IMG/VR virus record: IMGVR_UViG_3300020156_000035
Coordinates: 1-55,665 of that record
DNA from: a virus
DNA: 55,665 bases
Direction: 5' to 3' (one strand)
Shown: piece after piece, positions 1 through 55,665 of the stretch
Position numbering within the stretch: the stretch's first letter is position 1
Layout: each line of letters starts with the position of its first letter
Program-made: the position numbers and the translations under genes
The notes under the pieces: model-generated
Databases searched by the model: none
The model's input: only the letters and a program-made list of their open reading frames with translations
What the model was told of the DNA's origin: nothing

Positions 1-127
1 AAAGGATGAACCAACCATGCACGAAAACAACTTTATCATTGTCTCCAACTACAACAACCAGGATGCGGTCGCGTCCCCGGTGATGGACTTTGACCAACTC
101 GCCGCCGAGGGCGTGGAAGGCTTCGGC
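1..127. repeat. Terminal overlap, copy 1 (circular closure)
   Basis: These 127 bases are identical to the last 127 bases of the window. A length of 127 is the largest k-mer commonly used by short-read assemblers, so the simplest reading is a circular contig written with its k-mer overlap left in, not a biological terminal repeat. The endolysin gene reads through the overlap without a break, which supports circularity. Removing one copy gives a 55,538-base circle. Confidence 0.93.
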
Positions 128-958
128 CTGCGCCTGGACAACAGCTATGCGGCCAACTACGCCAAGGCCCGCGCCACCAAGCGCGCCGTCTTCGGCGTGT
201 GGCGTCACCGCTGGCAGTGGGACCATGATTATGTCAACAGTGACGACAGTGTGGCCTATCGTGACCGCGCCAAGGTGTCCTTTGCCGAAATTCGCGGGAT
301 TGTGACAACCAACATCCCCGACGCCTTCATTCTGGTGATTGAGAACAAGGACGAATGTACACCGGTCAACCTGTGGAAGACCTTCCGCCATTTGTGCGAG
401 GCGCTGTGGGAAAAGTACCGCGTGCCGGTGCTGGTGTCCACCTCCAAGGGCTTTATCAACGCCTCCTTCGCCCACCAGGGCAGCAACTTGTTTACTGACT
501 GGCTCTCCCGCGAAAACAAAACCAAGGCGGATGCCCGCTTCCCCTTTGTCTGCGTCAACTGGCGCAACGAAGCCAGCACGCCCGCCACGCTGTACATCCC
601 CAACCCGATCCGCAATGTCAAAGACGCGGCAACGGCCCTGCCCGCGCTTGCCCCGACCGAAAACGCCGAGATGAAGGCGGGCAATTCCGACTGGTACGGT
701 TGGGAATTTGGGCGCACCAGCCACCCAGCCGTCACCGGCGGCACGCTGCGGCTGATCCTGCTCAAAGACACCCCGGCGGACGTGTGGCGCTACCTGTGGC
801 CGGACAAGGTGTACCCCGGCCCGTATGCCGGCACAGCCACCCCGCCCCCATCTGACCCCGACCCCGAGACCCCGCCCCCGGCAAGCGCCGTCACGCTGGA
901 AGCCTTCAACGCCCTGGCCGCGCGCGTGGCGGAGCTGGAACGCTGGCGCAGGAGTTGA
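1..958 (+). CDS. Endolysin, C-terminal part (continues from 54802)
   Basis: This is the 3' part of a gene that starts at 54802 and crosses the circular junction; the joined protein is 564 residues. The ATG at 17 is internal to it. This part is a second domain (from about residue 252) that resembles a diverged copy of the GH25 barrel. It opens FIIVSNYNNQD, like the GIDTSTHQD opening of the first domain, but the catalytic D-x-E of the first domain has no clear counterpart, only an LVIENKDE stretch. A proline-rich linker and a short coiled coil (LAARVAELERWRR) end the protein. Inference: the second domain binds cell wall or helps multimerise rather than cutting. It could also be an unrelated barrel. 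Confidence 0.85.
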   Translation, partial: KDEPTMHENNFIIVSNYNNQDAVASPVMDFDQLAAEGVEGFGLRLDNSYAANYAKARATKRAVFGVWRHRWQWDHDYVNSDDSVAYRDRAKVSFAEIRGIVTTNIPDAFILVIENKDECTPVNLWKTFRHLCEALWEKYRVPVLVSTSKGFINASFAHQGSNLFTDWLSRENKTKADARFPFVCVNWRNEASTPATLYIPNPIRNVKDAATALPALAPTENAEMKAGNSDWYGWEFGRTSHPAVTGGTLRLILLKDTPADVWRYLWPDKVYPGPYAGTATPPPSDPDPETPPPASAVTLEAFNALAARVAELERWRRS

Positions 959-963
959 GCGTA

Positions 964-1005
964 ATGCGCCGCGTCATCTCATTTATATGCGGTGATGCGG
1001 CGTAT
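964..1005 (+). terminator. Hairpin after endolysin gene
   Basis: Bases 964-978 and 991-1005 can form a 15-pair stem with a few G-T pairs around a 12-base loop, starting six bases after the endolysin stop. No long T-run follows, so it may be a weak terminator or a 3'-end protecting hairpin. It separates the endolysin gene from the promoter at 1010. Confidence 0.55.
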
Positions 1006-1009
1006 GCTA

Positions 1010-1038
1010 TTGTATCGAACATAAGTTCGTGCTACGAT
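1010..1038 (+). promoter_or_regulatory. Promoter with SOS-like operator in the spacer
   Basis: TTGTAT (1010-1015) and TACGAT (1033-1038) are 17 bases apart, with TGC just before the -10 (extended -10). The spacer holds CGAACATAAGTTCG (1016-1029), which fits the CGAAC-N4-GTTCG box bound by LexA in Gram-positive bacteria. The promoter at 39673 has the same layout with a degenerate form of the box. It would drive the tail esterase gene at 1099. Confidence 0.7.
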
Positions 1039-1098
1039 ATTGACAGCATATTGTTAGATTATTGACAGGTTTACGTCATTTATTGGTAAGGGGTGCAA

Positions 1099-2847
1099 AT
1101 GAGCAGAATACGAACACTCATTCCAACGGTGCTGGCGCGCTCTAATTTGCGTTATCTAATGCGCGACTTATTCAGCACGGATCGCACAGCGGGCGCAGTC
1201 AACAACACGCCAGCGGAACCTGGGCCGGGAACCCGCACCGTTACCGACACAGGAAACCAGGTCAGCATTGCCAACGGCGCTGTGCGTTTGGCGGGCGTGT
1301 GCCAGAACAATGACCCATATCTCCGCTATGCGTCCGTACCCCGTGCAGCTGGAACCGTTGGGTATGCCAAATTCAAGATTGCCACCGGCAAGCGCATGAG
1401 TGATGTAGGTTGGATGACCGCTGCCAATGCCACGGCGCACTCCCTTTGGCGCACCGTGGCGGAAAGCGGTGGGGTTATTCAACCGGTATCTACCTCGGGT
1501 TTGTATCTGCTGGACAGTGTTTGGCATGAAATGTGGATGGTGCAGCGTACCAGTGGGTTTTTTCTGTATCTCAATTACGGCAATGGGCCGCGACTGGTCT
1601 TTGTTACCGCGACCGGAAACGGGACCCCGCTGGTGTGGGGATCGCGGGGGTTGGTAACCTATGACCAGGACGCTTCTTTTGATGCCATGCACATCGAAGA
1701 ACTGCCCTGGATACCTGCCCCGCTGGTTTCTGACAGCTTCAACCGGGCCAACGGCGCACCGGGCAGCACGGATGGCGCGGGCGCATCCGAGGCAGGCGGG
1801 GCGGGTGCGGCCTGGACCGATCAGGCGGGGGTGTCTGCCATCGCTACCAATGCGCTGGGTTTCTCCGCCCTGACAGGCGGGGTGGGTATCGCCACGGTAG
1901 ACGCGGGAACGGATCGGGTTTTTGTTCAGGTGGATGTGACCCGCACAGCGGGAAATGCCGGTGTGGTGTTCTGGTACACGGATACCAATAATTATGCCCG
2001 CGCCTATCACGATGGAACCAATGTCAAGGTAGAGGCGGTGGTGGGCGGGTCGGTAGTTGGCACGATCGCCATTGCCGCCACCTACAGCGCGGGGAAATCC
2101 ATCAAGGTGGCGCTGTCCGACTTTGACGCAATTGTCTTTTATGGCGACACCAAGATCAATCAGTACCAAAAATTCACCGGGCTGCCGCTGGGGGCCACCA
2201 AGTATGGCGTATACAGCACCGACACCGGCAATACCTTTGACAACTTCGTGGCGTGGGATGCTGCCCCTGCTGGTGTTGGTCGAACCCCCGCGCTCTCATT
2301 GCCTCGTGTTCACTGCCTCGGGGACAGTATCAGCGCCGGGTATGGGGCGCTGTCGGGGGCGTTGCACAAAAAATTCAACGGCGCGTATGTCGCCGTTGAC
2401 AACGGGCTGGGTGGACAAACCACGGCGCAGATTGCCGCCCGTCTGACCCAGCAGGTGATCAACCAGCGCCCAGCGTGCGTGGTAATCCTGGCCGGGGTCA
2501 ACGATGCAAAATCCAGCATCGCATCGGCAACGATCCAGGCCAACCTGCAAGCCATGTATACCGCCGCCCACAATGCCGGGATACGGGTTGTCGCCGTGAC
2601 CATCACACCCTGGAAAAACGGCACAAACTGGACAGAGGCGCGGCAGACCATTACCGATGAGGTCAACGCCTGGATACTCAACACGGCAACCAATGTGGAT
2701 TACCGCATTGATGCTTATACCGCCCTCGAAGACCCCGGCGCGCCCGATGCGCTGCTGGCGGCTTATGATAGCGGTGATCATACCCACCCATCAGCGGCAG
2801 GCTATACCGCCCTGGCTACCGCCATTTACAATGGCGCGGTGTGGTGA
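1099..2847 (+). CDS. Tail protein with C-terminal SGNH/GDSL hydrolase domain
   Basis: A 582-residue protein. The start chosen is the ATG at 1099, five bases after AAGGGG; a GTG two codons upstream is less well placed. The last ~180 residues carry the SGNH hydrolase blocks: GDSISAGYG (nucleophile Ser about 410), GGQTTAQIAARL, the GVND block (Asn about 468) and DHTHPS (Asp 560, His 563). The N-terminal ~400 residues look like beta-rich structural repeats. Established for the family: SGNH enzymes in phage tails remove ester groups from surface glycans. Inference: a tail spike or fibre that trims host polysaccharide during adsorption. It lies next to the endolysin on the circle and has its own promoter. 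Confidence 0.85.
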   Translation: MSRIRTLIPTVLARSNLRYLMRDLFSTDRTAGAVNNTPAEPGPGTRTVTDTGNQVSIANGAVRLAGVCQNNDPYLRYASVPRAAGTVGYAKFKIATGKRMSDVGWMTAANATAHSLWRTVAESGGVIQPVSTSGLYLLDSVWHEMWMVQRTSGFFLYLNYGNGPRLVFVTATGNGTPLVWGSRGLVTYDQDASFDAMHIEELPWIPAPLVSDSFNRANGAPGSTDGAGASEAGGAGAAWTDQAGVSAIATNALGFSALTGGVGIATVDAGTDRVFVQVDVTRTAGNAGVVFWYTDTNNYARAYHDGTNVKVEAVVGGSVVGTIAIAATYSAGKSIKVALSDFDAIVFYGDTKINQYQKFTGLPLGATKYGVYSTDTGNTFDNFVAWDAAPAGVGRTPALSLPRVHCLGDSISAGYGALSGALHKKFNGAYVAVDNGLGGQTTAQIAARLTQQVINQRPACVVILAGVNDAKSSIASATIQANLQAMYTAAHNAGIRVVAVTITPWKNGTNWTEARQTITDEVNAWILNTATNVDYRIDAYTALEDPGAPDALLAAYDSGDHTHPSAAGYTALATAIYNGAVW

Positions 2848-2878
2848 CGACTGATAATCATCATCCTCGGGTGACCCT

Positions 2879-2980
2879 ATGCCAAAACTCCCCTCCCCCG
2901 AAGCACAGCGCCGCCGGCGGCACGTCCGCCGCGACGCGCCCCGGAAGACGCGCAAGAGCAAACGAACGACTTACAGGTAG
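2879..2980 (+). CDS. Small Arg/Lys-rich peptide (uncertain)
   Basis: A 33-codon frame from the ATG at 2879 encodes a very basic peptide (MPKLPSPEAQRRRRHVRR and on). It fills the gap between the tail esterase and the metallophosphoesterase. No good ribosome site is visible. It may be a small nucleic-acid-binding protein, or chance coding in GC-rich DNA. I do not assign a function. Confidence 0.3.
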   Translation: MPKLPSPEAQRRRRHVRRDAPRKTRKSKRTTYR

Positions 2981-3006
2981 TAAAGCTATACGCACGAAAG
3001 GAACGA

Positions 3007-4371
3007 ATGGGGAAACACTTTACCGGTGAAGAAATTTACAAGCTAAAATTTGAAACGCAGCCGGCCCTCACCTGGAACCAAATAGCGGAGCGATCCGGCG
3101 AACCATACCACGCCATCCGCAACCGCTGCCGCCGCTACATGAAGCGCCAGGGCGACAAACCAACGGCAGCAGCACCCCCACCGCCCACAGTGGACGGCGA
3201 ACGGGTCAACGACCAGACCGACCACAACACCCGCGAGGTCGAAAGCGCGTCAGGGCGCATCACCACCTTGCAGCAGCTCATCGACTACTGCAAGATCGAC
3301 CTGGCGGAATGGACCATCGAGCGGCACGTGATCAACAAATGGGAAGTTGGGGTCAAGCACCCTGACACCGGGCAGGTCTTGGTTGAACCTCTGTTCCAGG
3401 TCAAAGCAACGCTGGTCAAACGCCACCCGGAGGCGATCAAACCGGTAATCTCCCCCGTTTACATCAACGTAAAATTTAGCACGCCGCCCGAGCGCAAGCG
3501 CGGACTAAAACCCGCGCTGGTGCTGCCCGACCCGCAGTTTGGCTTCGCCCGCGAAATCTTTCACGGAAAATTGACCCCCTTCCATGACCGGCTGGCGCTG
3601 GACGTGGTGCGGCAAATCGCCCAGGTGATCGAGCCGGAGCTGTCGGTGTGGTTGGGCGATCTGGTGGACTTCTCCGGCTGGTCTGATAAATATATCAAGC
3701 AGCCGGAGTTTTATTGGACCACCCAGCCGGCGCTGATTGAAGCCTCCTGGAACATGGCCCGCATCCGGGCGCTGACGCGCGGCGCAGCATACGCCATTCC
3801 GGGCAATCACGATATGCGCCCCGAAACGCAAATCAAAACCCACCTGGTTGAAGCCTACGGGCTGAAAAGCGCCGATCAACTGGACGCGCCGCCGGTGATG
3901 AGCGTGGATAACCTGCTCGGGCTTTCCCGGATGGGCGTGACCTACGTGGAGAGCTACCCCAACGGCGAAGTATGGATCAACGAAACAACCAAGTGCATCC
4001 ACGGCGAAAAGGTGCGCGGGCAGCCGGGGCAGACTGCCGCCGCCGTGGTGCGCGATGCCAACGAAAACACGCTCTTTGGTCATATCCACCGGGCGGAGCT
4101 TGCCACCAAGACCATCCCCACCCGCGACGGCTACCGCAAGGTGACGGCCTACTCTCCCGGCTGTCTGTGCCACGTGGACGGGCGCGTACCGGGCAGCAGC
4201 AAGTCGAACCAATGGCAGCAGGGCGCGGCGGTGATCTGGTATGACGAGCGCGACAGTACCATCGTTCCCATAGATATATTCCGGGGCCGCGCCGTGTATC
4301 AAGGTGAACTGTACCAGGGCCGCGATTACGTCAACCAGCTGCGGGATGATACCTGTTGGGACCAGTTCTAG
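3007..4371 (+). CDS. HTH-metallophosphoesterase fusion protein
   Basis: A 454-residue protein with ribosome site AAGGA before the ATG. Residues ~5-45 look like a helix-turn-helix (TWNQIAERSGEPYHAIRNR). The C-terminal two thirds is a calcineurin-like metallophosphoesterase: LPDPQFG, GDLVDFSGW, GNHD (266-269) and GHIH (358-361) supply the usual metal ligands, although the first motif reads D-P-Q instead of D-x-H. The family cleaves phosphodiester or phosphomonoester bonds with two metal ions. The HTH suggests a DNA-directed phosphoesterase or nuclease. It is the last gene before the RNA genes at 4.4-4.9 kb. Its role in the phage is not known to me. Confidence 0.8.
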   Translation: MGKHFTGEEIYKLKFETQPALTWNQIAERSGEPYHAIRNRCRRYMKRQGDKPTAAAPPPPTVDGERVNDQTDHNTREVESASGRITTLQQLIDYCKIDLAEWTIERHVINKWEVGVKHPDTGQVLVEPLFQVKATLVKRHPEAIKPVISPVYINVKFSTPPERKRGLKPALVLPDPQFGFAREIFHGKLTPFHDRLALDVVRQIAQVIEPELSVWLGDLVDFSGWSDKYIKQPEFYWTTQPALIEASWNMARIRALTRGAAYAIPGNHDMRPETQIKTHLVEAYGLKSADQLDAPPVMSVDNLLGLSRMGVTYVESYPNGEVWINETTKCIHGEKVRGQPGQTAAAVVRDANENTLFGHIHRAELATKTIPTRDGYRKVTAYSPGCLCHVDGRVPGSSKSNQWQQGAAVIWYDERDSTIVPIDIFRGRAVYQGELYQGRDYVNQLRDDTCWDQF

Positions 4372-4375
4372 GCTA

Positions 4376-4404
4376 TTGATCCATCACGCCGCGCATGATA
4401 CAAT
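4376..4404 (+). promoter_or_regulatory. Strong extended -10 promoter for a noncoding RNA
   Basis: TTGATC (4376-4381), a 17-base spacer and TACAAT (4399-4404), with TGA immediately before the -10 (TGN extended -10). It starts five bases after the stop of the metallophosphoesterase gene. No good coding frame follows, and a terminator lies 350 bases downstream. No operator-like dyad is visible in the spacer, so it may be constitutive. Confidence 0.75.
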
Positions 4405-4410
4405 GTTTGT

Positions 4411-4790
4411 GACGGGTAACTGTGGGCGACATACCAGGGATGCGCCGCCAAAGTACACGGCATTGTATGTTCCAACCGCGCAAAGAGCGCATCCATGCCC
4501 GCCAAATGCCAGATAAAGACTGTACCCGAGCGAATAGCTTATAATCCCCCGAAAGGCAGCGCCAAAACATGCGCCTCGCCGGGCTTGGGATAACCTAGCT
4601 GGTCGTATGCTGGCATTAGTTCCCCACCACGCCTCTACCCTACGGGCAAGCGCACCGAGGTTCGGCCCCATCTAGTGCAAGGCTGACGTGACCGACTATC
4701 ACGGGGCTTGACGCAGCACCGGTCGGGGTGCTGTTGTCCATTTCTGTGTGAAAACACAAAAAGAGCCAACCTTGCCCGTTGGCTCTTTTT
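4411..4790 (+). ncRNA. Structured noncoding RNA, about 380 nt, class unknown
   Basis: Bounded by the promoter at 4376 and the terminator at 4758-4790, with no plausible gene inside. By-eye helices: 4438-4445 with 4487-4494 (8 pairs); a long interrupted helix 4506-4522 with 4600-4616, including seven clean ATGCCAG/CTGGCAT pairs; 4665-4669 with 4703-4707 around hairpin 4687-4703; hairpin 4714-4720/4727-4733 (CAGCACC/GGTGCTG); and a possible closing helix 4424-4431 with 4732-4739. It lacks the hallmark sequences of tmRNA, RNase P RNA and a full tRNA. Large ornate phage RNAs such as GOLLD or ROOL are worth comparing, but those are longer. Function unknown. Confidence 0.65.
4758..4790. terminator. 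Two-way rho-independent terminator
   Basis: AAAAAGAGCCAAC, a 7-base loop, then GTTGGCTCTTTTT: a perfect 13-pair hairpin with A-run and T-run flanks, so it works on both strands. It ends the plus-strand RNA from 4411, the minus-strand RNA from about 4910, and the minus-strand gene transcripts coming from 8.5 kb. Confidence 0.93.
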
Positions 4791-4910
4791 CTCGGCGCTT
4801 CCCAGCGTCCCCGGTTTGCCGTTGACCAGACGGCCAGGATACATTCCGCGCCCAGGATCGCCGGGGGGAAATTTGTGCCTTGCGGCAGCCCCGGTTTACC
4901 TTGGCGCTCG
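4758..4910 (-). ncRNA. Structured noncoding RNA, about 150 nt, minus strand
   Basis: It starts about 4910, seven bases after the -10 of a good minus-strand promoter, and ends at the shared terminator. The fold is dense for its size: outer helix 4848-4856/4899-4907, inner helix 4861-4866/4889-4894, and an apical stem 4876-4879/4884-4887 capped by GCAA. These are followed by hairpin 4818-4822/4830-4834 (GCCGT/ACGGC) and hairpin 4796-4799/4804-4807 capped by GGGA. Two GNRA tetraloops in 150 bases speak for a real RNA. A start-to-stop frame overlaps it but runs on into the plus RNA and shows no protein-like signal. Function unknown. Confidence 0.6.
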
Positions 4911-4916
4911 CCGTCC

Positions 4917-4945
4917 AGTATAGCAAATCCGGCGCGGGGGTGCAA
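4917..4945 (-). promoter_or_regulatory. Promoter for the minus-strand noncoding RNA
   Basis: On the minus strand: TTGCAC (4945-4940), 17 bases, TATACT (4922-4917), preceded by TGC (extended -10). It lies just downstream of the DUF551 gene end and faces the terminator at 4758. Confidence 0.7.
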
Positions 4946-4981
4946 TACATGCTGATATTGTGCGTGAGATCAGCGCGGTGG

Positions 4982-5443
4982 TCAGGCGTTCTCCCCTCCT
5001 TCTTTTGGCCCCTGCCGGTCGATGATGTGCCGCCAATGCGTTACCCAACTCATATCCAGCGTGGTATCGTAGCAGTTCACCCACCGCCCGCGATACCAGC
5101 AAATCGCTATGGTGTCATACGCGCCGAATGTTTCCACCATACAGCCCCAATCGGGCAGCCGTTCGCTGACGGGTATCCAGCGCGTTGCTTCGCGCAGCCG
5201 GGCGATTTCCTCCTGCTGTTCAAAGATATGCTCATTGAATCGGTTCAGCCGGTCATAGTGGATGGCATATTCCCACAGCACGCCGATCAGCGTTTCGCGC
5301 AAGATAACCGGGTCATCACCCGCCAATGCCTCGCGAAGGTGGACCGGATGGGTTGCCTGATGCTTGCCGACTTTGGTAAGCGTTGTCCCGTTGGGAAATA
5401 GTTCAGCAAACAGCTTGCCGGGTTCAATTTTATCGTCGTTCAT
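4982..5443 (-). CDS. DUF551 domain protein
   Basis: A 153-residue protein. The ATG at 5443 is chosen because GGGAGG lies five bases upstream; an ATG one codon earlier sits too close to it. The C-terminal ~60 residues match the DUF551 pattern common in phages: WIPVSERLPDWG at the start and THWRHI at the end. The N-terminal half is helical (LFAELFPNGTTL, then a glutamate-rich segment). Function of DUF551 is unknown. It is the last gene of the minus-strand par operon region and lies beyond the repeat cluster at 5556-5633. Confidence 0.75.
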   Translation of the reverse strand: MNDDKIEPGKLFAELFPNGTTLTKVGKHQATHPVHLREALAGDDPVILRETLIGVLWEYAIHYDRLNRFNEHIFEQQEEIARLREATRWIPVSERLPDWGCMVETFGAYDTIAICWYRGRWVNCYDTTLDMSWVTHWRHIIDRQGPKEGGENA

Positions 5444-5555
5444 CATACCTCCCTTATCATCATATCGCTTCTGTTTGTTTTTTGCTACGATGCCCTGTGG
5501 TGTTCTGATCGTTCCCGGTGTACCCCTACCCATACAAGGGTGTTTCGTGCCATCA

Positions 5556-5633
5556 TGCGGTGACGCATTTGCGGTACTTTCCAGTGTCACCGCATAGCGT
5601 AACCGTTTTGCGGTGACGTTTTGCGGTGACGCA
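5556..5633. repeat. GCGGTGAC repeat cluster, putative partition centromere
   Basis: Four copies of a TGCGGTGACG-type motif: direct at 5556-5567, inverted at 5585-5594 (TGTCACCGCA), and direct at 5606-5618 and 5619-5633. They lie just beyond the ParA-RHH gene pair in a gap of about 200 bases with no gene. Small ParA systems with RHH partners often have the centromere as short repeats next to the operon. Inference: the RHH protein binds here. An alternative is a transcriptional operator or a second replication site. Confidence 0.65.
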
Positions 5634-5646
5634 TAAAATAAAATTT

Positions 5647-6039
5647 TTAGAGCCTCTGTTTTGAGTTTTTGAAACGCCCGACGATTTCCGGAAACTCCAA
5701 ATGGTTCGGATATCGCATACTTCGGCTCGGTTTCAGGTGGTTCTCAATCGCATCGTCTTTGGTGCTGTTGCGCCCCGTAATCGCCCAAAACACTAACACC
5801 TGACTGGCTGTGATCCCGTATTCCTCTGCCACCCGGAAGGCTTCTTGCCGCAGTTCCAGCGGAATATCAACGTGCATCCGCACCCGCCCACGCTCGTATT
5901 CCAGGCGCTTGCGTTCGTCCGGTTCCATCTCGATAGCGCGCTGCACATCAACGCCCCCCACCGCATCTCGGATGGCTGGCTCAACACCCTCGAAGTCTAT
6001 GTCTAATCGTTCTTCGTCGTCCCGCTTTGACTTTCCCAT
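5647..6039 (-). CDS. Ribbon-helix-helix ParA partner (ParB/ParG-like)
   Basis: A 130-residue protein. ATG at 6039 with GAGG six bases upstream; an upstream GTG overlaps the parA stop. A basic, acidic-mixed N terminus leads to an RHH-like segment (VRMHVDIPLELRQEAFRVAEEYGITA cut here as VRMHVDIPLE and RQEAFRVAEEYGI). It starts right at the stop of parA, so translation is coupled. Inference: it binds the repeats at 5556-5633 and stimulates ParA. The alternative is an orphan RHH repressor. Confidence 0.7.
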   Translation of the reverse strand: MGKSKRDDEERLDIDFEGVEPAIRDAVGGVDVQRAIEMEPDERKRLEYERGRVRMHVDIPLELRQEAFRVAEEYGITASQVLVFWAITGRNSTKDDAIENHLKPSRSMRYPNHLEFPEIVGRFKNSKQRL

Positions 6040-6041
6040 GT

Positions 6042-6869
6042 TCACCTCACCAGCGTAGAAAGGATTTCGCCCAGGTGCAGGTATCCACCCGTCAGCCCTT
6101 CCGAGTTGATATGTTCGCCGCCGTTCTTGTACCCAATGGCCGATGTCGAGCGCGGGGCGTGTTCCCAGATCGTGCGCCCGTAGGACGGTGCTTCACGGAT
6201 GCGGGTTTCAAACGGGATCGCCGGCAGCACTAGACCTTTCAGCGCCTTTTTGATGTTCTCATGGTTCTTCTCGGTTTCGCCTGTGGTCCGGTCAAACATG
6301 GTCGGCAGTACGCCCACCAACTGCGGGGCTTTGGTGTCCAGGTCGCGCAGCTGCTTGACGCTGTTGAGCACCTCCTTGATACCGTCCATCGCCAGCTTAT
6401 CCAGCTTGACGGGGATGATCAGGAAGTCGCTTGCCATCAGGCCCGACACGTGCAGCACATCGCTACCCGGCGCAAGGTCAAGGATTGCCACGTCAAAACC
6501 TTCAGCGGCTTTGAGGATGCGCTTTGCGACGAATAACCCGAGTTGTCCCTGTACGCTTGTATTCTGCATCAGCGCCGTAATGATGCCCCCGCCCGACTTG
6601 CTGTTGTCGATCAGGTACAGGTTATCGCGCTGGTACTTCTCGCGGCTGGCTGGTCGGATAACCCTGCTCGGTTCTTCCTTGCCGACGATCAGCCGGTACA
6701 GCCCGTCACCCTTTGACAAGCCCAGCGCCAGGGCGCAATGTCCCTGCTGGTCAAAGTCAATCAGCAGCGTCTTTTTGCCGTGCATGGCGAACCACGCAGC
6801 CAGGTTGACCGCCGTGGTCGTCTTGCCGACGCCGCCCTTCAAATTCGCTACACAAATCACCTTCGCCAC
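6042..6869 (-). CDS. parA: ParA-family partition ATPase
   Basis: A 275-residue protein starting at a GTG five bases after GGAGG. The deviant Walker A KGGVGKT lies at residues 11-17, followed by LIDFDQQGHCALALG (Walker A' type) and VAILDLAPGSD (Walker B). There is no N-terminal HTH, as in small-type ParA proteins. ParA proteins segregate low-copy plasmids and plasmid prophages by dynamic binding to the nucleoid. The RHH partner and repeats follow directly. Together with the absence of an integrase this points to extrachromosomal lysogeny. Confidence 0.92.
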   Translation of the reverse strand: MAKVICVANLKGGVGKTTTAVNLAAWFAMHGKKTLLIDFDQQGHCALALGLSKGDGLYRLIVGKEEPSRVIRPASREKYQRDNLYLIDNSKSGGGIITALMQNTSVQGQLGLFVAKRILKAAEGFDVAILDLAPGSDVLHVSGLMASDFLIIPVKLDKLAMDGIKEVLNSVKQLRDLDTKAPQLVGVLPTMFDRTTGETEKNHENIKKALKGLVLPAIPFETRIREAPSYGRTIWEHAPRSTSAIGYKNGGEHINSEGLTGGYLHLGEILSTLVR

Positions 6870-6871
6870 AT

Positions 6872-7027
6872 CTACCTCCTCACCCGATCCCGCTTATTCG
6901 CCTCGCGCCGGACAAACACCCACCCGGCCCGGTTCATCCACACCCCCGTCGCCCCGCACGGGCAGGGCAGGAACATCGCCGTCGTGTCGGCAAACATGCG
7001 GTTGCAGAACGCGCAGACGGGGTTCAT
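6872..7027 (-). CDS. Small zinc-ribbon protein
   Basis: A 51-residue protein (starts MNPVCAFCNRMF) with C-x2-C and C-x-C pairs that could bind one zinc. The start codon overlaps the stop of the upstream gene (ATGA), and the stop overlaps the ribosome site of parA, so it belongs to the par transcript. Function unknown. Confidence 0.65.
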   Translation of the reverse strand: MNPVCAFCNRMFADTTAMFLPCPCGATGVWMNRAGWVFVRREANKRDRVRR

Positions 7028-7200
7028 TGGTCACCTTTTGGCGGCGCGCCGTAAATCGCATCATAAAATCCGTCGTTACTTTCTTCCCATTTGCACTCTG
7101 GACAGTCGTAATACTCGCGTCCTTCGCTGTCCTCGTATAGTTCATCACATGGACGCTGGTGCTCCTCGCACCATTCAAACTCAAAATCATCGTTACCCAT
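7024..7200 (-). CDS. Small acidic zinc-ribbon protein
   Basis: A 58-residue acidic protein starting MGNDDFEFEWCEEHQ, with Cys/His pairs at C-x2-H and DCPECKW, a pattern of a single zinc ribbon. Ribosome site GGAGG lies upstream. It overlaps the next gene by four bases. Probably conserved in phages; function unknown. Confidence 0.65.
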   Translation of the reverse strand: MGNDDFEFEWCEEHQRPCDELYEDSEGREYYDCPECKWEESNDGFYDAIYGAPPKGDQ

Positions 7201-7288
7201 TCCCTATCCTCCTCGCCCTGTTGGGCCTGTTTTGGTTCGTCTAGCCCTCATCTATCATCTATCTATCGTATATATCCCGGTGATCTGC

Positions 7289-8023
7289 CTATTTTTGACC
7301 ACTCTTGACGAGAGTGGGGGAGCGGTAGCGCGTCCACTTCTCACGCACGGCACGCTTCCCCCGTTCCGTGAGGCAAACCATATTTCTTTTCTGGATACGA
7401 ATTGCCATCCCCTGCTCTACCAGATGCGTCTGAAAGTTTTTCAATTCGCCCTGGCTAAACAGCTTCTTTCCCGGGCGGTCGGGGTCTTCCACCCGCGCAA
7501 GGTCATCATAGGTCAGCGGAACCAAGTCACCGGTTGCCGCGTGTTGGTCCACCAGCCGCTTCAACTGGTCCAACTGCGAGGCCCGAACGACCATGTTGAA
7601 CATCGACACCCCGCCGCCGGTCCCGTTGATATGCACCTGCTGATCATTGGCAAAGGTCGGCATCAGCCCGCCGACGATGCGCCCCAGGCGGTCGCGCTTG
7701 ATCGGTTGCAGCTCGTCCGGGGTGGGCGGGACCAATGCCACCGGCTCCGCTTCCTCCACCGCCTCACCCCTCGGCAGGGTGGCGTTGAGCTGCGCCGTGC
7801 GCCACGCCCAGCGCGCGCCCTCGGATGCCATGTACAGCCACGCACCCACCACATAGCCAAACCCGCCGATGGTCCCGGCCGGGGCCAGGGCGTTTGCCAG
7901 CGGGTACGGGCTGTGCTCGAGCACGCCGGCAGCATACCCGCCCGCAAAGGCGAGCACCGTCCCGGCGGCTGGCAAAACCACGGGAACCCATACCGGTACT
8001 TTGTCGATTGCTACAAGTGCCAT
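7289..8023 (-). CDS. Membrane protein with C-terminal winged-helix-like domain
   Basis: A 244-residue protein. Two hydrophobic segments lie near residues 8-30 and 45-65. A linker with TPDELQPIKRDR follows, then a C-terminal region with helices and wing-like spacing (HLVEQGMAIRIQKRNMVCL) that resembles a DNA-binding winged helix. A double GGAGG motif precedes the ATG. Inference: a membrane-tethered DNA-binding or regulatory protein, perhaps linking phage DNA to the membrane. No family is assigned. Confidence 0.6.
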   Translation of the reverse strand: MALVAIDKVPVWVPVVLPAAGTVLAFAGGYAAGVLEHSPYPLANALAPAGTIGGFGYVVGAWLYMASEGARWAWRTAQLNATLPRGEAVEEAEPVALVPPTPDELQPIKRDRLGRIVGGLMPTFANDQQVHINGTGGGVSMFNMVVRASQLDQLKRLVDQHAATGDLVPLTYDDLARVEDPDRPGKKLFSQGELKNFQTHLVEQGMAIRIQKRNMVCLTERGKRAVREKWTRYRSPTLVKSGQK

Positions 8024-8047
8024 TCCTCCGCCTCCCTCCGTGCCGTG

Positions 8048-8302
8048 TTAGTTCACAAACGGCCCCTTTAGCCGCTGCTTGCTGATGCTCTGCTTCTGTT
8101 CCGCTGGCTGCTCAGGCCGTTCGATGTTGGTGTAAACTGTGACCGGCAAAAGCATCCCCATACCGACCATCCCAACGAGAAATCCGGTTTGCATATCGCC
8201 CATCCCGGAAATCGAGCCGCCGACCATCAAAATACCGGCAAGCATCAGCAGGATTGCAACAAGCGTCCAAACCAGCGCGGCAATAACGATAGCGTCTTTC
8301 AT
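8048..8302 (-). CDS. Small membrane protein, two transmembrane segments
   Basis: An 84-residue protein with hydrophobic segments at about residues 4-27 and 38-56 and a charged, glutamine-rich tail. AGGAGG precedes the ATG, and the start overlaps the stop of the HTH gene by four bases. Function unknown. Confidence 0.65.
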   Translation of the reverse strand: MKDAIVIAALVWTLVAILLMLAGILMVGGSISGMGDMQTGFLVGMVGMGMLLPVTVYTNIERPEQPAEQKQSISKQRLKGPFVN

Positions 8303-8490
8303 TTCCCCTCCTGCTCCCGTTCCTGGCGGACACGCTCAATATCATCGCGCAGGTAAAACGCCGTACTGCCCTTCTTCATGCGCTGGATATTGTAGGTTCC
8401 ATCCTTGACCCACTTACGCAGCAACCCCTCGCTTACGCCCAGGATTTGTACCGCTTCCACGGTGGTAATCCATTTCTCGAAGTCATCCAT
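8299..8490 (-). CDS. Excisionase/MerR-type HTH protein
   Basis: A 63-residue protein of the HTH_17/excisionase type: TTVEAVQILGVSEGLLRKWV is the helix-turn-helix and FYLRDDIERVRQ the end of the winged region. It is the first gene after the minus-strand promoter at 8535-8563 and heads the operon that runs to parA. Inference: autoregulator of that operon. Because no integrase is present, a role in excision is unlikely. Confidence 0.75.
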   Translation of the reverse strand: MDDFEKWITTVEAVQILGVSEGLLRKWVKDGTYNIQRMKKGSTAFYLRDDIERVRQEREQEGK

Positions 8491-8510
8491 GATGCAATCC
8501 CTCCGTTGTG

Positions 8511-8563
8511 TTACGTTCGTATGTTCGTAATATGATTGTACGGTATTGCACCACGCTTTTCAA
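8511..8563 (-). promoter_or_regulatory. Promoter of the par-side operon with downstream operator-like repeat
   Basis: On the minus strand: TTGAAA (8563-8558), 17 bases, TACAAT (8540-8535). Just past the expected start lies TTACGTTCGTATGTTCGTAA (8511-8530, plus strand), which has TTACG/CGTAA ends and two direct GTTCGTA copies. The position over the start site suits a repressor, possibly the HTH protein encoded next. Confidence 0.7.
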
Positions 8564-8582
8564 TCCCCCAAACATCGACAAA

Positions 8583-8614
8583 AATAGGGCGGGCGAAAAA
8601 TCACCCGCCCTATT
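8583..8614 (-). terminator. Rho-independent terminator of the upstream minus operon
   Basis: AATAGGGCGGG/CCCGCCCTATT (8583-8593/8604-8614) form an 11-pair stem, with a T-run on the minus strand after 8583. It begins three bases past the stop of the gene at 8617 and precedes the new promoter at 8563. A-rich flanks on both sides may make it two-way. Confidence 0.9.
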
Positions 8615-8616
8615 GT

Positions 8617-8766
8617 CTACCGCCTCAACCTGTCCGCGATCCACTCCGCCAGCCATTCGGCCAGCCCCGGCCCGCCCAGGTAGTACACCACCTGTTGCGT
8701 GATGATGGTCAGCCCCACGGCCCACACCACCACCTGCGCGGCAAGGGCGTACAGGTCACGGGGCAT
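8617..8766 (-). CDS. Small membrane protein
   Basis: A 49-residue protein (starts MPRDLYALAAQVV) with one hydrophobic stretch at about residues 6-30 and an amphipathic tail ending ADRLRR. It is the last gene before the terminator at 8583. Function unknown. Confidence 0.55.
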   Translation of the reverse strand: MPRDLYALAAQVVVWAVGLTIITQQVVYYLGGPGLAEWLAEWIADRLRR

Positions 8767-8769
8767 TGC

Positions 8770-8961
8770 CTACCATCCTTTGATCAGCCGGTAGATGACG
8801 GCGGCGCACAGCGGGACCAGCACAATCGCGGCGAGGACCACACCGACCAGCTTACCGATCCACAGCTGCGCCTGGTCAGGCGCGTGCAGGCCGATGGCAA
8901 AGCACAACCACACGCCCAGGATAAACAACGCCCCGCCGATGCCGATACCTAACCGCTTCAT
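8770..8961 (-). CDS. Small membrane protein, two transmembrane segments
   Basis: A 63-residue protein with hydrophobic segments at about 6-25 and 37-59 and an arginine/lysine C terminus (YRLIKGW). Its start overlaps the preceding gene by four bases (ATGA). One of a run of small membrane proteins between 7.3 and 10.6 kb. Function unknown. Confidence 0.6.
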   Translation of the reverse strand: MKRLGIGIGGALFILGVWLCFAIGLHAPDQAQLWIGKLVGVVLAAIVLVPLCAAVIYRLIKGW

Positions 8962-9389
8962 CGTTTCCCCCGTTCCACGTACTCGCTTTGGCGCTGCCAG
9001 TTGTGATCGTTGAGCCGCACCCACTCGCCGCCCTCGGGCAGTCCGGGCACTTCGCGGCTCTCGCCGGGCAGGTACACCGAGACTTTGGTGTCGGGCGTGA
9101 CCGGCAGTGACCAGGTATCCCGGCGCGCGTCGATCTGCGCCTGTTCGTGGGCGTGGTGGCGTTCGGTCGCGTTTTCCCGCTGCTGCTCTACCCACCTATC
9201 GTTCTCGTGCATCCCCAATTGGCGCTGCCCCTGTCCGGTGCTGTAGCCGGTCGAGCAGGAACCCTCGGGGCAAGGGTCGTGCTGGATATTGGGGCGCTGG
9301 TAGGTCTGCCGCCCGTCGGGGCGGTTGATCGCCCGCACCAGGGGGACGAGGACAATCAAGGCAATAACACCAATGACGGCGTATTCCAT
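8958..9389 (-). CDS. Single-pass membrane protein with soluble tail
   Basis: A 143-residue protein. The ATG at 9389 is chosen because it overlaps the upstream stop (TGATG) and places a hydrophobic segment at residues 3-22 (MEYAVIGVIALIVLVPLV). The rest is hydrophilic, glutamine-rich and helical, with a C-terminal WVRLNDHNWQRQ. Inference: anchored in the inner membrane with a cytoplasmic or external helical domain. Function unknown. Confidence 0.6.
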   Translation of the reverse strand: MEYAVIGVIALIVLVPLVRAINRPDGRQTYQRPNIQHDPCPEGSCSTGYSTGQGQRQLGMHENDRWVEQQRENATERHHAHEQAQIDARRDTWSLPVTPDTKVSVYLPGESREVPGLPEGGEWVRLNDHNWQRQSEYVERGKR

Positions 9390-9589
9390 CACCGGCCCCC
9401 TTTCTGTCTGCGCGGTGCGACCGTCACCCATTCACCGTCAATCAGTACGGCGGTCCCGCTGGCTTCCGCCTCCTCGGGCCGGCTTGCCAGTTCCACCTCG
9501 GCCCGCGTCAGGTTGGCGTATTCGTCTGGGTGGATGGTCACAGATACCCGGCCATCGTTCAACTGCTTCGGTTGGCGCGTCGGGTTCAT
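9389..9589 (-). CDS. Small hypothetical protein
   Basis: A 66-residue hydrophilic protein starting MNPTRQPKQLNDGRVSVTIH; the VSVTIHPDEYANL segment hints at a short beta strand followed by a helix, as in ribbon-helix-helix proteins. Its start overlaps the upstream stop and its stop overlaps the next start. Function unknown. Confidence 0.55.
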   Translation of the reverse strand: MNPTRQPKQLNDGRVSVTIHPDEYANLTRAEVELASRPEEAEASGTAVLIDGEWVTVAPRRQKGGR

Positions 9590-9720
9590 TGCTCACCGTC
9601 CTTCATTCGCTCAACCAACGGGGCTTCAACGTGCCGACTGTGACCCCACAGGCCAAACAGGACGGCTGCGGGCAGCAATACAACTGCGCAGCGAAGACAC
9701 AGAAGAGCTTCGGCGCTCAT
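9586..9720 (-). CDS. Small membrane protein
   Basis: A 44-residue protein (MSAEALLCLRCAVVLLPAAV) with one hydrophobic segment and a charged tail. The ATG at 9720 overlaps the stop of the next gene upstream by four bases; a longer in-frame version would overlap that gene fully and is less likely. Function unknown. Confidence 0.5.
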   Translation of the reverse strand: MSAEALLCLRCAVVLLPAAVLFGLWGHSRHVEAPLVERMKDGEQ

Positions 9721-9842
9721 TGCTGCCCCCGTTCGCGCCGTTCTTCCTCCTGGCTGATCTGGCTGGACAGGACACATGGTGCGACCGCAAGCACGGCGAA
9801 CACCACACCAACGATTGTCAAAATAGCCCATACAGGCAACAT
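9717..9842 (-). CDS. Small membrane protein
   Basis: A 41-residue protein with one hydrophobic segment (LPVWAILTIVGVVFAVLAV) and a charged tail ending EEERRERGQQ. GAGGGG lies just before the ATG. It is coupled to the following gene by ATGA overlap. Function unknown. Confidence 0.55.
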   Translation of the reverse strand: MLPVWAILTIVGVVFAVLAVAPCVLSSQISQEEERRERGQQ

Positions 9843-9873
9843 ATCCCCTCAACTTTCGTGTTACAATTCGTGT

Positions 9874-9927
9874 TGATCCCCTCTCTTACCTGCTCGCCCT
9901 TCAAGCTGTGCTGGTGAAAGGGGATCA
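9874..9927 (-). other. Stem-loop between small membrane-protein genes
   Basis: TGATCCCCT (9874-9882) and AGGGGATCA (9919-9927) can pair over nine bases around a 36-base loop in the gap before the gene that starts at 9842. There is no T-run. It may tune expression of the downstream genes; it could also be chance. Confidence 0.35.
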
Positions 9928-9931
9928 TTTG

Positions 9932-10195
9932 TTATCCGATAGTGCGCCTAATCGCGCCTTGCTGCTCTTGCCACCATGCCGGTAGTCGCTCTGGCTGTAC
10001 TGGCTCCGGCTGTGCCGGTTGGATCATCGGCCCCGGTTGGGGCTGCACCTGCTGCTGCTGGCTCCCGCCTCCGCCCGGTAAACTATCCGGCAGTGTTCCC
10101 GTTGTCGCTCCGATCAGCAGCCCAATCAAAATCGCTATCGGGATGCCAAACAGGAGCAGCAGCGTTATATCTGGTCCGCCGTTCCGTGTGTTTAT
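9932..10195 (-). CDS. Membrane protein with Pro/Gln-rich tail, probable non-standard start
   Basis: The frame encodes a hydrophobic segment (LLLLFGIPIAILIGLLIG) followed by a Pro/Gln-rich tail. The only usual start codon in frame is a TTG at 10129, which would cut the membrane segment. A strong AGGAGG at 10205-10210 sits just upstream of two in-frame ATA codons (10201 and 10195) and no ATG/GTG. I give 10195 (87 residues) as the likely start. A sequencing error or a start at 10129 are alternatives. Function unknown. Confidence 0.45.
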   Translation of the reverse strand: MNTRNGGPDITLLLLFGIPIAILIGLLIGATTGTLPDSLPGGGGSQQQQVQPQPGPMIQPAQPEPVQPERLPAWWQEQQGAIRRTIG

Positions 10196-10237
10196 TGCTA
10201 TTCGCCTCCTTCCTGGGATTGGTTGGTTTCATCCATT

Positions 10238-10573
10238 TCATCCCGCTGCTGCAATGCTGATGAGATAGACCGCGCCCAGGCACAGAACGGCAAGCGCCAG
10301 CGTGGACACGATCAGCCAGAATTGAAACTTTAGATCAGCCCGCCGTTCCGCTACCGTCATCACCCTAGCAATGTCGATTTGCCATTCGATGCCCCGTGCC
10401 ATGTGATAGCGCGACATTTCCGTGATGTCGTTCCAGCACGCCTCGCGGCTCATGTAGTGCTTGGCCTTTTTGCGGTCTTCCGTGTAGGTGCTGCCGCTGG
10501 TCAGCCAAAACCGCGCTTTGCCGTCGCGGTAGCCGACAACGATTAGTCGCAACCCGTCATCCTGATTGTTCAC
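10238..10573 (-). CDS. Tail-anchored hypothetical protein
   Basis: A 111-residue protein starting at GTG, which overlaps the upstream stop and follows GGGAGG. The N-terminal ~80 residues are soluble (LRLIVVGYRDGKARFWLTSG), and a single hydrophobic segment lies at residues ~83-106. Inference: anchored by its C terminus. Function unknown. Confidence 0.6.
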   Translation of the reverse strand: MNNQDDGLRLIVVGYRDGKARFWLTSGSTYTEDRKKAKHYMSREACWNDITEMSRYHMARGIEWQIDIARVMTVAERRADLKFQFWLIVSTLALAVLCLGAVYLISIAAAG

Positions 10574-10875
10574 GCCTCACCTCCCTTCGTCAATTCCTTC
10601 GCCTTCACCACCGGGCAAAAGTCGTATGTGAACCCGTCACCGTGCTTACAGTCCATCGAGTGTGTGACGTGGTAGATGACCTCGCTCAACGCCGCCCGCA
10701 GCTCGTCCCGCTCGGCTTGCAGGCTGTCACGTTCTGCCATTACCTTTCGCAGTTCCCGCGCCAAACTGCGTACACCATGCGCGTGGTACAGTGCGGTATA
10801 GCGCGGCTTCGTGCCGGTGATTTCCAATTCCGCTTCATCAATAGCGATTTGTAAATCCTTATCAATTCCGCTCAT
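10570..10875 (-). CDS. Hypothetical protein with coiled coil
   Basis: A 101-residue protein. Residues ~38-65 (RKVMAERDSLQAERDELRAA) form a clear coiled coil, followed by a Cys/His-containing end (DCKHGDGFTYDFCP). It is overlapped by four bases with both neighbours, so all are translated as one unit. Such proteins are common in phage early regions; function unknown. Confidence 0.6.
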   Translation of the reverse strand: MSGIDKDLQIAIDEAELEITGTKPRYTALYHAHGVRSLARELRKVMAERDSLQAERDELRAALSEVIYHVTHSMDCKHGDGFTYDFCPVVKAKELTKGGEA

Positions 10876-11093
10876 CCCTCCCCTCCCTCCTGCCGCTGGG
10901 CGGCTTTGCGCCCCGGCTTGCGTTCGCGGCCCAACCGCTCCACGTCCTCGCGGTTGTACAGCCGCGCCCGTTCGCCGCCCAACGTTCTGACAATCCCGGC
11001 CTGACCCCAGGCCCGCACCGTGCTTTCGGCGCGGTTGGCAACTTCTGCGGCCTTCGCAATCGGCAACCAGCGTTCGCGCTCATCCTCGGTCAT
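10872..11093 (-). CDS. MerR/excisionase-like HTH protein
   Basis: A 73-residue protein: LPIAKAAEVANRAESTVRAW is a helix-turn-helix of the MerR type, and GGERARLYNREDVERL matches the wing. The tail is lysine/arginine-rich. It lies two genes from the dyad-controlled promoter at 11391-11439. Inference: a local DNA-binding regulator. Confidence 0.65.
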   Translation of the reverse strand: MTEDERERWLPIAKAAEVANRAESTVRAWGQAGIVRTLGGERARLYNREDVERLGRERKPGRKAAQRQEGGEG

Positions 11094-11371
11094 GGCTGTT
11101 CGCCCTTTGCTTTGGTAATCGCAACGCGGGCGATTTCTGCCATTTGCTGCCCTTTGCCGAACTGCCCGCCCAGGCGATAGATTTCCTCTAACGCCGCCAA
11201 TAAATCCGGCGCAGCGGCGATCAAAAGAGCATCGGCTTCACGGTTGTCATTGTTTTCGTCAAGCGTGCAGATGTCAACGGGTGGCTTCTCGCCCGAATTG
11301 TTGTTGGCAATCGCGGGGATTTTATGTTTCCCGATGCGCCATATGTTCCATGGTCCCGGTGTGTGTATCAT
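11090..11371 (-). CDS. Conserved phage protein (HTPGPW/AAAPDLL type)
   Basis: A 93-residue protein with the pattern HTPGPWNI near the start and ADALLIAAAPDLLAALEE in the middle. This pattern is frequent in small phage early proteins of unknown function. GGAGG precedes the ATG at 11371, which lies about 20 bases inside the transcript from the promoter at 11412-11439. Confidence 0.7.
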   Translation of the reverse strand: MIHTPGPWNIWRIGKHKIPAIANNNSGEKPPVDICTLDENNDNREADALLIAAAPDLLAALEEIYRLGGQFGKGQQMAEIARVAITKAKGEQP

Positions 11372-11390
11372 GTTCCCTCCACATAATATA

Positions 11391-11439
11391 GCGTTATCGC
11401 TTACATATACAATTATAGCGATAACGCGCACAAATACAA
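11391..11439 (-). promoter_or_regulatory. Promoter flanked by an 11-bp inverted repeat operator
   Basis: On the minus strand: TTGTAT (11439-11434), 16 bases, TATAAT (11417-11412). GCGTTATCGCT (11391-11401) and AGCGATAACGC (11417-11427) form a perfect 11-base inverted repeat with a 15-base gap; one arm lies in the -35/-10 spacer and the other over the start site. This is a classical repressor layout. The repressor is not identified; the HTH proteins at 10872 and 22242 are candidates. Confidence 0.8.
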
Positions 11440-11470
11440 CCCCCCAATTCCCCGAAACCGGGATGAATTT

Positions 11471-11497
11471 CCGCCCTGCTGCCGGTGAGCAGGGCGG
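11471..11497. other. Stable intergenic hairpin
   Basis: CCGCCCTGCT/AGCAGGGCGG (10 pairs, 7-base loop) lies after the stop of the gene at 11525 (minus strand) and before the promoter at 11439. No T-run follows on either strand, so it is not a standard terminator; it may protect the 3' end of the upstream message. Confidence 0.5.
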
Positions 11498-11524
11498 GGT
11501 CAATGTCACAGGTTGCCACCCGCA

Positions 11525-11836
11525 TCAAATTTGAAAATCATAGGGATCAGCAATCCATCCGGCTACATCCGCCCGATGGTGCCATTTCACCCAATACCCA
11601 GGAATGCTCCCATACGAGAAGTGTTCAATAAATTCATCCCTTGCCATTTCGCGGGTTTTCCCATCTCTCGGTAATTTGCAGGGCGGGTTGGCTTCCATGA
11701 TGGTTATATGCGTGTCCGTCACTTTCAGCACAACCACATAGTACGAATACATTTCGTGAAACATATCCCCGACCGTTGGGTTTTTCATCGCTAGATCGGT
11801 TGGATCATTTTTGTCTAAGTTCTTGAAGTCGATCAT
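11525..11836 (-). CDS. Hypothetical protein
   Basis: A 103-residue protein. The ATG at 11836 follows GGAGGGG and overlaps the stop of the RusA-like gene. Segments such as VGDMFHEMYSYYVVVLKVTD and the C-terminal WIADPYDF suggest a small beta-rich fold. Function unknown. Confidence 0.6.
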   Translation of the reverse strand: MIDFKNLDKNDPTDLAMKNPTVGDMFHEMYSYYVVVLKVTDTHITIMEANPPCKLPRDGKTREMARDEFIEHFSYGSIPGYWVKWHHRADVAGWIADPYDFQI

Positions 11837-12432
11837 TTCCCCTCCATCGGTTGAATTGTCACGGTCACCTTGCCGCCCTTGACCACCTCGCCCCATTCCA
11901 GCACCACGCGGCGGATCTGGCTGTCGTCAATGCCAAGGGCGCGGCAGATGCCATCCTGTTTCGGCTTGCACGAGCTGTACAGGTTGTCCAAATCTCTATG
12001 CCGTTTGTCTGGCGGGCGGAACGTGACAACGGCCTGATAGGGCGGCTCCGCGTTGAAGCTGGCACAAAGCTGGCGGACTTTCTCGAAAGCGTCATCCCGA
12101 GCCTTTTCTTTTGGGGATAGCTTCGCCGCCCAACACACACGACTGTTTGGGGATAATCGCTTGTCAGGCCAATCCAACTCGACCGCGATTATCCCCCCTT
12201 CGCTCTGCGCCTTGCTCGTTCCCCCCGGTACTTTCGCAGAACTACCGGTATTTCGTGTCGGTCTTCGCTGCATGATTACCTCTATCGCGTTGCTAATATC
12301 CCGGTCCAGTAATTCGCTAATCAGCGGGTCGGGCGGCTCAACCGCTTCCAGGATCGCCCGCGCGCGGGGCAAGTCAATCTCGCCGCGCTCAAACATCGCG
12401 TGTAGTTCGGCCTGTGCGTCTGCTCTGTCCAT
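11833..12432 (-). CDS. rusA: RusA-like Holliday junction resolvase
   Basis: A 199-residue protein; RusA proteins are usually about 120 residues, so the first ~80 residues (with LPRARAILEAVEPPD) are an extension. The C-terminal part has the family's acidic signature: KRHRDLDNLYSS, then a conserved K-x-x-D and IDDSQIRR. These supply the metal-binding aspartates. RusA cuts four-way junctions made in recombination and replication. It sits in the replication arm with the Sak4-like ATPase and helicase. Confidence 0.8.
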   Translation of the reverse strand: MDRADAQAELHAMFERGEIDLPRARAILEAVEPPDPLISELLDRDISNAIEVIMQRRPTRNTGSSAKVPGGTSKAQSEGGIIAVELDWPDKRLSPNSRVCWAAKLSPKEKARDDAFEKVRQLCASFNAEPPYQAVVTFRPPDKRHRDLDNLYSSCKPKQDGICRALGIDDSQIRRVVLEWGEVVKGGKVTVTIQPMEGK

Positions 12433-12460
12433 GCTGCCCCCATGCCGGCGGGTGGTCCGC

Positions 12461-12820
12461 CTAAATCATCGCCGGTGTGTATACCGCCTGTTTTGGTTTG
12501 CGCTTGCGCAGGTGGTAGGGCTTGCGCAGCGCCTTGCGAATTTCGCGCTCCTCCATCTGGTACAGCACCAGTTGCGCGTCCTCGTCGGCCATGTGCTGAC
12601 ACTCGCGGATAAAACGCTCCTCGTTGGTCGGGGCGGGGATTTCAAACGGGGCTTTGCCCTGCCACATAAACGCCCAGTTGGGGCAGGTGAGCTGGTGGTT
12701 GTGCAGGCGCACGAGTAGCCGCTGCACCAGATAGAGTTCGTAGCGCCGTTTGCATTGGAAGGCGAGCCGCAGTTGGCGGTCAAGCCGCCGGCAGGTTGCG
12801 CAGTCGTGTTTCTGTCTCAT
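12461..12820 (-). CDS. Basic hypothetical protein with Cys pair
   Basis: A 119-residue, strongly basic and helical protein. An N-terminal CATCRRLDRQ pair may bind metal, and the C terminus is lysine/arginine-rich (LRKRKPKQ). Inference: nucleic-acid binding. It lies between the zinc-finger protein and the resolvase. No family recognised. Confidence 0.55.
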   Translation of the reverse strand: MRQKHDCATCRRLDRQLRLAFQCKRRYELYLVQRLLVRLHNHQLTCPNWAFMWQGKAPFEIPAPTNEERFIRECQHMADEDAQLVLYQMEEREIRKALRKPYHLRKRKPKQAVYTPAMI

Positions 12821-12874
12821 CGTTTACCTCGCTAGAAATGTCAACCGCCCCGGTGAGGGGGCGGCTGGTGGTGG

Positions 12875-13213
12875 TTATGCGGTTGGTTTTTCGATATATG
12901 TCTTTCCGAACTTGAACGTACCTTTGACGGTTCGCTTTTGCCAGAATGGGCAGCCGTGTTGCAGGTGGCGATCATCGCCGTTTACACGATCCTTTTGGAT
13001 CTCGCAAGCTGCCATGTATCCCCAATTGCATTGATCTTGCCCGTCCTCCAACCAGTGATGATCCCAGTATTCCGCTTTCAAATGTCCGCAGGTGGCGCAA
13101 GCTCTGGCGCTCTCGCTGTAGAAACACTGTTCCTCATGCTTCTTTGCGGCTGTAATGCTGGCGTATGCCTTACCGCAGTGATCACAGGCGTGGCGCGTTA
13201 CCTTGTGTGGCAT
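12875..13213 (-). CDS. C2H2 zinc-finger-like protein
   Basis: A 112-residue protein. ATG at 13213 after GAGGGAGG. Residues ~8-35 read ACDHCGKAYASITAAKKHEE, a C2H2-type finger, and further Cys pairs follow (ACATCGHLK, QHGCPFW). Likely a small nucleic-acid-binding protein. A CCGCCCC/GGGGCGG hairpin (12845-12864) follows the gene on the minus strand. Confidence 0.65.
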   Translation of the reverse strand: MPHKVTRHACDHCGKAYASITAAKKHEEQCFYSESARACATCGHLKAEYWDHHWLEDGQDQCNWGYMAACEIQKDRVNGDDRHLQHGCPFWQKRTVKGTFKFGKTYIEKPTA

Positions 13214-13240
13214 CTCGTTATCCTCCCTCACCCTCGCGGG

Positions 13241-13645
13241 TTAGTCTTTCGCCGGTATGATTTCATCGTTTTTCAGCAGTTTGCTGTAGCGCACCCATGA
13301 CGGTATCGCCACGTTATATAGTTCGTTTCGCACTTCCGCCCCGGTCACCAGTGGTTCTATCGGGCGCTTGCCCTCCCACAGTTCCCGGTGCGCCTTGGCG
13401 AACTGCGTTACCCCCTCGTAATCGCAGTAGCCAACCACATACATACCCGCCGCATCGGGATAAGCGATTATGCGCGGCTCTCCAACCGTGTAGTCTTTGG
13501 CGTGCATCAGGACATCGTTCGGCCACATATCCGGCGGGTAGTAAATCCAGTAGTTTTTGAGCGCCCTAACGTCTGGTTTGGCCGTTGTAGGTGCGGGCCT
13601 TGCCGTTGCTGCTGGCGTAGCTTGGCGGTTTGCGGGTATTGCCAT
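13241..13645 (-). CDS. Hypothetical protein overlapping dnaB
   Basis: A 134-residue protein whose first ~27 codons overlap the 3' end of the helicase gene in another frame. ATGs at 13654, 13651 and 13645 are all possible; AAGG lies just upstream. The middle (LKNYWIYYPPDMWPNDVLMH) and C terminus look like a folded domain. Overlap implies coupling to dnaB. Function unknown. Confidence 0.55.
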   Translation of the reverse strand: MAIPANRQATPAATARPAPTTAKPDVRALKNYWIYYPPDMWPNDVLMHAKDYTVGEPRIIAYPDAAGMYVVGYCDYEGVTQFAKAHRELWEGKRPIEPLVTGAEVRNELYNVAIPSWVRYSKLLKNDEIIPAKD

Positions 13646-14999
13646 CGTCATCATCCTTTTTTTCCACTTTTTCCACAGCGCCAAAGAAGGGGTAATCCTT
13701 CATCGCCTGCATGTGGAACACGGCCTTTTTGAGTTTGCGGCGGGATTTGCGGAAGACAAACGTGCGGTAATGCTCGTAGCGCGGCGCGTTTTCGTCCTCG
13801 GGTACATGCTCCATCATAAACAGCGCTTTGTCGCAGTCGTAACCAATCCCCGCGCCGCCGCTGCTGTGTTCCAGTTCCGGCGCTTCGCTTGCCATGCCAG
13901 ATTTATTCATGGAGTGAATGACAATCCCGGCAATGTCCAGGTCGCGGCAGATTTGCTTTAGTTGGATGCTGATATAGTTTTCCCGCTCGGTTTCGCTGGC
14001 TCCGTAGTTGTCGCGTAAGAATTTCAGGTAGTCCACCGCAAACCAGCGGATATTGTGCTCGGCCTTCATGCGGGTAAGATCAGCCCGCAGCGTGACCGTG
14101 TTCCAGCTGCCGGAGAAGTCCAGGAACAGGTTGGGGTTATTGCACATCTTCTCAAACGCGTGCGTGTACAGAGGCCATTCCTCGTCCAGCAGGGTAGCCG
14201 TCTCTAGCCGTTCGGTGGGGATTTGCGTTTCGCGGCTAAATTCCCGGTCCATGATTTCTTCCTGGCTGGTTTCACACTGATAAATCGCGCCCGCGTACCC
14301 GTTCCCGGCCAGCTGCGCCCCGATCTGGTGCATCCACTTGGTTTTGCCAAACCCCGGCTTGCCGATCAGCAGCAGCAGTTCGCCGTTGCGCAGCCCGCCC
14401 ACCGTGGCGTCGTCAAAGTCCAGCATTCCGGTTTTCATCACCCGCTTTTGTGCTTCCTCGGGGTGTTGGTGTGCTTCCGACAGGCGGTCATAATGCTGGC
14501 TGGCGTATACGCTAATATTCTGCGCGCCACCCTTCACCTTGACCAGTTTGGGGATGCGCGCCGAAAATGTGTTGATCGTGTCATTGACCGGTTTGGAGCG
14601 GTCCATAATCTGGCGGAGGAAGTCTTGCCCCTCGCGGAATGCCCGCCGGCGCGTTGCCAGCTCTTGCAGTTCCACGGCGTATTCCACCGGGCGGGCGGTC
14701 ACAAAACCAACCTGGTTATTGAACACATCGGCCAGATAATCAAACCCGCCCGCCGCGTCATACTGCTTCATGCCGATCAGGTGGTTTTCCATCGTCTCGT
14801 AGTCGATGCCGATGTTCCGCGCTGCCATCTGGCGCATGGCGGTAAAAATGGTGCGGTTGCGGTGGTCGTGGAAGTCATCCGGTTCCAGGTCCACCAATTT
14901 CAGGTCGTCCGGGAACGTGACCAGCGCGTGAAGCAAACCGCGCTCCAATTGGACATTGGATAGCTTGAGTAGGTAGGTATCAGCGGATTGTGTGGTCAT
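13566..14999 (-). CDS. dnaB: Replicative DnaB-type helicase
   Basis: A 477-residue protein. Residues ~15-110 resemble the DnaB N-terminal domain, and the RecA-like core starts near 190. Walker A is GKPGFGKT (213-220), Walker B is in IRWFAVDYLKFL, and a HSMNKSG segment follows. The fork helicase unwinds DNA ahead of the polymerase. It lies directly downstream of the initiator gene, the O-then-helicase order seen in lambdoid and many siphoviral replication modules. Confidence 0.9.
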   Translation of the reverse strand: MTTQSADTYLLKLSNVQLERGLLHALVTFPDDLKLVDLEPDDFHDHRNRTIFTAMRQMAARNIGIDYETMENHLIGMKQYDAAGGFDYLADVFNNQVGFVTARPVEYAVELQELATRRRAFREGQDFLRQIMDRSKPVNDTINTFSARIPKLVKVKGGAQNISVYASQHYDRLSEAHQHPEEAQKRVMKTGMLDFDDATVGGLRNGELLLLIGKPGFGKTKWMHQIGAQLAGNGYAGAIYQCETSQEEIMDREFSRETQIPTERLETATLLDEEWPLYTHAFEKMCNNPNLFLDFSGSWNTVTLRADLTRMKAEHNIRWFAVDYLKFLRDNYGASETERENYISIQLKQICRDLDIAGIVIHSMNKSGMASEAPELEHSSGGAGIGYDCDKALFMMEHVPEDENAPRYEHYRTFVFRKSRRKLKKAVFHMQAMKDYPFFGAVEKVEKKDDDDGNTRKPPSYASSNGKARTYNGQTRR

Positions 15000-15011
15000 G
15001 CTTTCCCCCTT

Positions 15012-15860
15012 TTAGACGGGCCGATAAACCGATGCGCGCACACTCGCTATTGGCGTGCTCTGGCGAGTGGTTGCTTTGCCATTGGTATTGGTGGGCGCTT
15101 TGAGTTTTCCCCACGTTTCCCGGATATGCGAGAGGGAAGGGGCCTCGCCGCGCTGCCCGCGCCAATCCCATGAGTACCAAATCCCCCCTTTGGAATAGTC
15201 GCGCTGGATTTGCGGCAGGTCTTGAATGGTGTAATATTTCTTCGCCTCCGCCATCAAGCGGCCTTTGTTTTTCTGAAAGTCCATTCCCGTGACATCTGCT
15301 AACCCCATAGCAATCTGGAACAGGTCGTCATTTCCCTTTTTGCCTTTGGCCTTCTTTTCTTCTTTCGGCTGGTCGTCACTGGAAGGGATTTCGCGCGCTC
15401 CGCCGGCAGGCGGTATATTTGACGTTTTAATATGGGGGTTAATTGACGGTTCGTGTGACATAGCTATGTCACCGTTTTCCTCTTTTTTGTCACCGTTTTT
15501 CGCAGAAATGTCACCGTTTTCTATTAATTCGTCTGACAAAATGTCACCGTTTTTCGGTGGTCTTCCGCGCCCTTTTGGTCTGAAATCCTCCCGTTGGGGC
15601 AGGGCCTTGGTGTTGACCTTGTACACGTTTGTACCCAAATAGCTCTCGCCCATCGCAACAAGGATCTTGGCCGTGATAAGTTCTTGGGTAATCCGCTGCA
15701 CCTGGCGTTCGCTGTATCCGGTCTTCCAGGCAATAAGCGGAACAGACGGGAAAATGTTTTCCCCGTTATGGTCTGCATGGTCCGCATAGGCCAGGAGGAT
15801 GTATTTTTGATCTCGCGGAAGGTCCGCGTCGAAGACTAAGCCCATGATTTTTCCGCTCAT
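15012..15860 (-). CDS. Replication initiator with internal iterons
   Basis: A 282-residue protein. The first ~75 residues form a winged HTH of the HTH_36 type seen in plasmid and phage initiators (PSVPLIAWKTGYSERQVQRI). The middle ~105-145 is a repetitive linker (KNGDI, ENGDI, KNGDK, ENGDI) whose DNA is the iteron array at 15455-15553. The C-terminal part is helical (YYTIQDLPQIQRDYSKGG) and could contact the helicase. By analogy with lambda O, the protein would bind the iterons in its own gene and load DnaB. No Pfam name beyond the HTH can be assigned with certainty. Confidence 0.75.
   Translation of the reverse strand: MSGKIMGLVFDADLPRDQKYILLAYADHADHNGENIFPSVPLIAWKTGYSERQVQRITQELITAKILVAMGESYLGTNVYKVNTKALPQREDFRPKGRGRPPKNGDILSDELIENGDISAKNGDKKEENGDIAMSHEPSINPHIKTSNIPPAGGAREIPSSDDQPKEEKKAKGKKGNDDLFQIAMGLADVTGMDFQKNKGRLMAEAKKYYTIQDLPQIQRDYSKGGIWYSWDWRGQRGEAPSLSHIRETWGKLKAPTNTNGKATTRQSTPIASVRASVYRPV
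15455..15553. repeat. Iteron array, probable replication origin
   Basis: Four direct copies of TGTCACCGTTTT at 15467, 15488, 15509 and 15542 (spacings 21, 21 and 33). An 18-base palindrome GTGACATAGCTATGTCAC (15455-15472) adds an inverted half-copy. All lie inside the initiator gene, where they encode the repeated NGD motif. A 21-base period puts the sites on the same helix face. Inside-the-gene iterons next to a helicase gene are the layout of the lambda origin. Confidence 0.7.
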
Positions 15861-15868
15861 ATTTACCT

Positions 15869-16465
15869 CTAATCCGGTGTTTCGCCGTGTTCAAATCTGG
15901 CCGCGCGAGCTTTGTTGATAGGAAAATCGCAAGCCCCGGCCTCGTGATGGTCTCTATGCTCTGGGTCGCATAGCTCTGTCCAGACGTGTTGAAAATTCTC
16001 GTCACGGAATAAAGTTCGATCACCCCTGAGGAGTTTTGGGTCGTTATCTGAAATTGACAATGTGAACTTATTGCAGGAATTGCAGTAGCACCAGGAGATT
16101 TCGTTCTGGTATGCCCCGCCACCGGAATCGCAAAGATCCCAGCAGAACAAAGTTCCTCCGTCCCATCCTCGCCAGGATAAGGACGGAACTCCCTGGAAGC
16201 AGATTGTCGGGGCTATATGTGAGAGTGCCCGCAGCTGGTTTTCAACCTGGTCGGTCATTCCCTTCTCTGGCTTGATTTCTACGAAACAGCCAAAGTCAGG
16301 TAAGTAAAAATCGGGCAGGTAATAACCATGCTTGCCGAGGTCAAATCCCTCTTTCTCGTATTCCCACCTTATATGGGCGGCATCGAAAAACACCGCCCAC
16401 CGCGCCTCTAACCGGCTGCGGAACCGATACCCCCTGTAGTAGGTCTCGATAGGTTTGATATTCAT
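15869..16465 (-). CDS. PD-(D/E)XK-type nuclease
   Basis: A 198-residue protein. The N-terminal half shows the phage nuclease pattern: YRGYRFRSRLEARWAVFF, then YYLPDFYLPDFGCFVEIKPE with the D and E-x-K residues. The C-terminal half has Cys pairs (CYCNSCNKF) that may bind zinc. Such proteins are stand-alone endonucleases in phages; some behave like homing enzymes. The start codon region (AGGG then 10 bases) is complementary to an element upstream, see 16467-16698. Function in this phage is open. Confidence 0.7.
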   Translation of the reverse strand: MNIKPIETYYRGYRFRSRLEARWAVFFDAAHIRWEYEKEGFDLGKHGYYLPDFYLPDFGCFVEIKPEKGMTDQVENQLRALSHIAPTICFQGVPSLSWRGWDGGTLFCWDLCDSGGGAYQNEISWCYCNSCNKFTLSISDNDPKLLRGDRTLFRDENFQHVWTELCDPEHRDHHEAGACDFPINKARAARFEHGETPD

Positions 16466-16466
16466 T

Positions 16467-16698
16467 TCGCCAGGACCCTATTTGCCTTTCCGGGCCTTAA
16501 ATAACAAAAGCCCGCGTCGTTTTTGCTGGGGTCCTGGCGAGACTAGCAATCGCAAACGCGGGCTATTTGTTGTGAACCTAGTTTACCACAATTGATATAA
16601 CAATTGCAATAACTAAGTTGTCTACAAAATAAAAAAGCCCAGCCGCAACATGTTCTTTTTACGGAACACTGCGATTGCTATTAGTCCGCCAGGACCTC
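16467..16698 (-). promoter_or_regulatory. Three-element complementary leader (possible RNA switch or mobile ends)
   Basis: In the minus transcript, element 1 (16698-16671) and element 3 (16478-16467, over the ribosome site of the nuclease gene) share GGTCCTGGCG, while element 2 (16528-16553) is their complement. Elements 1 and 2 match over about 23 of 26 positions; elements 2 and 3 match over 12 of 12. Element 2 lies in the loop of the terminator hairpin at 16501-16564. Pairing 2 with 3 would hide the start of the nuclease gene, and pairing 1 with 2 would free it. An alternative is that they are DNA ends of a mobile nuclease unit. The stretch holds no gene. Confidence 0.55.
16501..16564 (-). 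terminator. Terminator-like hairpin upstream of the nuclease gene
   Basis: AGCCCGCGT (16509-16517) pairs with ACGCGGGCT (16556-16564), with inner TTGC/GCAA pairs, around a 25-base loop that contains element 2. On the minus strand the stem is followed by TTTTGTTATTT. It would end or attenuate transcription before the nuclease gene. Confidence 0.65.
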
Positions 16699-16709
16699 TG
16701 TCATATATA

Positions 16710-16738
16710 ATAATACAGCAGTTCGCGGTAAGATGCAA
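16710..16738 (-). promoter_or_regulatory. Minus-strand promoter of the nuclease/replication operon
   Basis: TTGCAT (16738-16733), 17 bases, TATTAT (16715-16710) on the minus strand. The transcript would start near 16703, just before element 1 of the leader. A second short hairpin followed by GGGCTTTTTT (about 16632-16640) could also stop early transcripts. Confidence 0.65.
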
Positions 16739-16773
16739 GTAGATAATTTAAAACAATTGTTCTATCATCCCGC

Positions 16774-16968
16774 TTACTCTTTGCGGATCACCAGCCAATC
16801 TTCGCCGTCCTCCGCCTCTGCCGCGTCCGCAGCGGCCAGCACCGCCAGCAGCATGTCGGTTGGCACGCCCTCGCCGCACATGACGCAGCGGGTTGTATCG
16901 GTCGGGGTAGGGCTGGTGATGTTGGTTGCCCCGCACGGGCAGGACCAGGTGATCAGGCTGTGGCACAT
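16774..16968 (-). CDS. Small zinc-ribbon protein
   Basis: A 64-residue protein. ATG at 16968 after GGAGGGG. Two Cys pairs (SCPCGATN and CVMCGEGV) make a zinc ribbon; the C-terminal half is helical and acidic (LAAADAAEAEDGEDW). It is the last gene before the leader region at 16.5-16.7 kb. Function unknown. Confidence 0.6.
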   Translation of the reverse strand: MCHSLITWSCPCGATNITSPTPTDTTRCVMCGEGVPTDMLLAVLAAADAAEAEDGEDWLVIRKE

Positions 16969-16970
16969 GG

Positions 16971-17189
16971 TTAGCTCCCCTCCGCCATCCATGCGCTGGC
17001 GGCGCGGTACAGGTCCATCGGCTGTGCAGGTTGCAGCTGGTCTTCGCTGTACCGCTGCATCCCGGTTCCGCCCACGATCACCCGGTACTCGTTGCCGGCG
17101 CGGGTGTGTTCGCGGCTGTAGACGTAGCCGGGGCCGCGCGGGGTGGTCACCGGCTGGCGCAGGCTGTAGGCAAAATCGGTCACGTTCAT
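16971..17189 (-). CDS. Small hypothetical protein
   Basis: A 72-residue protein with ribosome site GGAGG. The middle segment (GPGYVYSREHTRAGNEYRVI) suggests a small beta barrel; no family is recognised. Tightly packed between neighbours in the early operon. Confidence 0.5.
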   Translation of the reverse strand: MNVTDFAYSLRQPVTTPRGPGYVYSREHTRAGNEYRVIVGGTGMQRYSEDQLQPAQPMDLYRAASAWMAEGS

Positions 17190-17198
17190 CGGTCCTCC

Positions 17199-18029
17199 CT
17201 AGTCATGCACCGGGGACCAGCCCCAGCGCAGCTCGTAGCGTTTGATTACCTCATCATCCAGCGGGGCAGTGGTGACCACCCAGGTATGCGGGACCGCTTC
17301 AGTCCAGTTCGCGCTGCCTATCGGCGTGTGAACAAAGATCGGCTCATGGGGGATGGTCGCCCAAAGCCCATCAATCGGGCGGTTGAAGCTGCCGTAAACG
17401 TGTTTGTGGTGGCGGTGTTCCATCTGCCATGCACACGTGCCGATGACGTGGCGGGCCTGGTGGCGTAGTTTCAGCAGTAGGTCGGCCCCGCACGCCTCGA
17501 AAAATTCATCAATGCGCCAGGTATCATCCGCCGTCATGCAGCCCTTGTTGGGCAGCTTCTGCGCGGCGGATAAGTCCAGCAGGAAGGGTTTGTAGTGCCG
17601 CCCCTCCGGGTCAACCGCCAGGGTGAGCGGGTCGTTGATCTCCCAGCCCGCGCGGTTCATTTCGCGCACCGCGTTTTCGATATACAGCAGGTTGTCCAGG
17701 TTGAGGTGATCGTAATCAATGTCACCGGGGATGGTCAGACACTTGTTACGCACCAAAAAGCGCCGCCCGTTGATCTCCTCCACGCGCCAGTTGCGGGGAA
17801 AGCCGGGCTTGCCGGCCAGTTCTTCCAGGCATTCGGCTTCCTGCGTGGGGTAGTGGCATTCGGCGTTGGCAAATGGCCGACCGTCCAGCGGCTTGTAGAC
17901 TTCGTTGTTCCACAACCAAGCGCCGCCGGTGTGTACCCCGTCCGGCAGTCCATCGGGCCGCGTGCCGGTCAGCCGCACCGCGTCAGGGTGGGGTGATACA
18001 TCGCGGATAGACAGCGGTAATTCGTTCAT
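17199..18029 (-). CDS. Hypothetical protein, faint kinase-like C-lobe motifs
   Basis: A 276-residue protein; GGAGG four bases before the ATG. The segment GWEINDPLTLAVDPEGRHYK followed by PFLLDLSAAQ is spaced like the catalytic and DFG-type loops of kinase-like phosphotransferases, but the key HxD is not present, so this is weak. Several His-rich stretches (MEHRHHKHVYG) follow. Overlaps the small basic protein gene by four bases. I do not assign a function. Confidence 0.55.
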   Translation of the reverse strand: MNELPLSIRDVSPHPDAVRLTGTRPDGLPDGVHTGGAWLWNNEVYKPLDGRPFANAECHYPTQEAECLEELAGKPGFPRNWRVEEINGRRFLVRNKCLTIPGDIDYDHLNLDNLLYIENAVREMNRAGWEINDPLTLAVDPEGRHYKPFLLDLSAAQKLPNKGCMTADDTWRIDEFFEACGADLLLKLRHQARHVIGTCAWQMEHRHHKHVYGSFNRPIDGLWATIPHEPIFVHTPIGSANWTEAVPHTWVVTTAPLDDEVIKRYELRWGWSPVHD

Positions 18030-18190
18030 TCGTCCTCCCTAAAATAGCGCCACCTGAACCGGCGCGCCTTGCTCATGGCTCGTTTGAGGTATTTCCGCCA
18101 GTTGCGCGTGTACTGGTTGGGGCAGCGGTTGCGCTTCGCCCACTGGTACTCGCTGCGCAGGGCGGATTGTTTGCGCGTCTGTGGTTTCAT
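18026..18190 (-). CDS. Small basic protein, paralogue of 53722-53886
   Basis: A 54-residue, very basic protein. WRKYLKRAMSKARRFRWRYF aligns with FGKYAKRQMNRARRRQWKRE of the gene at 53722 (shared KY-x-KR-x-M-x-x-ARR pattern). It overlaps the gene at 18039-18413 in another frame, and its stop overlaps the start of 18029 (ATGA). The resemblance to a second gene is the main reason to keep it. Likely nucleic-acid binding. Confidence 0.45.
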   Translation of the reverse strand: MKPQTRKQSALRSEYQWAKRNRCPNQYTRNWRKYLKRAMSKARRFRWRYFREDE

Positions 18191-18413
18191 CTCGCACCGT
18201 CCATTGGCTAACGATCCGCGCGGTGTATTCGCCCGTGTAGGCCACCACGCAGCCCCGGAAGGGGTGAACGCGCTGCGCCTCGCCGGGTTCCACTTCCAGC
18301 AGGTAGCGGTAGGTCCCCTCACCGATACATTGGAAGCGGCCCCAGGTGCGCCAGTTGTCGGCGGTGACTTCCACCAGGTCGTCAGGATGCGCGGGTTTGT
18401 TCGTCCAGTTCAT
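18039..18413 (-). CDS. Hypothetical protein
   Basis: A 124-residue protein. ATG at 18413 after GAGG, with GGAGG for the next gene directly after its stop. The N-terminal part (VEVTADNWRTWGRFQCIGEG and on to EPGEAQRVHPFRG) looks like a compact beta-rich domain; the C-terminal third is low complexity. Function unknown. Confidence 0.55.
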   Translation of the reverse strand: MNWTNKPAHPDDLVEVTADNWRTWGRFQCIGEGTYRYLLEVEPGEAQRVHPFRGCVVAYTGEYTARIVSQWTVRDETTDAQTIRPAQRVPVGEAQPLPQPVHAQLAEIPQTSHEQGAPVQVALF

Positions 18414-18558
18414 AAGTCCATCCTCGCACCTTGTCGGGCGTGTAGTAATGCCCGCCCAGGCGGTAGCTGCGCAGCACCGGGGAGTAGTCACCGATCCCGG
18501 TGCGCCCGTTGGTCAGGGTGATGCGGATGCGTGCGTAAGGCTTTGGCGTGCTGGTCAT
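18382..18558 (-). CDS. Small hypothetical protein
   Basis: A 58-residue protein with GGAGG five bases before its ATG. IRITLTNGRTGIGDYSPVLR hints at a beta-rich fold. It overlaps the next gene by about 30 bases. Function unknown. Confidence 0.5.
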   Translation of the reverse strand: MTSTPKPYARIRITLTNGRTGIGDYSPVLRSYRLGGHYYTPDKVRGWTYELDEQTRAS

Positions 18559-18574
18559 GGCATCCTCCAATGTC

Positions 18575-18601
18575 GAGCCGGGGCCGTGATGACCCCGGCT
18601 C
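18575..18601. other. Stable intergenic hairpin
   Basis: GAGCCGGGG/CCCCGGCTC (nine pairs, 9-base loop) between the Sak4-like gene and the next gene on the minus strand, without a T-run. Similar hairpins follow other well-expressed genes here, so it may stabilise the upstream message. Confidence 0.5.
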
Positions 18602-18613
18602 GGGGTGGGTGGG

Positions 18614-19678
18614 TTAGGCGGGTTGCGCCTGTTTTGCTTGCCAGTGGGCGTTGAGCTTTTCCACAACCTGCTCGGGCGCGGTGTCTTGCGGCAGCGCCCA
18701 TTCTTGCAGCAGGTTGTCAATCTCGTACTGGTTCATGCGCTGGTAAGCCATGCACAGCCGCGCCCAAGGTGCGGGATATTTGTTCTTGCCGATCTTAGCC
18801 AGGGAGCCGGTATAGGTTACCGGCGCGCCGCCCTGCGCTGGCTGTTCCACCTTCGTTTCGGCGGGCTTGCTGTCGGCAGGTGCGGCGGCTTTCGGCGCGG
18901 GCGTCGTGGTGGTCGGCTGCGTGGTTGCGGGCGGTTCCTCGCGGTGTTCCGGCTTGCCTTCATCCCCGGACTCGGCCCAGGCTTTGAGCTTTTTGCCTAA
19001 CGCCTCGGTCAGTTCCACCGGGCGCATATCCGGCAGCATGGAGCCGCGTTTGGTGATGATGTCGGCCATGTGGCTGTTGCGTTCGATCTCCACCGCAAAG
19101 AGGAAGTCGTATTCTGTACCAGGGCGGGCGATGTTCTCCATCCCCAGGCGGGCGACTTCGGTTTTCTTGCGCCCGTTTTCCTCCACCTCGTTTACCGCGA
19201 CTTTGGTTTTCTGCCGGAAGGTGGCGATAATGTGCGCCCGCTTCTGTTCCACCATCGTCTTGATAAATTCCGCATGGCGCGGGTTGACCTTGTTCCAGTT
19301 GACCGCGCTGTTACCGGGCATGGCGTCATGGAGTTCCAGGATGCCGCCGGGACCGGCCCACTCGTCGCTGGCGCTGTCGATAATCACCACTTCCGCGCCA
19401 AAGTCCAGGGCAGCGTTGATTGCCTCAATGAACCGCTCCGGTGAGTACGGTTTGGGGAAGGGGATGTGGCTGAACTTGCCGATTTTGTGCGAGGTATCCC
19501 CGGCGTACACCAGACTGTCATCAATGTTGGTATCAATGACGACAATCTTTTTCCAATCGCCGCACAGCCCGTAAGCCACGCGCAGCGCGCCCAAGGTCTT
19601 GCCGCTGCCGGATGGACCGGCGATAGACATACGCAGTTTTAGGGCCTTTTTGACGGCCTCTTGTACGATGAAACCCAT
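18614..19678 (-). CDS. Sak4/RecA-like ATPase (recombination)
   Basis: A 354-residue protein. Walker A GPSGSGKT is at residues 21-28 and Walker B in EVVIIDSASDEW; the core ends near 215. A Pro/Thr/Ala-rich linker (~235-290) leads to a small C-terminal helical domain. This is the AAA_24/Sak4 pattern: RecA-like single-strand annealing proteins that work with phage SSB. It stands with RusA as the recombination pair of this phage. A terminase-unrelated ATPase is less likely. Confidence 0.75.
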   Translation of the reverse strand: MGFIVQEAVKKALKLRMSIAGPSGSGKTLGALRVAYGLCGDWKKIVVIDTNIDDSLVYAGDTSHKIGKFSHIPFPKPYSPERFIEAINAALDFGAEVVIIDSASDEWAGPGGILELHDAMPGNSAVNWNKVNPRHAEFIKTMVEQKRAHIIATFRQKTKVAVNEVEENGRKKTEVARLGMENIARPGTEYDFLFAVEIERNSHMADIITKRGSMLPDMRPVELTEALGKKLKAWAESGDEGKPEHREEPPATTQPTTTTPAPKAAAPADSKPAETKVEQPAQGGAPVTYTGSLAKIGKNKYPAPWARLCMAYQRMNQYEIDNLLQEWALPQDTAPEQVVEKLNAHWQAKQAQPA

Positions 19679-19679
19679 G

Positions 19680-19871
19680 TTACCCTCTCGTTTCCTGTTC
19701 GATCTCGCGCTCCGCGTCCTTGGCGTAGAGCGTGGTGTAGCCGCAGTGGTGGCAGTCGTGGCGCGTGCCGCCGGTCTGCCAATCGCGGTGCGGTGTCAGT
19801 GGTTCGCCGCAGGTCGGGCAGGTCGGCCCGCTCTGCTGTTTCGGTTTCGGTTTTGATTTGAACCATCCCAT
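19680..19871 (-). CDS. Small zinc-ribbon protein
   Basis: A 63-residue protein: TCPTCGEPL and DCHHCGYT form a four-Cys zinc ribbon, between a lysine-rich N terminus and an acidic helix. GGAGG precedes the ATG by 6 bases, and its stop is next to the Sak4-like start. Function unknown. Confidence 0.65.
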   Translation of the reverse strand: MGWFKSKPKPKQQSGPTCPTCGEPLTPHRDWQTGGTRHDCHHCGYTTLYAKDAEREIEQETRG

Positions 19872-20338
19872 AGAATTCCTCCCCAGACGTGTGATTGTGT
19901 TGGCGCGGGGTGTGGTGTTTGGGCGGCTGGGGTAGTTGCTATTTTTTCAATCGACTATGACCGTCACCAGAGCGTGTAAAGTCGAAAGACAGCACGGTAC
20001 TCTGATTGACCGACAATACAAAAAATCCCCGCCGCCCAATTCCCTACCACCTCCCCGTGTTAGATTGCCGTATCGGGCATGGGCAAAATGCCCGGTATTG
20101 CCATTCGTGCGCGGTGTGCGGTTAGACGCTTTGTCCTGTCCCCGTGATGATGATGGACGAGCGTTGATGGCTGCCGCCCCGCCGCGCAGATGCCCCAACC
20201 GGCGCGCGTGTTTGCGCCGTGCGGTGTAGTAAATATCGTTTCTGGTCGTCAAGCGGTGACGACATGAATATGCTTCCGGTTGGGGGAGAGGGGCGGCGGG
20301 ATGCGGTCCCCGCCTTACGCACTTGCCCGCCGGTGGTG
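19872..20338. other. 467-base stretch without a confident gene
   Basis: Minus-strand frames here (starting at 20268 or a TTG at 20252) lack good ribosome sites and protein-like composition. A stem CGGGCAT/ATGCCCG (20074-20094), extendable to ten pairs, lies in the middle. GC content is high and no promoter or terminator is clear. I see nothing more. Confidence 0.4.
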
Positions 20339-20596
20339 CTAGTCGCTCATATCAGTGTGGTACAGGTGTTTGCACTCGTCGCAAATGGTGATGACATCGG
20401 TTGCCCGATAGCGGAACAGCGAGTTGTCGTGTTCGCGGGTTTTGTGTCCGGCTTCACGGCAGGCAATAAGTTCAGGTTCGTCGCCGTTCTTTTGCCAACC
20501 CAGGTCTTTGTAACCCGGAATGTAAAATTGATGCACGTGGTCCGGGTTGCGGTCAGGCTCACGCCTTTGGTAAGTTGAGTAACGGTTGCGGTACAT
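20339..20596 (-). CDS. Hypothetical protein with C-terminal zinc site
   Basis: An 85-residue protein; GGAGGG before the ATG at 20596. Aromatic-rich N terminus (YIPGYKDLGWQKNGDEPELI) and a C-terminal Cys/His set (CREAGHK and ICDECKHLYH). Likely a small metal-binding protein. Function unknown. Confidence 0.6.
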   Translation of the reverse strand: MYRNRYSTYQRREPDRNPDHVHQFYIPGYKDLGWQKNGDEPELIACREAGHKTREHDNSLFRYRATDVITICDECKHLYHTDMSD

Positions 20597-20923
20597 ATTC
20601 CCTCCAATCGTAGATTTCCAACAATGGGGCGGCGGGGCTTGCATCCCGCTTACGCTGTCACCAGCCGCCCGCGTAATCTCGTTTGTTATCGTTCGTTGTA
20701 CCGTCGCGGCAGGATTGCCGGCGTTGTTTGGTTACGCAGTTCCCTTGGAGGCGGTTGCATCCTCGTCCATTCGTGCGGGCGTTACGCACTTTGCCGGTTC
20801 CTGGTTCACCCGGCGGGAGCTTTGTGTTTGTTCTGCCTCAGCGGTACTCCGCTGATCGTCGGTCGCTTGTTCGACCTCTGCCGCCGCAGTCCGTAGACAC
20901 CGGCGGGAGAGAACGGGCAAACG
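20597..20923. other. 327-base stretch without a confident gene
   Basis: One minus-strand frame (20732-20920, TTG start, helical and glutamate/alanine-rich) could be a small protein but has no ribosome site. No promoter, terminator or repeat stands out. Confidence 0.35.
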
Positions 20924-21127
20924 TTATTCGCAGCTTTCCTGCCGTACCACGGTCACGGTCACAAAGCGCACGTGCGTACCGTAGCCGGCGGGCTGGTAGC
21001 GTTCGGTCAGTTCCTTGACGGCGGCGGTCACAGCTTCCAGGCTGTGGCCGGTAATGGTGTATTCCACGTCGCTGCCGATATTGCTCTGGCGGGTGATGAC
21101 GTTGTTTTTGGTCTGGGTGGTATCCAT
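20924..21127 (-). CDS. Small hypothetical protein
   Basis: A 67-residue protein with AAAGG before the ATG. VEYTITGHSLEAVTAAVKEL and VRFVTVTVVRQ give a beta-alpha-beta look. Probably conserved among related phages; function unknown. Confidence 0.5.
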   Translation of the reverse strand: MDTTQTKNNVITRQSNIGSDVEYTITGHSLEAVTAAVKELTERYQPAGYGTHVRFVTVTVVRQESCE

Positions 21128-21211
21128 CGGGTTGCCTTTGTGGTAAACTATCAGAAGATTGTGTTGGATTTGGTCGTCTGGAATTTTCCCCATTCCAGAC
21201 GACCTTTGCGT

Positions 21212-21556
21212 TTAATAAATCAGTTCCGCTTCAAACCCGCCGCCGTACACGCCGTCAACGGTCTGGCACTCGTCGCTGTCCAGCAGTTCGGCGCGCTTGA
21301 GCTGCACCTGCGCTTCCAGCCCGGCGATCATCGCGGCGTTGGAGTAGGGCAGCGGCCAGGCCTTTGTCATCGCCGCCTGAAACTCGGCGTGGTTGTCGCC
21401 GCACAGCGCGCGCAGTTCATTGGTCAGGTCGCGGATTTTGATGATGTAGTCGGCGTTGTGGTTTTGCTCGATCACGGCCTGCGCGCGGGCGTGCGCGGCA
21501 CTGACGGCGCGGCGGGTGCGAGGGTAGGCGTAGGGGGTAAGGGGTTCGGTTTGCAT
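21212..21556 (-). CDS. First gene of the long early operon, hypothetical
   Basis: A 114-residue, mostly helical protein (AVSAAHARAQAVIEQNHNAD;  IKIRDLTNELRALCGDNHAE). AAGGA lies before the ATG. It is the first gene after the main minus-strand promoter at 21637-21664, with a leader of about 75 bases. Function unknown; position suggests an early regulator or host-takeover protein. Confidence 0.6.
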   Translation of the reverse strand: MQTEPLTPYAYPRTRRAVSAAHARAQAVIEQNHNADYIIKIRDLTNELRALCGDNHAEFQAAMTKAWPLPYSNAAMIAGLEAQVQLKRAELLDSDECQTVDGVYGGGFEAELIY

Positions 21557-21631
21557 GGCGGTCCTTTCGGTGGGGGTGGTTGATGTGATTGCGATTGAAT
21601 TGTTTTATATCAATATCACCATTCAATTACA

Positions 21632-21664
21632 GTTACAGTATAACACATGTAACATGAATTACAA
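21632..21664 (-). promoter_or_regulatory. Main early promoter with dyad operator
   Basis: TTGTAA (21664-21659), 16 bases, TATACT (21642-21637) on the minus strand, with TGT before the -10. GTTACA (21632-21637) and TGTAAC (21648-21653) form an inverted repeat around the -10, suited to a repressor. It faces the long early operon and is separated from upstream genes by the terminator at 21715. Confidence 0.75.
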
Positions 21665-21714
21665 GAGGCAATATTCGATTTCTGCTAACGAATTTTTGGG
21701 GTTATAAGGAAATG

Positions 21715-21746
21715 AAAAGACCAGCCCGGTGCGTGGCTGGTCTTTT
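21715..21746. terminator. Two-way rho-independent terminator
   Basis: AAAAGACCAGCC, an 8-base loop, GGCTGGTCTTTT: a perfect 12-pair stem with A-run and T-run. On the minus strand it ends the membrane-protein gene at 21780 and isolates the early promoter. Confidence 0.93.
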
Positions 21747-21779
21747 CTCTTGCTAAAATGTGGGTTGTATTGAGGGGGA

Positions 21780-22103
21780 TTATGTACCCACCAGGATTGC
21801 CAAAATAAGCAGCGCAACTACTGCACCGCCGATCAATAAATCAAACCCCGGAAAAACCCTGTTTGTGACGTGCATAAAGACAAACAGCGCCAAGACGAGC
21901 ACCAATGCAACACCGATGCCAAGCAAAATCCCCCGCTTGTTTTTCATACGTGCCCCCGAGAGCCTTTTGCGCCACCATTGTATTTTCGACCAACTGTTAC
22001 ATTCTGATTGTATCATAGTCAGCCAGAAATCAAGCTCCTCGTCTGTGATGCGTTTTTCGTCCTGGTGGCCCATAATGCCTCTCTCGGTCGGCTCGATATC
22101 CAT
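21780..22103 (-). CDS. Membrane protein in the immunity region
   Basis: A 107-residue protein: soluble N-terminal ~50 residues, then two hydrophobic segments (about 58-78 and 88-106). It has its own promoter (22161-22189) and terminator, and lies beside the putative repressor. Such placement is typical of genes expressed in the lysogen, for example superinfection exclusion proteins; that role is inference. Confidence 0.6.
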   Translation of the reverse strand: MDIEPTERGIMGHQDEKRITDEELDFWLTMIQSECNSWSKIQWWRKRLSGARMKNKRGILLGIGVALVLVLALFVFMHVTNRVFPGFDLLIGGAVVALLILAILVGT

Positions 22104-22160
22104 AAATGCGCCCCCCGCGCTAGAAATTATTTTCTATAATTGTGGGAAAGTTTCAGTTTC

Positions 22161-22189
22161 ATCATAACATAGTGAAAGCTCCATTTCAA
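22161..22189 (-). promoter_or_regulatory. Promoter of the membrane-protein gene
   Basis: TTGAAA (22189-22184), 17 bases, TATGAT (22166-22161), with TGT before the -10, on the minus strand. A GTGAT-TATT-ATCAC dyad lies about ten bases upstream of the -35 and may be an operator. Confidence 0.7.
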
Positions 22190-22241
22190 TACGTGATTAT
22201 TATCACATTATACAATTCACAATACCTTTATGATAATTTTA

Positions 22242-22652
22242 CTATGCCCAAGAATTTACCAGAGATTTACCGGTTTCGTCGTTGTTTGCCAAGATATTCA
22301 TAATCTTGCGGCGTTCTGCTGGCTCTGTGTCGGGCAGCCGCACCAGGATTTCCCACAGGTCTTCCGGTACAGCGTTGAAACCCCAGATGCGCAAAGGTTC
22401 GGTGTCGCGTAATTGAATAGCTATTCTTAAGACGTTGATGTCGCTGATTGGGTTCCGCATATTTTTCCAGCGGTTGAAGGACTCGTAGCTGATGCTAAGG
22501 CGCTTTGCGCAGTAGTCCTTTTCGGTTGGCTCGTCCCATACCTGGCGGCCCTCGGCAGCGGCGTGTTCTCTCAACTCCCGCTTCCAGTTATGGAAGTCCT
22601 GGTTGAGATATGTCATCAACCTTCCCATCTTTGCTTTTTCCGTGTCGTTCAT
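22242..22652 (-). CDS. Putative HTH repressor
   Basis: A 136-residue protein. Residues ~48-80 (AKRLSISYESFNRWKNMRNP) read as a helix-turn-helix with recognition helix, and the rest is helical. AGGAGG precedes the ATG. It is divergent from the Cro-like gene at 22916, with facing promoters between them, the usual layout of a phage immunity switch. No peptidase-type C-terminal domain for RecA-induced self-cleavage is visible. Repressor is the best guess. Confidence 0.6.
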   Translation of the reverse strand: MNDTEKAKMGRLMTYLNQDFHNWKRELREHAAAEGRQVWDEPTEKDYCAKRLSISYESFNRWKNMRNPISDINVLRIAIQLRDTEPLRIWGFNAVPEDLWEILVRLPDTEPAERRKIMNILANNDETGKSLVNSWA

Positions 22653-22717
22653 TCCCTGCCTCCTAGTGATTTACCCCGTGGGGGATAAGTTACACAATCC
22701 CAAATTCCCTCATAAAG

Positions 22718-22746
22718 ATTATAACGCAAGTAATAATGCAATTCAA
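22718..22746 (-). promoter_or_regulatory. Leftward promoter of the immunity switch
   Basis: TTGAAT (22746-22741), 17 bases, TATAAT (22723-22718) on the minus strand, driving the HTH gene at 22652. The leader contains CCCCGTGGGG near its end. Confidence 0.7.
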
Positions 22747-22801
22747 TTCCCATTTCACGACAAAATAATTGTGATCCTGAGAAATTGGTGGGAAATGGTG
22801 A

Positions 22802-22830
22802 TTGTATTTATACATTCCCGGTGTTATACT
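22802..22830 (+). promoter_or_regulatory. Rightward promoter of the immunity switch
   Basis: TTGTAT (22802-22807), 17 bases, TATACT (22825-22830), with TGT before the -10. Related CCATTTC segments in inverted order lie between the two divergent promoters (about 22748-22800) and may be operators. Confidence 0.72.
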
Positions 22831-22915
22831 ATTGTTGAATGATACAACAGTAATATCACGGCGATATGACGCCATGAAATTATCGTAACACCATACAGGG
22901 GAGAGGCAGGTGGAG

Positions 22916-23212
22916 ATGAGCGAGGAACAGGAAAGCCCCATCAAGCGGGCGGTACGGGTAGAGACTGACAAGCTGATTGAGACAATCGGTTCTGGGGCCA
23001 GGGTCATCGAGGAAATCAACGTCCTGCACGGACGGCAGGCATTCAAGACCCCGGCAATGCTCTATCAGTACCGCGCTGGCTTGCGCGATCCAAGCAGTTA
23101 CTTTTTGTGGTTTATCTGGAAGCGCGCTGCTGAAAATCACCCGCTGCGCGGATGGGCCTACAACATTTTACAGGCTATGAACGAAATAGGCGAGGGTTTG
23201 CCGTTGGAGTAG
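22916..23212 (+). CDS. Cro-like regulator candidate
   Basis: A 98-residue protein, first gene of the rightward transcript. ATG at 22916 (a GTG two codons earlier is possible). KLIETIGSGARVIEEINVLH followed by TPAMLYQYRAGLRDPSSYFL has HTH-like spacing. Opposite the putative repressor, which is why I call it Cro-like. DNA binding is inferred. Confidence 0.5.
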   Translation: MSEEQESPIKRAVRVETDKLIETIGSGARVIEEINVLHGRQAFKTPAMLYQYRAGLRDPSSYFLWFIWKRAAENHPLRGWAYNILQAMNEIGEGLPLE

Positions 23213-23214
23213 CC

Positions 23215-23346
23215 ATGCACCTGGTTTTGTTAGCTGGTAGTGATCCGATGTCTACGGGAGCAAGTTTACTGTTAGGGGCAATGATTGTTCTGGCGATAAT
23301 CGCGGCCATCGGGCTTTTCTCCGGTGGTGGTGGGAGGAGAGGGTAG
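23215..23346 (+). CDS. Small membrane protein
   Basis: A 43-residue protein with TTGGAG five bases before the ATG. One hydrophobic segment (ASLLLGAMIVLAIIAAIGLF) and a glycine/arginine tail. Function unknown. Confidence 0.5.
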   Translation: MHLVLLAGSDPMSTGASLLLGAMIVLAIIAAIGLFSGGGGRRG

Positions 23347-23351
23347 GGGAT

Positions 23352-23465
23352 ATGGAACAGTTTGGCGCGGGTGCGCAGTTTATGGTGATTTTCTTCGGCG
23401 CGTTTGCGCTGGCGATGCTGCTGGTGCTGGCCTGGAAAAGCGGTTGGCTCCGGCGGGGGAAGTAA
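23352..23465 (+). CDS. Small membrane protein
   Basis: A 37-residue protein with AGGGG before the ATG and one hydrophobic segment (FMVIFFGAFALAMLLVLAW). Third gene of the rightward operon. Function unknown. Confidence 0.5.
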   Translation: MEQFGAGAQFMVIFFGAFALAMLLVLAWKSGWLRRGK

Positions 23466-23483
23466 GGGAGAGCGGGAGGGGAT

Positions 23484-24965
23484 ATGGTAGCAACCGCACA
23501 ACGCACGAACACAAAATACACGGTAGCACCCGACCCAGGTACGGGGCTGATCAACCCGGTGACCGTCTCGGAGATGGTCGCGGCCTATAACAAAGCCATC
23601 CGGTTGCTGGAAGACGGTTACCAGGCTTTGCGCGATGCCCAGGACGTGATGACCGGCGGCTTTGGCAAGGACAACCGCTTTTCGGTGACCGACCGGGACA
23701 GCATCGACAACGCGCATGTTACGACGATCAAGCGCAAAATTCACCGGCAGGTGTGGCGGGCGATCCTGGACAAGATGGATGTTTGGAAAGTGCTCTCGCT
23801 CAAACGCGCCGACGAACTGCGCGACCGGCTGGAAAAGGGCGAGCTGCCGCCGGTCACTGAGGAAGAAATCTTTACCATGTTTGAGGCGATGAGCCAGAAC
23901 GCGCCGGACTTCGCCAAAGAATTTGCCCTAGAAGTCTACGAATGGCTGACCCCCGGCAACAAGAGTAACAGCCGTTGGGAGGCGGAGTACGTCACCAACA
24001 AACGCAACGCGCGGGATGAACTGGGCAAGAAGGTCATTTTGGGCTGGATGATTGAAAATCAATCCGCGTGGAGCAGCCAGCCGTTTAGTACCAACTACCG
24101 CAATCACGACAAGCTGGCCGCGCTTGATCGCCTGTTTTGCCTGCTGGACGGCAAGCCCGCGCCCGAGGTCAACACCTACCAGAGTCCACTGGTGGCCGCT
24201 ATCAACACTGTAGACAGTGGCGGGTACGGCGAAACGGAGTATTTCAAATTCCGTGCCTGTCAGAATGGCAACCTGCACATTGAGTTCAAGCGCCTGGACC
24301 TGGTGCAAAAGCTCAATGAGATTGCCGGGAACCCAACCGCGCTTCGGCAAAAGAAGCACAAAACCCAACGCGGCGACCATACCGAAGTGAACGTACCCAA
24401 TAGCCCCGAGAAAGAGGAGGAGCGACGGGAGGAAGCCTTTTACCATACCCCCGCTGCCGTGGCTGCCCGGATGCTCAAACTCGTCCCGCCGCCAACAACA
24501 CTGGATCAGGCCAAAATGCGGATACTCGAGCCGTCCGCCGGGGAAGGTCACATCGCGGATTGCCTGGTAGCGGCGGGCGTGAACAAGAAGCAAATCACCT
24601 GCATTGAAAAGAACTATGACCGGGTGGGGGTGCTGCTGCGCAAGGGCTACCGCGTTTGGGATATTGACTTCCTCAAATGGGACAAGGGCGGCTGGAATTA
24701 CATCTACATGAACCCGCCGTTCAACCAGGGCCAGAGCCGCCTGCACGTGATGCACGCCTACAAGCTGCTGACCCCCGGCGGGTGGTTGTGCGCGGTAATG
24801 AGCGAGGGCGATTTTACCTCGACCGAAAGCAGCGCGGTGTATTTCCAGAATTGGTTGAAAAACGTGAACGGCAAGAATGAACCGCTGCCGAAATATTCCT
24901 TCCGCGACGCCGGGACAACCTGGGACACGCGGCTGGTGTGGATACAGAAGGGAGCCAACGTATGA
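23484..24965 (+). CDS. DUF4942/N6-adenine DNA methyltransferase fusion
   Basis: A 493-residue protein; GGAGGGG before the ATG. The N-terminal ~250 residues match the DUF4942 pattern (VWRAILDKMDVWKVLSLKRA). The C-terminal ~190 residues are an adenine methyltransferase: ILEPSAGEGHIADCL is the SAM-binding motif I, and NPPF (410-413) the catalytic motif IV. Such proteins methylate phage DNA, usually as a shield from restriction. No partner nuclease is next to it. Confidence 0.85.
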   Translation: MVATAQRTNTKYTVAPDPGTGLINPVTVSEMVAAYNKAIRLLEDGYQALRDAQDVMTGGFGKDNRFSVTDRDSIDNAHVTTIKRKIHRQVWRAILDKMDVWKVLSLKRADELRDRLEKGELPPVTEEEIFTMFEAMSQNAPDFAKEFALEVYEWLTPGNKSNSRWEAEYVTNKRNARDELGKKVILGWMIENQSAWSSQPFSTNYRNHDKLAALDRLFCLLDGKPAPEVNTYQSPLVAAINTVDSGGYGETEYFKFRACQNGNLHIEFKRLDLVQKLNEIAGNPTALRQKKHKTQRGDHTEVNVPNSPEKEEERREEAFYHTPAAVAARMLKLVPPPTTLDQAKMRILEPSAGEGHIADCLVAAGVNKKQITCIEKNYDRVGVLLRKGYRVWDIDFLKWDKGGWNYIYMNPPFNQGQSRLHVMHAYKLLTPGGWLCAVMSEGDFTSTESSAVYFQNWLKNVNGKNEPLPKYSFRDAGTTWDTRLVWIQKGANV

Positions 24966-25087
24966 AAGAAGCCGCGCTGATCACCCTGGCGATTATCCCC
25001 ATTGCCTACGCCATTTACCGCATCGTGCAGGCGGGCGTGTGGGTGGAGTACATCATCAACGACGGGAGGGAACGACCCAATGACTAA
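24962..25087 (+). CDS. Small membrane protein
   Basis: A 41-residue protein starting in the stop of the methyltransferase gene (ATGA). Hydrophobic segment AALITLAIIPIAYAIYRIV. Its end overlaps the thioredoxin-like gene by eight bases. Function unknown. Confidence 0.5.
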   Translation: MKEAALITLAIIPIAYAIYRIVQAGVWVEYIINDGRERPND

Positions 25088-25331
25088 ACAAATCTACTAC
25101 TTTTTCTCGCACGACTGCGGCCCGTGCAAACAGCTCAAACCGCACCTGAAAGGCGTTCAACTGCCGATCATCGAGCAGGACACCGACACGGTAGCAGGCG
25201 CGGCCCTGGCGCAAGCCCTGGGCGTGGCGGGGCTGCCGACGCTGATCCTGATGGACGGCGAACGCGAGCTGGCGCGGGCAAGCGGTAAGGGTATTGCCGA
25301 CAAGCTGCGGGCGTGGGAGCGTGGCGGGTAG
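25080..25331 (+). CDS. Thioredoxin-like protein
   Basis: An 83-residue protein of thioredoxin/glutaredoxin type: FSHDCGPCKQLKPHL has the C-G-P-C redox centre at about residues 13-16, and AGLPTLIL the cis-proline loop. GGGAGG precedes the start. Phage thioredoxin-like proteins may supply electrons to ribonucleotide reductase or keep proteins reduced; neither partner is visible here. Confidence 0.85.
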   Translation: MTKQIYYFFSHDCGPCKQLKPHLKGVQLPIIEQDTDTVAGAALAQALGVAGLPTLILMDGERELARASGKGIADKLRAWERGG

Positions 25332-25545
25332 GCCGGGAGCATCGCAGCCAGCAACGTGCAACGAATGTATCTTCTGGGTGCAATTGACCCACTACGAGGG
25401 GAGGTTAGGTGAATGTCAGTACAAGGGATGGACGTACACGAAGAAACCGCTGATGATGGCGACCGACAGATGCCTCTGGACACGCCGTTCATCATCGGCG
25501 CGGGCCACCTGCTGCGCATCCTGGACAGGAACAAAACAACCGTGA
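25321..25545 (+). CDS. Cys-rich small protein overlapping its neighbour
   Basis: A 74-residue frame from a GTG at 25321. TCNECIFWVQL, GECQYKGW and ATDRCLW give the C-x2-C...G-x-C...D-x-C-x-W pattern of a small phage metal-binding family, so I keep it although its last ~130 bases overlap the next gene. Function unknown. Confidence 0.45.
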   Translation: MAGRPGASQPATCNECIFWVQLTHYEGRLGECQYKGWTYTKKPLMMATDRCLWTRRSSSARATCCASWTGTKQP

Positions 25546-25889
25546 TCCTGGCCGAACGGTGCGTCAACATGCTGCGCGAATACGCGCGCGAGAACGAACG
25601 GCTGCGCAAGCAGCTTGCAGACCTGGCAAAACAAGCCCTGCTTGACATGATGTGCAATTTCAGCGAGGAATGTTACCGCGCCGGGTGGATGGACGGGTTA
25701 GAAATCTCGCTGTGGAAAATCGTGCAGGCGCGCGGCGGACATTACGGGCAAGGGGTGATCACCGGGCGCGAGGCGGAGAAGTTGAAAGAATTGTCGGCGC
25801 TGTGCGGTGGTTGGTGGCATTGGCCGAAGGGCGCTGACTGTCCGCAGTTTATCACGATCAAGGAATGGGAACAGAGAGGGGAGGGATAG
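25413..25889 (+). CDS. Hypothetical protein with coiled coil
   Basis: A 158-residue protein; GAGGTTAGGTGA before the ATG. Residues ~45-75 (RCVNMLREYARENERLRKQL) form a coiled coil; the C-terminal half has conserved-looking aromatic and Cys residues (LCGGWWHWPKGADCP). Function unknown. Confidence 0.6.
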   Translation: MSVQGMDVHEETADDGDRQMPLDTPFIIGAGHLLRILDRNKTTVILAERCVNMLREYARENERLRKQLADLAKQALLDMMCNFSEECYRAGWMDGLEISLWKIVQARGGHYGQGVITGREAEKLKELSALCGGWWHWPKGADCPQFITIKEWEQRGEG

Positions 25890-25892
25890 GGG

Positions 25893-25994
25893 ATGGACGG
25901 ACGCATATTATTCATTTGCATCCTGTTTGGCGTGGCAGTTGTGGCGATTGCGATCGGCCCGCTGCTGGAAATCATCTATCGTAGGGACAAGTAG
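25893..25994 (+). CDS. Small membrane protein
   Basis: A 33-residue protein with GGG before the ATG and one hydrophobic segment (RILFICILFGVAVVAIAIG). Function unknown. Confidence 0.45.
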   Translation: MDGRILFICILFGVAVVAIAIGPLLEIIYRRDK

Positions 25995-26014
25995 GCGAGT
26001 GGTAGCGAGGGGAT

Positions 26015-26497
26015 ATGGACGAAAAGAACATCTATCCAATTACACAGGCAGACCACCAGCCAGGAAAAGACTGCTGGTGCCATCCAGTAGTCGAGGTTGG
26101 CGATTACACGGAAATCCACCACCAGACAGCGCGGCAGATTGCCAATCAGCGCGACATTGCCAGCCACAACGCCGAGCGGTGGCAAAAGCTGGCGCAAGAC
26201 TTACAAGCCCAACTTGCGCCGCGCCAATCTCCGAACGTGGGAGAGGCGCATGATACAGAGGGGGTGGGTAATGAGTGTGATATTTCCACTGCTTGCTCGT
26301 TGCTAGACAGCATGGGCGCGGTACAGATGGGCTATCCAGACGTCGATGAAGACGGAAATACTCACAATGTCTGGTGGGTGAAGGTGTACGGCGACTTGGA
26401 CGAGGATGGAGAGGAATTGATTGCGTTTGGTAAAACACTACCAGAGGCAATTGACTGCGCCAATCTTGCGCTGAAACAAAATCGGGAAGGGAACTAA
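26015..26497 (+). CDS. Hypothetical protein
   Basis: A 160-residue protein, AGGGG before the ATG. An N-terminal coiled-coil part (QIANQRDIASHNAERWQKLA) and an acidic C-terminal part (GDLDEDGEELIAFGKTLPEA) that looks like a small alpha/beta domain. It precedes dnaN by three bases. Function unknown. Confidence 0.6.
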   Translation: MDEKNIYPITQADHQPGKDCWCHPVVEVGDYTEIHHQTARQIANQRDIASHNAERWQKLAQDLQAQLAPRQSPNVGEAHDTEGVGNECDISTACSLLDSMGAVQMGYPDVDEDGNTHNVWWVKVYGDLDEDGEELIAFGKTLPEAIDCANLALKQNREGN

Positions 26498-26500
26498 CGC

Positions 26501-27628
26501 ATGAAAGCATCCGTACAACAATCACAACTTGCACGCGGCCTGGGGATCGTCTCCCGCGCCGTTAGCCCGCGCAGCACGCTGCCCGTTCTGGCAAACGTGC
26601 TCTTGACCGCAAAAGACGGCAAGCTGGAATACAGCGCGACCAACCTGGAACTGGGCATCCAGGCATCCACGCCCGCCGAGGTGGAGGAGGAGGGGGCGAT
26701 CACCGTCCCGGCGCGCTTGCTCTCCGACCTGGTGGCGACCTTGCCGGCCGACACCGTGCGCCTGTCGCTCAACGAGCAGACTTGCACGCTGACGGTCAAG
26801 TGCGGGGCGTCGAGCACCGAGATCAAGGGCATTGACGCGGGCGAGTTCCCGCCGATGCCGGTGGTGGACTTTTCGGACGCCCAGCAGGTCAAGGCGGGCG
26901 ACCTGAAAGAGATGGTCGGGCAGGTTACCTTTGCCGTGTCCAGTGACGAGGCGCGCCCGACCCTGCAAGGGGCGCAAACCAGCCTGTCGGGGATGGAACT
27001 GGTCATGGTGGCGACGGACGGCTTCCGCGTGTCGGTGCGTAAGCACGCATTCGAGCAGGCAGTAAAAAAACCCGCCGCCGCGATTGTGCCGGGGCGGGCG
27101 CTCAACGAACTGGCGCGCATCCTGACCGACAACGAGGAAATGGTATCGGTGGCGTTCCCGTCCAATCTCGGGCAGGTGGTCTTTGGCACAAAAGACACGC
27201 AGTTATTTAGCCAGTTGATCGACGGCAACTTCCCTGATTACAAGCTGATCGTGCCGCGTTCGTTCAAGACCACGGCGACCATCAGCACAGCCGCGCTGCT
27301 GCGGGCTGTCCGGCAGGCGGAACTGATCGCCAGGAACGGCAACAACGTGGTGCGCTTCAACTTGGAGCCGCGCGCGGATGCGCCGGGGGTGGTCAACGTG
27401 TCGGCCCAGTCTGAGGAAACCGGGCAGAATGAGGGCGTGGTGGACGGCGCGATTGACGGTCCCGGCGGGGTGATTGCCTTCAACGTGCGCTTTATCCGCG
27501 AGGCGCTGGAAGTGATCAGGACGCCTAACTTTACCTTGCAGATGAACGACCACAAATCGCCCGCGCTGTTATGCCCGGTGGGGGATGACAGCCTGAAAAT
27601 CGTGACCATGCCGATGCATTTAGGATAG
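26501..27628 (+). CDS. dnaN: DNA polymerase III beta subunit (sliding clamp)
   Basis: A 375-residue protein of full bacterial clamp length, with three clamp domains: SRAVSPRSTLPVLANVLL at the start, SSDEARPTLQGAQ in domain 2, and ends VTMPMHLG, matching the usual P-M-x-L end. The clamp encircles DNA and holds polymerase and repair proteins. No phage polymerase or clamp loader is seen, so it would work with host enzymes. Composition resembles neighbouring phage genes, which suggests long residence. Confidence 0.93.
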   Translation: MKASVQQSQLARGLGIVSRAVSPRSTLPVLANVLLTAKDGKLEYSATNLELGIQASTPAEVEEEGAITVPARLLSDLVATLPADTVRLSLNEQTCTLTVKCGASSTEIKGIDAGEFPPMPVVDFSDAQQVKAGDLKEMVGQVTFAVSSDEARPTLQGAQTSLSGMELVMVATDGFRVSVRKHAFEQAVKKPAAAIVPGRALNELARILTDNEEMVSVAFPSNLGQVVFGTKDTQLFSQLIDGNFPDYKLIVPRSFKTTATISTAALLRAVRQAELIARNGNNVVRFNLEPRADAPGVVNVSAQSEETGQNEGVVDGAIDGPGGVIAFNVRFIREALEVIRTPNFTLQMNDHKSPALLCPVGDDSLKIVTMPMHLG

Positions 27629-27639
27629 GTGAACATAAT

Positions 27640-27888
27640 ATGGCCGTACCGTATACCCTCGAAGACGTTGATCACTTGTACGACCTGATTTTGCCACGGC
27701 TCGAAGCTGTCAGGAATAGTGGCGACTCGTCAAAAATCCATCGGGCCAATCAATTGATCGCCACTATTCTTGGATACCGGAATTGGGCGCATAGGGCGCA
27801 AAATGTCGAGGCAGTTTACGTGCTGGTGACGTATCGTGAGTACATCAAGACAGCCGAGATGTGGCTGGCTGAGATTGCCGGGAGGTGA
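27640..27888 (+). CDS. Small hypothetical protein
   Basis: An 82-residue helical protein; GGTGAAC precedes the ATG. No motif is recognised. It follows dnaN in the same transcript and ends four bases before the next small gene. Function unknown. Confidence 0.55.
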   Translation: MAVPYTLEDVDHLYDLILPRLEAVRNSGDSSKIHRANQLIATILGYRNWAHRAQNVEAVYVLVTYREYIKTAEMWLAEIAGR

Positions 27889-27892
27889 ACAA

Positions 27893-28018
27893 ATGACCGT
27901 ATCTTTCTTTTTCGCCTGGTACGACTTCTGGGTAGGTTGGTTTTACGACCGCAAAAAGCGGACGTTATACATCTGCCCTTTGCCGATGTGTGTTATCAAA
28001 GTTGAGGTGAACAAATGA
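27893..28018 (+). CDS. Conserved small phage protein (aromatic-rich)
   Basis: A 41-residue protein with GGAGGTG before the ATG. The pattern FAWYDFWVGWFYDRKKRTLY followed by ICPLPMCVI resembles a small protein seen in many phages, always of unknown function. It may lie on the membrane surface. Overlaps the next gene by four bases. Confidence 0.65.
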   Translation: MTVSFFFAWYDFWVGWFYDRKKRTLYICPLPMCVIKVEVNK

Positions 28019-28317
28019 GCGAACAACAGATACCCGCCGACATCGACAAGATACGGGCAAACCTGGTGGAAATGCGGTTGCTGTTGGAAAACAAGGAGCT
28101 GTCTGACCTAAAAAGCAACCTTGACCAAACGCACATGACCGTCACCCTGCGCGGCGGGATCGAGGTGTGGGGCGTCGAGTTTGTGCAGTGGCTAGAGGAT
28201 CGGCTGGACACGCTTGATGGCTTTGAGCGCGTCGGCAAGTCCGTCACGGATGACTATATCCACATCCACATGCAGACGAAAACGGCATGGTATCAGGCGG
28301 GAAAGGTTACGAGATGA
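28015..28317 (+). CDS. Hypothetical protein
   Basis: A 100-residue protein with an N-terminal helix (IDKIRANLVEMRLLLENKEL) and a beta-rich middle (MTVTLRGGIEVWGVEFVQW). It overlaps both neighbours. Function unknown. Confidence 0.55.
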   Translation: MSEQQIPADIDKIRANLVEMRLLLENKELSDLKSNLDQTHMTVTLRGGIEVWGVEFVQWLEDRLDTLDGFERVGKSVTDDYIHIHMQTKTAWYQAGKVTR

Positions 28318-28592
28318 AACAAATGACCTATCGCATAGATAAACCAGTAAAGACATACAATGGCGTTGATACCTTCGTTTCCGGCATCGGTACAGTGCGC
28401 GAGTGCATTGACTGCGGCGCGCTGATTGCCGGTGGGCCGACCCGCTGTATCCGGTGTGCCGAGACAGGCGCGCCCAAACGGGGCAAGAATTCCGCCGTGT
28501 GGCTGATGGTCGTCTACTGCACGGTGATGTGCGTGATCGAGGCCGTCTTGATTATCTACCTGTTCAACAGGCTAGCGGAGTTGGCAAAGTGA
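28314..28592 (+). CDS. Zinc-ribbon membrane protein
   Basis: A 92-residue protein: ECIDCGALIAGGPTRCIRCA is a four-Cys zinc ribbon, followed by one hydrophobic segment near the C terminus (VWLMVVYCTVMCVIEAVLII). ATG overlaps the upstream stop. Function unknown. Confidence 0.6.
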   Translation: MKQMTYRIDKPVKTYNGVDTFVSGIGTVRECIDCGALIAGGPTRCIRCAETGAPKRGKNSAVWLMVVYCTVMCVIEAVLIIYLFNRLAELAK

Positions 28593-28759
28593 TCACCCCC
28601 GAACAGGTGGCGGCCGTCCGGCAGGCGGAACAACTGCTGCGCGAGGCGGGGTTGACGTATGCCAGAGTGTACCCGATTGTGTGGGGCGAACGGCATCAGC
28701 TGGTCATCATGCTGGACGTAGACGCGGACCAGTGGCCGCAGACGGAGAAGGAACAGTAG
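28589..28759 (+). CDS. Small hypothetical protein
   Basis: A 56-residue protein from a GTG overlapping the upstream stop. Helix (AAVRQAEQLLREAG) then strands (YPIVWGERHQLVIMLDVD). Function unknown. Confidence 0.5.
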   Translation: MITPEQVAAVRQAEQLLREAGLTYARVYPIVWGERHQLVIMLDVDADQWPQTEKEQ

Positions 28760-28769
28760 GGGAGGGTGA

Positions 28770-29153
28770 ATGAGTGAAACCATCGGACAGAAATTAGACA
28801 AGGTAATCGAGGACGCGGTACAGCGTTACCAGACCGCGCCGGAGCTTGCCCAGTTCCGGGCGTTGTACGGGAAAAACTTCCGCATCTTTCCGAGTGATTT
28901 TTACGTGGTGATGTTTCCGCAGTCCTGGGGCGATACGTCCTGTGGCTTTGGCGGGATGGGTGGGCAGGCAATTACCACCGCGCCAACCGTTGTGTTGACC
29001 GACGAAAACGCCGGGGTGATTTTCGTGTATATCAATTTCCGCTTTGCCTATCTGGTCACGCGCCCGTCGGACTACTTCCGCGAGTGCATGGAAAAACAGC
29101 GTTTTCCCGGAGCGTCAAAGTCTGCACTTGTCAAAAAGCTGAATAGGGAATAG
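28770..29153 (+). CDS. Hypothetical protein
   Basis: A 127-residue protein; GGGAGGG before the ATG. N-terminal helix, then a glycine-rich core (DTSCGFGGMGGQAITTAPTV) and a basic C terminus. Function unknown. Confidence 0.55.
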   Translation: MSETIGQKLDKVIEDAVQRYQTAPELAQFRALYGKNFRIFPSDFYVVMFPQSWGDTSCGFGGMGGQAITTAPTVVLTDENAGVIFVYINFRFAYLVTRPSDYFRECMEKQRFPGASKSALVKKLNRE

Positions 29154-29163
29154 GGGAGGGAGA

Positions 29164-29826
29164 ATGAGCGACGATAAAGCAATGCGGAAAGACCCAGTTT
29201 ATGTATCGGGCTGGAATGACGCGCTTGAATGGGCGGCGAAATGGATCACGGGTGCACTAGACGGTTATTCCGAGGATGTGGCGAATTTCGCAAAGGCCAA
29301 CGCGATGACGATACGCTCTATGATTGAGCCGATACCACAGCAGAGCTTTTTCGATGCGGTGCGCGACGACCCGTACATGAGCGCAGAGCAAAAAGCGTAT
29401 TGGCTACAGAAAGAGCCAGTACGGCCCGAGGGTGACGCGATATACTGGCGGGCGCGGGCGGAACGCGCAGAGGCTACGGTAAAGGCGGATCTTGACCGCG
29501 AGGGGATAGCAAACTTACTTAATGATTTTGATACCGCCCGTGCCGAATACGAAACATTGCACACGCGGGTGAAAAACGCGATTGAGCCGTTTGAGCTTCC
29601 CGAGAATTTACGTGATGCGACTCTGGCAACAAAGGTTGAAGAATTGATGCTGCGCTACGCGGTGATGGAGCAGGAACAGGATGACGCACAGAGTAGGGCC
29701 AACCGTTTAGAGGCAACACTAAGGGAAATCGAAGTTATTATGGATAACTTCGAGAAATCCAGAAGTGCGGTATCAGTTCTGCTGTATAACATCCGCGAAC
29801 GGATTGTATTGTCGAGGGGGAAATGA
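29164..29826 (+). CDS. Helical/coiled-coil hypothetical protein
   Basis: A 220-residue protein; GGGAGGG before the ATG. Long helical segments, including ARAERAEATVKADLDREG and EQEQDDAQSRANRLEATL, dominate. Such proteins are common in phage accessory regions; function unknown. Overlaps the next gene by four bases. Confidence 0.55.
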   Translation: MSDDKAMRKDPVYVSGWNDALEWAAKWITGALDGYSEDVANFAKANAMTIRSMIEPIPQQSFFDAVRDDPYMSAEQKAYWLQKEPVRPEGDAIYWRARAERAEATVKADLDREGIANLLNDFDTARAEYETLHTRVKNAIEPFELPENLRDATLATKVEELMLRYAVMEQEQDDAQSRANRLEATLREIEVIMDNFEKSRSAVSVLLYNIRERIVLSRGK

Positions 29827-30170
29827 TAAAACGCAGCGAAACCAACGATTACAGGCCATACGGCGGGATGGAGCAAAAGGATCACGTCTTGCGCTTGGCC
29901 CGTGGCGCGTTAGCTGAGGGCCTAAACCTGGCGCAGTTCATCGAACTGCTAAAAATCTACGTTGACGGGAATGATGATACCGTACTGGATAAAGCCCCGC
30001 TGATTGGCTACTGGAATTTGGGCGGGGGAATGCCAGAAAACAAGGACGGCGGTTTTGTTACGTACACGCTTTGCCGGCAATGCAATAGCTTGGTTCCGGT
30101 AGGGAACATCGTCAAGAATATGGATATGTGTGTGGACTGCTACTTGGGCGGCGGGAGGAAAGCAGCATGA
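29823..30170 (+). CDS. Hypothetical protein with C-terminal zinc ribbon
   Basis: A 115-residue protein. A helical N-terminal part and a four-Cys ribbon near the end (LCRQCNSLV and MCVDCYLGG). Overlaps both neighbours by four bases. Function unknown. Confidence 0.55.
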   Translation: MIKRSETNDYRPYGGMEQKDHVLRLARGALAEGLNLAQFIELLKIYVDGNDDTVLDKAPLIGYWNLGGGMPENKDGGFVTYTLCRQCNSLVPVGNIVKNMDMCVDCYLGGGRKAA

Positions 30171-30445
30171 CTGACCCCGTTGAAATTATGAACCGCTTTA
30201 CCGAATATGCCCCGTGGAAGGGCGAAGAACCGCTGCCGCTGCCAATTCCGGGCCACTGGTTCCGTAAGATTTGCGCTCTTGCTGAACGAATAGCCAGGGC
30301 CGAAAACGAGTTAGAGGCGATGCGCGAAAGACTGTCTGATGCTGAGGAAGTCTTGCGCACAATCGCCAATTCGGAGGACGCTTACAACGGCGGCGAATGG
30401 ATGAAGGAAGCGCAGTATTATTTTGAGCGGAGGAAGGCGGGATAG
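30167..30445 (+). CDS. Hypothetical protein with coiled coil
   Basis: A 92-residue protein. A helical coiled coil lies at about residues 38-65 (ERIARAENELEAMRERLSDA). Start overlaps the upstream stop. Function unknown. Confidence 0.5.
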   Translation: MTDPVEIMNRFTEYAPWKGEEPLPLPIPGHWFRKICALAERIARAENELEAMRERLSDAEEVLRTIANSEDAYNGGEWMKEAQYYFERRKAG

Positions 30446-30446
30446 C

Positions 30447-30710
30447 ATGAGCAACAAAATCACCTGGTGGCCCGCGTCGTTGGCACGTGACAATACACAG
30501 CCCTTTGTCGTGTTGATGCGTTTTGATTGGCCGGATGGTCAGCGCATTTATGAGTTAGGCACATACATCCCACGCAGCGCAAACCCGTGGGTGAACGCAT
30601 TGGGCGAGAGCCTACCAGAAGCACCAGACTACTTCGTGCCAGCAAATAAGATCGTGGAATTTATCAGTATCCCGGCTGACCGGGAGTATACGTACAAGGT
30701 GAAAGTATGA
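30447..30710 (+). CDS. Hypothetical protein
   Basis: An 87-residue, mostly beta-rich protein (VLMRFDWPDGQRIYELGTYI). GGAGG lies about 12 bases before the ATG. Overlaps the next gene by four bases. Function unknown. Confidence 0.5.
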   Translation: MSNKITWWPASLARDNTQPFVVLMRFDWPDGQRIYELGTYIPRSANPWVNALGESLPEAPDYFVPANKIVEFISIPADREYTYKVKV

Positions 30711-31078
30711 GCGAGATTACCGACAAGTTTGATGAATTTATGCTGCACGTCACCGACCATGGCGGGGATATGAAGGCGCGGCAGATGTACCGCCACCTAC
30801 GCACGCTGATGGCTGCACAAGACCGGGCGTTGGAAATGGTGATACAGGAAAACACCGCACATACTGAGGAAGTCGAACAGCTGAAAGCGCAACGGACGGG
30901 CTGCGAGGAAGAATACACCAGCATGATGACCAGTCGTGACGAGTGGATGCGAAAGGCGTTTGCGCTGCAAACCCGCCTGACGCTGATCCGCGACCTGACC
31001 GCAGACGGCGACGGGATGGACCCCGGCGAACTGCTGCGTGAGGTGTACGGGATTGCAACGGGCAAGGAAACCAAGTAG
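30707..31078 (+). CDS. Coiled-coil hypothetical protein
   Basis: A 123-residue helical protein (ENTAHTEEVEQLKAQRTGCE) with an acidic C-terminal segment. Start overlaps the upstream stop. Function unknown. Confidence 0.5.
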   Translation: MSEITDKFDEFMLHVTDHGGDMKARQMYRHLRTLMAAQDRALEMVIQENTAHTEEVEQLKAQRTGCEEEYTSMMTSRDEWMRKAFALQTRLTLIRDLTADGDGMDPGELLREVYGIATGKETK

Positions 31079-31089
31079 GGGAGGGGCGA

Positions 31090-31365
31090 ATGTGTGATCA
31101 GGGCGAGTACGCAATGCCGACAACAATGAGTAAGCCCAAGGTGGTCGAGGCGCAAACAGAGGAGGTGTTCTGCAAGTGCTGCGGCTATGCGGTGGGGGTG
31201 CGCTTCTGGACGTATGCCCACTACCAGAAAATTTCCGGCATGTGGCGCGTGCTCGTCCTGTACGGTTCGCAAGACCGGGTGTTCTCGGTCGAGAAGGAAC
31301 TGCCGTGCGGTCATTTCTTTGCCTACCATGCGGCGCATAAACGGGATTGTGGACAGTTTGAATAA
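31090..31365 (+). CDS. Zinc-binding hypothetical protein
   Basis: A 91-residue protein; GAGGGG before the ATG. VFCKCCGYAVGVRF and ELPCGHFFAYHAAHKRDC provide Cys/His ligands. It precedes the sigma-like regulator and shares a base with it. Function unknown. Confidence 0.55.
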   Translation: MCDQGEYAMPTTMSKPKVVEAQTEEVFCKCCGYAVGVRFWTYAHYQKISGMWRVLVLYGSQDRVFSVEKELPCGHFFAYHAAHKRDCGQFE

Positions 31366-31688
31366 TGGCTGGCAAAGACTGTCGTGGTGAAATGCTGGCG
31401 CTAAGGGGCGATGGGTGGTCGTTACAGAAAATCGCCAATCTATATGGCGTTTCCCGTGAACGTGTCCGGCAGATTATTGGCAATACCGGGCGCAGTACCA
31501 GCGAGATAGAACTAGCTGTTATCTTAGCAAAGAAGGGGCAGGAGCGACATTCGCTCTCACTTGAACAGCGAATAAATATTGTCCGCGCATATAGTTTTGA
31601 TGAATTGACAGAGGAACAGATTGCGGAGAAGTTTGGCGTGTCCGTAAAGGTTGTCGGGCAGGTTTTGGACGAACCTTTGGACAGTTGA
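31365..31688 (+). CDS. Sigma-region-4-like HTH regulator (late-gene control candidate)
   Basis: A 107-residue protein with two HTH-like segments. The first, WSLQKIANLYGVSRERVRQI, has the S-R-E-R-V-R-Q-I signature of sigma70 region 4; the second, TEEQIAEKFGVSVKVVGQVL, is a further HTH. It ends eight bases before a strong promoter with a close terminator, the position of the Q antiterminator gene in lambdoid phages. Inference: it controls late transcription, as activator or antiterminator. Confidence 0.65.
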   Translation: MAGKDCRGEMLALRGDGWSLQKIANLYGVSRERVRQIIGNTGRSTSEIELAVILAKKGQERHSLSLEQRINIVRAYSFDELTEEQIAEKFGVSVKVVGQVLDEPLDS

Positions 31689-31695
31689 AAACTCG

Positions 31696-31724
31696 TTGCT
31701 TTTTACTGTAAAGATTGCTATAAT
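31696..31724 (+). promoter_or_regulatory. Strong late promoter candidate
   Basis: TTGCTT (31696-31701), 17 bases, TATAAT (31719-31724), with TGC before the -10. It is just after the regulator gene and 260 bases before the holin gene. Confidence 0.8.
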
Positions 31725-31730
31725 CGTTAT

Positions 31731-31807
31731 GACTGTAACAACTGAATAAACCGAAAGGTTTTGTAAGTCGGGTCAAGCCGACACTCTAAACGGGTGTCGG
31801 CTTTTTT
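31731..31807 (+). ncRNA. Short leader RNA ended by a terminator
   Basis: From the promoter start to the T-run is about 77 bases. It holds a hairpin AAACC-GAAA-GGTTT (31748-31761) and then the terminator AGCCGACAC/GTGTCGGCT (31776-31784/31794-31802) with a T-run to 31807. It could be a stand-alone small RNA or the aborted leader of the late transcript, as with lambda 6S RNA at pR'-tR'. Confidence 0.7.
31776..31807 (+). terminator. Rho-independent terminator in the late leader
   Basis: Nine-pair stem AGCCGACAC/GTGTCGGCT with a 9-base loop and a seven-base T-run. It stands between the late promoter and all lysis and head genes, so these need read-through, another promoter or antitermination. 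Confidence 0.9.
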
Positions 31808-31820
31808 ATTTGAAGGATTA

Positions 31821-31945
31821 CGGCGTACCCAGCGCCGCATCCCCATCCCTCCCAAGCCGGGGGCGCGACAAGCAGAATGCCCGAATAGTTTACTGGTACA
31901 CCTTATTGGTAACCCTTAGCGGTACAGAGACGGGCAGCCCCCGGC
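31821..31945 (+). promoter_or_regulatory. Structured late leader with three 13-base repeats
   Basis: Hairpin CGGCG/CGCCG (31821-31837) is followed by GCCGGGGGC (31856-31864) and TGCCCG (31878-31883), which pair with the adjoining CGGGCA and GCCCCCGGC (31931-31945): fifteen pairs with a 13-base bulge. The loop carries three head-to-tail copies of a TTA-x-(T/C)GGTA-x-x-x-x unit (31890-31928, period 13). No gene is in the stretch. It could be an antitermination site, a packaging site or a regulator's binding site. Confidence 0.6.
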
Positions 31946-31981
31946 AGGGGTAGGGGAAGGGGAGAAACGAAAGGATAGACG

Positions 31982-32398
31982 ATGGACGAATTTTGGTCAA
32001 AGTTATTGCAGGAAGTAGCGGTGCAGGTGGTTCCCGTGCTGGCGGTGTTTGCGGTCGGCTATGCGGTCAAGGCGTTCGGCAGCTTCTGGGCTGATCTCAA
32101 ATTCAGCCAGCCCGACCGGGCCGACGCGCTGGAAATGGCGGCAAAGCTGGCAGTCAAAGCGGCGGAACAGGCCGGGGCAAGCCAGTACATCTACAACAAG
32201 AAGGAATACGCGCTGGACGTGGCCGAAAACTGGCTGGCGATGCGCGGCATCCACATTGACCTGGACCTGATTGACGCGGCGGTCGAGGCGGCGGTGTTTG
32301 AGCAGTTCAACGCGGACAAGGAAAAGCCCAAGGCCGCTGCCGGGTTTATCACAGATGACGCCATGGACCGCGCCATTGGCGGGACGCCGGTAGAGTAA
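31982..32398 (+). CDS. LL-H-family holin
   Basis: A 138-residue protein; AAAGGA before the ATG. One N-terminal hydrophobic segment (VAVQVVPVLAVFAVGYAV), then the helical pattern of the LL-H holin family (AAKLAVKAAEQAGASQYIY, KKEYALDVAENWLAMRGIHI). Holins open the inner membrane at the end of infection and let out the endolysin. First gene of the late block. Confidence 0.8.
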   Translation: MDEFWSKLLQEVAVQVVPVLAVFAVGYAVKAFGSFWADLKFSQPDRADALEMAAKLAVKAAEQAGASQYIYNKKEYALDVAENWLAMRGIHIDLDLIDAAVEAAVFEQFNADKEKPKAAAGFITDDAMDRAIGGTPVE

Positions 32399-32403
32399 GA
32401 CGT

Positions 32404-32772
32404 ATGGCCCACCCCATCGCTGCCATCGTCTTTTATACATCGGTCATGGGCGGCGCATTGCTTGGTGGCAATGCGCTGTTTGAGTGGTCACTCTCGGGCG
32501 GCGACATTGCCGCGATCCTCACCGCGATTGCCGCCCTGGTTGCCGCGTATGGCAGCTACAAGAAGGCCGAGCTGTCCGCCGAGGAAGTGGAGATGCTCAA
32601 AAAGAAAGTCACCGAGCAGGCGGAATGTATCGAGCGGCTAGAGCGCGAGAACAAGGAAATCCGCCAGGAGAACCAGGAGCTGCGCGAGCAGAACCAGGTG
32701 CTAATGGGCGTCAACACCGCGCTGCGCGAACTGCTGGAAGAACCGCGCCCAAGACGGAGCGGGTTGAAATGA
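32404..32772 (+). CDS. Membrane/coiled-coil lysis-region protein
   Basis: A 122-residue protein with hydrophobic segments at about 5-22 and 33-52, then a long coiled coil (VEMLKKKVTEQAECIERLER and on). Next to the holin; it may be a second holin, an antiholin or a spanin-like protein. Topology only; role inferred. Confidence 0.6.
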   Translation: MAHPIAAIVFYTSVMGGALLGGNALFEWSLSGGDIAAILTAIAALVAAYGSYKKAELSAEEVEMLKKKVTEQAECIERLERENKEIRQENQELREQNQVLMGVNTALRELLEEPRPRRSGLK

Positions 32773-32891
32773 GAGGCGCGTGGAAATGCCCCAATTGTGG
32801 TTTCGTCGTTCGCGGCGGGGCGAGCACGTGCCCGGCGTGCGGGTTCGTGCGCAAGGGCGTGGTGGTAGCAATCAAGAGGCGCAATGGCTGA
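32769..32891 (+). CDS. Small double-CxxC zinc ribbon
   Basis: A 40-residue protein: KCPNCGFVVRGGASTCPACG is a rubredoxin-like zinc ribbon, followed by a basic tail. Starts in the stop of the upstream gene. Function unknown. Confidence 0.6.
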   Translation: MRGAWKCPNCGFVVRGGASTCPACGFVRKGVVVAIKRRNG

Positions 32892-33069
32892 CGGGCCGGT
32901 CAAGGCGGTGGAGATCCGCGCTGAGTTGCGACAGATAAAAACCATGGCGGACTTCTCAACCAACATCGTCCTTAACATTCCCGAGGACTGCATGGATCAG
33001 GTAAAGATACTTCTTGATTGGCTGGGCGATGAGATTGGAGTTGTTTTAGTGAATGGAGACAGCGGCTAG
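32884..33069 (+). CDS. Small hypothetical protein
   Basis: A 61-residue protein (IVLNIPEDCMDQVKILLDWL) that overlaps the zinc ribbon by eight bases. Alpha/beta look, no known motif. Lies before the terminase genes. Function unknown. Confidence 0.5.
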   Translation: MADGPVKAVEIRAELRQIKTMADFSTNIVLNIPEDCMDQVKILLDWLGDEIGVVLVNGDSG

Positions 33070-33097
33070 ACTTTTTTAGCCCATTTACATACCAAAT

Positions 33098-33520
33098 ATG
33101 AACGATTTACGCACCGAATTAGACCAATTGGAAGACCAGCGCCTTGATTATGTCATGGCGCGTTCTCGCGTTAATTCGGATGCCCAAGGGTATCGGGATG
33201 CCAACATCCCCAAGGCGACGTTTTACAGTTGGGCGGAGGATGAACGCAAGCGGCTCAACGATCTCGCCCAGCGGGTAAAGCGTGAGGTAGCAACTCGCGC
33301 ATTGATGATCTTGCAGGAAGCGGCAGAGCAGGCGGCAAAGGTCAAGGTCGAAGGGTTGAAGAACCGCAACGACAATATCAAGCAGGCGGCAGCCAGTGAA
33401 ATCCTTGACCGTATTATCGGCAAGCCGACCCAACGGCAAGAAGTCACCGGCAAGGACGGCGGGCCGGTGGAGATGACCTGGAAGCAGTTTGTCGAGAGCG
33501 CAAAGGGTACGGGGGAATGA
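33098..33520 (+). CDS. terS: Terminase small subunit
   Basis: A 140-residue helical protein. An N-terminal HTH-like part (ANIPKATFYSWAEDERKRLN), a long central helix and a C-terminal conserved-looking ASEILDRIIGKPTQRQEV followed by GKDGGPVEM. It overlaps the large subunit start by four bases. The small subunit recognises phage DNA and loads it into the motor. Confidence 0.75.
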   Translation: MNDLRTELDQLEDQRLDYVMARSRVNSDAQGYRDANIPKATFYSWAEDERKRLNDLAQRVKREVATRALMILQEAAEQAAKVKVEGLKNRNDNIKQAAASEILDRIIGKPTQRQEVTGKDGGPVEMTWKQFVESAKGTGE

Positions 33521-34893
33521 GCCAGGTATTGACCCCGGCACAGGTGATCTACAACCCGGAGGAATTCGCCGGGGTGTTTTTGCGTATCCTGGACAAAGAA
33601 AAGCGCCTGATCCCCTTCTCGTGGAATAAAGCCCAGCGCCATTTCCAACAGCACCGCACCGGGCGCGATCTTATTTTGAAAGCGCGGCAGCTGGGCTTCT
33701 CCACCCTGATCCAAGGGGAAATGTTCCGGCGGCTGGTCACCTCCACGCGCACGACCATGACCATGGCGCACGATGACGAAACCACGCAGAAGCTGCGCCG
33801 TATGGCCGACCGCTTTTGGGAGAATTGCAAGTTCAACGGCATCCAGCCGGCGCGCAAGTACGGCAACGCCACCCTTGCTACCTACCCCGAGTTTGACAGC
33901 GAAAGCGTGATTGCCACCGCCGGCAGCAAGGAGGCCGGGCGCGGCGGAACCTATACCGATTTCCACGGCAGCGAGGTTGCTTTCTGGCGCGACGCGGAGA
34001 AGATCGTGGCGGGCGCGATGCAGGGCGGTAATCCTGACGTGGTGCTCGAGAGCACGCCCAACGGGGCGCAGGGCTATTTTTACGAGCTGTGCATGGAAGC
34101 CCTGCAAGGCAAGGGCGTGTGGAAGCTGCACTTTTACCCCTGGTGGTGGGATGACGCCTACCGCGTGCCGCTCGAGCCGGGCGAGGTATTGGCCTATACC
34201 GAGGACGAGGCGCGGCTGGTCGAACGCCACAAACTGACCCCCGAGCAGATCAAATGGCGGCGCAACAAACAGGCGGAGCTGCGCGGGCTGTTTATCCAGG
34301 AGTACCCGGAAGACCCGGTATCGTGCTTTATCACCTCGGGCAATTCCTACTTTGGCAACCTGGACGGGATATTTACCGCGCCGGAGGATGCCGAATGGAC
34401 GGAAGGACACCAGTACGAGGCGGGGCTGGACTTTGCCCAGGATGCCGACTATACCGCGCTGGTGGTGCTGGACTTTACCACCCGGCAGATGGTGGACCGG
34501 CTGCACATCAACCAATTGGGCTGGGCCGAGCAGCGCAACCGCATCAAACAGGTGTACGAGCGCTGGCACTTGCAACGGCTGGTGGCGGAAAAGAACAGTA
34601 TCGGCAGCGTCAATATTGAGGCGCTGCAAGATATGGGGCTGACGGTGATCCCCTTTGACACCACCAACGCCAGCAAAGCCGAGATTATGAGCCGCCTGCA
34701 CGAAGCCCTGCACGACGGCTGGCAGCTGCAAGATTGGGAAGTGCTCAAGCACGAACTGCGCACCTTTGTTTCCAAACAGCTTCCCTCCGGCGCGTGGCAA
34801 TTGGCCGCTGAGGGAACCGGGCACGATGATACCGTGATCGGGCTGGCATTGGCCTATCACGCGGGCGTAGGGTTGGGCTGGCTACTCGCGTAA
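33517..34893 (+). CDS. terL: Terminase large subunit
   Basis: A 458-residue packaging motor. LKARQLGFST is the variant Walker A, GRGGTYTDFHGSEVAFW contains the acidic Walker B region, and VLESTPNG is the coupling motif. The RNase H-like nuclease domain supplies acidic residues in GLDFAQDADYTAL, VAEKNS and GHDDTVIGLA. Uses ATP to drive DNA into the prohead and cuts it. All key motifs are intact. Confidence 0.95.
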   Translation: MSQVLTPAQVIYNPEEFAGVFLRILDKEKRLIPFSWNKAQRHFQQHRTGRDLILKARQLGFSTLIQGEMFRRLVTSTRTTMTMAHDDETTQKLRRMADRFWENCKFNGIQPARKYGNATLATYPEFDSESVIATAGSKEAGRGGTYTDFHGSEVAFWRDAEKIVAGAMQGGNPDVVLESTPNGAQGYFYELCMEALQGKGVWKLHFYPWWWDDAYRVPLEPGEVLAYTEDEARLVERHKLTPEQIKWRRNKQAELRGLFIQEYPEDPVSCFITSGNSYFGNLDGIFTAPEDAEWTEGHQYEAGLDFAQDADYTALVVLDFTTRQMVDRLHINQLGWAEQRNRIKQVYERWHLQRLVAEKNSIGSVNIEALQDMGLTVIPFDTTNASKAEIMSRLHEALHDGWQLQDWEVLKHELRTFVSKQLPSGAWQLAAEGTGHDDTVIGLALAYHAGVGLGWLLA

Positions 34894-34907
34894 TTTACAG
34901 GTGGGTT

Positions 34908-36488
34908 ATGGCACAAAAATTATTGATGACCGACGGACAAAAGAGCATCACGCTGGATCAGTACCCGGCGAGCGCGTGGACCTATCACAGCGGCACGCCC
35001 GACCAGGGCGAGGACGTTACCCTGGACCGGCTCTACCGCCGCGTGCCGTGGCTGCGCCGGGGGGTGGACAGCCGCGCCGCGTGCGTGGCTAGTATGCCCT
35101 TTGAGGTGCGTAAGGGTGACGAGGTAGTGGACAGCTCGCGGGACTGGCAGAACGTCGCCGGCTTTCTGCCAAACCCCTGGCTGCTGCTGGAACAGATCGA
35201 AAAGGCGCGCACGCTGGAAAACTGCGCCTATCTGTTTGCCGAGCGCAACACCTACGGGATTACCAAGGGCCTGCGCTATCTGGCCCCACAGACGGTCATG
35301 CCGGAGTACATCGAGGGTGCTGGGCTAAAAGGTTTCAAGCGCCGCATCAACGGCAAGGAAAAGCTGTTCCCGGCGATCAAGCTGGACGGGAGCGGCGAAC
35401 CGATCCGCGACCGGGAGGGCAACACCGTCATTGAACCTGTTCCCTGCCCGATTGTCTATTTCTGGGGCAGCGACCCATACGTCGAAATTGGACCGGGGCG
35501 CGAGAACTCGCCGGCCTACGCCGCGCTGATGGCCGCCGGGGTGTTGTACCACAAAGATAAGTTTATTAGCGACTACTTCCGGCGCGGGGCGATCAAGGTC
35601 ACCATCCTCGCCACCGATAGCAATGACCAGGCGGAAGCGCAGCGGCTCAAGACCTGGTGGAACGAGGTGGTAGGCGGCGTGAAAAACGCCTGGACTGCTT
35701 TTGTAGTCAAAGCCAAGTCGGTTGTGCCGACCATCATTGGCGGCGGGCTGGATGAACTGAAAGAGAACGGGCTGACGCCCCAGGCACGCGAGGACATCGC
35801 CACCGCGCTGGGCGTGCCGCAGACGCGCCTGTTCTCCAACGCGGCCAACTACGCCACTAAGTCCGGGGATGACATCCAATACTACCAGGAGACGATTATC
35901 CCCGAGTGCAAGGCCATTCAAGCTGTCTTGAACGAGCAGGTCTTTGGACCGCTGGGCTACACCTTTGCCTTCCTGCCCGATACGCTGGACATCTTCCAGG
36001 AGGACGAGAAGGACCGCGCCGACTCTGCCGCTGCGCTGGCGGCCGTGATGGGCGACCCGATCTTTGAGATTGTGGCCGAGGTATTGGGCTACGAGATCAA
36101 GGAAGAAACGATGGCGAAGCTGCGCCTGCTGTGGGCAGAGAAACGCCAGCGGGCCGAGGTCATGCAGCAGCAGACCCAACCACAGCCGGTCACCGAAAGC
36201 CAGCCCGACGAACAGCCGGAGGACGAGAACGAGGACGAGCGGGCGATCCAGACCGAAAAGAGCAAGTGGCGGCGCAAAGCGCTCAAGCGCGGCGGGTATG
36301 TGGATTTCCAAAGCGATGTGATCCCGCCGGCGATGCACGCGGCGATTTGCGCCGGGCTGCGCGAGGCAAAGACAACGGAGGAAATCGAACGCGCCTTTGT
36401 GGTCAGCGCAGCCGAACCGCTGGACTATGCGCGGCTGACGGAAGAACTGCACCGGGCCAATGAACTGTTAGAAAAGGCGCTGCAATGA
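34908..36488 (+). CDS. Portal protein
   Basis: A 526-residue protein of the HK97-type portal family by position and pattern: residues ~40-65 (DRLYRRVPWLRRGVDSRAAC), the central SGDDIQYYQETIIPECKAIQ, and a long acidic, glutamine-rich C-terminal part. The portal is the dodecameric ring through which DNA passes. It lies between TerL and the MuF-like gene. Confidence 0.88.
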   Translation: MAQKLLMTDGQKSITLDQYPASAWTYHSGTPDQGEDVTLDRLYRRVPWLRRGVDSRAACVASMPFEVRKGDEVVDSSRDWQNVAGFLPNPWLLLEQIEKARTLENCAYLFAERNTYGITKGLRYLAPQTVMPEYIEGAGLKGFKRRINGKEKLFPAIKLDGSGEPIRDREGNTVIEPVPCPIVYFWGSDPYVEIGPGRENSPAYAALMAAGVLYHKDKFISDYFRRGAIKVTILATDSNDQAEAQRLKTWWNEVVGGVKNAWTAFVVKAKSVVPTIIGGGLDELKENGLTPQAREDIATALGVPQTRLFSNAANYATKSGDDIQYYQETIIPECKAIQAVLNEQVFGPLGYTFAFLPDTLDIFQEDEKDRADSAAALAAVMGDPIFEIVAEVLGYEIKEETMAKLRLLWAEKRQRAEVMQQQTQPQPVTESQPDEQPEDENEDERAIQTEKSKWRRKALKRGGYVDFQSDVIPPAMHAAICAGLREAKTTEEIERAFVVSAAEPLDYARLTEELHRANELLEKALQ

Positions 36489-37147
36489 TCGACCTTGCCA
36501 CCGTCCGCAACCTGACCAGACTAGTCAGACACAAGGCCATGACAAAGCACCTGCGAGCCGGGGCGTGGAAGACCGTTGGCACGTATGAGCGCCAGGTGTG
36601 GCGCGATGTGCGCGACCTGTACAACGGCGAGATAGACGAGTTTGCGTTTGTGGACAACTTCAACGGCTACATTGACAACCAGTTTAGCCGGGCATGGCGC
36701 GAGGGCGCACGCGACGCGGGCGTTGATCCGCGTGACTTTACCGACGCAGACCTGGACCGGCTGGCGGAGCGCATCGAACAGGAACAGGGCTTTATGCTGC
36801 AACTGGCGGACGACATCCTGGCAGCACGCGAGGAAGGCAAGCCGCCCTTGGAGAGCTTCAAGGCGCGGGCATCCGCCTACGCCAACCGCTACACGGATAT
36901 GGTCAACGAGGCGCGGCTGTACTTTACGGCAGCAGGGGATAGGCTGGAATGGATTGTCGGACCCACGGAACACTGTACGACTTGCGCCGGGTTGAATGGG
37001 GTAGTGGCAACATCGAAGGAATGGGAAGAAAGTGGATACAGGCCGCAGGATTACGATTCGCTAGAGTGTCATGGATATAACTGCAAATGCCAACTCGTCC
37101 CCACCGACAAGCCACGCACGCGGGGCGGTATTCCACAGGGATTATAA
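36485..37147 (+). CDS. MuF/SPP1 gp7-like head morphogenesis protein
   Basis: A 220-residue protein starting in the portal stop region. The C-terminal part has the MuF Cys signature: EHCTTCAGLNGVVATSKEW and LECHGYNCKCQLVPTD. The N-terminal part is helical. Members sit inside the head near the portal and may be injected with the DNA. Confidence 0.82.
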   Translation: MIDLATVRNLTRLVRHKAMTKHLRAGAWKTVGTYERQVWRDVRDLYNGEIDEFAFVDNFNGYIDNQFSRAWREGARDAGVDPRDFTDADLDRLAERIEQEQGFMLQLADDILAAREEGKPPLESFKARASAYANRYTDMVNEARLYFTAAGDRLEWIVGPTEHCTTCAGLNGVVATSKEWEESGYRPQDYDSLECHGYNCKCQLVPTDKPRTRGGIPQGL

Positions 37148-37148
37148 A

Positions 37149-37199
37149 GGGCGTGTGCGACTTACTTACTGTTACTTCGGTAGAGGTCACATCACGCCC
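37149..37199 (+). other. Hairpin between head genes
   Basis: GGGCGTG (37149-37155) and CACGCCC (37193-37199) can pair, with a partial inner GCGAC/GTCAC match. No T-run follows. It fills the gap after the MuF-like gene and may protect the upstream message. Confidence 0.4.
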
Positions 37200-37213
37200 A
37201 AAAGGATTATAGC

Positions 37214-37702
37214 ATGGCTGACGGCTTCATTGGCTTAGACGTTCAAGGGCTGGACAATCTAAAATCCCTTCTCAAAGACCTGCCGGAATACGCGCAGGAT
37301 TTTGTGGTGGAGGACGTGGCCGACTACCTGCTCAACGTCTTGCGCATGTACCCGCCACAAAAGAGCGTGACGCGCAAAGCCGCCTACGGGGTATCGTTCT
37401 TCACCGACAAGCAGCGCCGGTTCTTCTTTGCCGCGCTTGCTGATGGTTCGATCAATGTCCCCTACCGCCGCACGCAGGCGCTATCACGCGGCTGGAAGAA
37501 GGTCGGCAGCGGGCGCAATCTGATCATTGCCAACGAGACGCCCCACGCCGGGCTGGTGATGGGCGGCCAAACCGAACAGAGCCGACACGCCCGCGCCATC
37601 GGCTGGAAGGAAGCCGGGGAGATTGCCAAGGAACGCGCTGACCGCATCACCAAGATTGCAGAGGCGGCAGCGGCCAAGGCCATCAAGAAAGCGGGCGGCT
37701 AG
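37214..37702 (+). CDS. Structural protein candidate
   Basis: A 162-residue protein; AAAAGG before the ATG. Composition and order (GLDNLKSLLKDLPEYAQDFV near the start, YGVSFFTDKQRRFFFAALAD, lysine/alanine-rich C terminus) resemble minor virion proteins of the HK97 gp10 type. It follows the MuF-like gene, before the capsid genes. Function inferred only from context. Confidence 0.5.
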   Translation: MADGFIGLDVQGLDNLKSLLKDLPEYAQDFVVEDVADYLLNVLRMYPPQKSVTRKAAYGVSFFTDKQRRFFFAALADGSINVPYRRTQALSRGWKKVGSGRNLIIANETPHAGLVMGGQTEQSRHARAIGWKEAGEIAKERADRITKIAEAAAAKAIKKAGG

Positions 37703-37869
37703 TTGAGCGCACCCATCACGATCAGCACCGACCCGACCGCGCCTATTACAATCCCTAGCCCGACGCCGGTGATCAGCGCACCCCACTTCTCGCCGTTGGC
37801 GTTTTTGCGCCGGTTGTATAACCAGATCCCTACACCGATTGCCATGAGCAGAAAACCCCAAATGTCCAT
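37699..37869 (-). CDS. Minus-strand membrane protein (moron candidate)
   Basis: A 56-residue protein on the strand opposite to the surrounding late genes; GGAGG before the ATG. Two hydrophobic segments (FLLMAIGVGIWLY and LITGVGLGIVIGAVGSVLIV). Its stop overlaps the stop of the plus gene. A single gene with its own promoter against the late transcript is the hallmark of a moron, often expressed in the lysogen. Function unknown. Confidence 0.6.
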   Translation of the reverse strand: MDIWGFLLMAIGVGIWLYNRRKNANGEKWGALITGVGLGIVIGAVGSVLIVMGALN

Positions 37870-37883
37870 GTTTCCTCCGTGAG

Positions 37884-37900
37884 TTGTACTGCTATTGTAC
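37884..37900 (-). promoter_or_regulatory. Putative moron promoter/operator
   Basis: On the minus strand TACAAT (37899-37894) can serve as -10; the -35 is weak. Two TTGTAC copies (37884-37889 and 37895-37900, plus strand) spaced 11 bases form both a direct repeat and GTAC dyads, suggesting a regulator site over the -10. Confidence 0.45.
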
Positions 37901-37940
37901 AGCAAAAGCGGATAAGGGATAATGAGAGGGGAGGGTAGAT

Positions 37941-38171
37941 ATGCGTGATCAAGCAATGGGCACACTTGATAATCAGGTAAAAACAACGGTATCGGTCGAG
38001 GTGCGCGGGTGGAAAACCATCCAGGCGCTTTTGACCGACTTGCAGGAGAGCGGCGAACTAGAGCGCATTATTCGCCGGTCCATCCAGGAGGTTGCGGACG
38101 AGATGGCGGGCAAGCGAGTGCAGCCGGTGTTTGGACTGAACAACAAAGAGATCATGCGGGAAGTGATGTAG
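37941..38171 (+). CDS. Small hypothetical protein
   Basis: A 76-residue protein; GAGGG before the ATG. VEVRGWKTIQALLTDLQESG suggests an alpha/beta fold like that of small virion or tail-assembly proteins. It is closed by the terminator at 38191. Function unknown. Confidence 0.5.
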   Translation: MRDQAMGTLDNQVKTTVSVEVRGWKTIQALLTDLQESGELERIIRRSIQEVADEMAGKRVQPVFGLNNKEIMREVM

Positions 38172-38190
38172 AAGACACGCAAGGAAATTG

Positions 38191-38212
38191 GCCCCGGAAA
38201 CGGGGCTTTTTT
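38191..38212 (+). terminator. Rho-independent terminator
   Basis: GCCCCG-GAAA-CGGGGC with a T-run to 38212. It ends the terminase/portal transcript, so the capsid gene needs the promoter at 39673 or read-through. Confidence 0.9.
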
Positions 38213-38225
38213 GTTATATTGCCTA

Positions 38226-38254
38226 TTGACAGGTAATGTATACAGTTGTATACT
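38226..38254 (+). promoter_or_regulatory. Near-consensus promoter with GTATAC repeats
   Basis: TTGACA (38226-38231), 17 bases, TATACT (38249-38254). GTATAC occurs twice four bases apart (38238-38243 and 38248-38253), the second over the -10; each is a palindrome. This is a strong promoter that is probably repressed by a dyad-binding protein. It drives the small cassette 38283-39638 inside the late region. Confidence 0.8.
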
Positions 38255-38282
38255 AGATATATAACAGACGGAGGGAAACGAG

Positions 38283-38486
38283 ATGACAGCAACCCAGACA
38301 ATCAACGAACTGAACAACCGCTACCAGAAGCACTTGACCGTTATCCGCGCACAGGCCCGCAACATGAACATGAAACAGGCCGCACAGTTCATCAAGGAAA
38401 TGGAAGCTGATCATCTGATGGAAGCGGTCGATATTATGGCCCGCCGCTTGGCGATCCGCGAAATGAAGGCCGAAGGGCTGATGTAG
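38283..38486 (+). CDS. Small helical protein, first in a regulated cassette
   Basis: A 67-residue protein; GGAGGG before the ATG. Entirely helical (LNNRYQKHLTVIRAQARNMN). It could be the DNA-binding regulator of the GTATAC sites, but no clear HTH is seen. Function unknown. Confidence 0.55.
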   Translation: MTATQTINELNNRYQKHLTVIRAQARNMNMKQAAQFIKEMEADHLMEAVDIMARRLAIREMKAEGLM

Positions 38487-38496
38487 GAGAGTGGGG

Positions 38497-38754
38497 ATGT
38501 TTACAAAATTTCGATCCCTTACCCGTGAGGGCAACCAGTGGCGCAACCCGAATAACGGGTATGTGTACACGCTGAGTAAGGTTAGCGGTCAGCATCGTGT
38601 GATCACCTATCATTACCACCATAGCGACTATCGCAAGTGTGTAAACGGTGTCACGCTGTACGATGGCGATAAAGCGATTGCATCCGGTAAGGCGGCATGG
38701 GTGAAGTTCGCAGAACTTACCGGGGATAAGATCGCTCAAATGATGGCGAGGTAG
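38497..38754 (+). CDS. Small hypothetical protein
   Basis: An 85-residue, beta-rich protein (NNGYVYTLSKVSGQHRVITY). ATG at 38497 after AGGAG; a GTG two codons before is possible. Part of the cassette 38283-39638. Function unknown. Confidence 0.5.
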   Translation: MFTKFRSLTREGNQWRNPNNGYVYTLSKVSGQHRVITYHYHHSDYRKCVNGVTLYDGDKAIASGKAAWVKFAELTGDKIAQMMAR

Positions 38755-38755
38755 C

Positions 38756-39142
38756 ATGACAGAATGTAAGCAGGAGATTGCGGACAGGATTTGCGCCGAT
38801 TACCCGTTTGGTATCACGCAAGTTTTAGCCGTGTATGACGCTGTAGGGGAAAGCGAGGAATTGACAAGGCGTGTACTTGACTTGGCGGTTAGCACTGGGA
38901 CGGAAGACCCAATGCGGCTTACAAGTATTGTTGTTCCGGCTGTCGTTATTGATTGGGATTACGACGCATTTGACACGGACGGTCAATCGAAATTTTGGCT
39001 TTATGAACTATTGACCGCCGGTGATCCTCTTCCTGAATACGTCCGCATTACCGGGCATCCCTGGCCCGGAAAGAGCCTGAATAATGCAATGGCTAAGTTG
39101 ATAGATGCGGATCAGGCTATTTATGAACTTATGGATAAATAA
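38756..39142 (+). CDS. Hypothetical protein
   Basis: A 128-residue, acidic alpha/beta protein (VLDLAVSTGTEDPMRLTSIV; SLNNAMAKLIDADQAIYELM). Its stop overlaps the next start (TAATG). Function unknown. Confidence 0.5.
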   Translation: MTECKQEIADRICADYPFGITQVLAVYDAVGESEELTRRVLDLAVSTGTEDPMRLTSIVVPAVVIDWDYDAFDTDGQSKFWLYELLTAGDPLPEYVRITGHPWPGKSLNNAMAKLIDADQAIYELMDK

Positions 39143-39342
39143 TGTCACCACGTAAAGCGAATCATTCAGAAGCCAATCCCGTATTTACCTTTCGTGGCCC
39201 TGCTGAAATGATGCGTCAGCTTGACGAGTTATGCCAACTGTACGCGATGAACCGCAACCAGCTGATTTTGATGTTAATTGCTAAAGAATACGGGGCGAAG
39301 ATTGAGACAACTCAACCGCAAACCAAAAGTGAGGCCGAATGA
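39142..39342 (+). CDS. Ribbon-helix-helix-like small protein
   Basis: A 66-residue protein. VFTFRGPAEMMRQLDELCQL followed by YAMNRNQLILMLIAKEYG has the strand-helix-helix order of RHH DNA-binding proteins. Candidate binder of the GTATAC dyads at the cassette promoter. Function inferred. Confidence 0.55.
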   Translation: MSPRKANHSEANPVFTFRGPAEMMRQLDELCQLYAMNRNQLILMLIAKEYGAKIETTQPQTKSEAE

Positions 39343-39638
39343 GTAACAAACCTTGTCCAATATGTGCCAGTGAAGCCAATGACGAAACGGAAGAACACGG
39401 CTACGGAAAGTTTGTGGACGTTGTATCCTGCTCTAATCCCGACTGCCCGTTGTTTGAGTGCTGGATGGTTCCTGTCAGATGGAACACGCGCCCAATTGAA
39501 GATGAACTACGGGCAGAAGTGCGCGAACTAGACGCGGAACGGGCCGCGCTGATCAACGCCGGGGATGCGCTGTACGATAACGCCGAATATTTACCAGAAG
39601 ACATTTTGGCCGAGTGGCGAAAGGCGCGGGGGAAATAG
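39339..39638 (+). CDS. Lar-like restriction alleviation protein
   Basis: A 99-residue protein with the Lar layout: KPCPICASEA at the start, a second Cys pair (VSCSNPDCPL) and VRWNTRP; then a helical tail. Lar-type proteins reduce cutting by host type I restriction. With the methyltransferase at 23484 it would give the phage two anti-restriction devices. Confidence 0.6.
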   Translation: MSNKPCPICASEANDETEEHGYGKFVDVVSCSNPDCPLFECWMVPVRWNTRPIEDELRAEVRELDAERAALINAGDALYDNAEYLPEDILAEWRKARGK

Positions 39639-39672
39639 TAATTGCAAATGAAAACCTTTTTCATTTTCACTA

Positions 39673-39701
39673 TTGCATAGAACAATAATTCGTGCTACAC
39701 T
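39673..39701 (+). promoter_or_regulatory. Promoter with SOS-like operator, second copy
   Basis: TTGCAT (39673-39678), 17 bases, TACACT (39696-39701), with TGC before the -10. The spacer AGAACAATAATTCGTGC aligns with that of the promoter at 1010 and holds a degenerate GAAC-N4-(A/G)TTC box. It drives the tRNA-like RNA and possibly the capsid gene. Confidence 0.7.
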
Positions 39702-39706
39702 AGGAA

Positions 39707-39998
39707 TTGACATTCACCGTGCTGGAACTGGCATACAGGGATAGACGGCAAGATAAAAATAGCGAAGGTATAAAAGCTCGACCGGCGTAAAACCTAGATT
39801 GGGGGTTCGAATCCCCTCGGTGAATGTCAAAGTGAAAAACAATTTACCCATGGAAATGGGGCGCTTGTTTGTGAAATAAGCATAGGCCCGGTGAGGGCAG
39901 ACGAACCCACAAACGAGTAAGACGCACTAGGCTGACAGGACAAGCGGCGTGTTTGTTGAGGATCACATTTGATCCCCGATGAACACGCCGCTTTTTGT
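39707..39998 (+). ncRNA. RNA with tRNA-like domain and structured tail
   Basis: Bases 39707-39719 pair perfectly with 39818-39830 (13 pairs). Inside lie a class II-type D arm (TGCTGGAACTGGCATACAG) and a clean T arm (GGGGG-TTCGAAT-CCCCT, 39801-39817). The ~61 bases between them give no normal anticodon stem-loop, and no CCA end follows. The tail has CCCAT-GGAA-ATGGG (39847-39860), a ten-pair helix 39864-39873/39908-39917 around GCCC-GGTGA-GGGC (39886-39898), and the terminator. A plain tRNA is unlikely. The rest of the gap to 40023 is leader of the capsid gene. Confidence 0.65.
39942..39998 (+). terminator. Branched terminator of the tRNA-like RNA
   Basis: AAGCGGCGTGTT (39942-39953) and AACACGCCGCTT (39982-39993) pair over 12 bases, with an inner stem GGATCA/TGATCC (39960-39965/39970-39975), followed by TTTTTG. 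It lies 25 bases before the capsid gene start. Confidence 0.85.
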
Positions 39999-40022
39999 TT
40001 ACCAACTTTTACAGGTGGAAAC

Positions 40023-42611
40023 GTGACGGAACAGACCGATACCAAAGCCAGCTACAGCCCGCCCGATGCCGTGCGCAACAATGCCCGGCGCGGGTTGGAA
40101 CTGCGCGAGAAGTGGGGACGCGGCGGGTTGAGCACGCAGGAAGCCGGCGAGCAGGGCATTGGTTCGGGTGTGGCGCGAGCCAGCAACCTTGCCAACGGTG
40201 ACGGGGTGAGCCTCGCAACCGTCCGGCGCATGGCTGCGTTTTTCTCCCGTCACGAGGGAAATTACAAGCCGGATAAGAAAGAGGACGATGGCGGACCGAC
40301 CGCCGGAACGATTGCCTATCTTCTTTGGGGTGGGGCCGCCGGTAGACGGTGGGCGGAAGGAATACTGAACGATATGGACGAAAACGAAAAGGCGATCAGC
40401 CTGGACAAGCAACTGCAAGCGATCCACCAGACCTTTTACCGGCTGTACAGCGGTATGGGCGCTGGCGGGGCGATGGATTGTGAGTGTTGGGTGGTCGAAA
40501 CCTATGACACGCACATCATCGCCCGTATGAGTGAGAAATACTACCGCGTGCCCTACACTGTGGAAGGGGAGGGGGTGACCTTTGCCCCCGCCGCTGAATG
40601 GCAGATGGTTGAGGAAAAGCGCGAGTGGGTGGATGTGGTCAAGGCGCTGAAAGCCGGCGCGCGCAACAGCGCCAGCGACGCGGCCCGGCTGCAAGCCATC
40701 CACGATCTTGCTGTAGAGAACGGCGCGGTTTGTGTTGCCGCAGAACCTGCCACGATGGATAGCATGAACACGCTCAAGGCCGTCAGCGAAACCGACGACG
40801 AGCTGCGCGTGGCCAACTACATCGTGCTGTTCAACCGCCGCGACCTGGAAGGCATCGGCAGCTCCCGCGTCAACCCGGACGGCACGACCGGCGAGCAGTT
40901 TGCCCCTGACGTGGACCTGGACAGCGACTACACCAAGGCGGGCGTGCTGTACGTGGATTGGGAACACGGCGCGGACCCGGAAAAGACCGGCAGCGACGAG
41001 CACAACATCCTGGGCTTTGTCGATTGGAAGACTGCCAAACGCGACGAGCAGGGCGTGTTTGTCGAGCGCGTTTTGAACCGCCGCAACCAGTACGTCAAGT
41101 GGCTCGAACCACTGATCCGCGAGGGCATTGTCGGCAATTCGAGTGAGGCCGTACCCGGCAAGGTCAAAAAGACCCAGGACGGGCGCATCACCCGCTGGCC
41201 GCTCAAGCGCGACAGCCTGACCGTCACGCCCATGCAGCCGGAAATGATCACCGAGAACCAGCTGTCCGCGCTCAAGGCGTTGGGGCTGATCAAGGACAAA
41301 CCAAGTGTAACACCTGGCACTACCACGGCGGAGGCCGCGCCAGAGGCCGCGAACCATGCGGCGGCGGGCGAACCGGAAGACGCGCCAGAACCCCTTACCA
41401 GTACGTTATCTGTGGAGAAAAAAGCAATGGAACTGACCGAAGAAAAACTGAGCGAGATGATCGCAAGCGCCTCCGCCGCTGCTGCAACCAAAGCGGTTGA
41501 GGAAATGAAAAAGGCCGCACCGGCCACCAGCACGGCGGGCGTGGTTGTGACCCACGACGAAGCCGACAACCTGTTTGAGAGCATTGCCGAGCAGTGCAAG
41601 GCGGTCAAAGCCTGGGAAACCAGCAAGGGCGGCGTCAAGGACCCGCGCCTGTCCCGCCTGGGCCAGAAGGCCCTGGGCGCTTCCGAGGGTGTGGCTGCTG
41701 ACGGCGGCTTCCTCCTGGAACCCACCTTGCAGGCCGAAATCCTCAAACCCATGCACGAAGAAGGCCCCTTTACCCGTGGCGTGCGCCGCCTGCCGGTTGG
41801 CAACAACTCGAATTACGGCTGGCTCAACGGGGTTGACGAAACCTCCCGCGCCACCGGTTCGCGCTGGGGTGGCATCCAGGGCTACCGCCTGGCCGAAGCC
41901 GGGACCAAGACCGGTTCGCGGCCCAAGTTCCGCCGCATCAGTTGGGAACTGAAAAAGTACGCGGTGCTGTGCTACGCCACCGATGAACTGCTGGCCGATG
42001 CTGCGCAGTTCTCCGCCGTGGTGCGCATGGGCGCGGGCGAGGAACTCAACTTCATGGCGAATGACGACATCATCAACGGCGCTGGGGTGGGTGGTCCGCT
42101 GGGCTTCCTCAACAGTGGCGCGGTGATTGCCGTCGCCAAGGAAGCCGGGCAAGCTGCCGCGACGATCAACAACGTCAACCTGATGAAGATGTGGGCGCGT
42201 GTCCATGCCCGCTCGAAGATGAACGCGGCCTGGTACTACAACACCGACTGCGGCCCGCAGCTGCATCAGATGGCAATGCAGGTGGGAACCAGCGCGCTGG
42301 AACCCCGCTTCGTGACCTACGCCCCCGACGGCTCCCTGCGTATCTACGGCCGCCCGGCGATTGAAACCGAGTTCAACGCCACCGTGGGCGCGCTGGGCGA
42401 CATCGTGGTTGCCGACCTGTCCGAATACCTGTTCTGGGACAAAGACGGGGTACAGGAAGCCTCCTCGATCCACGTCCAGTTCCTCACCGACGAGACGGTC
42501 TTCCGCTTCGTCTACCGCTGCGACGGCCAGCCCTCCATCGCCAGCCCGCTGACCCCCTACAAGGGCAGCAACACGGTTTCGCCTTTCGTTGGCCTCGCCG
42601 CGCGCGCCTAA
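40023..42611 (+). CDS. Fused prohead protease and major capsid protein
   Basis: An 862-residue protein from the GTG at 40023 (AGGTGG six bases upstream; ATGs further up lie in the terminator). Residues ~10-110 are a helical domain often fused to phage proteases (VRNNARRGLELREKWGRGGL). Residues ~250-430 are protease-like, with candidate catalytic His315 (WEHG) and Ser373/374 (GNSSEA). After an Ala/Pro linker come a delta-like helix (MELTEEKLSEMIASASAAAA) and an HK97-fold capsid protein (from VAADGGFLLEPTLQAEILKP). An internal ATG at 41427 with GGAG upstream could give the 394-residue capsid protein alone. Confidence 0.85.
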   Translation: MTEQTDTKASYSPPDAVRNNARRGLELREKWGRGGLSTQEAGEQGIGSGVARASNLANGDGVSLATVRRMAAFFSRHEGNYKPDKKEDDGGPTAGTIAYLLWGGAAGRRWAEGILNDMDENEKAISLDKQLQAIHQTFYRLYSGMGAGGAMDCECWVVETYDTHIIARMSEKYYRVPYTVEGEGVTFAPAAEWQMVEEKREWVDVVKALKAGARNSASDAARLQAIHDLAVENGAVCVAAEPATMDSMNTLKAVSETDDELRVANYIVLFNRRDLEGIGSSRVNPDGTTGEQFAPDVDLDSDYTKAGVLYVDWEHGADPEKTGSDEHNILGFVDWKTAKRDEQGVFVERVLNRRNQYVKWLEPLIREGIVGNSSEAVPGKVKKTQDGRITRWPLKRDSLTVTPMQPEMITENQLSALKALGLIKDKPSVTPGTTTAEAAPEAANHAAAGEPEDAPEPLTSTLSVEKKAMELTEEKLSEMIASASAAAATKAVEEMKKAAPATSTAGVVVTHDEADNLFESIAEQCKAVKAWETSKGGVKDPRLSRLGQKALGASEGVAADGGFLLEPTLQAEILKPMHEEGPFTRGVRRLPVGNNSNYGWLNGVDETSRATGSRWGGIQGYRLAEAGTKTGSRPKFRRISWELKKYAVLCYATDELLADAAQFSAVVRMGAGEELNFMANDDIINGAGVGGPLGFLNSGAVIAVAKEAGQAAATINNVNLMKMWARVHARSKMNAAWYYNTDCGPQLHQMAMQVGTSALEPRFVTYAPDGSLRIYGRPAIETEFNATVGALGDIVVADLSEYLFWDKDGVQEASSIHVQFLTDETVFRFVYRCDGQPSIASPLTPYKGSNTVSPFVGLAARA

Positions 42612-42625
42612 GTCAACCGATTAGC

Positions 42626-42648
42626 CAGGGAGCGGGCCAACCCCGCTC
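42626..42648 (+). other. Hairpin after the capsid gene
   Basis: GGGAGCGGG/CCCGCTCCC (nine pairs, 5-base loop), no T-run, 15 bases after the capsid stop. First of three similar hairpins after successive structural genes; likely protects or tunes the mRNA. Confidence 0.6.
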
Positions 42649-42667
42649 CCACCCATGAGGAAACACC

Positions 42668-43141
42668 ATGATCAACTTGCCTTCCAATTTCAAGATCGTT
42701 GACGCCACCGCCGGGCCTGTCACCACCAATGGCGGCGTGACGCTGGATTATGTCTCGCTCAAAAACGCCCACCGCGCCTGGATCGTCTTGCAGTTCACCC
42801 AGGCTGCCGGGCACGCTACCGCCATCCAGCCCAAAAAGGCGACCGCCGTGGACGGGACGGGCGTTGCCAACATCACCGTTGCCGCAAAGATTTGGGCCAA
42901 CGAAGACACCGCCGCCTCCGACGCGCTGGCTGTTGCCACCGCCGCGACCTCCTACACCCTGACCAACGACATCAAGAAAAAGCTGGTCGTGATCGAAATC
43001 GACCCGGCTTCCCTGGGTGGGGCGGATGTACTGGGCTGCGCGATTGCCGACAGCTCGCAGGCGACCAACTTCGTCTCGGGGATGTACATTCTCGAGCCGC
43101 GCTACCAGCAGGCTTCCCCGCTGACCGCGATCACCGACTAA
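42668..43141 (+). CDS. Head decoration-type structural protein
   Basis: A 157-residue protein; GAGGAAAC before the ATG. Beta-rich, alanine/threonine-rich sequence (HRAWIVLQFTQAAGHATAIQ) and position directly after the capsid gene fit a decoration or head-fibre protein. No catalytic motif. Confidence 0.65.
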   Translation: MINLPSNFKIVDATAGPVTTNGGVTLDYVSLKNAHRAWIVLQFTQAAGHATAIQPKKATAVDGTGVANITVAAKIWANEDTAASDALAVATAATSYTLTNDIKKKLVVIEIDPASLGGADVLGCAIADSSQATNFVSGMYILEPRYQQASPLTAITD

Positions 43142-43156
43142 CCCTCTCTCATTCGT

Positions 43157-43184
43157 CGCTGCCCGGTAGCGGTATCGGGCAGCG
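43157..43184 (+). other. Hairpin after the decoration gene
   Basis: CGCTGCCCG/CGGGCAGCG (nine pairs, 10-base loop), no T-run. Second of the three post-gene hairpins in the head module. Confidence 0.6.
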
Positions 43185-43208
43185 CATCCCAATCATGGAG
43201 ATGCGACA

Positions 43209-43913
43209 ATGGCAATGCACTCGAAATGGATTAACGGCAACCTGGTCTATTATGACGGCCAACGCTGGTTTGACGCCATCGGCCCGACCGCTGCCAAATT
43301 TATCTTCAACTCCGCCCATGTTCCGCTGAGTGGCGCGGATGCCCTGGTGGGCGCGACCGTCACGCTGGTGGAAACCGGCGCTGGTGAAACCACCCTGACC
43401 GCCGTGGGCGGTTGGGAAGGCGGGGCGCTCTCGATCACCACCGACGCCGCCGACAATGACGGGGCTAACATCCAGTTTCAGGAGGCGTTCAAGTTCGCCG
43501 CCGGGAAACCCCTCTACTTTGGCATCAAGCTGCAAGCGACCGAGGCTACGCAGTCCGACTTCATGGCCGGCCTGTGCATCACCAACACCAACCTGCTGGG
43601 CGGCATCAGTGATGGCGCGTACTTCCGCAAGGTGGACGGCGCGACGGCGATTAAGTGGGTGCTCGAAAAGAACACCACGGAAACCGAAAGCACCGAAACC
43701 GTGACCTTTGCCAATGACACCGATGTATGGTTGGAGATCACCTGGGACGGGGCCAACGCCGACTTCTACGTCAACGGCGAGCAGAAAACCCGCCTGGCGC
43801 AGACCAACCTGCCCGATGATGAGTTCCTGGCTCCCTCGCTGCAATTCCTCTCCGGCTCGGTGGGCGCGAAATCGTGCACCGTCAGCCGCTGGGCCTGCAT
43901 CCAGATCAACTAA
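43209..43913 (+). CDS. Head-associated structural protein, lectin-like fold
   Basis: A 234-residue protein. The order of strands (KPLYFGIKLQATEATQSDFM; VWLEITWDGANADFYVNGEQ) is typical of concanavalin/LamG-like sandwich domains. In the head module it may decorate the capsid and bind glycans. Role inferred from fold and position. Confidence 0.6.
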   Translation: MAMHSKWINGNLVYYDGQRWFDAIGPTAAKFIFNSAHVPLSGADALVGATVTLVETGAGETTLTAVGGWEGGALSITTDAADNDGANIQFQEAFKFAAGKPLYFGIKLQATEATQSDFMAGLCITNTNLLGGISDGAYFRKVDGATAIKWVLEKNTTETESTETVTFANDTDVWLEITWDGANADFYVNGEQKTRLAQTNLPDDEFLAPSLQFLSGSVGAKSCTVSRWACIQIN

Positions 43914-43936
43914 CCAACTTCCCTCCCTCCTTGAGC

Positions 43937-43964
43937 GGGCCGGGTGACCTCCTACACCCGGCCC
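43937..43964 (+). other. Hairpin after the lectin-like gene
   Basis: GGGCCGGGTG/CACCCGGCCC (ten pairs, 8-base loop), no T-run. Third of the post-gene hairpins. Confidence 0.6.
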
Positions 43965-43981
43965 AACCGAAAGGATAACCA

Positions 43982-44359
43982 ATGGCCGGAACTGTAACGG
44001 TAAGTGAAGAGTATTTTGGCGGCTTGCTCAAAGTGGACTGGGATTGGTTGAGCACGGCGGGCGGCGCGGCGGACCTGGTGACCGCCAACGCCTACACCGG
44101 GATTGTCACCCGGGCCGTGTTTATCCCCGACAGCGCGGGCACGCAGCCGACGGACCTGTACGACGTGACCGTCACCGACGAGGACGGCGCGGACGTGCTT
44201 TTGGGCCTGGGCGCGAACCTGTCCAACGCCGCCACCGTGCAGAAGCACCAGGGCGACGGGCTGGGCTGTGTCGCCAATGACAAGCTGACGGTCAATGTCA
44301 CCAACGCCGGCAACGCCAAGGGCGGGCGGGTGATTTTGTACATCGCGGATCTGAGGTAA
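43982..44359 (+). CDS. Structural protein
   Basis: A 125-residue beta-rich protein (VTVTDEDGADVLLGLGANLS); AAAGGA before the ATG. Lies between the head decoration genes and the connector genes. Probably a minor virion protein. Confidence 0.55.
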   Translation: MAGTVTVSEEYFGGLLKVDWDWLSTAGGAADLVTANAYTGIVTRAVFIPDSAGTQPTDLYDVTVTDEDGADVLLGLGANLSNAATVQKHQGDGLGCVANDKLTVNVTNAGNAKGGRVILYIADLR

Positions 44360-44362
44360 GCA

Positions 44363-44959
44363 ATGGCGGTAGTCAACGGCTATACATCCCTGGAAGCGGT
44401 AAAGGCGACGCGCAGGATCAAGGTGACGGACACCAGCGACGACGCGCTGCTAGAGCGCCTTATCACCCAGGCCAGCCGCTTCATTGACCAAGAAACCGGG
44501 CGGACCTTCTATGCACGCAGCGAGACACGCTACTATGACGCCCCAGATATTCGTTTTATCTGGCTGGACGATGACCTACTGACCATCACCAGCCTGACCA
44601 ACGGCGACGGGACGGTGATCCCCACCAGTGAGTACTTTACCGAACCGCGCAACACCGCACCCAAGTTTCGCATCTGTCTCAAGGCGGTCAGTTCGACCAC
44701 CTGGGAGGCTGACAGCAACAGCAGCCGGGAAGGGGTGATTGCCGTGGCGGGAACTTGGGGCTACAGCGCCAGCGCACCAGCGGATATTGAAGAGGCTTGT
44801 ATCGAAATCGTTATCAATGCCTATCAAAACCGCTACGGACCAAGCCGCACTCCGGGTGAGGCAACTTCCGGCGGCGCGGGAGGCGCGGTCGCGCCCAACG
44901 ATGTCCCTAACAAGGCCCGCGAAATCATTTCCGGGTATCGGCGCATGGTATTGGCCTAA
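44363..44959 (+). CDS. Head-tail connector (gp6/gp15-like)
   Basis: A 198-residue protein. SLEAVKATRRIKVTDTSDDA then LLERLITQASRFIDQETGRT is the helical start typical of head-completion adaptors, and the C terminus is helical. Position before the gp10-like gene fits. It would sit under the portal. Confidence 0.75.
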   Translation: MAVVNGYTSLEAVKATRRIKVTDTSDDALLERLITQASRFIDQETGRTFYARSETRYYDAPDIRFIWLDDDLLTITSLTNGDGTVIPTSEYFTEPRNTAPKFRICLKAVSSTTWEADSNSSREGVIAVAGTWGYSASAPADIEEACIEIVINAYQNRYGPSRTPGEATSGGAGGAVAPNDVPNKAREIISGYRRMVLA

Positions 44960-45387
44960 TGCAAATCAGGATCACGCTAGAACGCGGGGAACTGGTACGG
45001 CAGGGGGCGCAAAACCTCAACGCCGAAATTCCCCAGGTGGGCCGGCGGCAAATCCGCACCGTGATGGAGCGCGTAAAGCGCCGGATGGAAGCCTACCCAC
45101 CAGAACGCCAGGGACAACGCTATAAGCGCACCGGTAGGTTTTTCCGTTCCTGGGGCATCGACCGAATTGGGAACACCGGGTATCTGATCAAAAACACCGC
45201 CCGCGATCCCCGGACGCGCAAAGAGTACGGACGTTACGTGGTGGGTACGGCCTACGGAACGGGGCAGGCGTGGATGCACAAAGGCCGCTGGGAACTGCTG
45301 CGCGATGTGGTAGAGGAAGAATTACAGCGGTTGCCGCCTGCCGTTGAGCGGGAAATCGCATTGGTGGCGCGGAGGAACAATCTGTGA
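44959..45387 (+). CDS. Head closure/tail completion protein (HK97 gp10-like)
   Basis: A 142-residue protein; TAATG overlap with the connector gene. Basic, with YPPERQGQRYKRTGRFFRSW and an alpha/beta pattern typical of gp10-type proteins that join head and tail. Confidence 0.65.
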   Translation: MQIRITLERGELVRQGAQNLNAEIPQVGRRQIRTVMERVKRRMEAYPPERQGQRYKRTGRFFRSWGIDRIGNTGYLIKNTARDPRTRKEYGRYVVGTAYGTGQAWMHKGRWELLRDVVEEELQRLPPAVEREIALVARRNNL

Positions 45388-45842
45388 GCAACGCGGTACA
45401 GAGTGCGTTACAAACCGTTTTACAGGGCTTGCCGCAGTTCGCGGATCACCCGGAAGGGGTGACGCGCGGGGATTACAGCATCCTGGAAAGTCAAGACCTG
45501 GACGTGATGATTGTCATTGAGCCGGGGGTGTTTGGTTCCGGCGACGCGGGCGCGTGCCAGATCACCCGCACCTGGCAAATCCCGTTCAATATCTTCTGCC
45601 GCTACACGGGCGACATCACCACCCTGGCGGATTTCTCCACCTTTCGGGACGCGGTGATCGACCGCCTGGACAGTTACCCAACCCTGAACGGGCAGGACAA
45701 TATCACCCTCGCACGCCTGAGCGCGGAAGGTGACCCAACCGAAGTCAAAGACCGCACAGGCGGCGGGCCGTTTTTTACCATGCAGACATTGCAGGCGGAA
45801 ATTATCGAGCGCGTCACCCTGTCGGGCGGCGAGTATGCGTAA
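45384..45842 (+). CDS. Tail terminator candidate
   Basis: A 152-residue protein from a GTG that overlaps the upstream stop. AVQSALQTVLQGLPQFADHP and the following strands match tail terminator proteins that cap the tail tube. Position before the major tail protein supports this. Confidence 0.65.
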   Translation: MSNAVQSALQTVLQGLPQFADHPEGVTRGDYSILESQDLDVMIVIEPGVFGSGDAGACQITRTWQIPFNIFCRYTGDITTLADFSTFRDAVIDRLDSYPTLNGQDNITLARLSAEGDPTEVKDRTGGGPFFTMQTLQAEIIERVTLSGGEYA

Positions 45843-45851
45843 GGAGTAACC

Positions 45852-46859
45852 ATGGCCGGTATCAAAGGATTTTCCAAAATTCAACTGGGCGCGGAAAGTA
45901 CGGCGGGTACTGCCGTCGCCGCGACTACCATCCTGCGCGGGGCGTTTGCCGGGCCGGACGATCAGCGGCAGGTCGTTTTCCCCAATGAAAACATCGGGTA
46001 CGTGTCGGGCGTGGACCGCTCGTATGTCCCCTCCCTCGGCGCGCGCCTCGCCATCCCCGAGCGCGAGGCCACCTTTGAACAGCTGCCCTACACCTTTGCG
46101 GCAGGCATCAAAAACGTGGTCACCGGGGCCTCGGACGGGGTGGGGACCGGCAAAGTGTATGCCTATCCCTTCCCGACCACCGCCGCCAACACGATCAAAA
46201 CCTACACCATTGAAAGCGGCGACAACCAGCAGGCCGAGGAGATGGAATATGGCTTTGTCAGCGAATTCACCCTCTCGGGGCAGTCGCAGGGCGCGCTGAT
46301 GATTGCCGACACCTGGCAGGGGCGGCAGTGGACAAAGGCCAGCTTTACCGGGGCGCTGTCCGCGCCGGCGGTCGAGGAAATCCTGTTCCAAAAGGGCAAG
46401 CTCTATATCGACGCGGTGGACGGCACGCTGGGCAATACGCTAGTGTCCTCGACCTTGCTGGGTATGACCCTCTCGGTGCGTACCGGTTGGGTTCCCAACT
46501 ATACCGGTGACGGCGAATTGTACTTTACCGACATCGAGCACGTGCAGGAGCAAATGGAAGTGCTGCTCAATGTTACCTTCCGCCACAACGCCAGCGCGGT
46601 TGCAGAGAAAGACGCATGGCGCGCGCAGACGGCGCGGCAGCTGCGCCTGGCCTTTGAAGGATCGGCCCTCACCGCTGGCACGACCTACAGCAAAAAGACG
46701 CTGCGGGTTGATCTGGCCGGTAAGTGGGAGCGGTTTGAGCCGCTTTCGGACCGGGACGGCATGATGATCTCCACCGGCATCTTCCGCGCGCGCTACAACG
46801 CGACGGCCAACCTGTTTGCCAATATCACCGTGGTCAACACCCTGGCGAGCCTGACCTAA
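45852..46859 (+). CDS. Major tail protein
   Basis: A 335-residue protein; AAGGAG before the ATG. Beta-rich throughout, starting with GFSKIQLGAESTAGTAVAAT, typical of the tail tube subunit in siphoviruses; a domain-sized C-terminal extension is likely. Followed by the tail chaperone pair with TAATG overlap. Confidence 0.85.
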   Translation: MAGIKGFSKIQLGAESTAGTAVAATTILRGAFAGPDDQRQVVFPNENIGYVSGVDRSYVPSLGARLAIPEREATFEQLPYTFAAGIKNVVTGASDGVGTGKVYAYPFPTTAANTIKTYTIESGDNQQAEEMEYGFVSEFTLSGQSQGALMIADTWQGRQWTKASFTGALSAPAVEEILFQKGKLYIDAVDGTLGNTLVSSTLLGMTLSVRTGWVPNYTGDGELYFTDIEHVQEQMEVLLNVTFRHNASAVAEKDAWRAQTARQLRLAFEGSALTAGTTYSKKTLRVDLAGKWERFEPLSDRDGMMISTGIFRARYNATANLFANITVVNTLASLT

Positions 46860-47203
46860 TGATCCAAAACCCGCAGCACCCGGATTTTGGCGACGTGCCG
46901 GTGGCGCAGCTGACGCAGGGCCACCTGGAAGATTTCTACCGCCATTTGCGCGAAAACAGCGTGACAGCGGAAGGCAAGACGCTCAACGAGTACGCCGGCG
47001 ACCTGCTGCGCGCCGCCGTCGTGTGCGGCTGGTTTCCGGGGCTGACGGTGGCGGACGTGCGCAACATGCCGCCGTGGAAGGTGGTGTGGTTGTTCCGCTG
47101 GATCAATGACTTTTTGAAGTCGGCATTGGAGATTGACCCAAACTCATTCAGGCCGTTGTCGAATGTGCAGCCAAGCCCGGACAGCGGCCCCCGGACGAAC
47201 TGA
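46859..47203 (+). CDS. Tail assembly chaperone, short form (gpG-like)
   Basis: A 114-residue protein read in the normal frame. It is helical, with a conserved-looking WFPGLTVADVRNMPPWKVV. It lies between the major tail and tape-measure genes, the standard position. The same start gives a longer product by frameshift at 47137. Confidence 0.8.
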   Translation: MIQNPQHPDFGDVPVAQLTQGHLEDFYRHLRENSVTAEGKTLNEYAGDLLRAAVVCGWFPGLTVADVRNMPPWKVVWLFRWINDFLKSALEIDPNSFRPLSNVQPSPDSGPRTN

Positions 47204-47442
47204 CCATAGCGCGGCAGGTGGTGGAGCTGCACTTCCTGCCGCAAGCAGGGGGCTTGCGTGACCAGCGCCCCGGCGAGGTGGACCGGCTACAACGGATATA
47301 CAACATCTGGCGGGCGCTGTGGCTGTGGAACCACCGGGATTTATCGGATGACGCGAAGTGGGTACAGCAGCACCCGGCAGAATGGCGCATTGTGGAAGCC
47401 CTGATCATGGGAACGGAGAGCAGCGATGGCGGCAGTGGTTGA
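46859..47442 (+). CDS. Tail assembly chaperone, long form by -1 frameshift (gpGT-like)
   Basis: After 95 normal codons the ribosome can slip back one base on CCCAAAC (47137-47143) and go on in the -1 frame, giving about 194 residues. The -1 frame opens just before (TGA at 47134-47136) and reads PPDELTIARQVVELHFLPQ, clearly protein-like. Gene pairs of this kind build the tape-measure chaperone in two ratios. No independent start is needed for the second part. Confidence 0.85.
47137..47189 (+). other. Programmed -1 frameshift site
   Basis: The heptamer CCCAAAC is in register (C CCA AAC). After a 7-base spacer, GGCCGTTGTC (47151-47160) pairs with GACAGCGGCC (47180-47189), ten pairs with one G-T, around a 19-base loop. 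Slippery site plus spacer plus stem is the standard signal. Confidence 0.85.
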
Positions 47443-48700
47443 CGTACTGATCAAAGGAAAATACGAGGCCGGAAAAGCGTTCGACAGCCTGCAAGCCGCG
47501 CTCAAAACAGCCAGCGACGGCACGGGCAAGACCATTGGTAAGTTCCAGGAGTGGACGGCGGGCTTTGCCGACCTCAAAGCCGGGTTTGACGTGCTGGCGG
47601 GTGTAGCAGGTACGGCGATGCAGGCGGTACAGCAAGCCTACGCCGAAACCATCACCAAAACCGCCGACTATGCCAAAGAGGTACGCGATCTCTCGCGCAC
47701 CATCGGCGCGTCTGCCGAGGAAAGCTCCAAGCTGATCCAGGCGGCGGACGATATGGGCATCAGCTACCAGACCCTTACGTCAGCGATGGAAGGCGCAATC
47801 CGCAAAGGCGCTGATCCATCCATTGCGGGCATCGCCAAACTTGCCGAGCAGTACAACGCCATCCAGAACCCGATTGAGAAAACCGCCTTTCTGATGGACA
47901 CCTTCGGCAAGGCTGGCGCGGACCTGGGGCCGTTGATGGAGCAGGGCGCGGCAGGCATCCGCGCGATGGGTGAGGAGGCAAAAAAGGCCGGGCTGGTGCT
48001 GGACGAAAAAGCGGTACAGGCCGCGCGCAACTACGAAATCGCCCTGGATAACCTGACCGACAAGGTTGACGCGCAGCGGATCAAGTGGGGCAACGAGTGG
48101 ATACCCACCGTTACCGATGTCATTGATCTTACCATCCGCGCCAACGAAGCCACCGAGGAACACGGCACGAGCTGGTTGGCGATTGTCCCGGCCTTTGCTG
48201 CCGTCGAAAAGGCGGTCAACGCAGTCGGCGCGGCCATCGAGATGAACGCGGAAAAGGCCAACAAAGCCAGCGGGGAAATCGCCACCGCCCAGGCGCAGCT
48301 CAACAGCTTCAACGCTGCTGCCGCCGGGATGCCGGTGGTCGGTCACGGCACGTCCTACAAAGCCGGGCAGGGGCCGGCCTATCCCTATTCGGACAAAAAC
48401 CCAACCGGCTACGTGCTGGACAGCATGGGCAACCGCACCTATCCAGGGCGCGCGGCAGGTGGGCCGGTGGTGGCGGGCGTCACCTACATGGTTGGGGAAA
48501 ACGGGCCGGAGCCGTTCACCCCATCGACCAACGGCTATATCGGGCCGTCCGGCAGCGGTGGGGGCGGGGGTGGCGGTGACATCAACCTGACGGTGCAGGT
48601 CAATTCGCTGGTGGGTATCCAGGATCAGGCCGAGGCCGAGCGCATCCTGTTCCCGGTGGTTGAGAATATCCAGCGGAAATTACGACGGAACGGGCAGTAA
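47426..48700 (+). CDS. Tape measure protein, short
   Basis: A 424-residue protein with long helices (AGTAMQAVQQAYAETITKTA; GASAEESSKLIQAADDMGIS), a hydrophobic central part, a Gly-rich tail, and the C-terminal pattern GEAGPEPF-like (VGENGPEPFTPSTNG). At about 0.15 nm per residue this implies a tail of only ~60 nm. It overlaps the chaperone gene by 17 bases. Confidence 0.82.
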   Translation: MAAVVDVLIKGKYEAGKAFDSLQAALKTASDGTGKTIGKFQEWTAGFADLKAGFDVLAGVAGTAMQAVQQAYAETITKTADYAKEVRDLSRTIGASAEESSKLIQAADDMGISYQTLTSAMEGAIRKGADPSIAGIAKLAEQYNAIQNPIEKTAFLMDTFGKAGADLGPLMEQGAAGIRAMGEEAKKAGLVLDEKAVQAARNYEIALDNLTDKVDAQRIKWGNEWIPTVTDVIDLTIRANEATEEHGTSWLAIVPAFAAVEKAVNAVGAAIEMNAEKANKASGEIATAQAQLNSFNAAAAGMPVVGHGTSYKAGQGPAYPYSDKNPTGYVLDSMGNRTYPGRAAGGPVVAGVTYMVGENGPEPFTPSTNGYIGPSGSGGGGGGGDINLTVQVNSLVGIQDQAEAERILFPVVENIQRKLRRNGQ

Positions 48701-50163
48701 TGACCAGATACGACCGCTTTCTCTACGGCGCGAGCAAATACGGCCCATCCACCAGCGACAACCTGCTGTGGGGCCTGCTGGTGGATTGGGATGATGACGG
48801 CGCGTTTGACGGGACCAACGAAGCTGCCTGGCTCAAACACGTTGCCATCCAGCGCGGGCGCAACAACCTGGTGTCGCCCAGCGGGGACGGCTTTGACCCG
48901 ATCCAGCCCGGCACGCTGACGGTCACGCTCAACAACATTGACCGCCGCTATGACCCCTACAACGAAAGCAGCCCGTTATACCCAAATGTGGACACCGGGC
49001 GCATGATCAAGCTGCTGGTGCGGGTGGGGGCAACGGTTTACGACCTGTTTACCGGCACGATCCAGAACATCACCCCCGGCAAAAACACGGTGCAGATCGA
49101 GGCCGAGGACGGCCACCGCTGGCTGATGGACATCCCCGTCACCAGCACCGTGTACCGCAACACTACCGCCGATGCCGCCATTGGCGCGATCCTCGATCAG
49201 GTCAAATGGCCGTGGGCGCGCGCGCTGCAAAGCGGGGCGGACGTGCTGGACTACTGGTGGATGCGCGGGCGCAACGCCAACGAGGAAATCCGCTCGATTG
49301 CCGACAGCGAGTTTGGCCGCGCCTATGTCAACGCCTCGGGCGCGCTGGTCTTCTACAACCGCTTTGCCAACCGCGCGCCGGTGGCGGACGTGGACCAATC
49401 CCAACTGCTGCGCGATATGTATTTTCCCCAACCGTGGGAGGTGCGCCGCAACATCGTCCAGGTGCAGAGCAACCCGATTAGCCAGCTGGCGCTGGATGAC
49501 GTGTGGACGGCCTCGACCGAATACGCCGTGGACGGCAACGGCACAATCACCATCGAGGTGGGTTTTGACAGCCCGGCGGTCAACGTCTTGCAGCCGGTGG
49601 CAACCACCGATTACACGGCATTTTCGCAGACCGGCGGGGAAGGGGACGACCTGACCGCCAATATCACGGTCAGCGCCGTGATCTCCGCCGAAACCGCCAC
49701 GCTGACCATATCCAATTCCGGCGCGTCGCTGGCCTATCTCAACCTGCTCAAACTGCGCGGCAACCCGCTGTATACCAGCGCGGTCAAATCCCAGGCGACC
49801 GGGGCGGGCTACGACCGCCGCCCGCGCCAGCTGTCGCTCGACCTGGAATGGCAGCAGGACATCAACAACCCGGTGTCGTTCGCCTCGGATATGCTGACCT
49901 TCCTGAGCAACACCCGCGAAATGCCGGTGGTGACGCTGGAAAACCAGGGGGCCGTGCAGTTCCGGGTGGACCTGTTTGACCCGATCACCCTGCAAATCCC
50001 GGCGCGCAATCTGAGCGACACCTTCCAGGTCGGCTCAATCCAGCACGAATGGCTGGCGGAAACCGGGCAGGCGGTGCGCACGACCTGGAAGCTGGAACCG
50101 TTCAAGGAATACACCTACTGGCGCTTTCCGGTCACGTTCAACACGACAAGTATTTTGGGGTAA
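48700..50163 (+). CDS. Tail tip/baseplate protein
   Basis: A 487-residue protein; TAATG overlap with the tape measure gene. The N-terminal part (LLVDWDDDGAFDGTNEAAWL; GTLTVTLNNIDRRYDPYNES) and the long beta-rich rest fit a distal tail or hub protein at the tip. The exact type cannot be told by eye. Confidence 0.65.
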   Translation: MTRYDRFLYGASKYGPSTSDNLLWGLLVDWDDDGAFDGTNEAAWLKHVAIQRGRNNLVSPSGDGFDPIQPGTLTVTLNNIDRRYDPYNESSPLYPNVDTGRMIKLLVRVGATVYDLFTGTIQNITPGKNTVQIEAEDGHRWLMDIPVTSTVYRNTTADAAIGAILDQVKWPWARALQSGADVLDYWWMRGRNANEEIRSIADSEFGRAYVNASGALVFYNRFANRAPVADVDQSQLLRDMYFPQPWEVRRNIVQVQSNPISQLALDDVWTASTEYAVDGNGTITIEVGFDSPAVNVLQPVATTDYTAFSQTGGEGDDLTANITVSAVISAETATLTISNSGASLAYLNLLKLRGNPLYTSAVKSQATGAGYDRRPRQLSLDLEWQQDINNPVSFASDMLTFLSNTREMPVVTLENQGAVQFRVDLFDPITLQIPARNLSDTFQVGSIQHEWLAETGQAVRTTWKLEPFKEYTYWRFPVTFNTTSILG

Positions 50164-50166
50164 CCT

Positions 50167-50982
50167 ATGGCCTATAACACGCCTCCAACCAAAAACACCG
50201 GCGATGTCTTCACCGCCTCCGAGTTCAATACCTATATCCGGGACAACTTCGCCGCCGGCGTGCCGGACATCTTCGCCGCCAAGGGCGATCTGGCAGCGGC
50301 CACCGGGCCGGACGCGGCAACCCGGCTGGCGGTCGGCACAAACGGGCAGCGCCTCGCCGCTGACAGCGCGCAAAGTGCTGGTATGAAGTGGGTAGACGAT
50401 TACTACACCATCGGCGTGGTGATGGACGGCGGCGGGGGCGAAATTGAAGTCAAGGTGTATGCCGACATCGAAGCGCCGATGGCTGGCACGATCCAGCGCG
50501 TGACCGTGCTGGCGGACGCCTCGGGCTGGTTGATTGCCAATATCAGCAAGGCTGCTTACGCCAGTTACCCACCCAATACTTCGGTCTGCGGGTACAACCT
50601 CCCCGGCGTGTTTGGCGCTGGGGCCAATATTACCGGCACGGTCTCCAAAACCCTCGGCGGAACCACCCTGTCGGGTTCCGGCACATCCTTTACCACACAG
50701 TTGAGCGCCGGACAGGTAATTGACGTGCCCGGCGGGTCGGGCATCGAACGGCGCATGATTGCTTCGGTGACCAATAACACCCAGGCGGTTGTCACCGAGG
50801 CGTTTGGCTCGGCAGCGTCCGGGCAGGTATGCACCGCCTACGCCGCCGCAACCAAGTACCAGGATACTTCGCTGGGCGGCTGGACCACCAGTGTTTCCGC
50901 CGGGGATATTCTGCGGATGGAGTGCAAAGCCTCAAAAACGATTACGCGGGTAACGCTCTCGCTGCTGATCAAGAAGGTGTAA
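50167..50982 (+). CDS. Tail fibre-like protein
   Basis: A 271-residue protein. NTPPTKNTGDVFTASEFNTY at the start is the pattern of phage fibre or collar proteins that attach to the tail tip; the rest is beta-rich with gly/ser/thr. Likely part of the adsorption apparatus. Confidence 0.65.
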   Translation: MAYNTPPTKNTGDVFTASEFNTYIRDNFAAGVPDIFAAKGDLAAATGPDAATRLAVGTNGQRLAADSAQSAGMKWVDDYYTIGVVMDGGGGEIEVKVYADIEAPMAGTIQRVTVLADASGWLIANISKAAYASYPPNTSVCGYNLPGVFGAGANITGTVSKTLGGTTLSGSGTSFTTQLSAGQVIDVPGGSGIERRMIASVTNNTQAVVTEAFGSAASGQVCTAYAAATKYQDTSLGGWTTSVSAGDILRMECKASKTITRVTLSLLIKKV

Positions 50983-50984
50983 AT

Positions 50985-51716
50985 ATGGCAGTTTCAATTG
51001 AACGATCAACGCAGAACAGCAGCCCAACATACTACATGAACGCTTACGGTGATAACTGGCATACACGTTGGGACTTTGCCGATTATGTTGTCCCTTCTAA
51101 TGTAGGGTGTGTACTCTCCTTTATATCCGCTTGCGGTAAAGCAAGTTCTTCTCAGGGCGCGCGGAAGCTTTACGATGGGTATACCGGCGACGGCTATTAT
51201 AGCTTTACCGAAAACCGAGAAGCCTATGTCGACCAGGCCTATGGGCCAGCCGCGCATATTCATTCGCTCCGGCCATCTGTCTACAAGACATATAACTTTT
51301 ACTCGATGTTTCAGGAGTCGAACGCCGTTGCGATGGGGACAGTTTTTCTGGTTTCGCTTCGTGGTGTGGATACCAGAGCGGCAGATATTATTCTTTCGGA
51401 AATCGAAACCATCGGGACAGCAGATACGTCCGCGTCATTGGCAAAAACAAAGGATATCACAGCGTCTACGACACTTGCCCTTTTGAGTATTCGCACGTCC
51501 AGCATTGCCTCCGTTGTCGCGACATCGCCAAACACGCAAATTATTATGAGCAGCTATACCCAGGACGGGAGCGATTACCTGACATCCGTTTTGTTTATGG
51601 CTCCGGGCAATGTGACGCCGATCTCTGTGGTGTGGAACCCATCAGGGATGTACGCTTTTTCCTCGGTTACGGTGAAAGGCAAAAACATAAGCGGTCAGGC
51701 ATTTATGGCTGGATAG
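50985..51716 (+). CDS. Receptor-binding/fibre structural protein
   Basis: A 243-residue protein, ATG three bases after the upstream stop. Beta-rich sandwich pattern with aromatic residues (GYTGDGYYSFTENREAYVDQ). Its base usage is less GC-rich than that of its neighbours, so it may have been acquired. Function inferred from position. Confidence 0.55.
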   Translation: MAVSIERSTQNSSPTYYMNAYGDNWHTRWDFADYVVPSNVGCVLSFISACGKASSSQGARKLYDGYTGDGYYSFTENREAYVDQAYGPAAHIHSLRPSVYKTYNFYSMFQESNAVAMGTVFLVSLRGVDTRAADIILSEIETIGTADTSASLAKTKDITASTTLALLSIRTSSIASVVATSPNTQIIMSSYTQDGSDYLTSVLFMAPGNVTPISVVWNPSGMYAFSSVTVKGKNISGQAFMAG

Positions 51717-51724
51717 GAGACATT

Positions 51725-51781
51725 ATGGCAGCTTCATTTCCAAGCGCAATCACTTACAGCAGGATTCTAATTTATGGGTAA
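51725..51781 (+). pseudogene. Truncated 5' end of a fibre gene
   Basis: GGAG and ATG start a frame of only 18 codons (MAASFPSAIT then a stop). Its first 28 bases align with the first 28 bases of the intact fibre gene at 52462 (MASAFPNTIK), and the match stops exactly at 51752, the end of the HNH gene. It is a remnant or duplicate start left by insertion of the endonuclease gene. Confidence 0.65.
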
Positions 51782-52400
51782 GTTCTTCAACTTGTCGCTC
51801 CAAATCTCTGATACGTGCAATGTAGTGCTTTTTATAGCTCTCCTCTGCACTTGTGTCGTGCTCTGGTCGCGTAGTTACAAACAGGTTTTCTGGTCTATTG
51901 TCGGTTCTTATGGCGTTCAAGTGGTGAACAATTTCGCCCGGAGCAAGAGACCTACCAAGATATTGCTCCATGACGTATCTGTGCTCAAGAATTCTTTTTC
52001 CGCCCGGAAAAGCAAGGATGATATAGCCACGGGAAAAAATTCGTGTTGGCTTTCTATCCCAGTTCACAATATCGTAATCCTTCACTGTTCTTGTTTTTAC
52101 CCCTGCAAGACGCATCCACTCCTGCACGGCGTGCTTTGTAAAGCCAAGCCTTTCTCCTATTTGGCGCATAGAAAGACCTTCTTGGGTATAAAGCCTAATA
52201 CCTTCTTTTATGACGGTATCGGAAGCCTTTGTAGATCGTACTCCAACTTCGTAAAGAAATTCATTCCATCCATAACGGCGCATAATCACCCTCGCAATAT
52301 TCGCATCAATATCGCGAGACTTCAATGGGGATGTCCGCCCCTCTGCTTGTTCCTTGATGTAATTCTCGAGAAATTCACGAGAGTATTTCACCTGTTGCAT
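51750..52400 (-). CDS. HNH homing endonuclease
   Basis: A 216-residue protein on the strand opposite to the fibre genes. The C-terminal part has the HNH_3 pattern: LEHRYVMEQYLGRSL, then PGEIVHHLNAIRTDNRPENL with the His and Asn residues, ending in a coiled coil with Cys. A middle HTH-like part (SMRQIGERLGFTKHAVQEWM) resembles DNA-binding domains of such enzymes. AT-richer than its surroundings, consistent with recent transfer. Confidence 0.88.
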   Translation of the reverse strand: MQQVKYSREFLENYIKEQAEGRTSPLKSRDIDANIARVIMRRYGWNEFLYEVGVRSTKASDTVIKEGIRLYTQEGLSMRQIGERLGFTKHAVQEWMRLAGVKTRTVKDYDIVNWDRKPTRIFSRGYIILAFPGGKRILEHRYVMEQYLGRSLAPGEIVHHLNAIRTDNRPENLFVTTRPEHDTSAEESYKKHYIARIRDLERQVEELTHKLESCCK

Positions 52401-52428
52401 ATATCATCCTGTTTACATAGTTTGATAT

Positions 52429-52437
52429 ATTATACCA
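52429..52437 (-). promoter_or_regulatory. Extended -10 promoter of the HNH gene
   Basis: On the minus strand TGG precedes TATAAT (52434-52429); the -35 is weak. It lies 30 bases before the HNH start, so the endonuclease gene carries its own promoter. Confidence 0.6.
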
Positions 52438-52461
52438 CTTCTGTATAAAAAGGTAGGATAT

Positions 52462-53184
52462 ATGGCGAGCGCATTTCCAAACACAATCAAGACATTTACC
52501 ACCAAGGTCAACGGGGTGGATGATGTGGACGCCACCCACATTAACAGCGTGCAGGAAGAAATCACCGCGATGGAAACCGAGCTGATCGCCGGCCACCGCG
52601 AGGGCTGGATACCGGCAAGCGGCACATGGACCTATGCCAGCGCGACGACCTTCACCGTGGCGGGTAACCTGACCGCCTATTTTGGGGTAGGAACAAAAAT
52701 CCGCCTGACACAGGGCGGTGGGTATAAATACTTCTATGTGGTTTCCAGTTCCTACAGCGCACCCAATACTACCGTCACGGTAGTAGCTGATGGAGCCAAT
52801 ACCCTGGCGAGCGCGGGGATTGCCAACAATTATTTTAGCTATGCCGACTGTCCGGTGGGTTTCCCGGCCTGGTTCAACTGGACGCCTTCCTGGACCGGGC
52901 TGACGGCGGTTGGCGCGGTGACCACCGCCGGGATTTTTAACATCGTTGGGCGCATGGTCAAGTTCAAAGCAACCGTGACGGCGGCGACTTCCACGGCGGC
53001 GACCGCTGTTACCACTTACATCGGCAACCCGCCCATTTCGCCCATTGGTTACGACGTGGTGCTCGCCACAGACACCAACGTTAGCACGATTGGAACGAGC
53101 CTGAGCGCCCCCAACCGGTTGTATGTACCCACCTGGTCGGCGCGGGCCGGGTTTGTGATTTTGTCGGGAACCTACCAGATTTAG
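52462..53184 (+). CDS. Tail fibre-like protein (intact copy)
   Basis: A 240-residue protein; AAGGTAGGAT before the ATG. N terminus MASAFPNTIKTFTTKVNGVD plus the DATHINSVQEEI segment is the usual phage fibre start; the rest is beta-rich with many Thr. It follows the HNH gene and probably replaces the truncated copy. Confidence 0.65.
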   Translation: MASAFPNTIKTFTTKVNGVDDVDATHINSVQEEITAMETELIAGHREGWIPASGTWTYASATTFTVAGNLTAYFGVGTKIRLTQGGGYKYFYVVSSSYSAPNTTVTVVADGANTLASAGIANNYFSYADCPVGFPAWFNWTPSWTGLTAVGAVTTAGIFNIVGRMVKFKATVTAATSTAATAVTTYIGNPPISPIGYDVVLATDTNVSTIGTSLSAPNRLYVPTWSARAGFVILSGTYQI

Positions 53185-53196
53185 CCGTGACCGCGC

Positions 53197-53559
53197 TTAC
53201 TGGCACTTTACGTATTCGACCCGCCAGTAGTTGTCTTTGGTCTGGTATTCGGCCTGGGCGTAGCCACCCGCGCAGGTTCCCAACTTCACCAGCGTATGCG
53301 CGGGGATCACCGAGGATGGGGTATAGACGCGCTTGTTGGAGGTGTCCAGGTGGAACAGATACGCCTGCACCTCACGGGTGGTTTCGACCACATCCACGCC
53401 CACCGGCCCGGAGAAGTCGCCAATGCCCGAGGGCTGCGCGGTGGCAACCGACTTGCCGATATTGGGCGGCGTGGGAACATCGGTATCAGGCGCGGGGTAC
53501 ATGAAGAACGATAGCGCGGCAAGCAGGACAAGAACAACAACGGCGGCAAAATGTTTCAT
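53197..53559 (-). CDS. Exported or membrane-anchored protein (moron candidate)
   Basis: A 120-residue protein on the minus strand. N-terminal hydrophobic signal/anchor (FAAVVVLVLLAALSFFMY) then a soluble beta-rich domain with two Cys (GTCAGGYAQ; VEYVKCQ). AAAGG before the ATG, own promoter at 53600. Such genes often change the surface of the lysogen, for example by exclusion; that is inference. Confidence 0.6.
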   Translation of the reverse strand: MKHFAAVVVLVLLAALSFFMYPAPDTDVPTPPNIGKSVATAQPSGIGDFSGPVGVDVVETTREVQAYLFHLDTSNKRVYTPSSVIPAHTLVKLGTCAGGYAQAEYQTKDNYWRVEYVKCQ

Positions 53560-53599
53560 GGTTTGTTTCCTTTATGTGTGCGGTAATGGTTTATTTACC

Positions 53600-53628
53600 A
53601 TGTTATCAGATATAGGACAGCACTGCAA
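53600..53628 (-). promoter_or_regulatory. Promoter of the exported-protein gene
   Basis: TTGCAG (53628-53623), 17 bases, TAACAT (53605-53600), with TGA before the -10, on the minus strand. A GGTAAT/ATTTACC imperfect dyad lies just downstream (53582-53599). Confidence 0.6.
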
Positions 53629-53719
53629 GATTGTTGACACCATCGCCGCGATGCTGACCCGCGCGCTGCGCGAGGGAACCTGGCCGCGCGGCGGGGACCG
53701 GGGGCCGGTGGGTGGATAA
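53600..53719 (+). CDS. Small peptide (uncertain)
   Basis: A 39-codon frame (MLSDIGQHCKIVDTIAAMLT) directly before the small basic gene at 53722. No good ribosome site, and it overlaps the minus-strand promoter. It may be chance. Confidence 0.25.
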   Translation: MLSDIGQHCKIVDTIAAMLTRALREGTWPRGGDRGPVGG

Positions 53720-53721
53720 CG

Positions 53722-53886
53722 ATGAAACCAACGTGCAAGGCGGAAGCAGACTACGCCATCTGGCGACCGGACAACCCGCGCCTGTGGTATCGCGGCTTTG
53801 GCAAATACGCCAAACGGCAGATGAACCGGGCGAGGCGCAGACAGTGGAAGCGGGAACGAATGACAATCAGGCATGTAGACGTATAA
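53722..53886 (+). CDS. Small basic protein, paralogue of 18026-18190
   Basis: A 54-residue, Arg/Lys-rich protein; FGKYAKRQMNRARRRQWKRE matches the pattern of the protein at 18026. GGTGGATAACG lies before the ATG. Probably binds nucleic acid. Confidence 0.5.
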   Translation: MKPTCKAEADYAIWRPDNPRLWYRGFGKYAKRQMNRARRRQWKRERMTIRHVDV

Positions 53887-53989
53887 GGTAATAAAGATAT
53901 ACTACTGCTGATATATTAGCAATATCAGTAGAAGCAGAAATATATCAAGGAAAAAGTATGCTGGCAGTATGCGCGAACAACACAAATAA

Positions 53990-54018
53990 AATAGCCCAGG
54001 CATTTCACCTGGGCTATT
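53990..54018 (-). terminator. Terminator of the 54.0-54.7 kb minus operon
   Basis: AATAGCCCAGG/CCTGGGCTATT (11 pairs, 7-base loop), with TTTTATTTG following on the minus strand. It is 15 bases after the stop of the gene at 54033. A further hairpin lies at 53903-53932. Confidence 0.85.
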
Positions 54019-54032
54019 GTGCTGCGCGTGTG

Positions 54033-54332
54033 TTATTTCTGCTTGCGTGGTCGTCCGCCTTTCTTGCCGTTTTCCGCACTGGCTTTGCTGCGCTTGGCAC
54101 TTGGCACGGCGCGCATCGCGGATGCCGCCTTGCTCATTTCGGTGACAGTGTACACCGCTTCTTCTGGGCGCATCCCGCCATCGACCAGCGCGACAAACCG
54201 CTGGGCCTGCCGCTGCGTGCCAAAGTAGTAGTAAAAATCTTGACTGACGTACTCCGCCGGGGAAAGATCGGCAACCCAACCGTCTTTGCTGTTGTCAACT
54301 TCCTGCGCCTTAAAAACCCGCTTGTCGCTCAT
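54033..54332 (-). CDS. Small basic-tailed protein
   Basis: A 99-residue protein; GAGGAGG before the ATG. The middle (TQRQAQRFVALVDGGMRPEE) is helical and the end ENGKKGGRPRKQK resembles an AT-hook-like tail. Second gene of the palindrome-controlled operon. A DNA-binding role is possible. Confidence 0.6.
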   Translation of the reverse strand: MSDKRVFKAQEVDNSKDGWVADLSPAEYVSQDFYYYFGTQRQAQRFVALVDGGMRPEEAVYTVTEMSKAASAMRAVPSAKRSKASAENGKKGGRPRKQK

Positions 54333-54380
54333 GGGTTCCTCCTCTGCTGGCCTTTGGCCCGACCAGCGGGGCTTTTTGCT

Positions 54381-54650
54381 TTATTTGTTTCCGTCAAGTT
54401 GGAACTTGACAATTTTTGTCGTTTCCGAGAAGCAGGTCCCCGCGATCCACAGGTCCCGGTAGTCGCCTTCCTGCGGAAACTCGGCGGTCGAGTTGTAGAA
54501 GTAGCGATGAACCAACCCCTTGCCGTCCGTCCATGTATCTGTTTTGTACCCGTTCCGCTTCATGTAGCGGATAATCGCGTCGAGCACATCCTCGTTGTCC
54601 CGGACCTTTGTTTGAAGTTCTTTGTTGCGCATGTCGGTTGTGTTTTTCAT
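54381..54650 (-). CDS. Hypothetical protein under palindromic operator control
   Basis: An 89-residue protein; GGAGG before the ATG. Alpha/beta pattern (DNEDVLDAIIRYMKRNGYKT; TAEFPQEGDYRDLWIAGTCF). First gene after the promoter at 54690. Function unknown. Confidence 0.55.
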   Translation of the reverse strand: MKNTTDMRNKELQTKVRDNEDVLDAIIRYMKRNGYKTDTWTDGKGLVHRYFYNSTAEFPQEGDYRDLWIAGTCFSETTKIVKFQLDGNK

Positions 54651-54689
54651 CTGTTCCTCCGTGTTTTTTGTTCCTGCGTTCTTGATAAT

Positions 54690-54718
54690 ATTATAAACCC
54701 AACGTTGGGTTATTTCAA
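54690..54718 (-). promoter_or_regulatory. Consensus promoter with a perfect palindrome in the spacer
   Basis: TTGAAA (54718-54713), 17 bases, TATAAT (54695-54690) on the minus strand. The spacer holds the perfect 16-base palindrome AACCCAACGTTGGGTT (54696-54711). This is a strong promoter that a dimeric repressor could fully cover. The repressor is unknown. Confidence 0.85.
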
Positions 54719-54801
54719 TAGGCAAAATGCGATTTTTGGACTTTCTAATGTAATGTTCTATTTATTCGGTATGTTCTAAGAAAGGCTTTACAGGTAGGCA
54801 T

Positions 54802-55665
54802 ATGGCATATACAAAGGGTATCGACACCAGCACCCACCAGGACTCGCCCCAAATCAAAGGCAATATCGACTGGTCCAAACCTAAGCTATACGAAGTGCAG
54901 TTTGTCATCAACCGCGTGACCTTCTGCGCCACAAAGGATGATGACTTCGACCGCAACTGGAACGAGCAGCGCGGGCGTTACCTGCGCGGGGCCTACGGCT
55001 TTTGGGGCTACTGGCCCGGCGCGCCGGAGATGGGCTTGCAGGTGCGCGCCGTGGTGGATGCGCTGAAACCCGACCGGGGCGAAATGCCGGTGGTGTGGGC
55101 GGACGTGGAAAAGGCCAATAACAACTACCGCCCGCTGCCGCCTCGCGCCGAAGCCCTGGCGCTGCTGGAACGCTACATGAAGGGCATCGAGGACGGGCTG
55201 GGCATGGGAACGGGGCTGTATACCAACATCTCCGGTCTGGTGGCCCTTGCGCCGATCCCGCCCTGGCTGCTGGCAAAGCCGCTGTGGATTGCCTGGCCGC
55301 TCTCCCCATCCACCGCTGAAACCACCGAAGCGTATATTGCCCGCACCGGCGTTACCCCGCCCATCGCCAAATACTGGCCCAAGCCCTTCACCTGCTGGCA
55401 ATTTTCGTGGAAGGGACCGGGGCTAGCAATGGGCATGGAAAGCCACGGTTTAGATATGAACTACTACGCCGGCAGCACCGACGCCCTGCGCGCCTGGTGC
55501 GGCCTGTCGGCCCCTACCCAACCCCCTGTAGACCCTGGAAAGGATGAACCAACCATGCACGAAAACAACTTTATCATTGTCTCCAACTACAACAACCAGG
55601 ATGCGGTCGCGTCCCCGGTGATGGACTTTGACCAACTCGCCGCCGAGGGCGTGGAAGGCTTCGGC
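54802..55665 (+). CDS. GH25-type endolysin, N-terminal part (continues at 128)
   Basis: The gene continues across the circular junction to 958, giving 564 residues in all; AGGTAGGC precedes the ATG. Residues ~1-215 are a GH25 muramidase: GIDTSTHQ (Asp 8), a central VVWADVEK with the catalytic D-x-E at 101-103, and CWQFSWKG near the end of the domain. The enzyme cuts the glycan chain of peptidoglycan at lysis. A linker (TQPPVDPGKDEPT) leads to the second domain. The holin is at 31982. Two ATGTTCT direct repeats 18 bases apart lie upstream (54753-54777). Confidence 0.9.
   Translation, partial: MAYTKGIDTSTHQDSPQIKGNIDWSKPKLYEVQFVINRVTFCATKDDDFDRNWNEQRGRYLRGAYGFWGYWPGAPEMGLQVRAVVDALKPDRGEMPVVWADVEKANNNYRPLPPRAEALALLERYMKGIEDGLGMGTGLYTNISGLVALAPIPPWLLAKPLWIAWPLSPSTAETTEAYIARTGVTPPIAKYWPKPFTCWQFSWKGPGLAMGMESHGLDMNYYAGSTDALRAWCGLSAPTQPPVDPGKDEPTMHENNFIIVSNYNNQDAVASPVMDFDQLAAEGVEGFG
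55539..55665. repeat. Terminal overlap, copy 2 (circular closure)
   Basis: Identical to bases 1-127, see copy 1. It shows that the window is a complete circular assembly with the overlap retained. Confidence 0.93.

Follow-up and report, generated by a model that had tools for sequence, protein, structure and literature searches.

A candidate noncoding transcription unit between convergent operons of a phage with a probable Anaerolineae host

Introduction

Intrinsic terminators that act in both directions sit between convergent operons, and typical base-pairing small RNAs (sRNAs) are shorter than ~380 nt. Regulatory sRNAs encoded by phages have been reviewed (PMC12197685), as have sRNAs derived from 3′ untranslated regions (3′UTRs; PMC9438474). 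The GOLLD and ROOL RNAs have extensive covarying structure and kissing loops and are often found near tRNA islands; many GOLLD members exceed 800 nt (PMC12286853).

Here we analyse a gene-free gap of a phage genome in which we predict an RNA of ~380 nt and a convergent second RNA. The candidate resembles phage-encoded sRNAs in being noncoding and intergenic, with its own promoter and intrinsic terminator (both predicted here) in a phage genome. It differs in being longer than typical base-pairing sRNAs and without an assigned target, and its transcript is a prediction from sequence. With 3′UTR-derived sRNAs it has in common a start just past a stop codon and the use of an operon's terminator, but here a promoter is predicted downstream of the stop codon. 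Like GOLLD and ROOL the candidate is phage-encoded and of unassigned function, and kissing loops occur in both, although here only as a candidate pair. In contrast to them it matches no Rfam covariance model, has no tRNA island, no supported elaborate structure and no homologues in the collections searched, and is shorter than GOLLD. Its terminator has the position of a bidirectional terminator and the same hairpin with an A-tract and a T-tract, but lies in a long gap with two convergent promoter-like sites.

Results

The phage and its probable host

The window, by which we mean the whole stretch of DNA analysed, is a record of 55,665 bases whose two ends (1-127 and 55539-55665) are direct repeats of 127 bases. 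These terminal repeats point to a genome that is probably complete and circularly permuted, 55,538 bases in length. The genome is siphovirus-like and encodes a terminase, a portal, a capsid protein, a GDSL hydrolase, a metallophosphoesterase, ParA, a DnaB-like helicase and a replication-initiation protein; no tRNA genes were found in the whole 55,665-nt window. The phage is isolated, with a best terminase identity of ~72%. In cellular genomes the terminase relatives of highest identity came from a metagenome-assembled genome (MAG) labelled 'bacterium', a Chloroflexi MAG, two Anaerolineae MAGs and Anaerolinea thermolimosa. Because the nearest relatives with a named host fall within the Anaerolineae, the host probably belongs there as well.

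The cumulative GC skew turns near 16-17 kb, adjoining the replication-initiation gene; a replication origin at 4376-4790 was therefore rejected. On the minus strand, within 5647-6869, ParA (6042-6869) is followed by a 130-aa protein without a match in Pfam or PHROGs that has a ribbon-helix-helix appearance by eye. Together the two proteins suggest that the phage may persist in a plasmid-like manner.

A gene-free gap between two operons

The metallophosphoesterase stop codon closes the rightward operon at 4371, and the leftward ParA operon ends at 4982, leaving a gap of 610 nt. This gene-free gap is among the longest of the genome, where others of like length exist, and it is the sole gap of at least 350 nt in which two top-15 promoters face a strong terminator. 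No coding signal was detected in any of the six frames of 4376-4980, in an assay where a control gene scored strongly, which bears out the earlier note's view that the stretch holds no plausible gene. The GC content of the gap, 0.58, equals that of the genome, whereas many other gaps are lower. Such a long gap at genomic GC could be what is left of a decayed gene or an inserted element that has lost its coding capacity. We regard this origin as unlikely, since coding bias is absent from every frame as judged by codon usage, the one measure applied to frame remnants, and since the gap has no DNA similarity to the phages, plasmids and related records searched.

A high-ranking promoter and a bidirectional terminator

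Five bases past the metallophosphoesterase stop codon begins the extended -10 promoter of the sigma-70 type that had been reported earlier (TTGATC-N17-TACAAT, 4376-4404, plus strand). Its TG, at 4396-4397, lies one base before the -10 hexamer, and the expected start is near 4410. Plain consensus counts are close to shuffle level, with 0.7 sites expected in 1.6 kb, and in the first 20 kb 8 promoter-like sites were found against 9.2 expected from shuffles. We therefore rescored all 55.7 kb with a sigma-70 weight matrix that reflects what is generally known of E. coli promoters. With the two strands taken together, the site ranked 9th in the genome. Because of this rank, and because the high-ranking sites are mostly intergenic and immediately 5′ of genes, 4376-4404 is a credible promoter.

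Downstream lies an intrinsic terminator at 4758-4790 with perfect 13-bp arms and a 7-nt loop (AAAAAGAGCCAAC-7 nt-GTTGGCTCTTTTT). The earlier note had described a perfect terminator, and the strong 13-bp hairpin is indeed perfect; it is also bidirectional, with U-tracts in both directions, and is simply explained as shared by two convergent operons. Positioned between the operon ends at 4371 (plus strand) and 4982 (minus strand), it serves both, so that its presence does not by itself argue for an RNA gene of its own.

These features can be read in a second way. The main and plainest rival to a noncoding RNA unit is an ordinary intergenic trailer, a 3′ untranslated spacer between convergent operons with a common bidirectional terminator, in which the promoter occurs by chance or is inconsequential. 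The gene order and the hairpin are as expected of such a spacer, and the near-shuffle number of consensus sites would suit a chance promoter. On the other hand, the promoter is in the genome's top 10, a group in which most sites stand where real promoters would be expected, and the spacer would be of unusual length, reaching the hairpin after 387 nt from one side and 191 from the other. Taking these points with the folding and conservation results below, we judge a trailer to be a serious possibility that falls well short of an even chance.

The bounding promoter and terminator, as predicted from sequence, and the lack of coding capacity are features of a noncoding RNA gene. Given the high rank of the promoter, the terminator downstream and the absence of coding signal, the region could plausibly be an independent noncoding transcription unit driven by its own promoter. 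Its predicted product is a noncoding transcript of ~380 nt (4411-4790, plus strand, no coding signal in six frames), and we lean moderately towards the view that this transcript is produced.

A predicted convergent unit on the minus strand

Several elements had been overlooked in the earlier note: a minus-strand promoter, a candidate kissing-loop pair and a stretch with complementarity to the loop of the terminator. The promoter is a convergent extended -10 site (TTGCAC-N17-TATACT, 4945-4917) that ranked 14th in the genome by weight matrix, with a start near 4911. From its rank and the lack of coding signal, we predict a noncoding transcript of ~154 nt (4911-4758, minus strand) that ends at the common hairpin. 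Folding of this strand compared with shuffles gave z = -2.58 with the terminator (4758-4914) and -1.01 without it (4791-4914). Inside the predicted RNA is a 12-nt near-repeat (CCCCGGTTTGCC at 4809-4820 and CCCCGGTTTACC at 4889-4900), which is not clearly above chance genome-wide.

RNA folding and local structure

Compared with dinucleotide shuffles, the whole plus-strand RNA with its terminator gave z = -1.35, and its opposite strand folded equally well (z = -1.49). Without the terminator the body (4411-4757) folded no better than shuffles (z = +0.36), a result also expected of a trailer. Pair entropy was below the shuffle mean yet not unusual, with 16% of shuffles at or under the observed value. 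The folding energy across the whole RNA was thus not set below shuffles as in a structured RNA.

Individual segments behaved differently from the body. All local positives below were picked post hoc, after several segments had been inspected, and their true significance is therefore weaker than the values given. Among the segments tested, one body domain that folded better than shuffles was a long irregular hairpin at 4503-4620 (plus strand, z = -2.10) closed by AATGCCAG/CTGGCATT. It holds the long-range helix that had been proposed between 4506-4522 and 4600-4616, whose complementarity is real (4506-4512/4610-4616 and 4518-4522/4600-4604), as is that of the proposed CAGCACC/GGTGCTG hairpin, although overall folding is at shuffle level. 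The pseudoknot proposed between CGGGTA (4413-4418) and TACCCG (4523-4528) likewise joins complementary segments, but at chance level: by a rough calculation, 380 nt should contain ~17 exact 6-bp complements.

The segment 4680-4757 also folded better than shuffles (z = -2.35). Two adjacent plus-strand hairpins within it, CGTGA[CCGACTA]TCACG at 4687-4703 and one at 4713-4734 that contains CAGCACC[GGTCGG]GGTGCTG, are candidate partners in a kissing loop. Their loops (4692-4698 and 4721-4726) could form six pairs, one of them G-U, and the loop-loop score was reached by 15 of 1,000 shuffles. Immediately 5′ of the terminator, sequence and folding indicate a hairpin with a GNRA tetraloop (TGTGT[GAAA]ACACA, 4745-4758, plus strand). 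Further upstream, CCTACGGGCAAG (4639-4650, plus strand) is complementary at 11 of 12 positions to 4771-4782, which comprises the loop of the terminator and the first bases of the 3′ arm, a match reached by 15 of 5,000 shuffles. A pairing between them, as a pseudoknot or an anti-terminator, is possible.

Searches for homologues and targets

An Rfam search of the region, which the earlier note had suggested, returned no family at gathering or permissive thresholds; the two matches, far under the cut-off, were both on the terminator hairpin. ARAGORN and the Rfam models for tmRNA, RNase P RNA, group I introns and other catalogued RNAs gave no match, in agreement with the earlier statement that the RNA is neither tmRNA nor RNase P RNA. 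No match was found by blastn of phages and plasmids. We looked for relatives of the phage through the metallophosphoesterase, terminase, capsid, ParA and the protein of 4982-5590, and none was close; metallophosphoesterase relatives carry different sequence downstream of that gene.

No homologue was recovered by DNA search of the full records of 46 related or candidate viruses, or by nhmmer and blastn over 2.6 Mb of loci. These searches returned only 15-45-nt matches, and those inspected were in coding sequence or an unrelated terminator. Exact 15-mer scans of viral contigs with three body segments gave about the number of matches expected by chance (a rough estimate), none extending over the RNA. 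Structure models of two domains found nothing besides the window itself, the next-best match being inside a terminase gene. Searches of 396 and 298 Anaerolineae genomes, run with no positive control within those genomes, gave no match. The searches recover the window itself, and records very close to it may have been excluded from the collections; the absence of homologues is therefore weak evidence. It is nonetheless in keeping with a trailer. Within the phage, the best antisense duplex at translation start regions was reached by 25% of shuffles.

These results bear on the earlier proposal of a large ornate structured RNA, possibly of a further class. A new RNA in the manner of GOLLD and ROOL, one that has conserved tertiary contacts and might form multimers, would fit the phage location, the kissing-loop candidate, the GNRA hairpin and the long-range domain. 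Against it, the body has the folding energy of shuffles, there is no Rfam match, the genome lacks tRNAs, the RNA is shorter than GOLLD, and the collections searched held no homologues and hence no covariation. With the body folding as shuffles do and the pseudoknot at chance, the proposal finds no support, and we consider such an RNA highly improbable.

Discussion

Our preferred reading, to which we give about an even chance, is a lineage-specific noncoding transcription unit of the phage, comprising a ~380-nt regulatory RNA and a convergent ~154-nt RNA with one terminator. Under this model host RNA polymerase would start near 4410 at the extended -10 promoter and halt at the bidirectional terminator 4758-4790, yielding the ~380-nt RNA. 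Transcription from the promoter at 4945 would yield the ~154-nt RNA of the opposite strand, terminated at the same hairpin. The plus-strand RNA would be regulatory, acting by base-pairing or as a decoy. Its 3′ third may be held by the kissing-loop pair, and GGGCAAG (4644-4650) may pair with CUUGCCC in the loop of the terminator (4771-4777), an interaction that could shield the 3′ end or modulate termination. It is improbable, though conceivable, that the locus represents a new class of ~380-nt phage RNA whose 3′ third is locked by the kissing loop and by a pseudoknot into its own terminator loop, with a convergent second noncoding RNA on the common hairpin.

If transcribed, the region would provide a noncoding RNA from a phage with its nearest terminase relatives in Anaerolineae, and an example of two convergent noncoding RNAs with one common terminator. 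To our knowledge, little is known of the biology of Anaerolineae phages. At present the region is a candidate with no homologue in the collections searched.

Elsewhere in the genome, the fifth-best promoter (TTGCTT-N17-TATAAT with TG) lies within 31696-31810 on the plus strand, with a strong terminator (31775-31803) 45 bases past the start site. This locus could encode an sRNA of ~80 nt or be an attenuator, and has a short open frame (ATGACTGTAACAACTGAATAA) at its 5′ end. Another gene-free gap, of 473 nt (53560-54032, minus strand), contains several minus-strand promoter-like sites, that at 53967-53939 ranking 12th, and also a strong terminator at 54018-53990.
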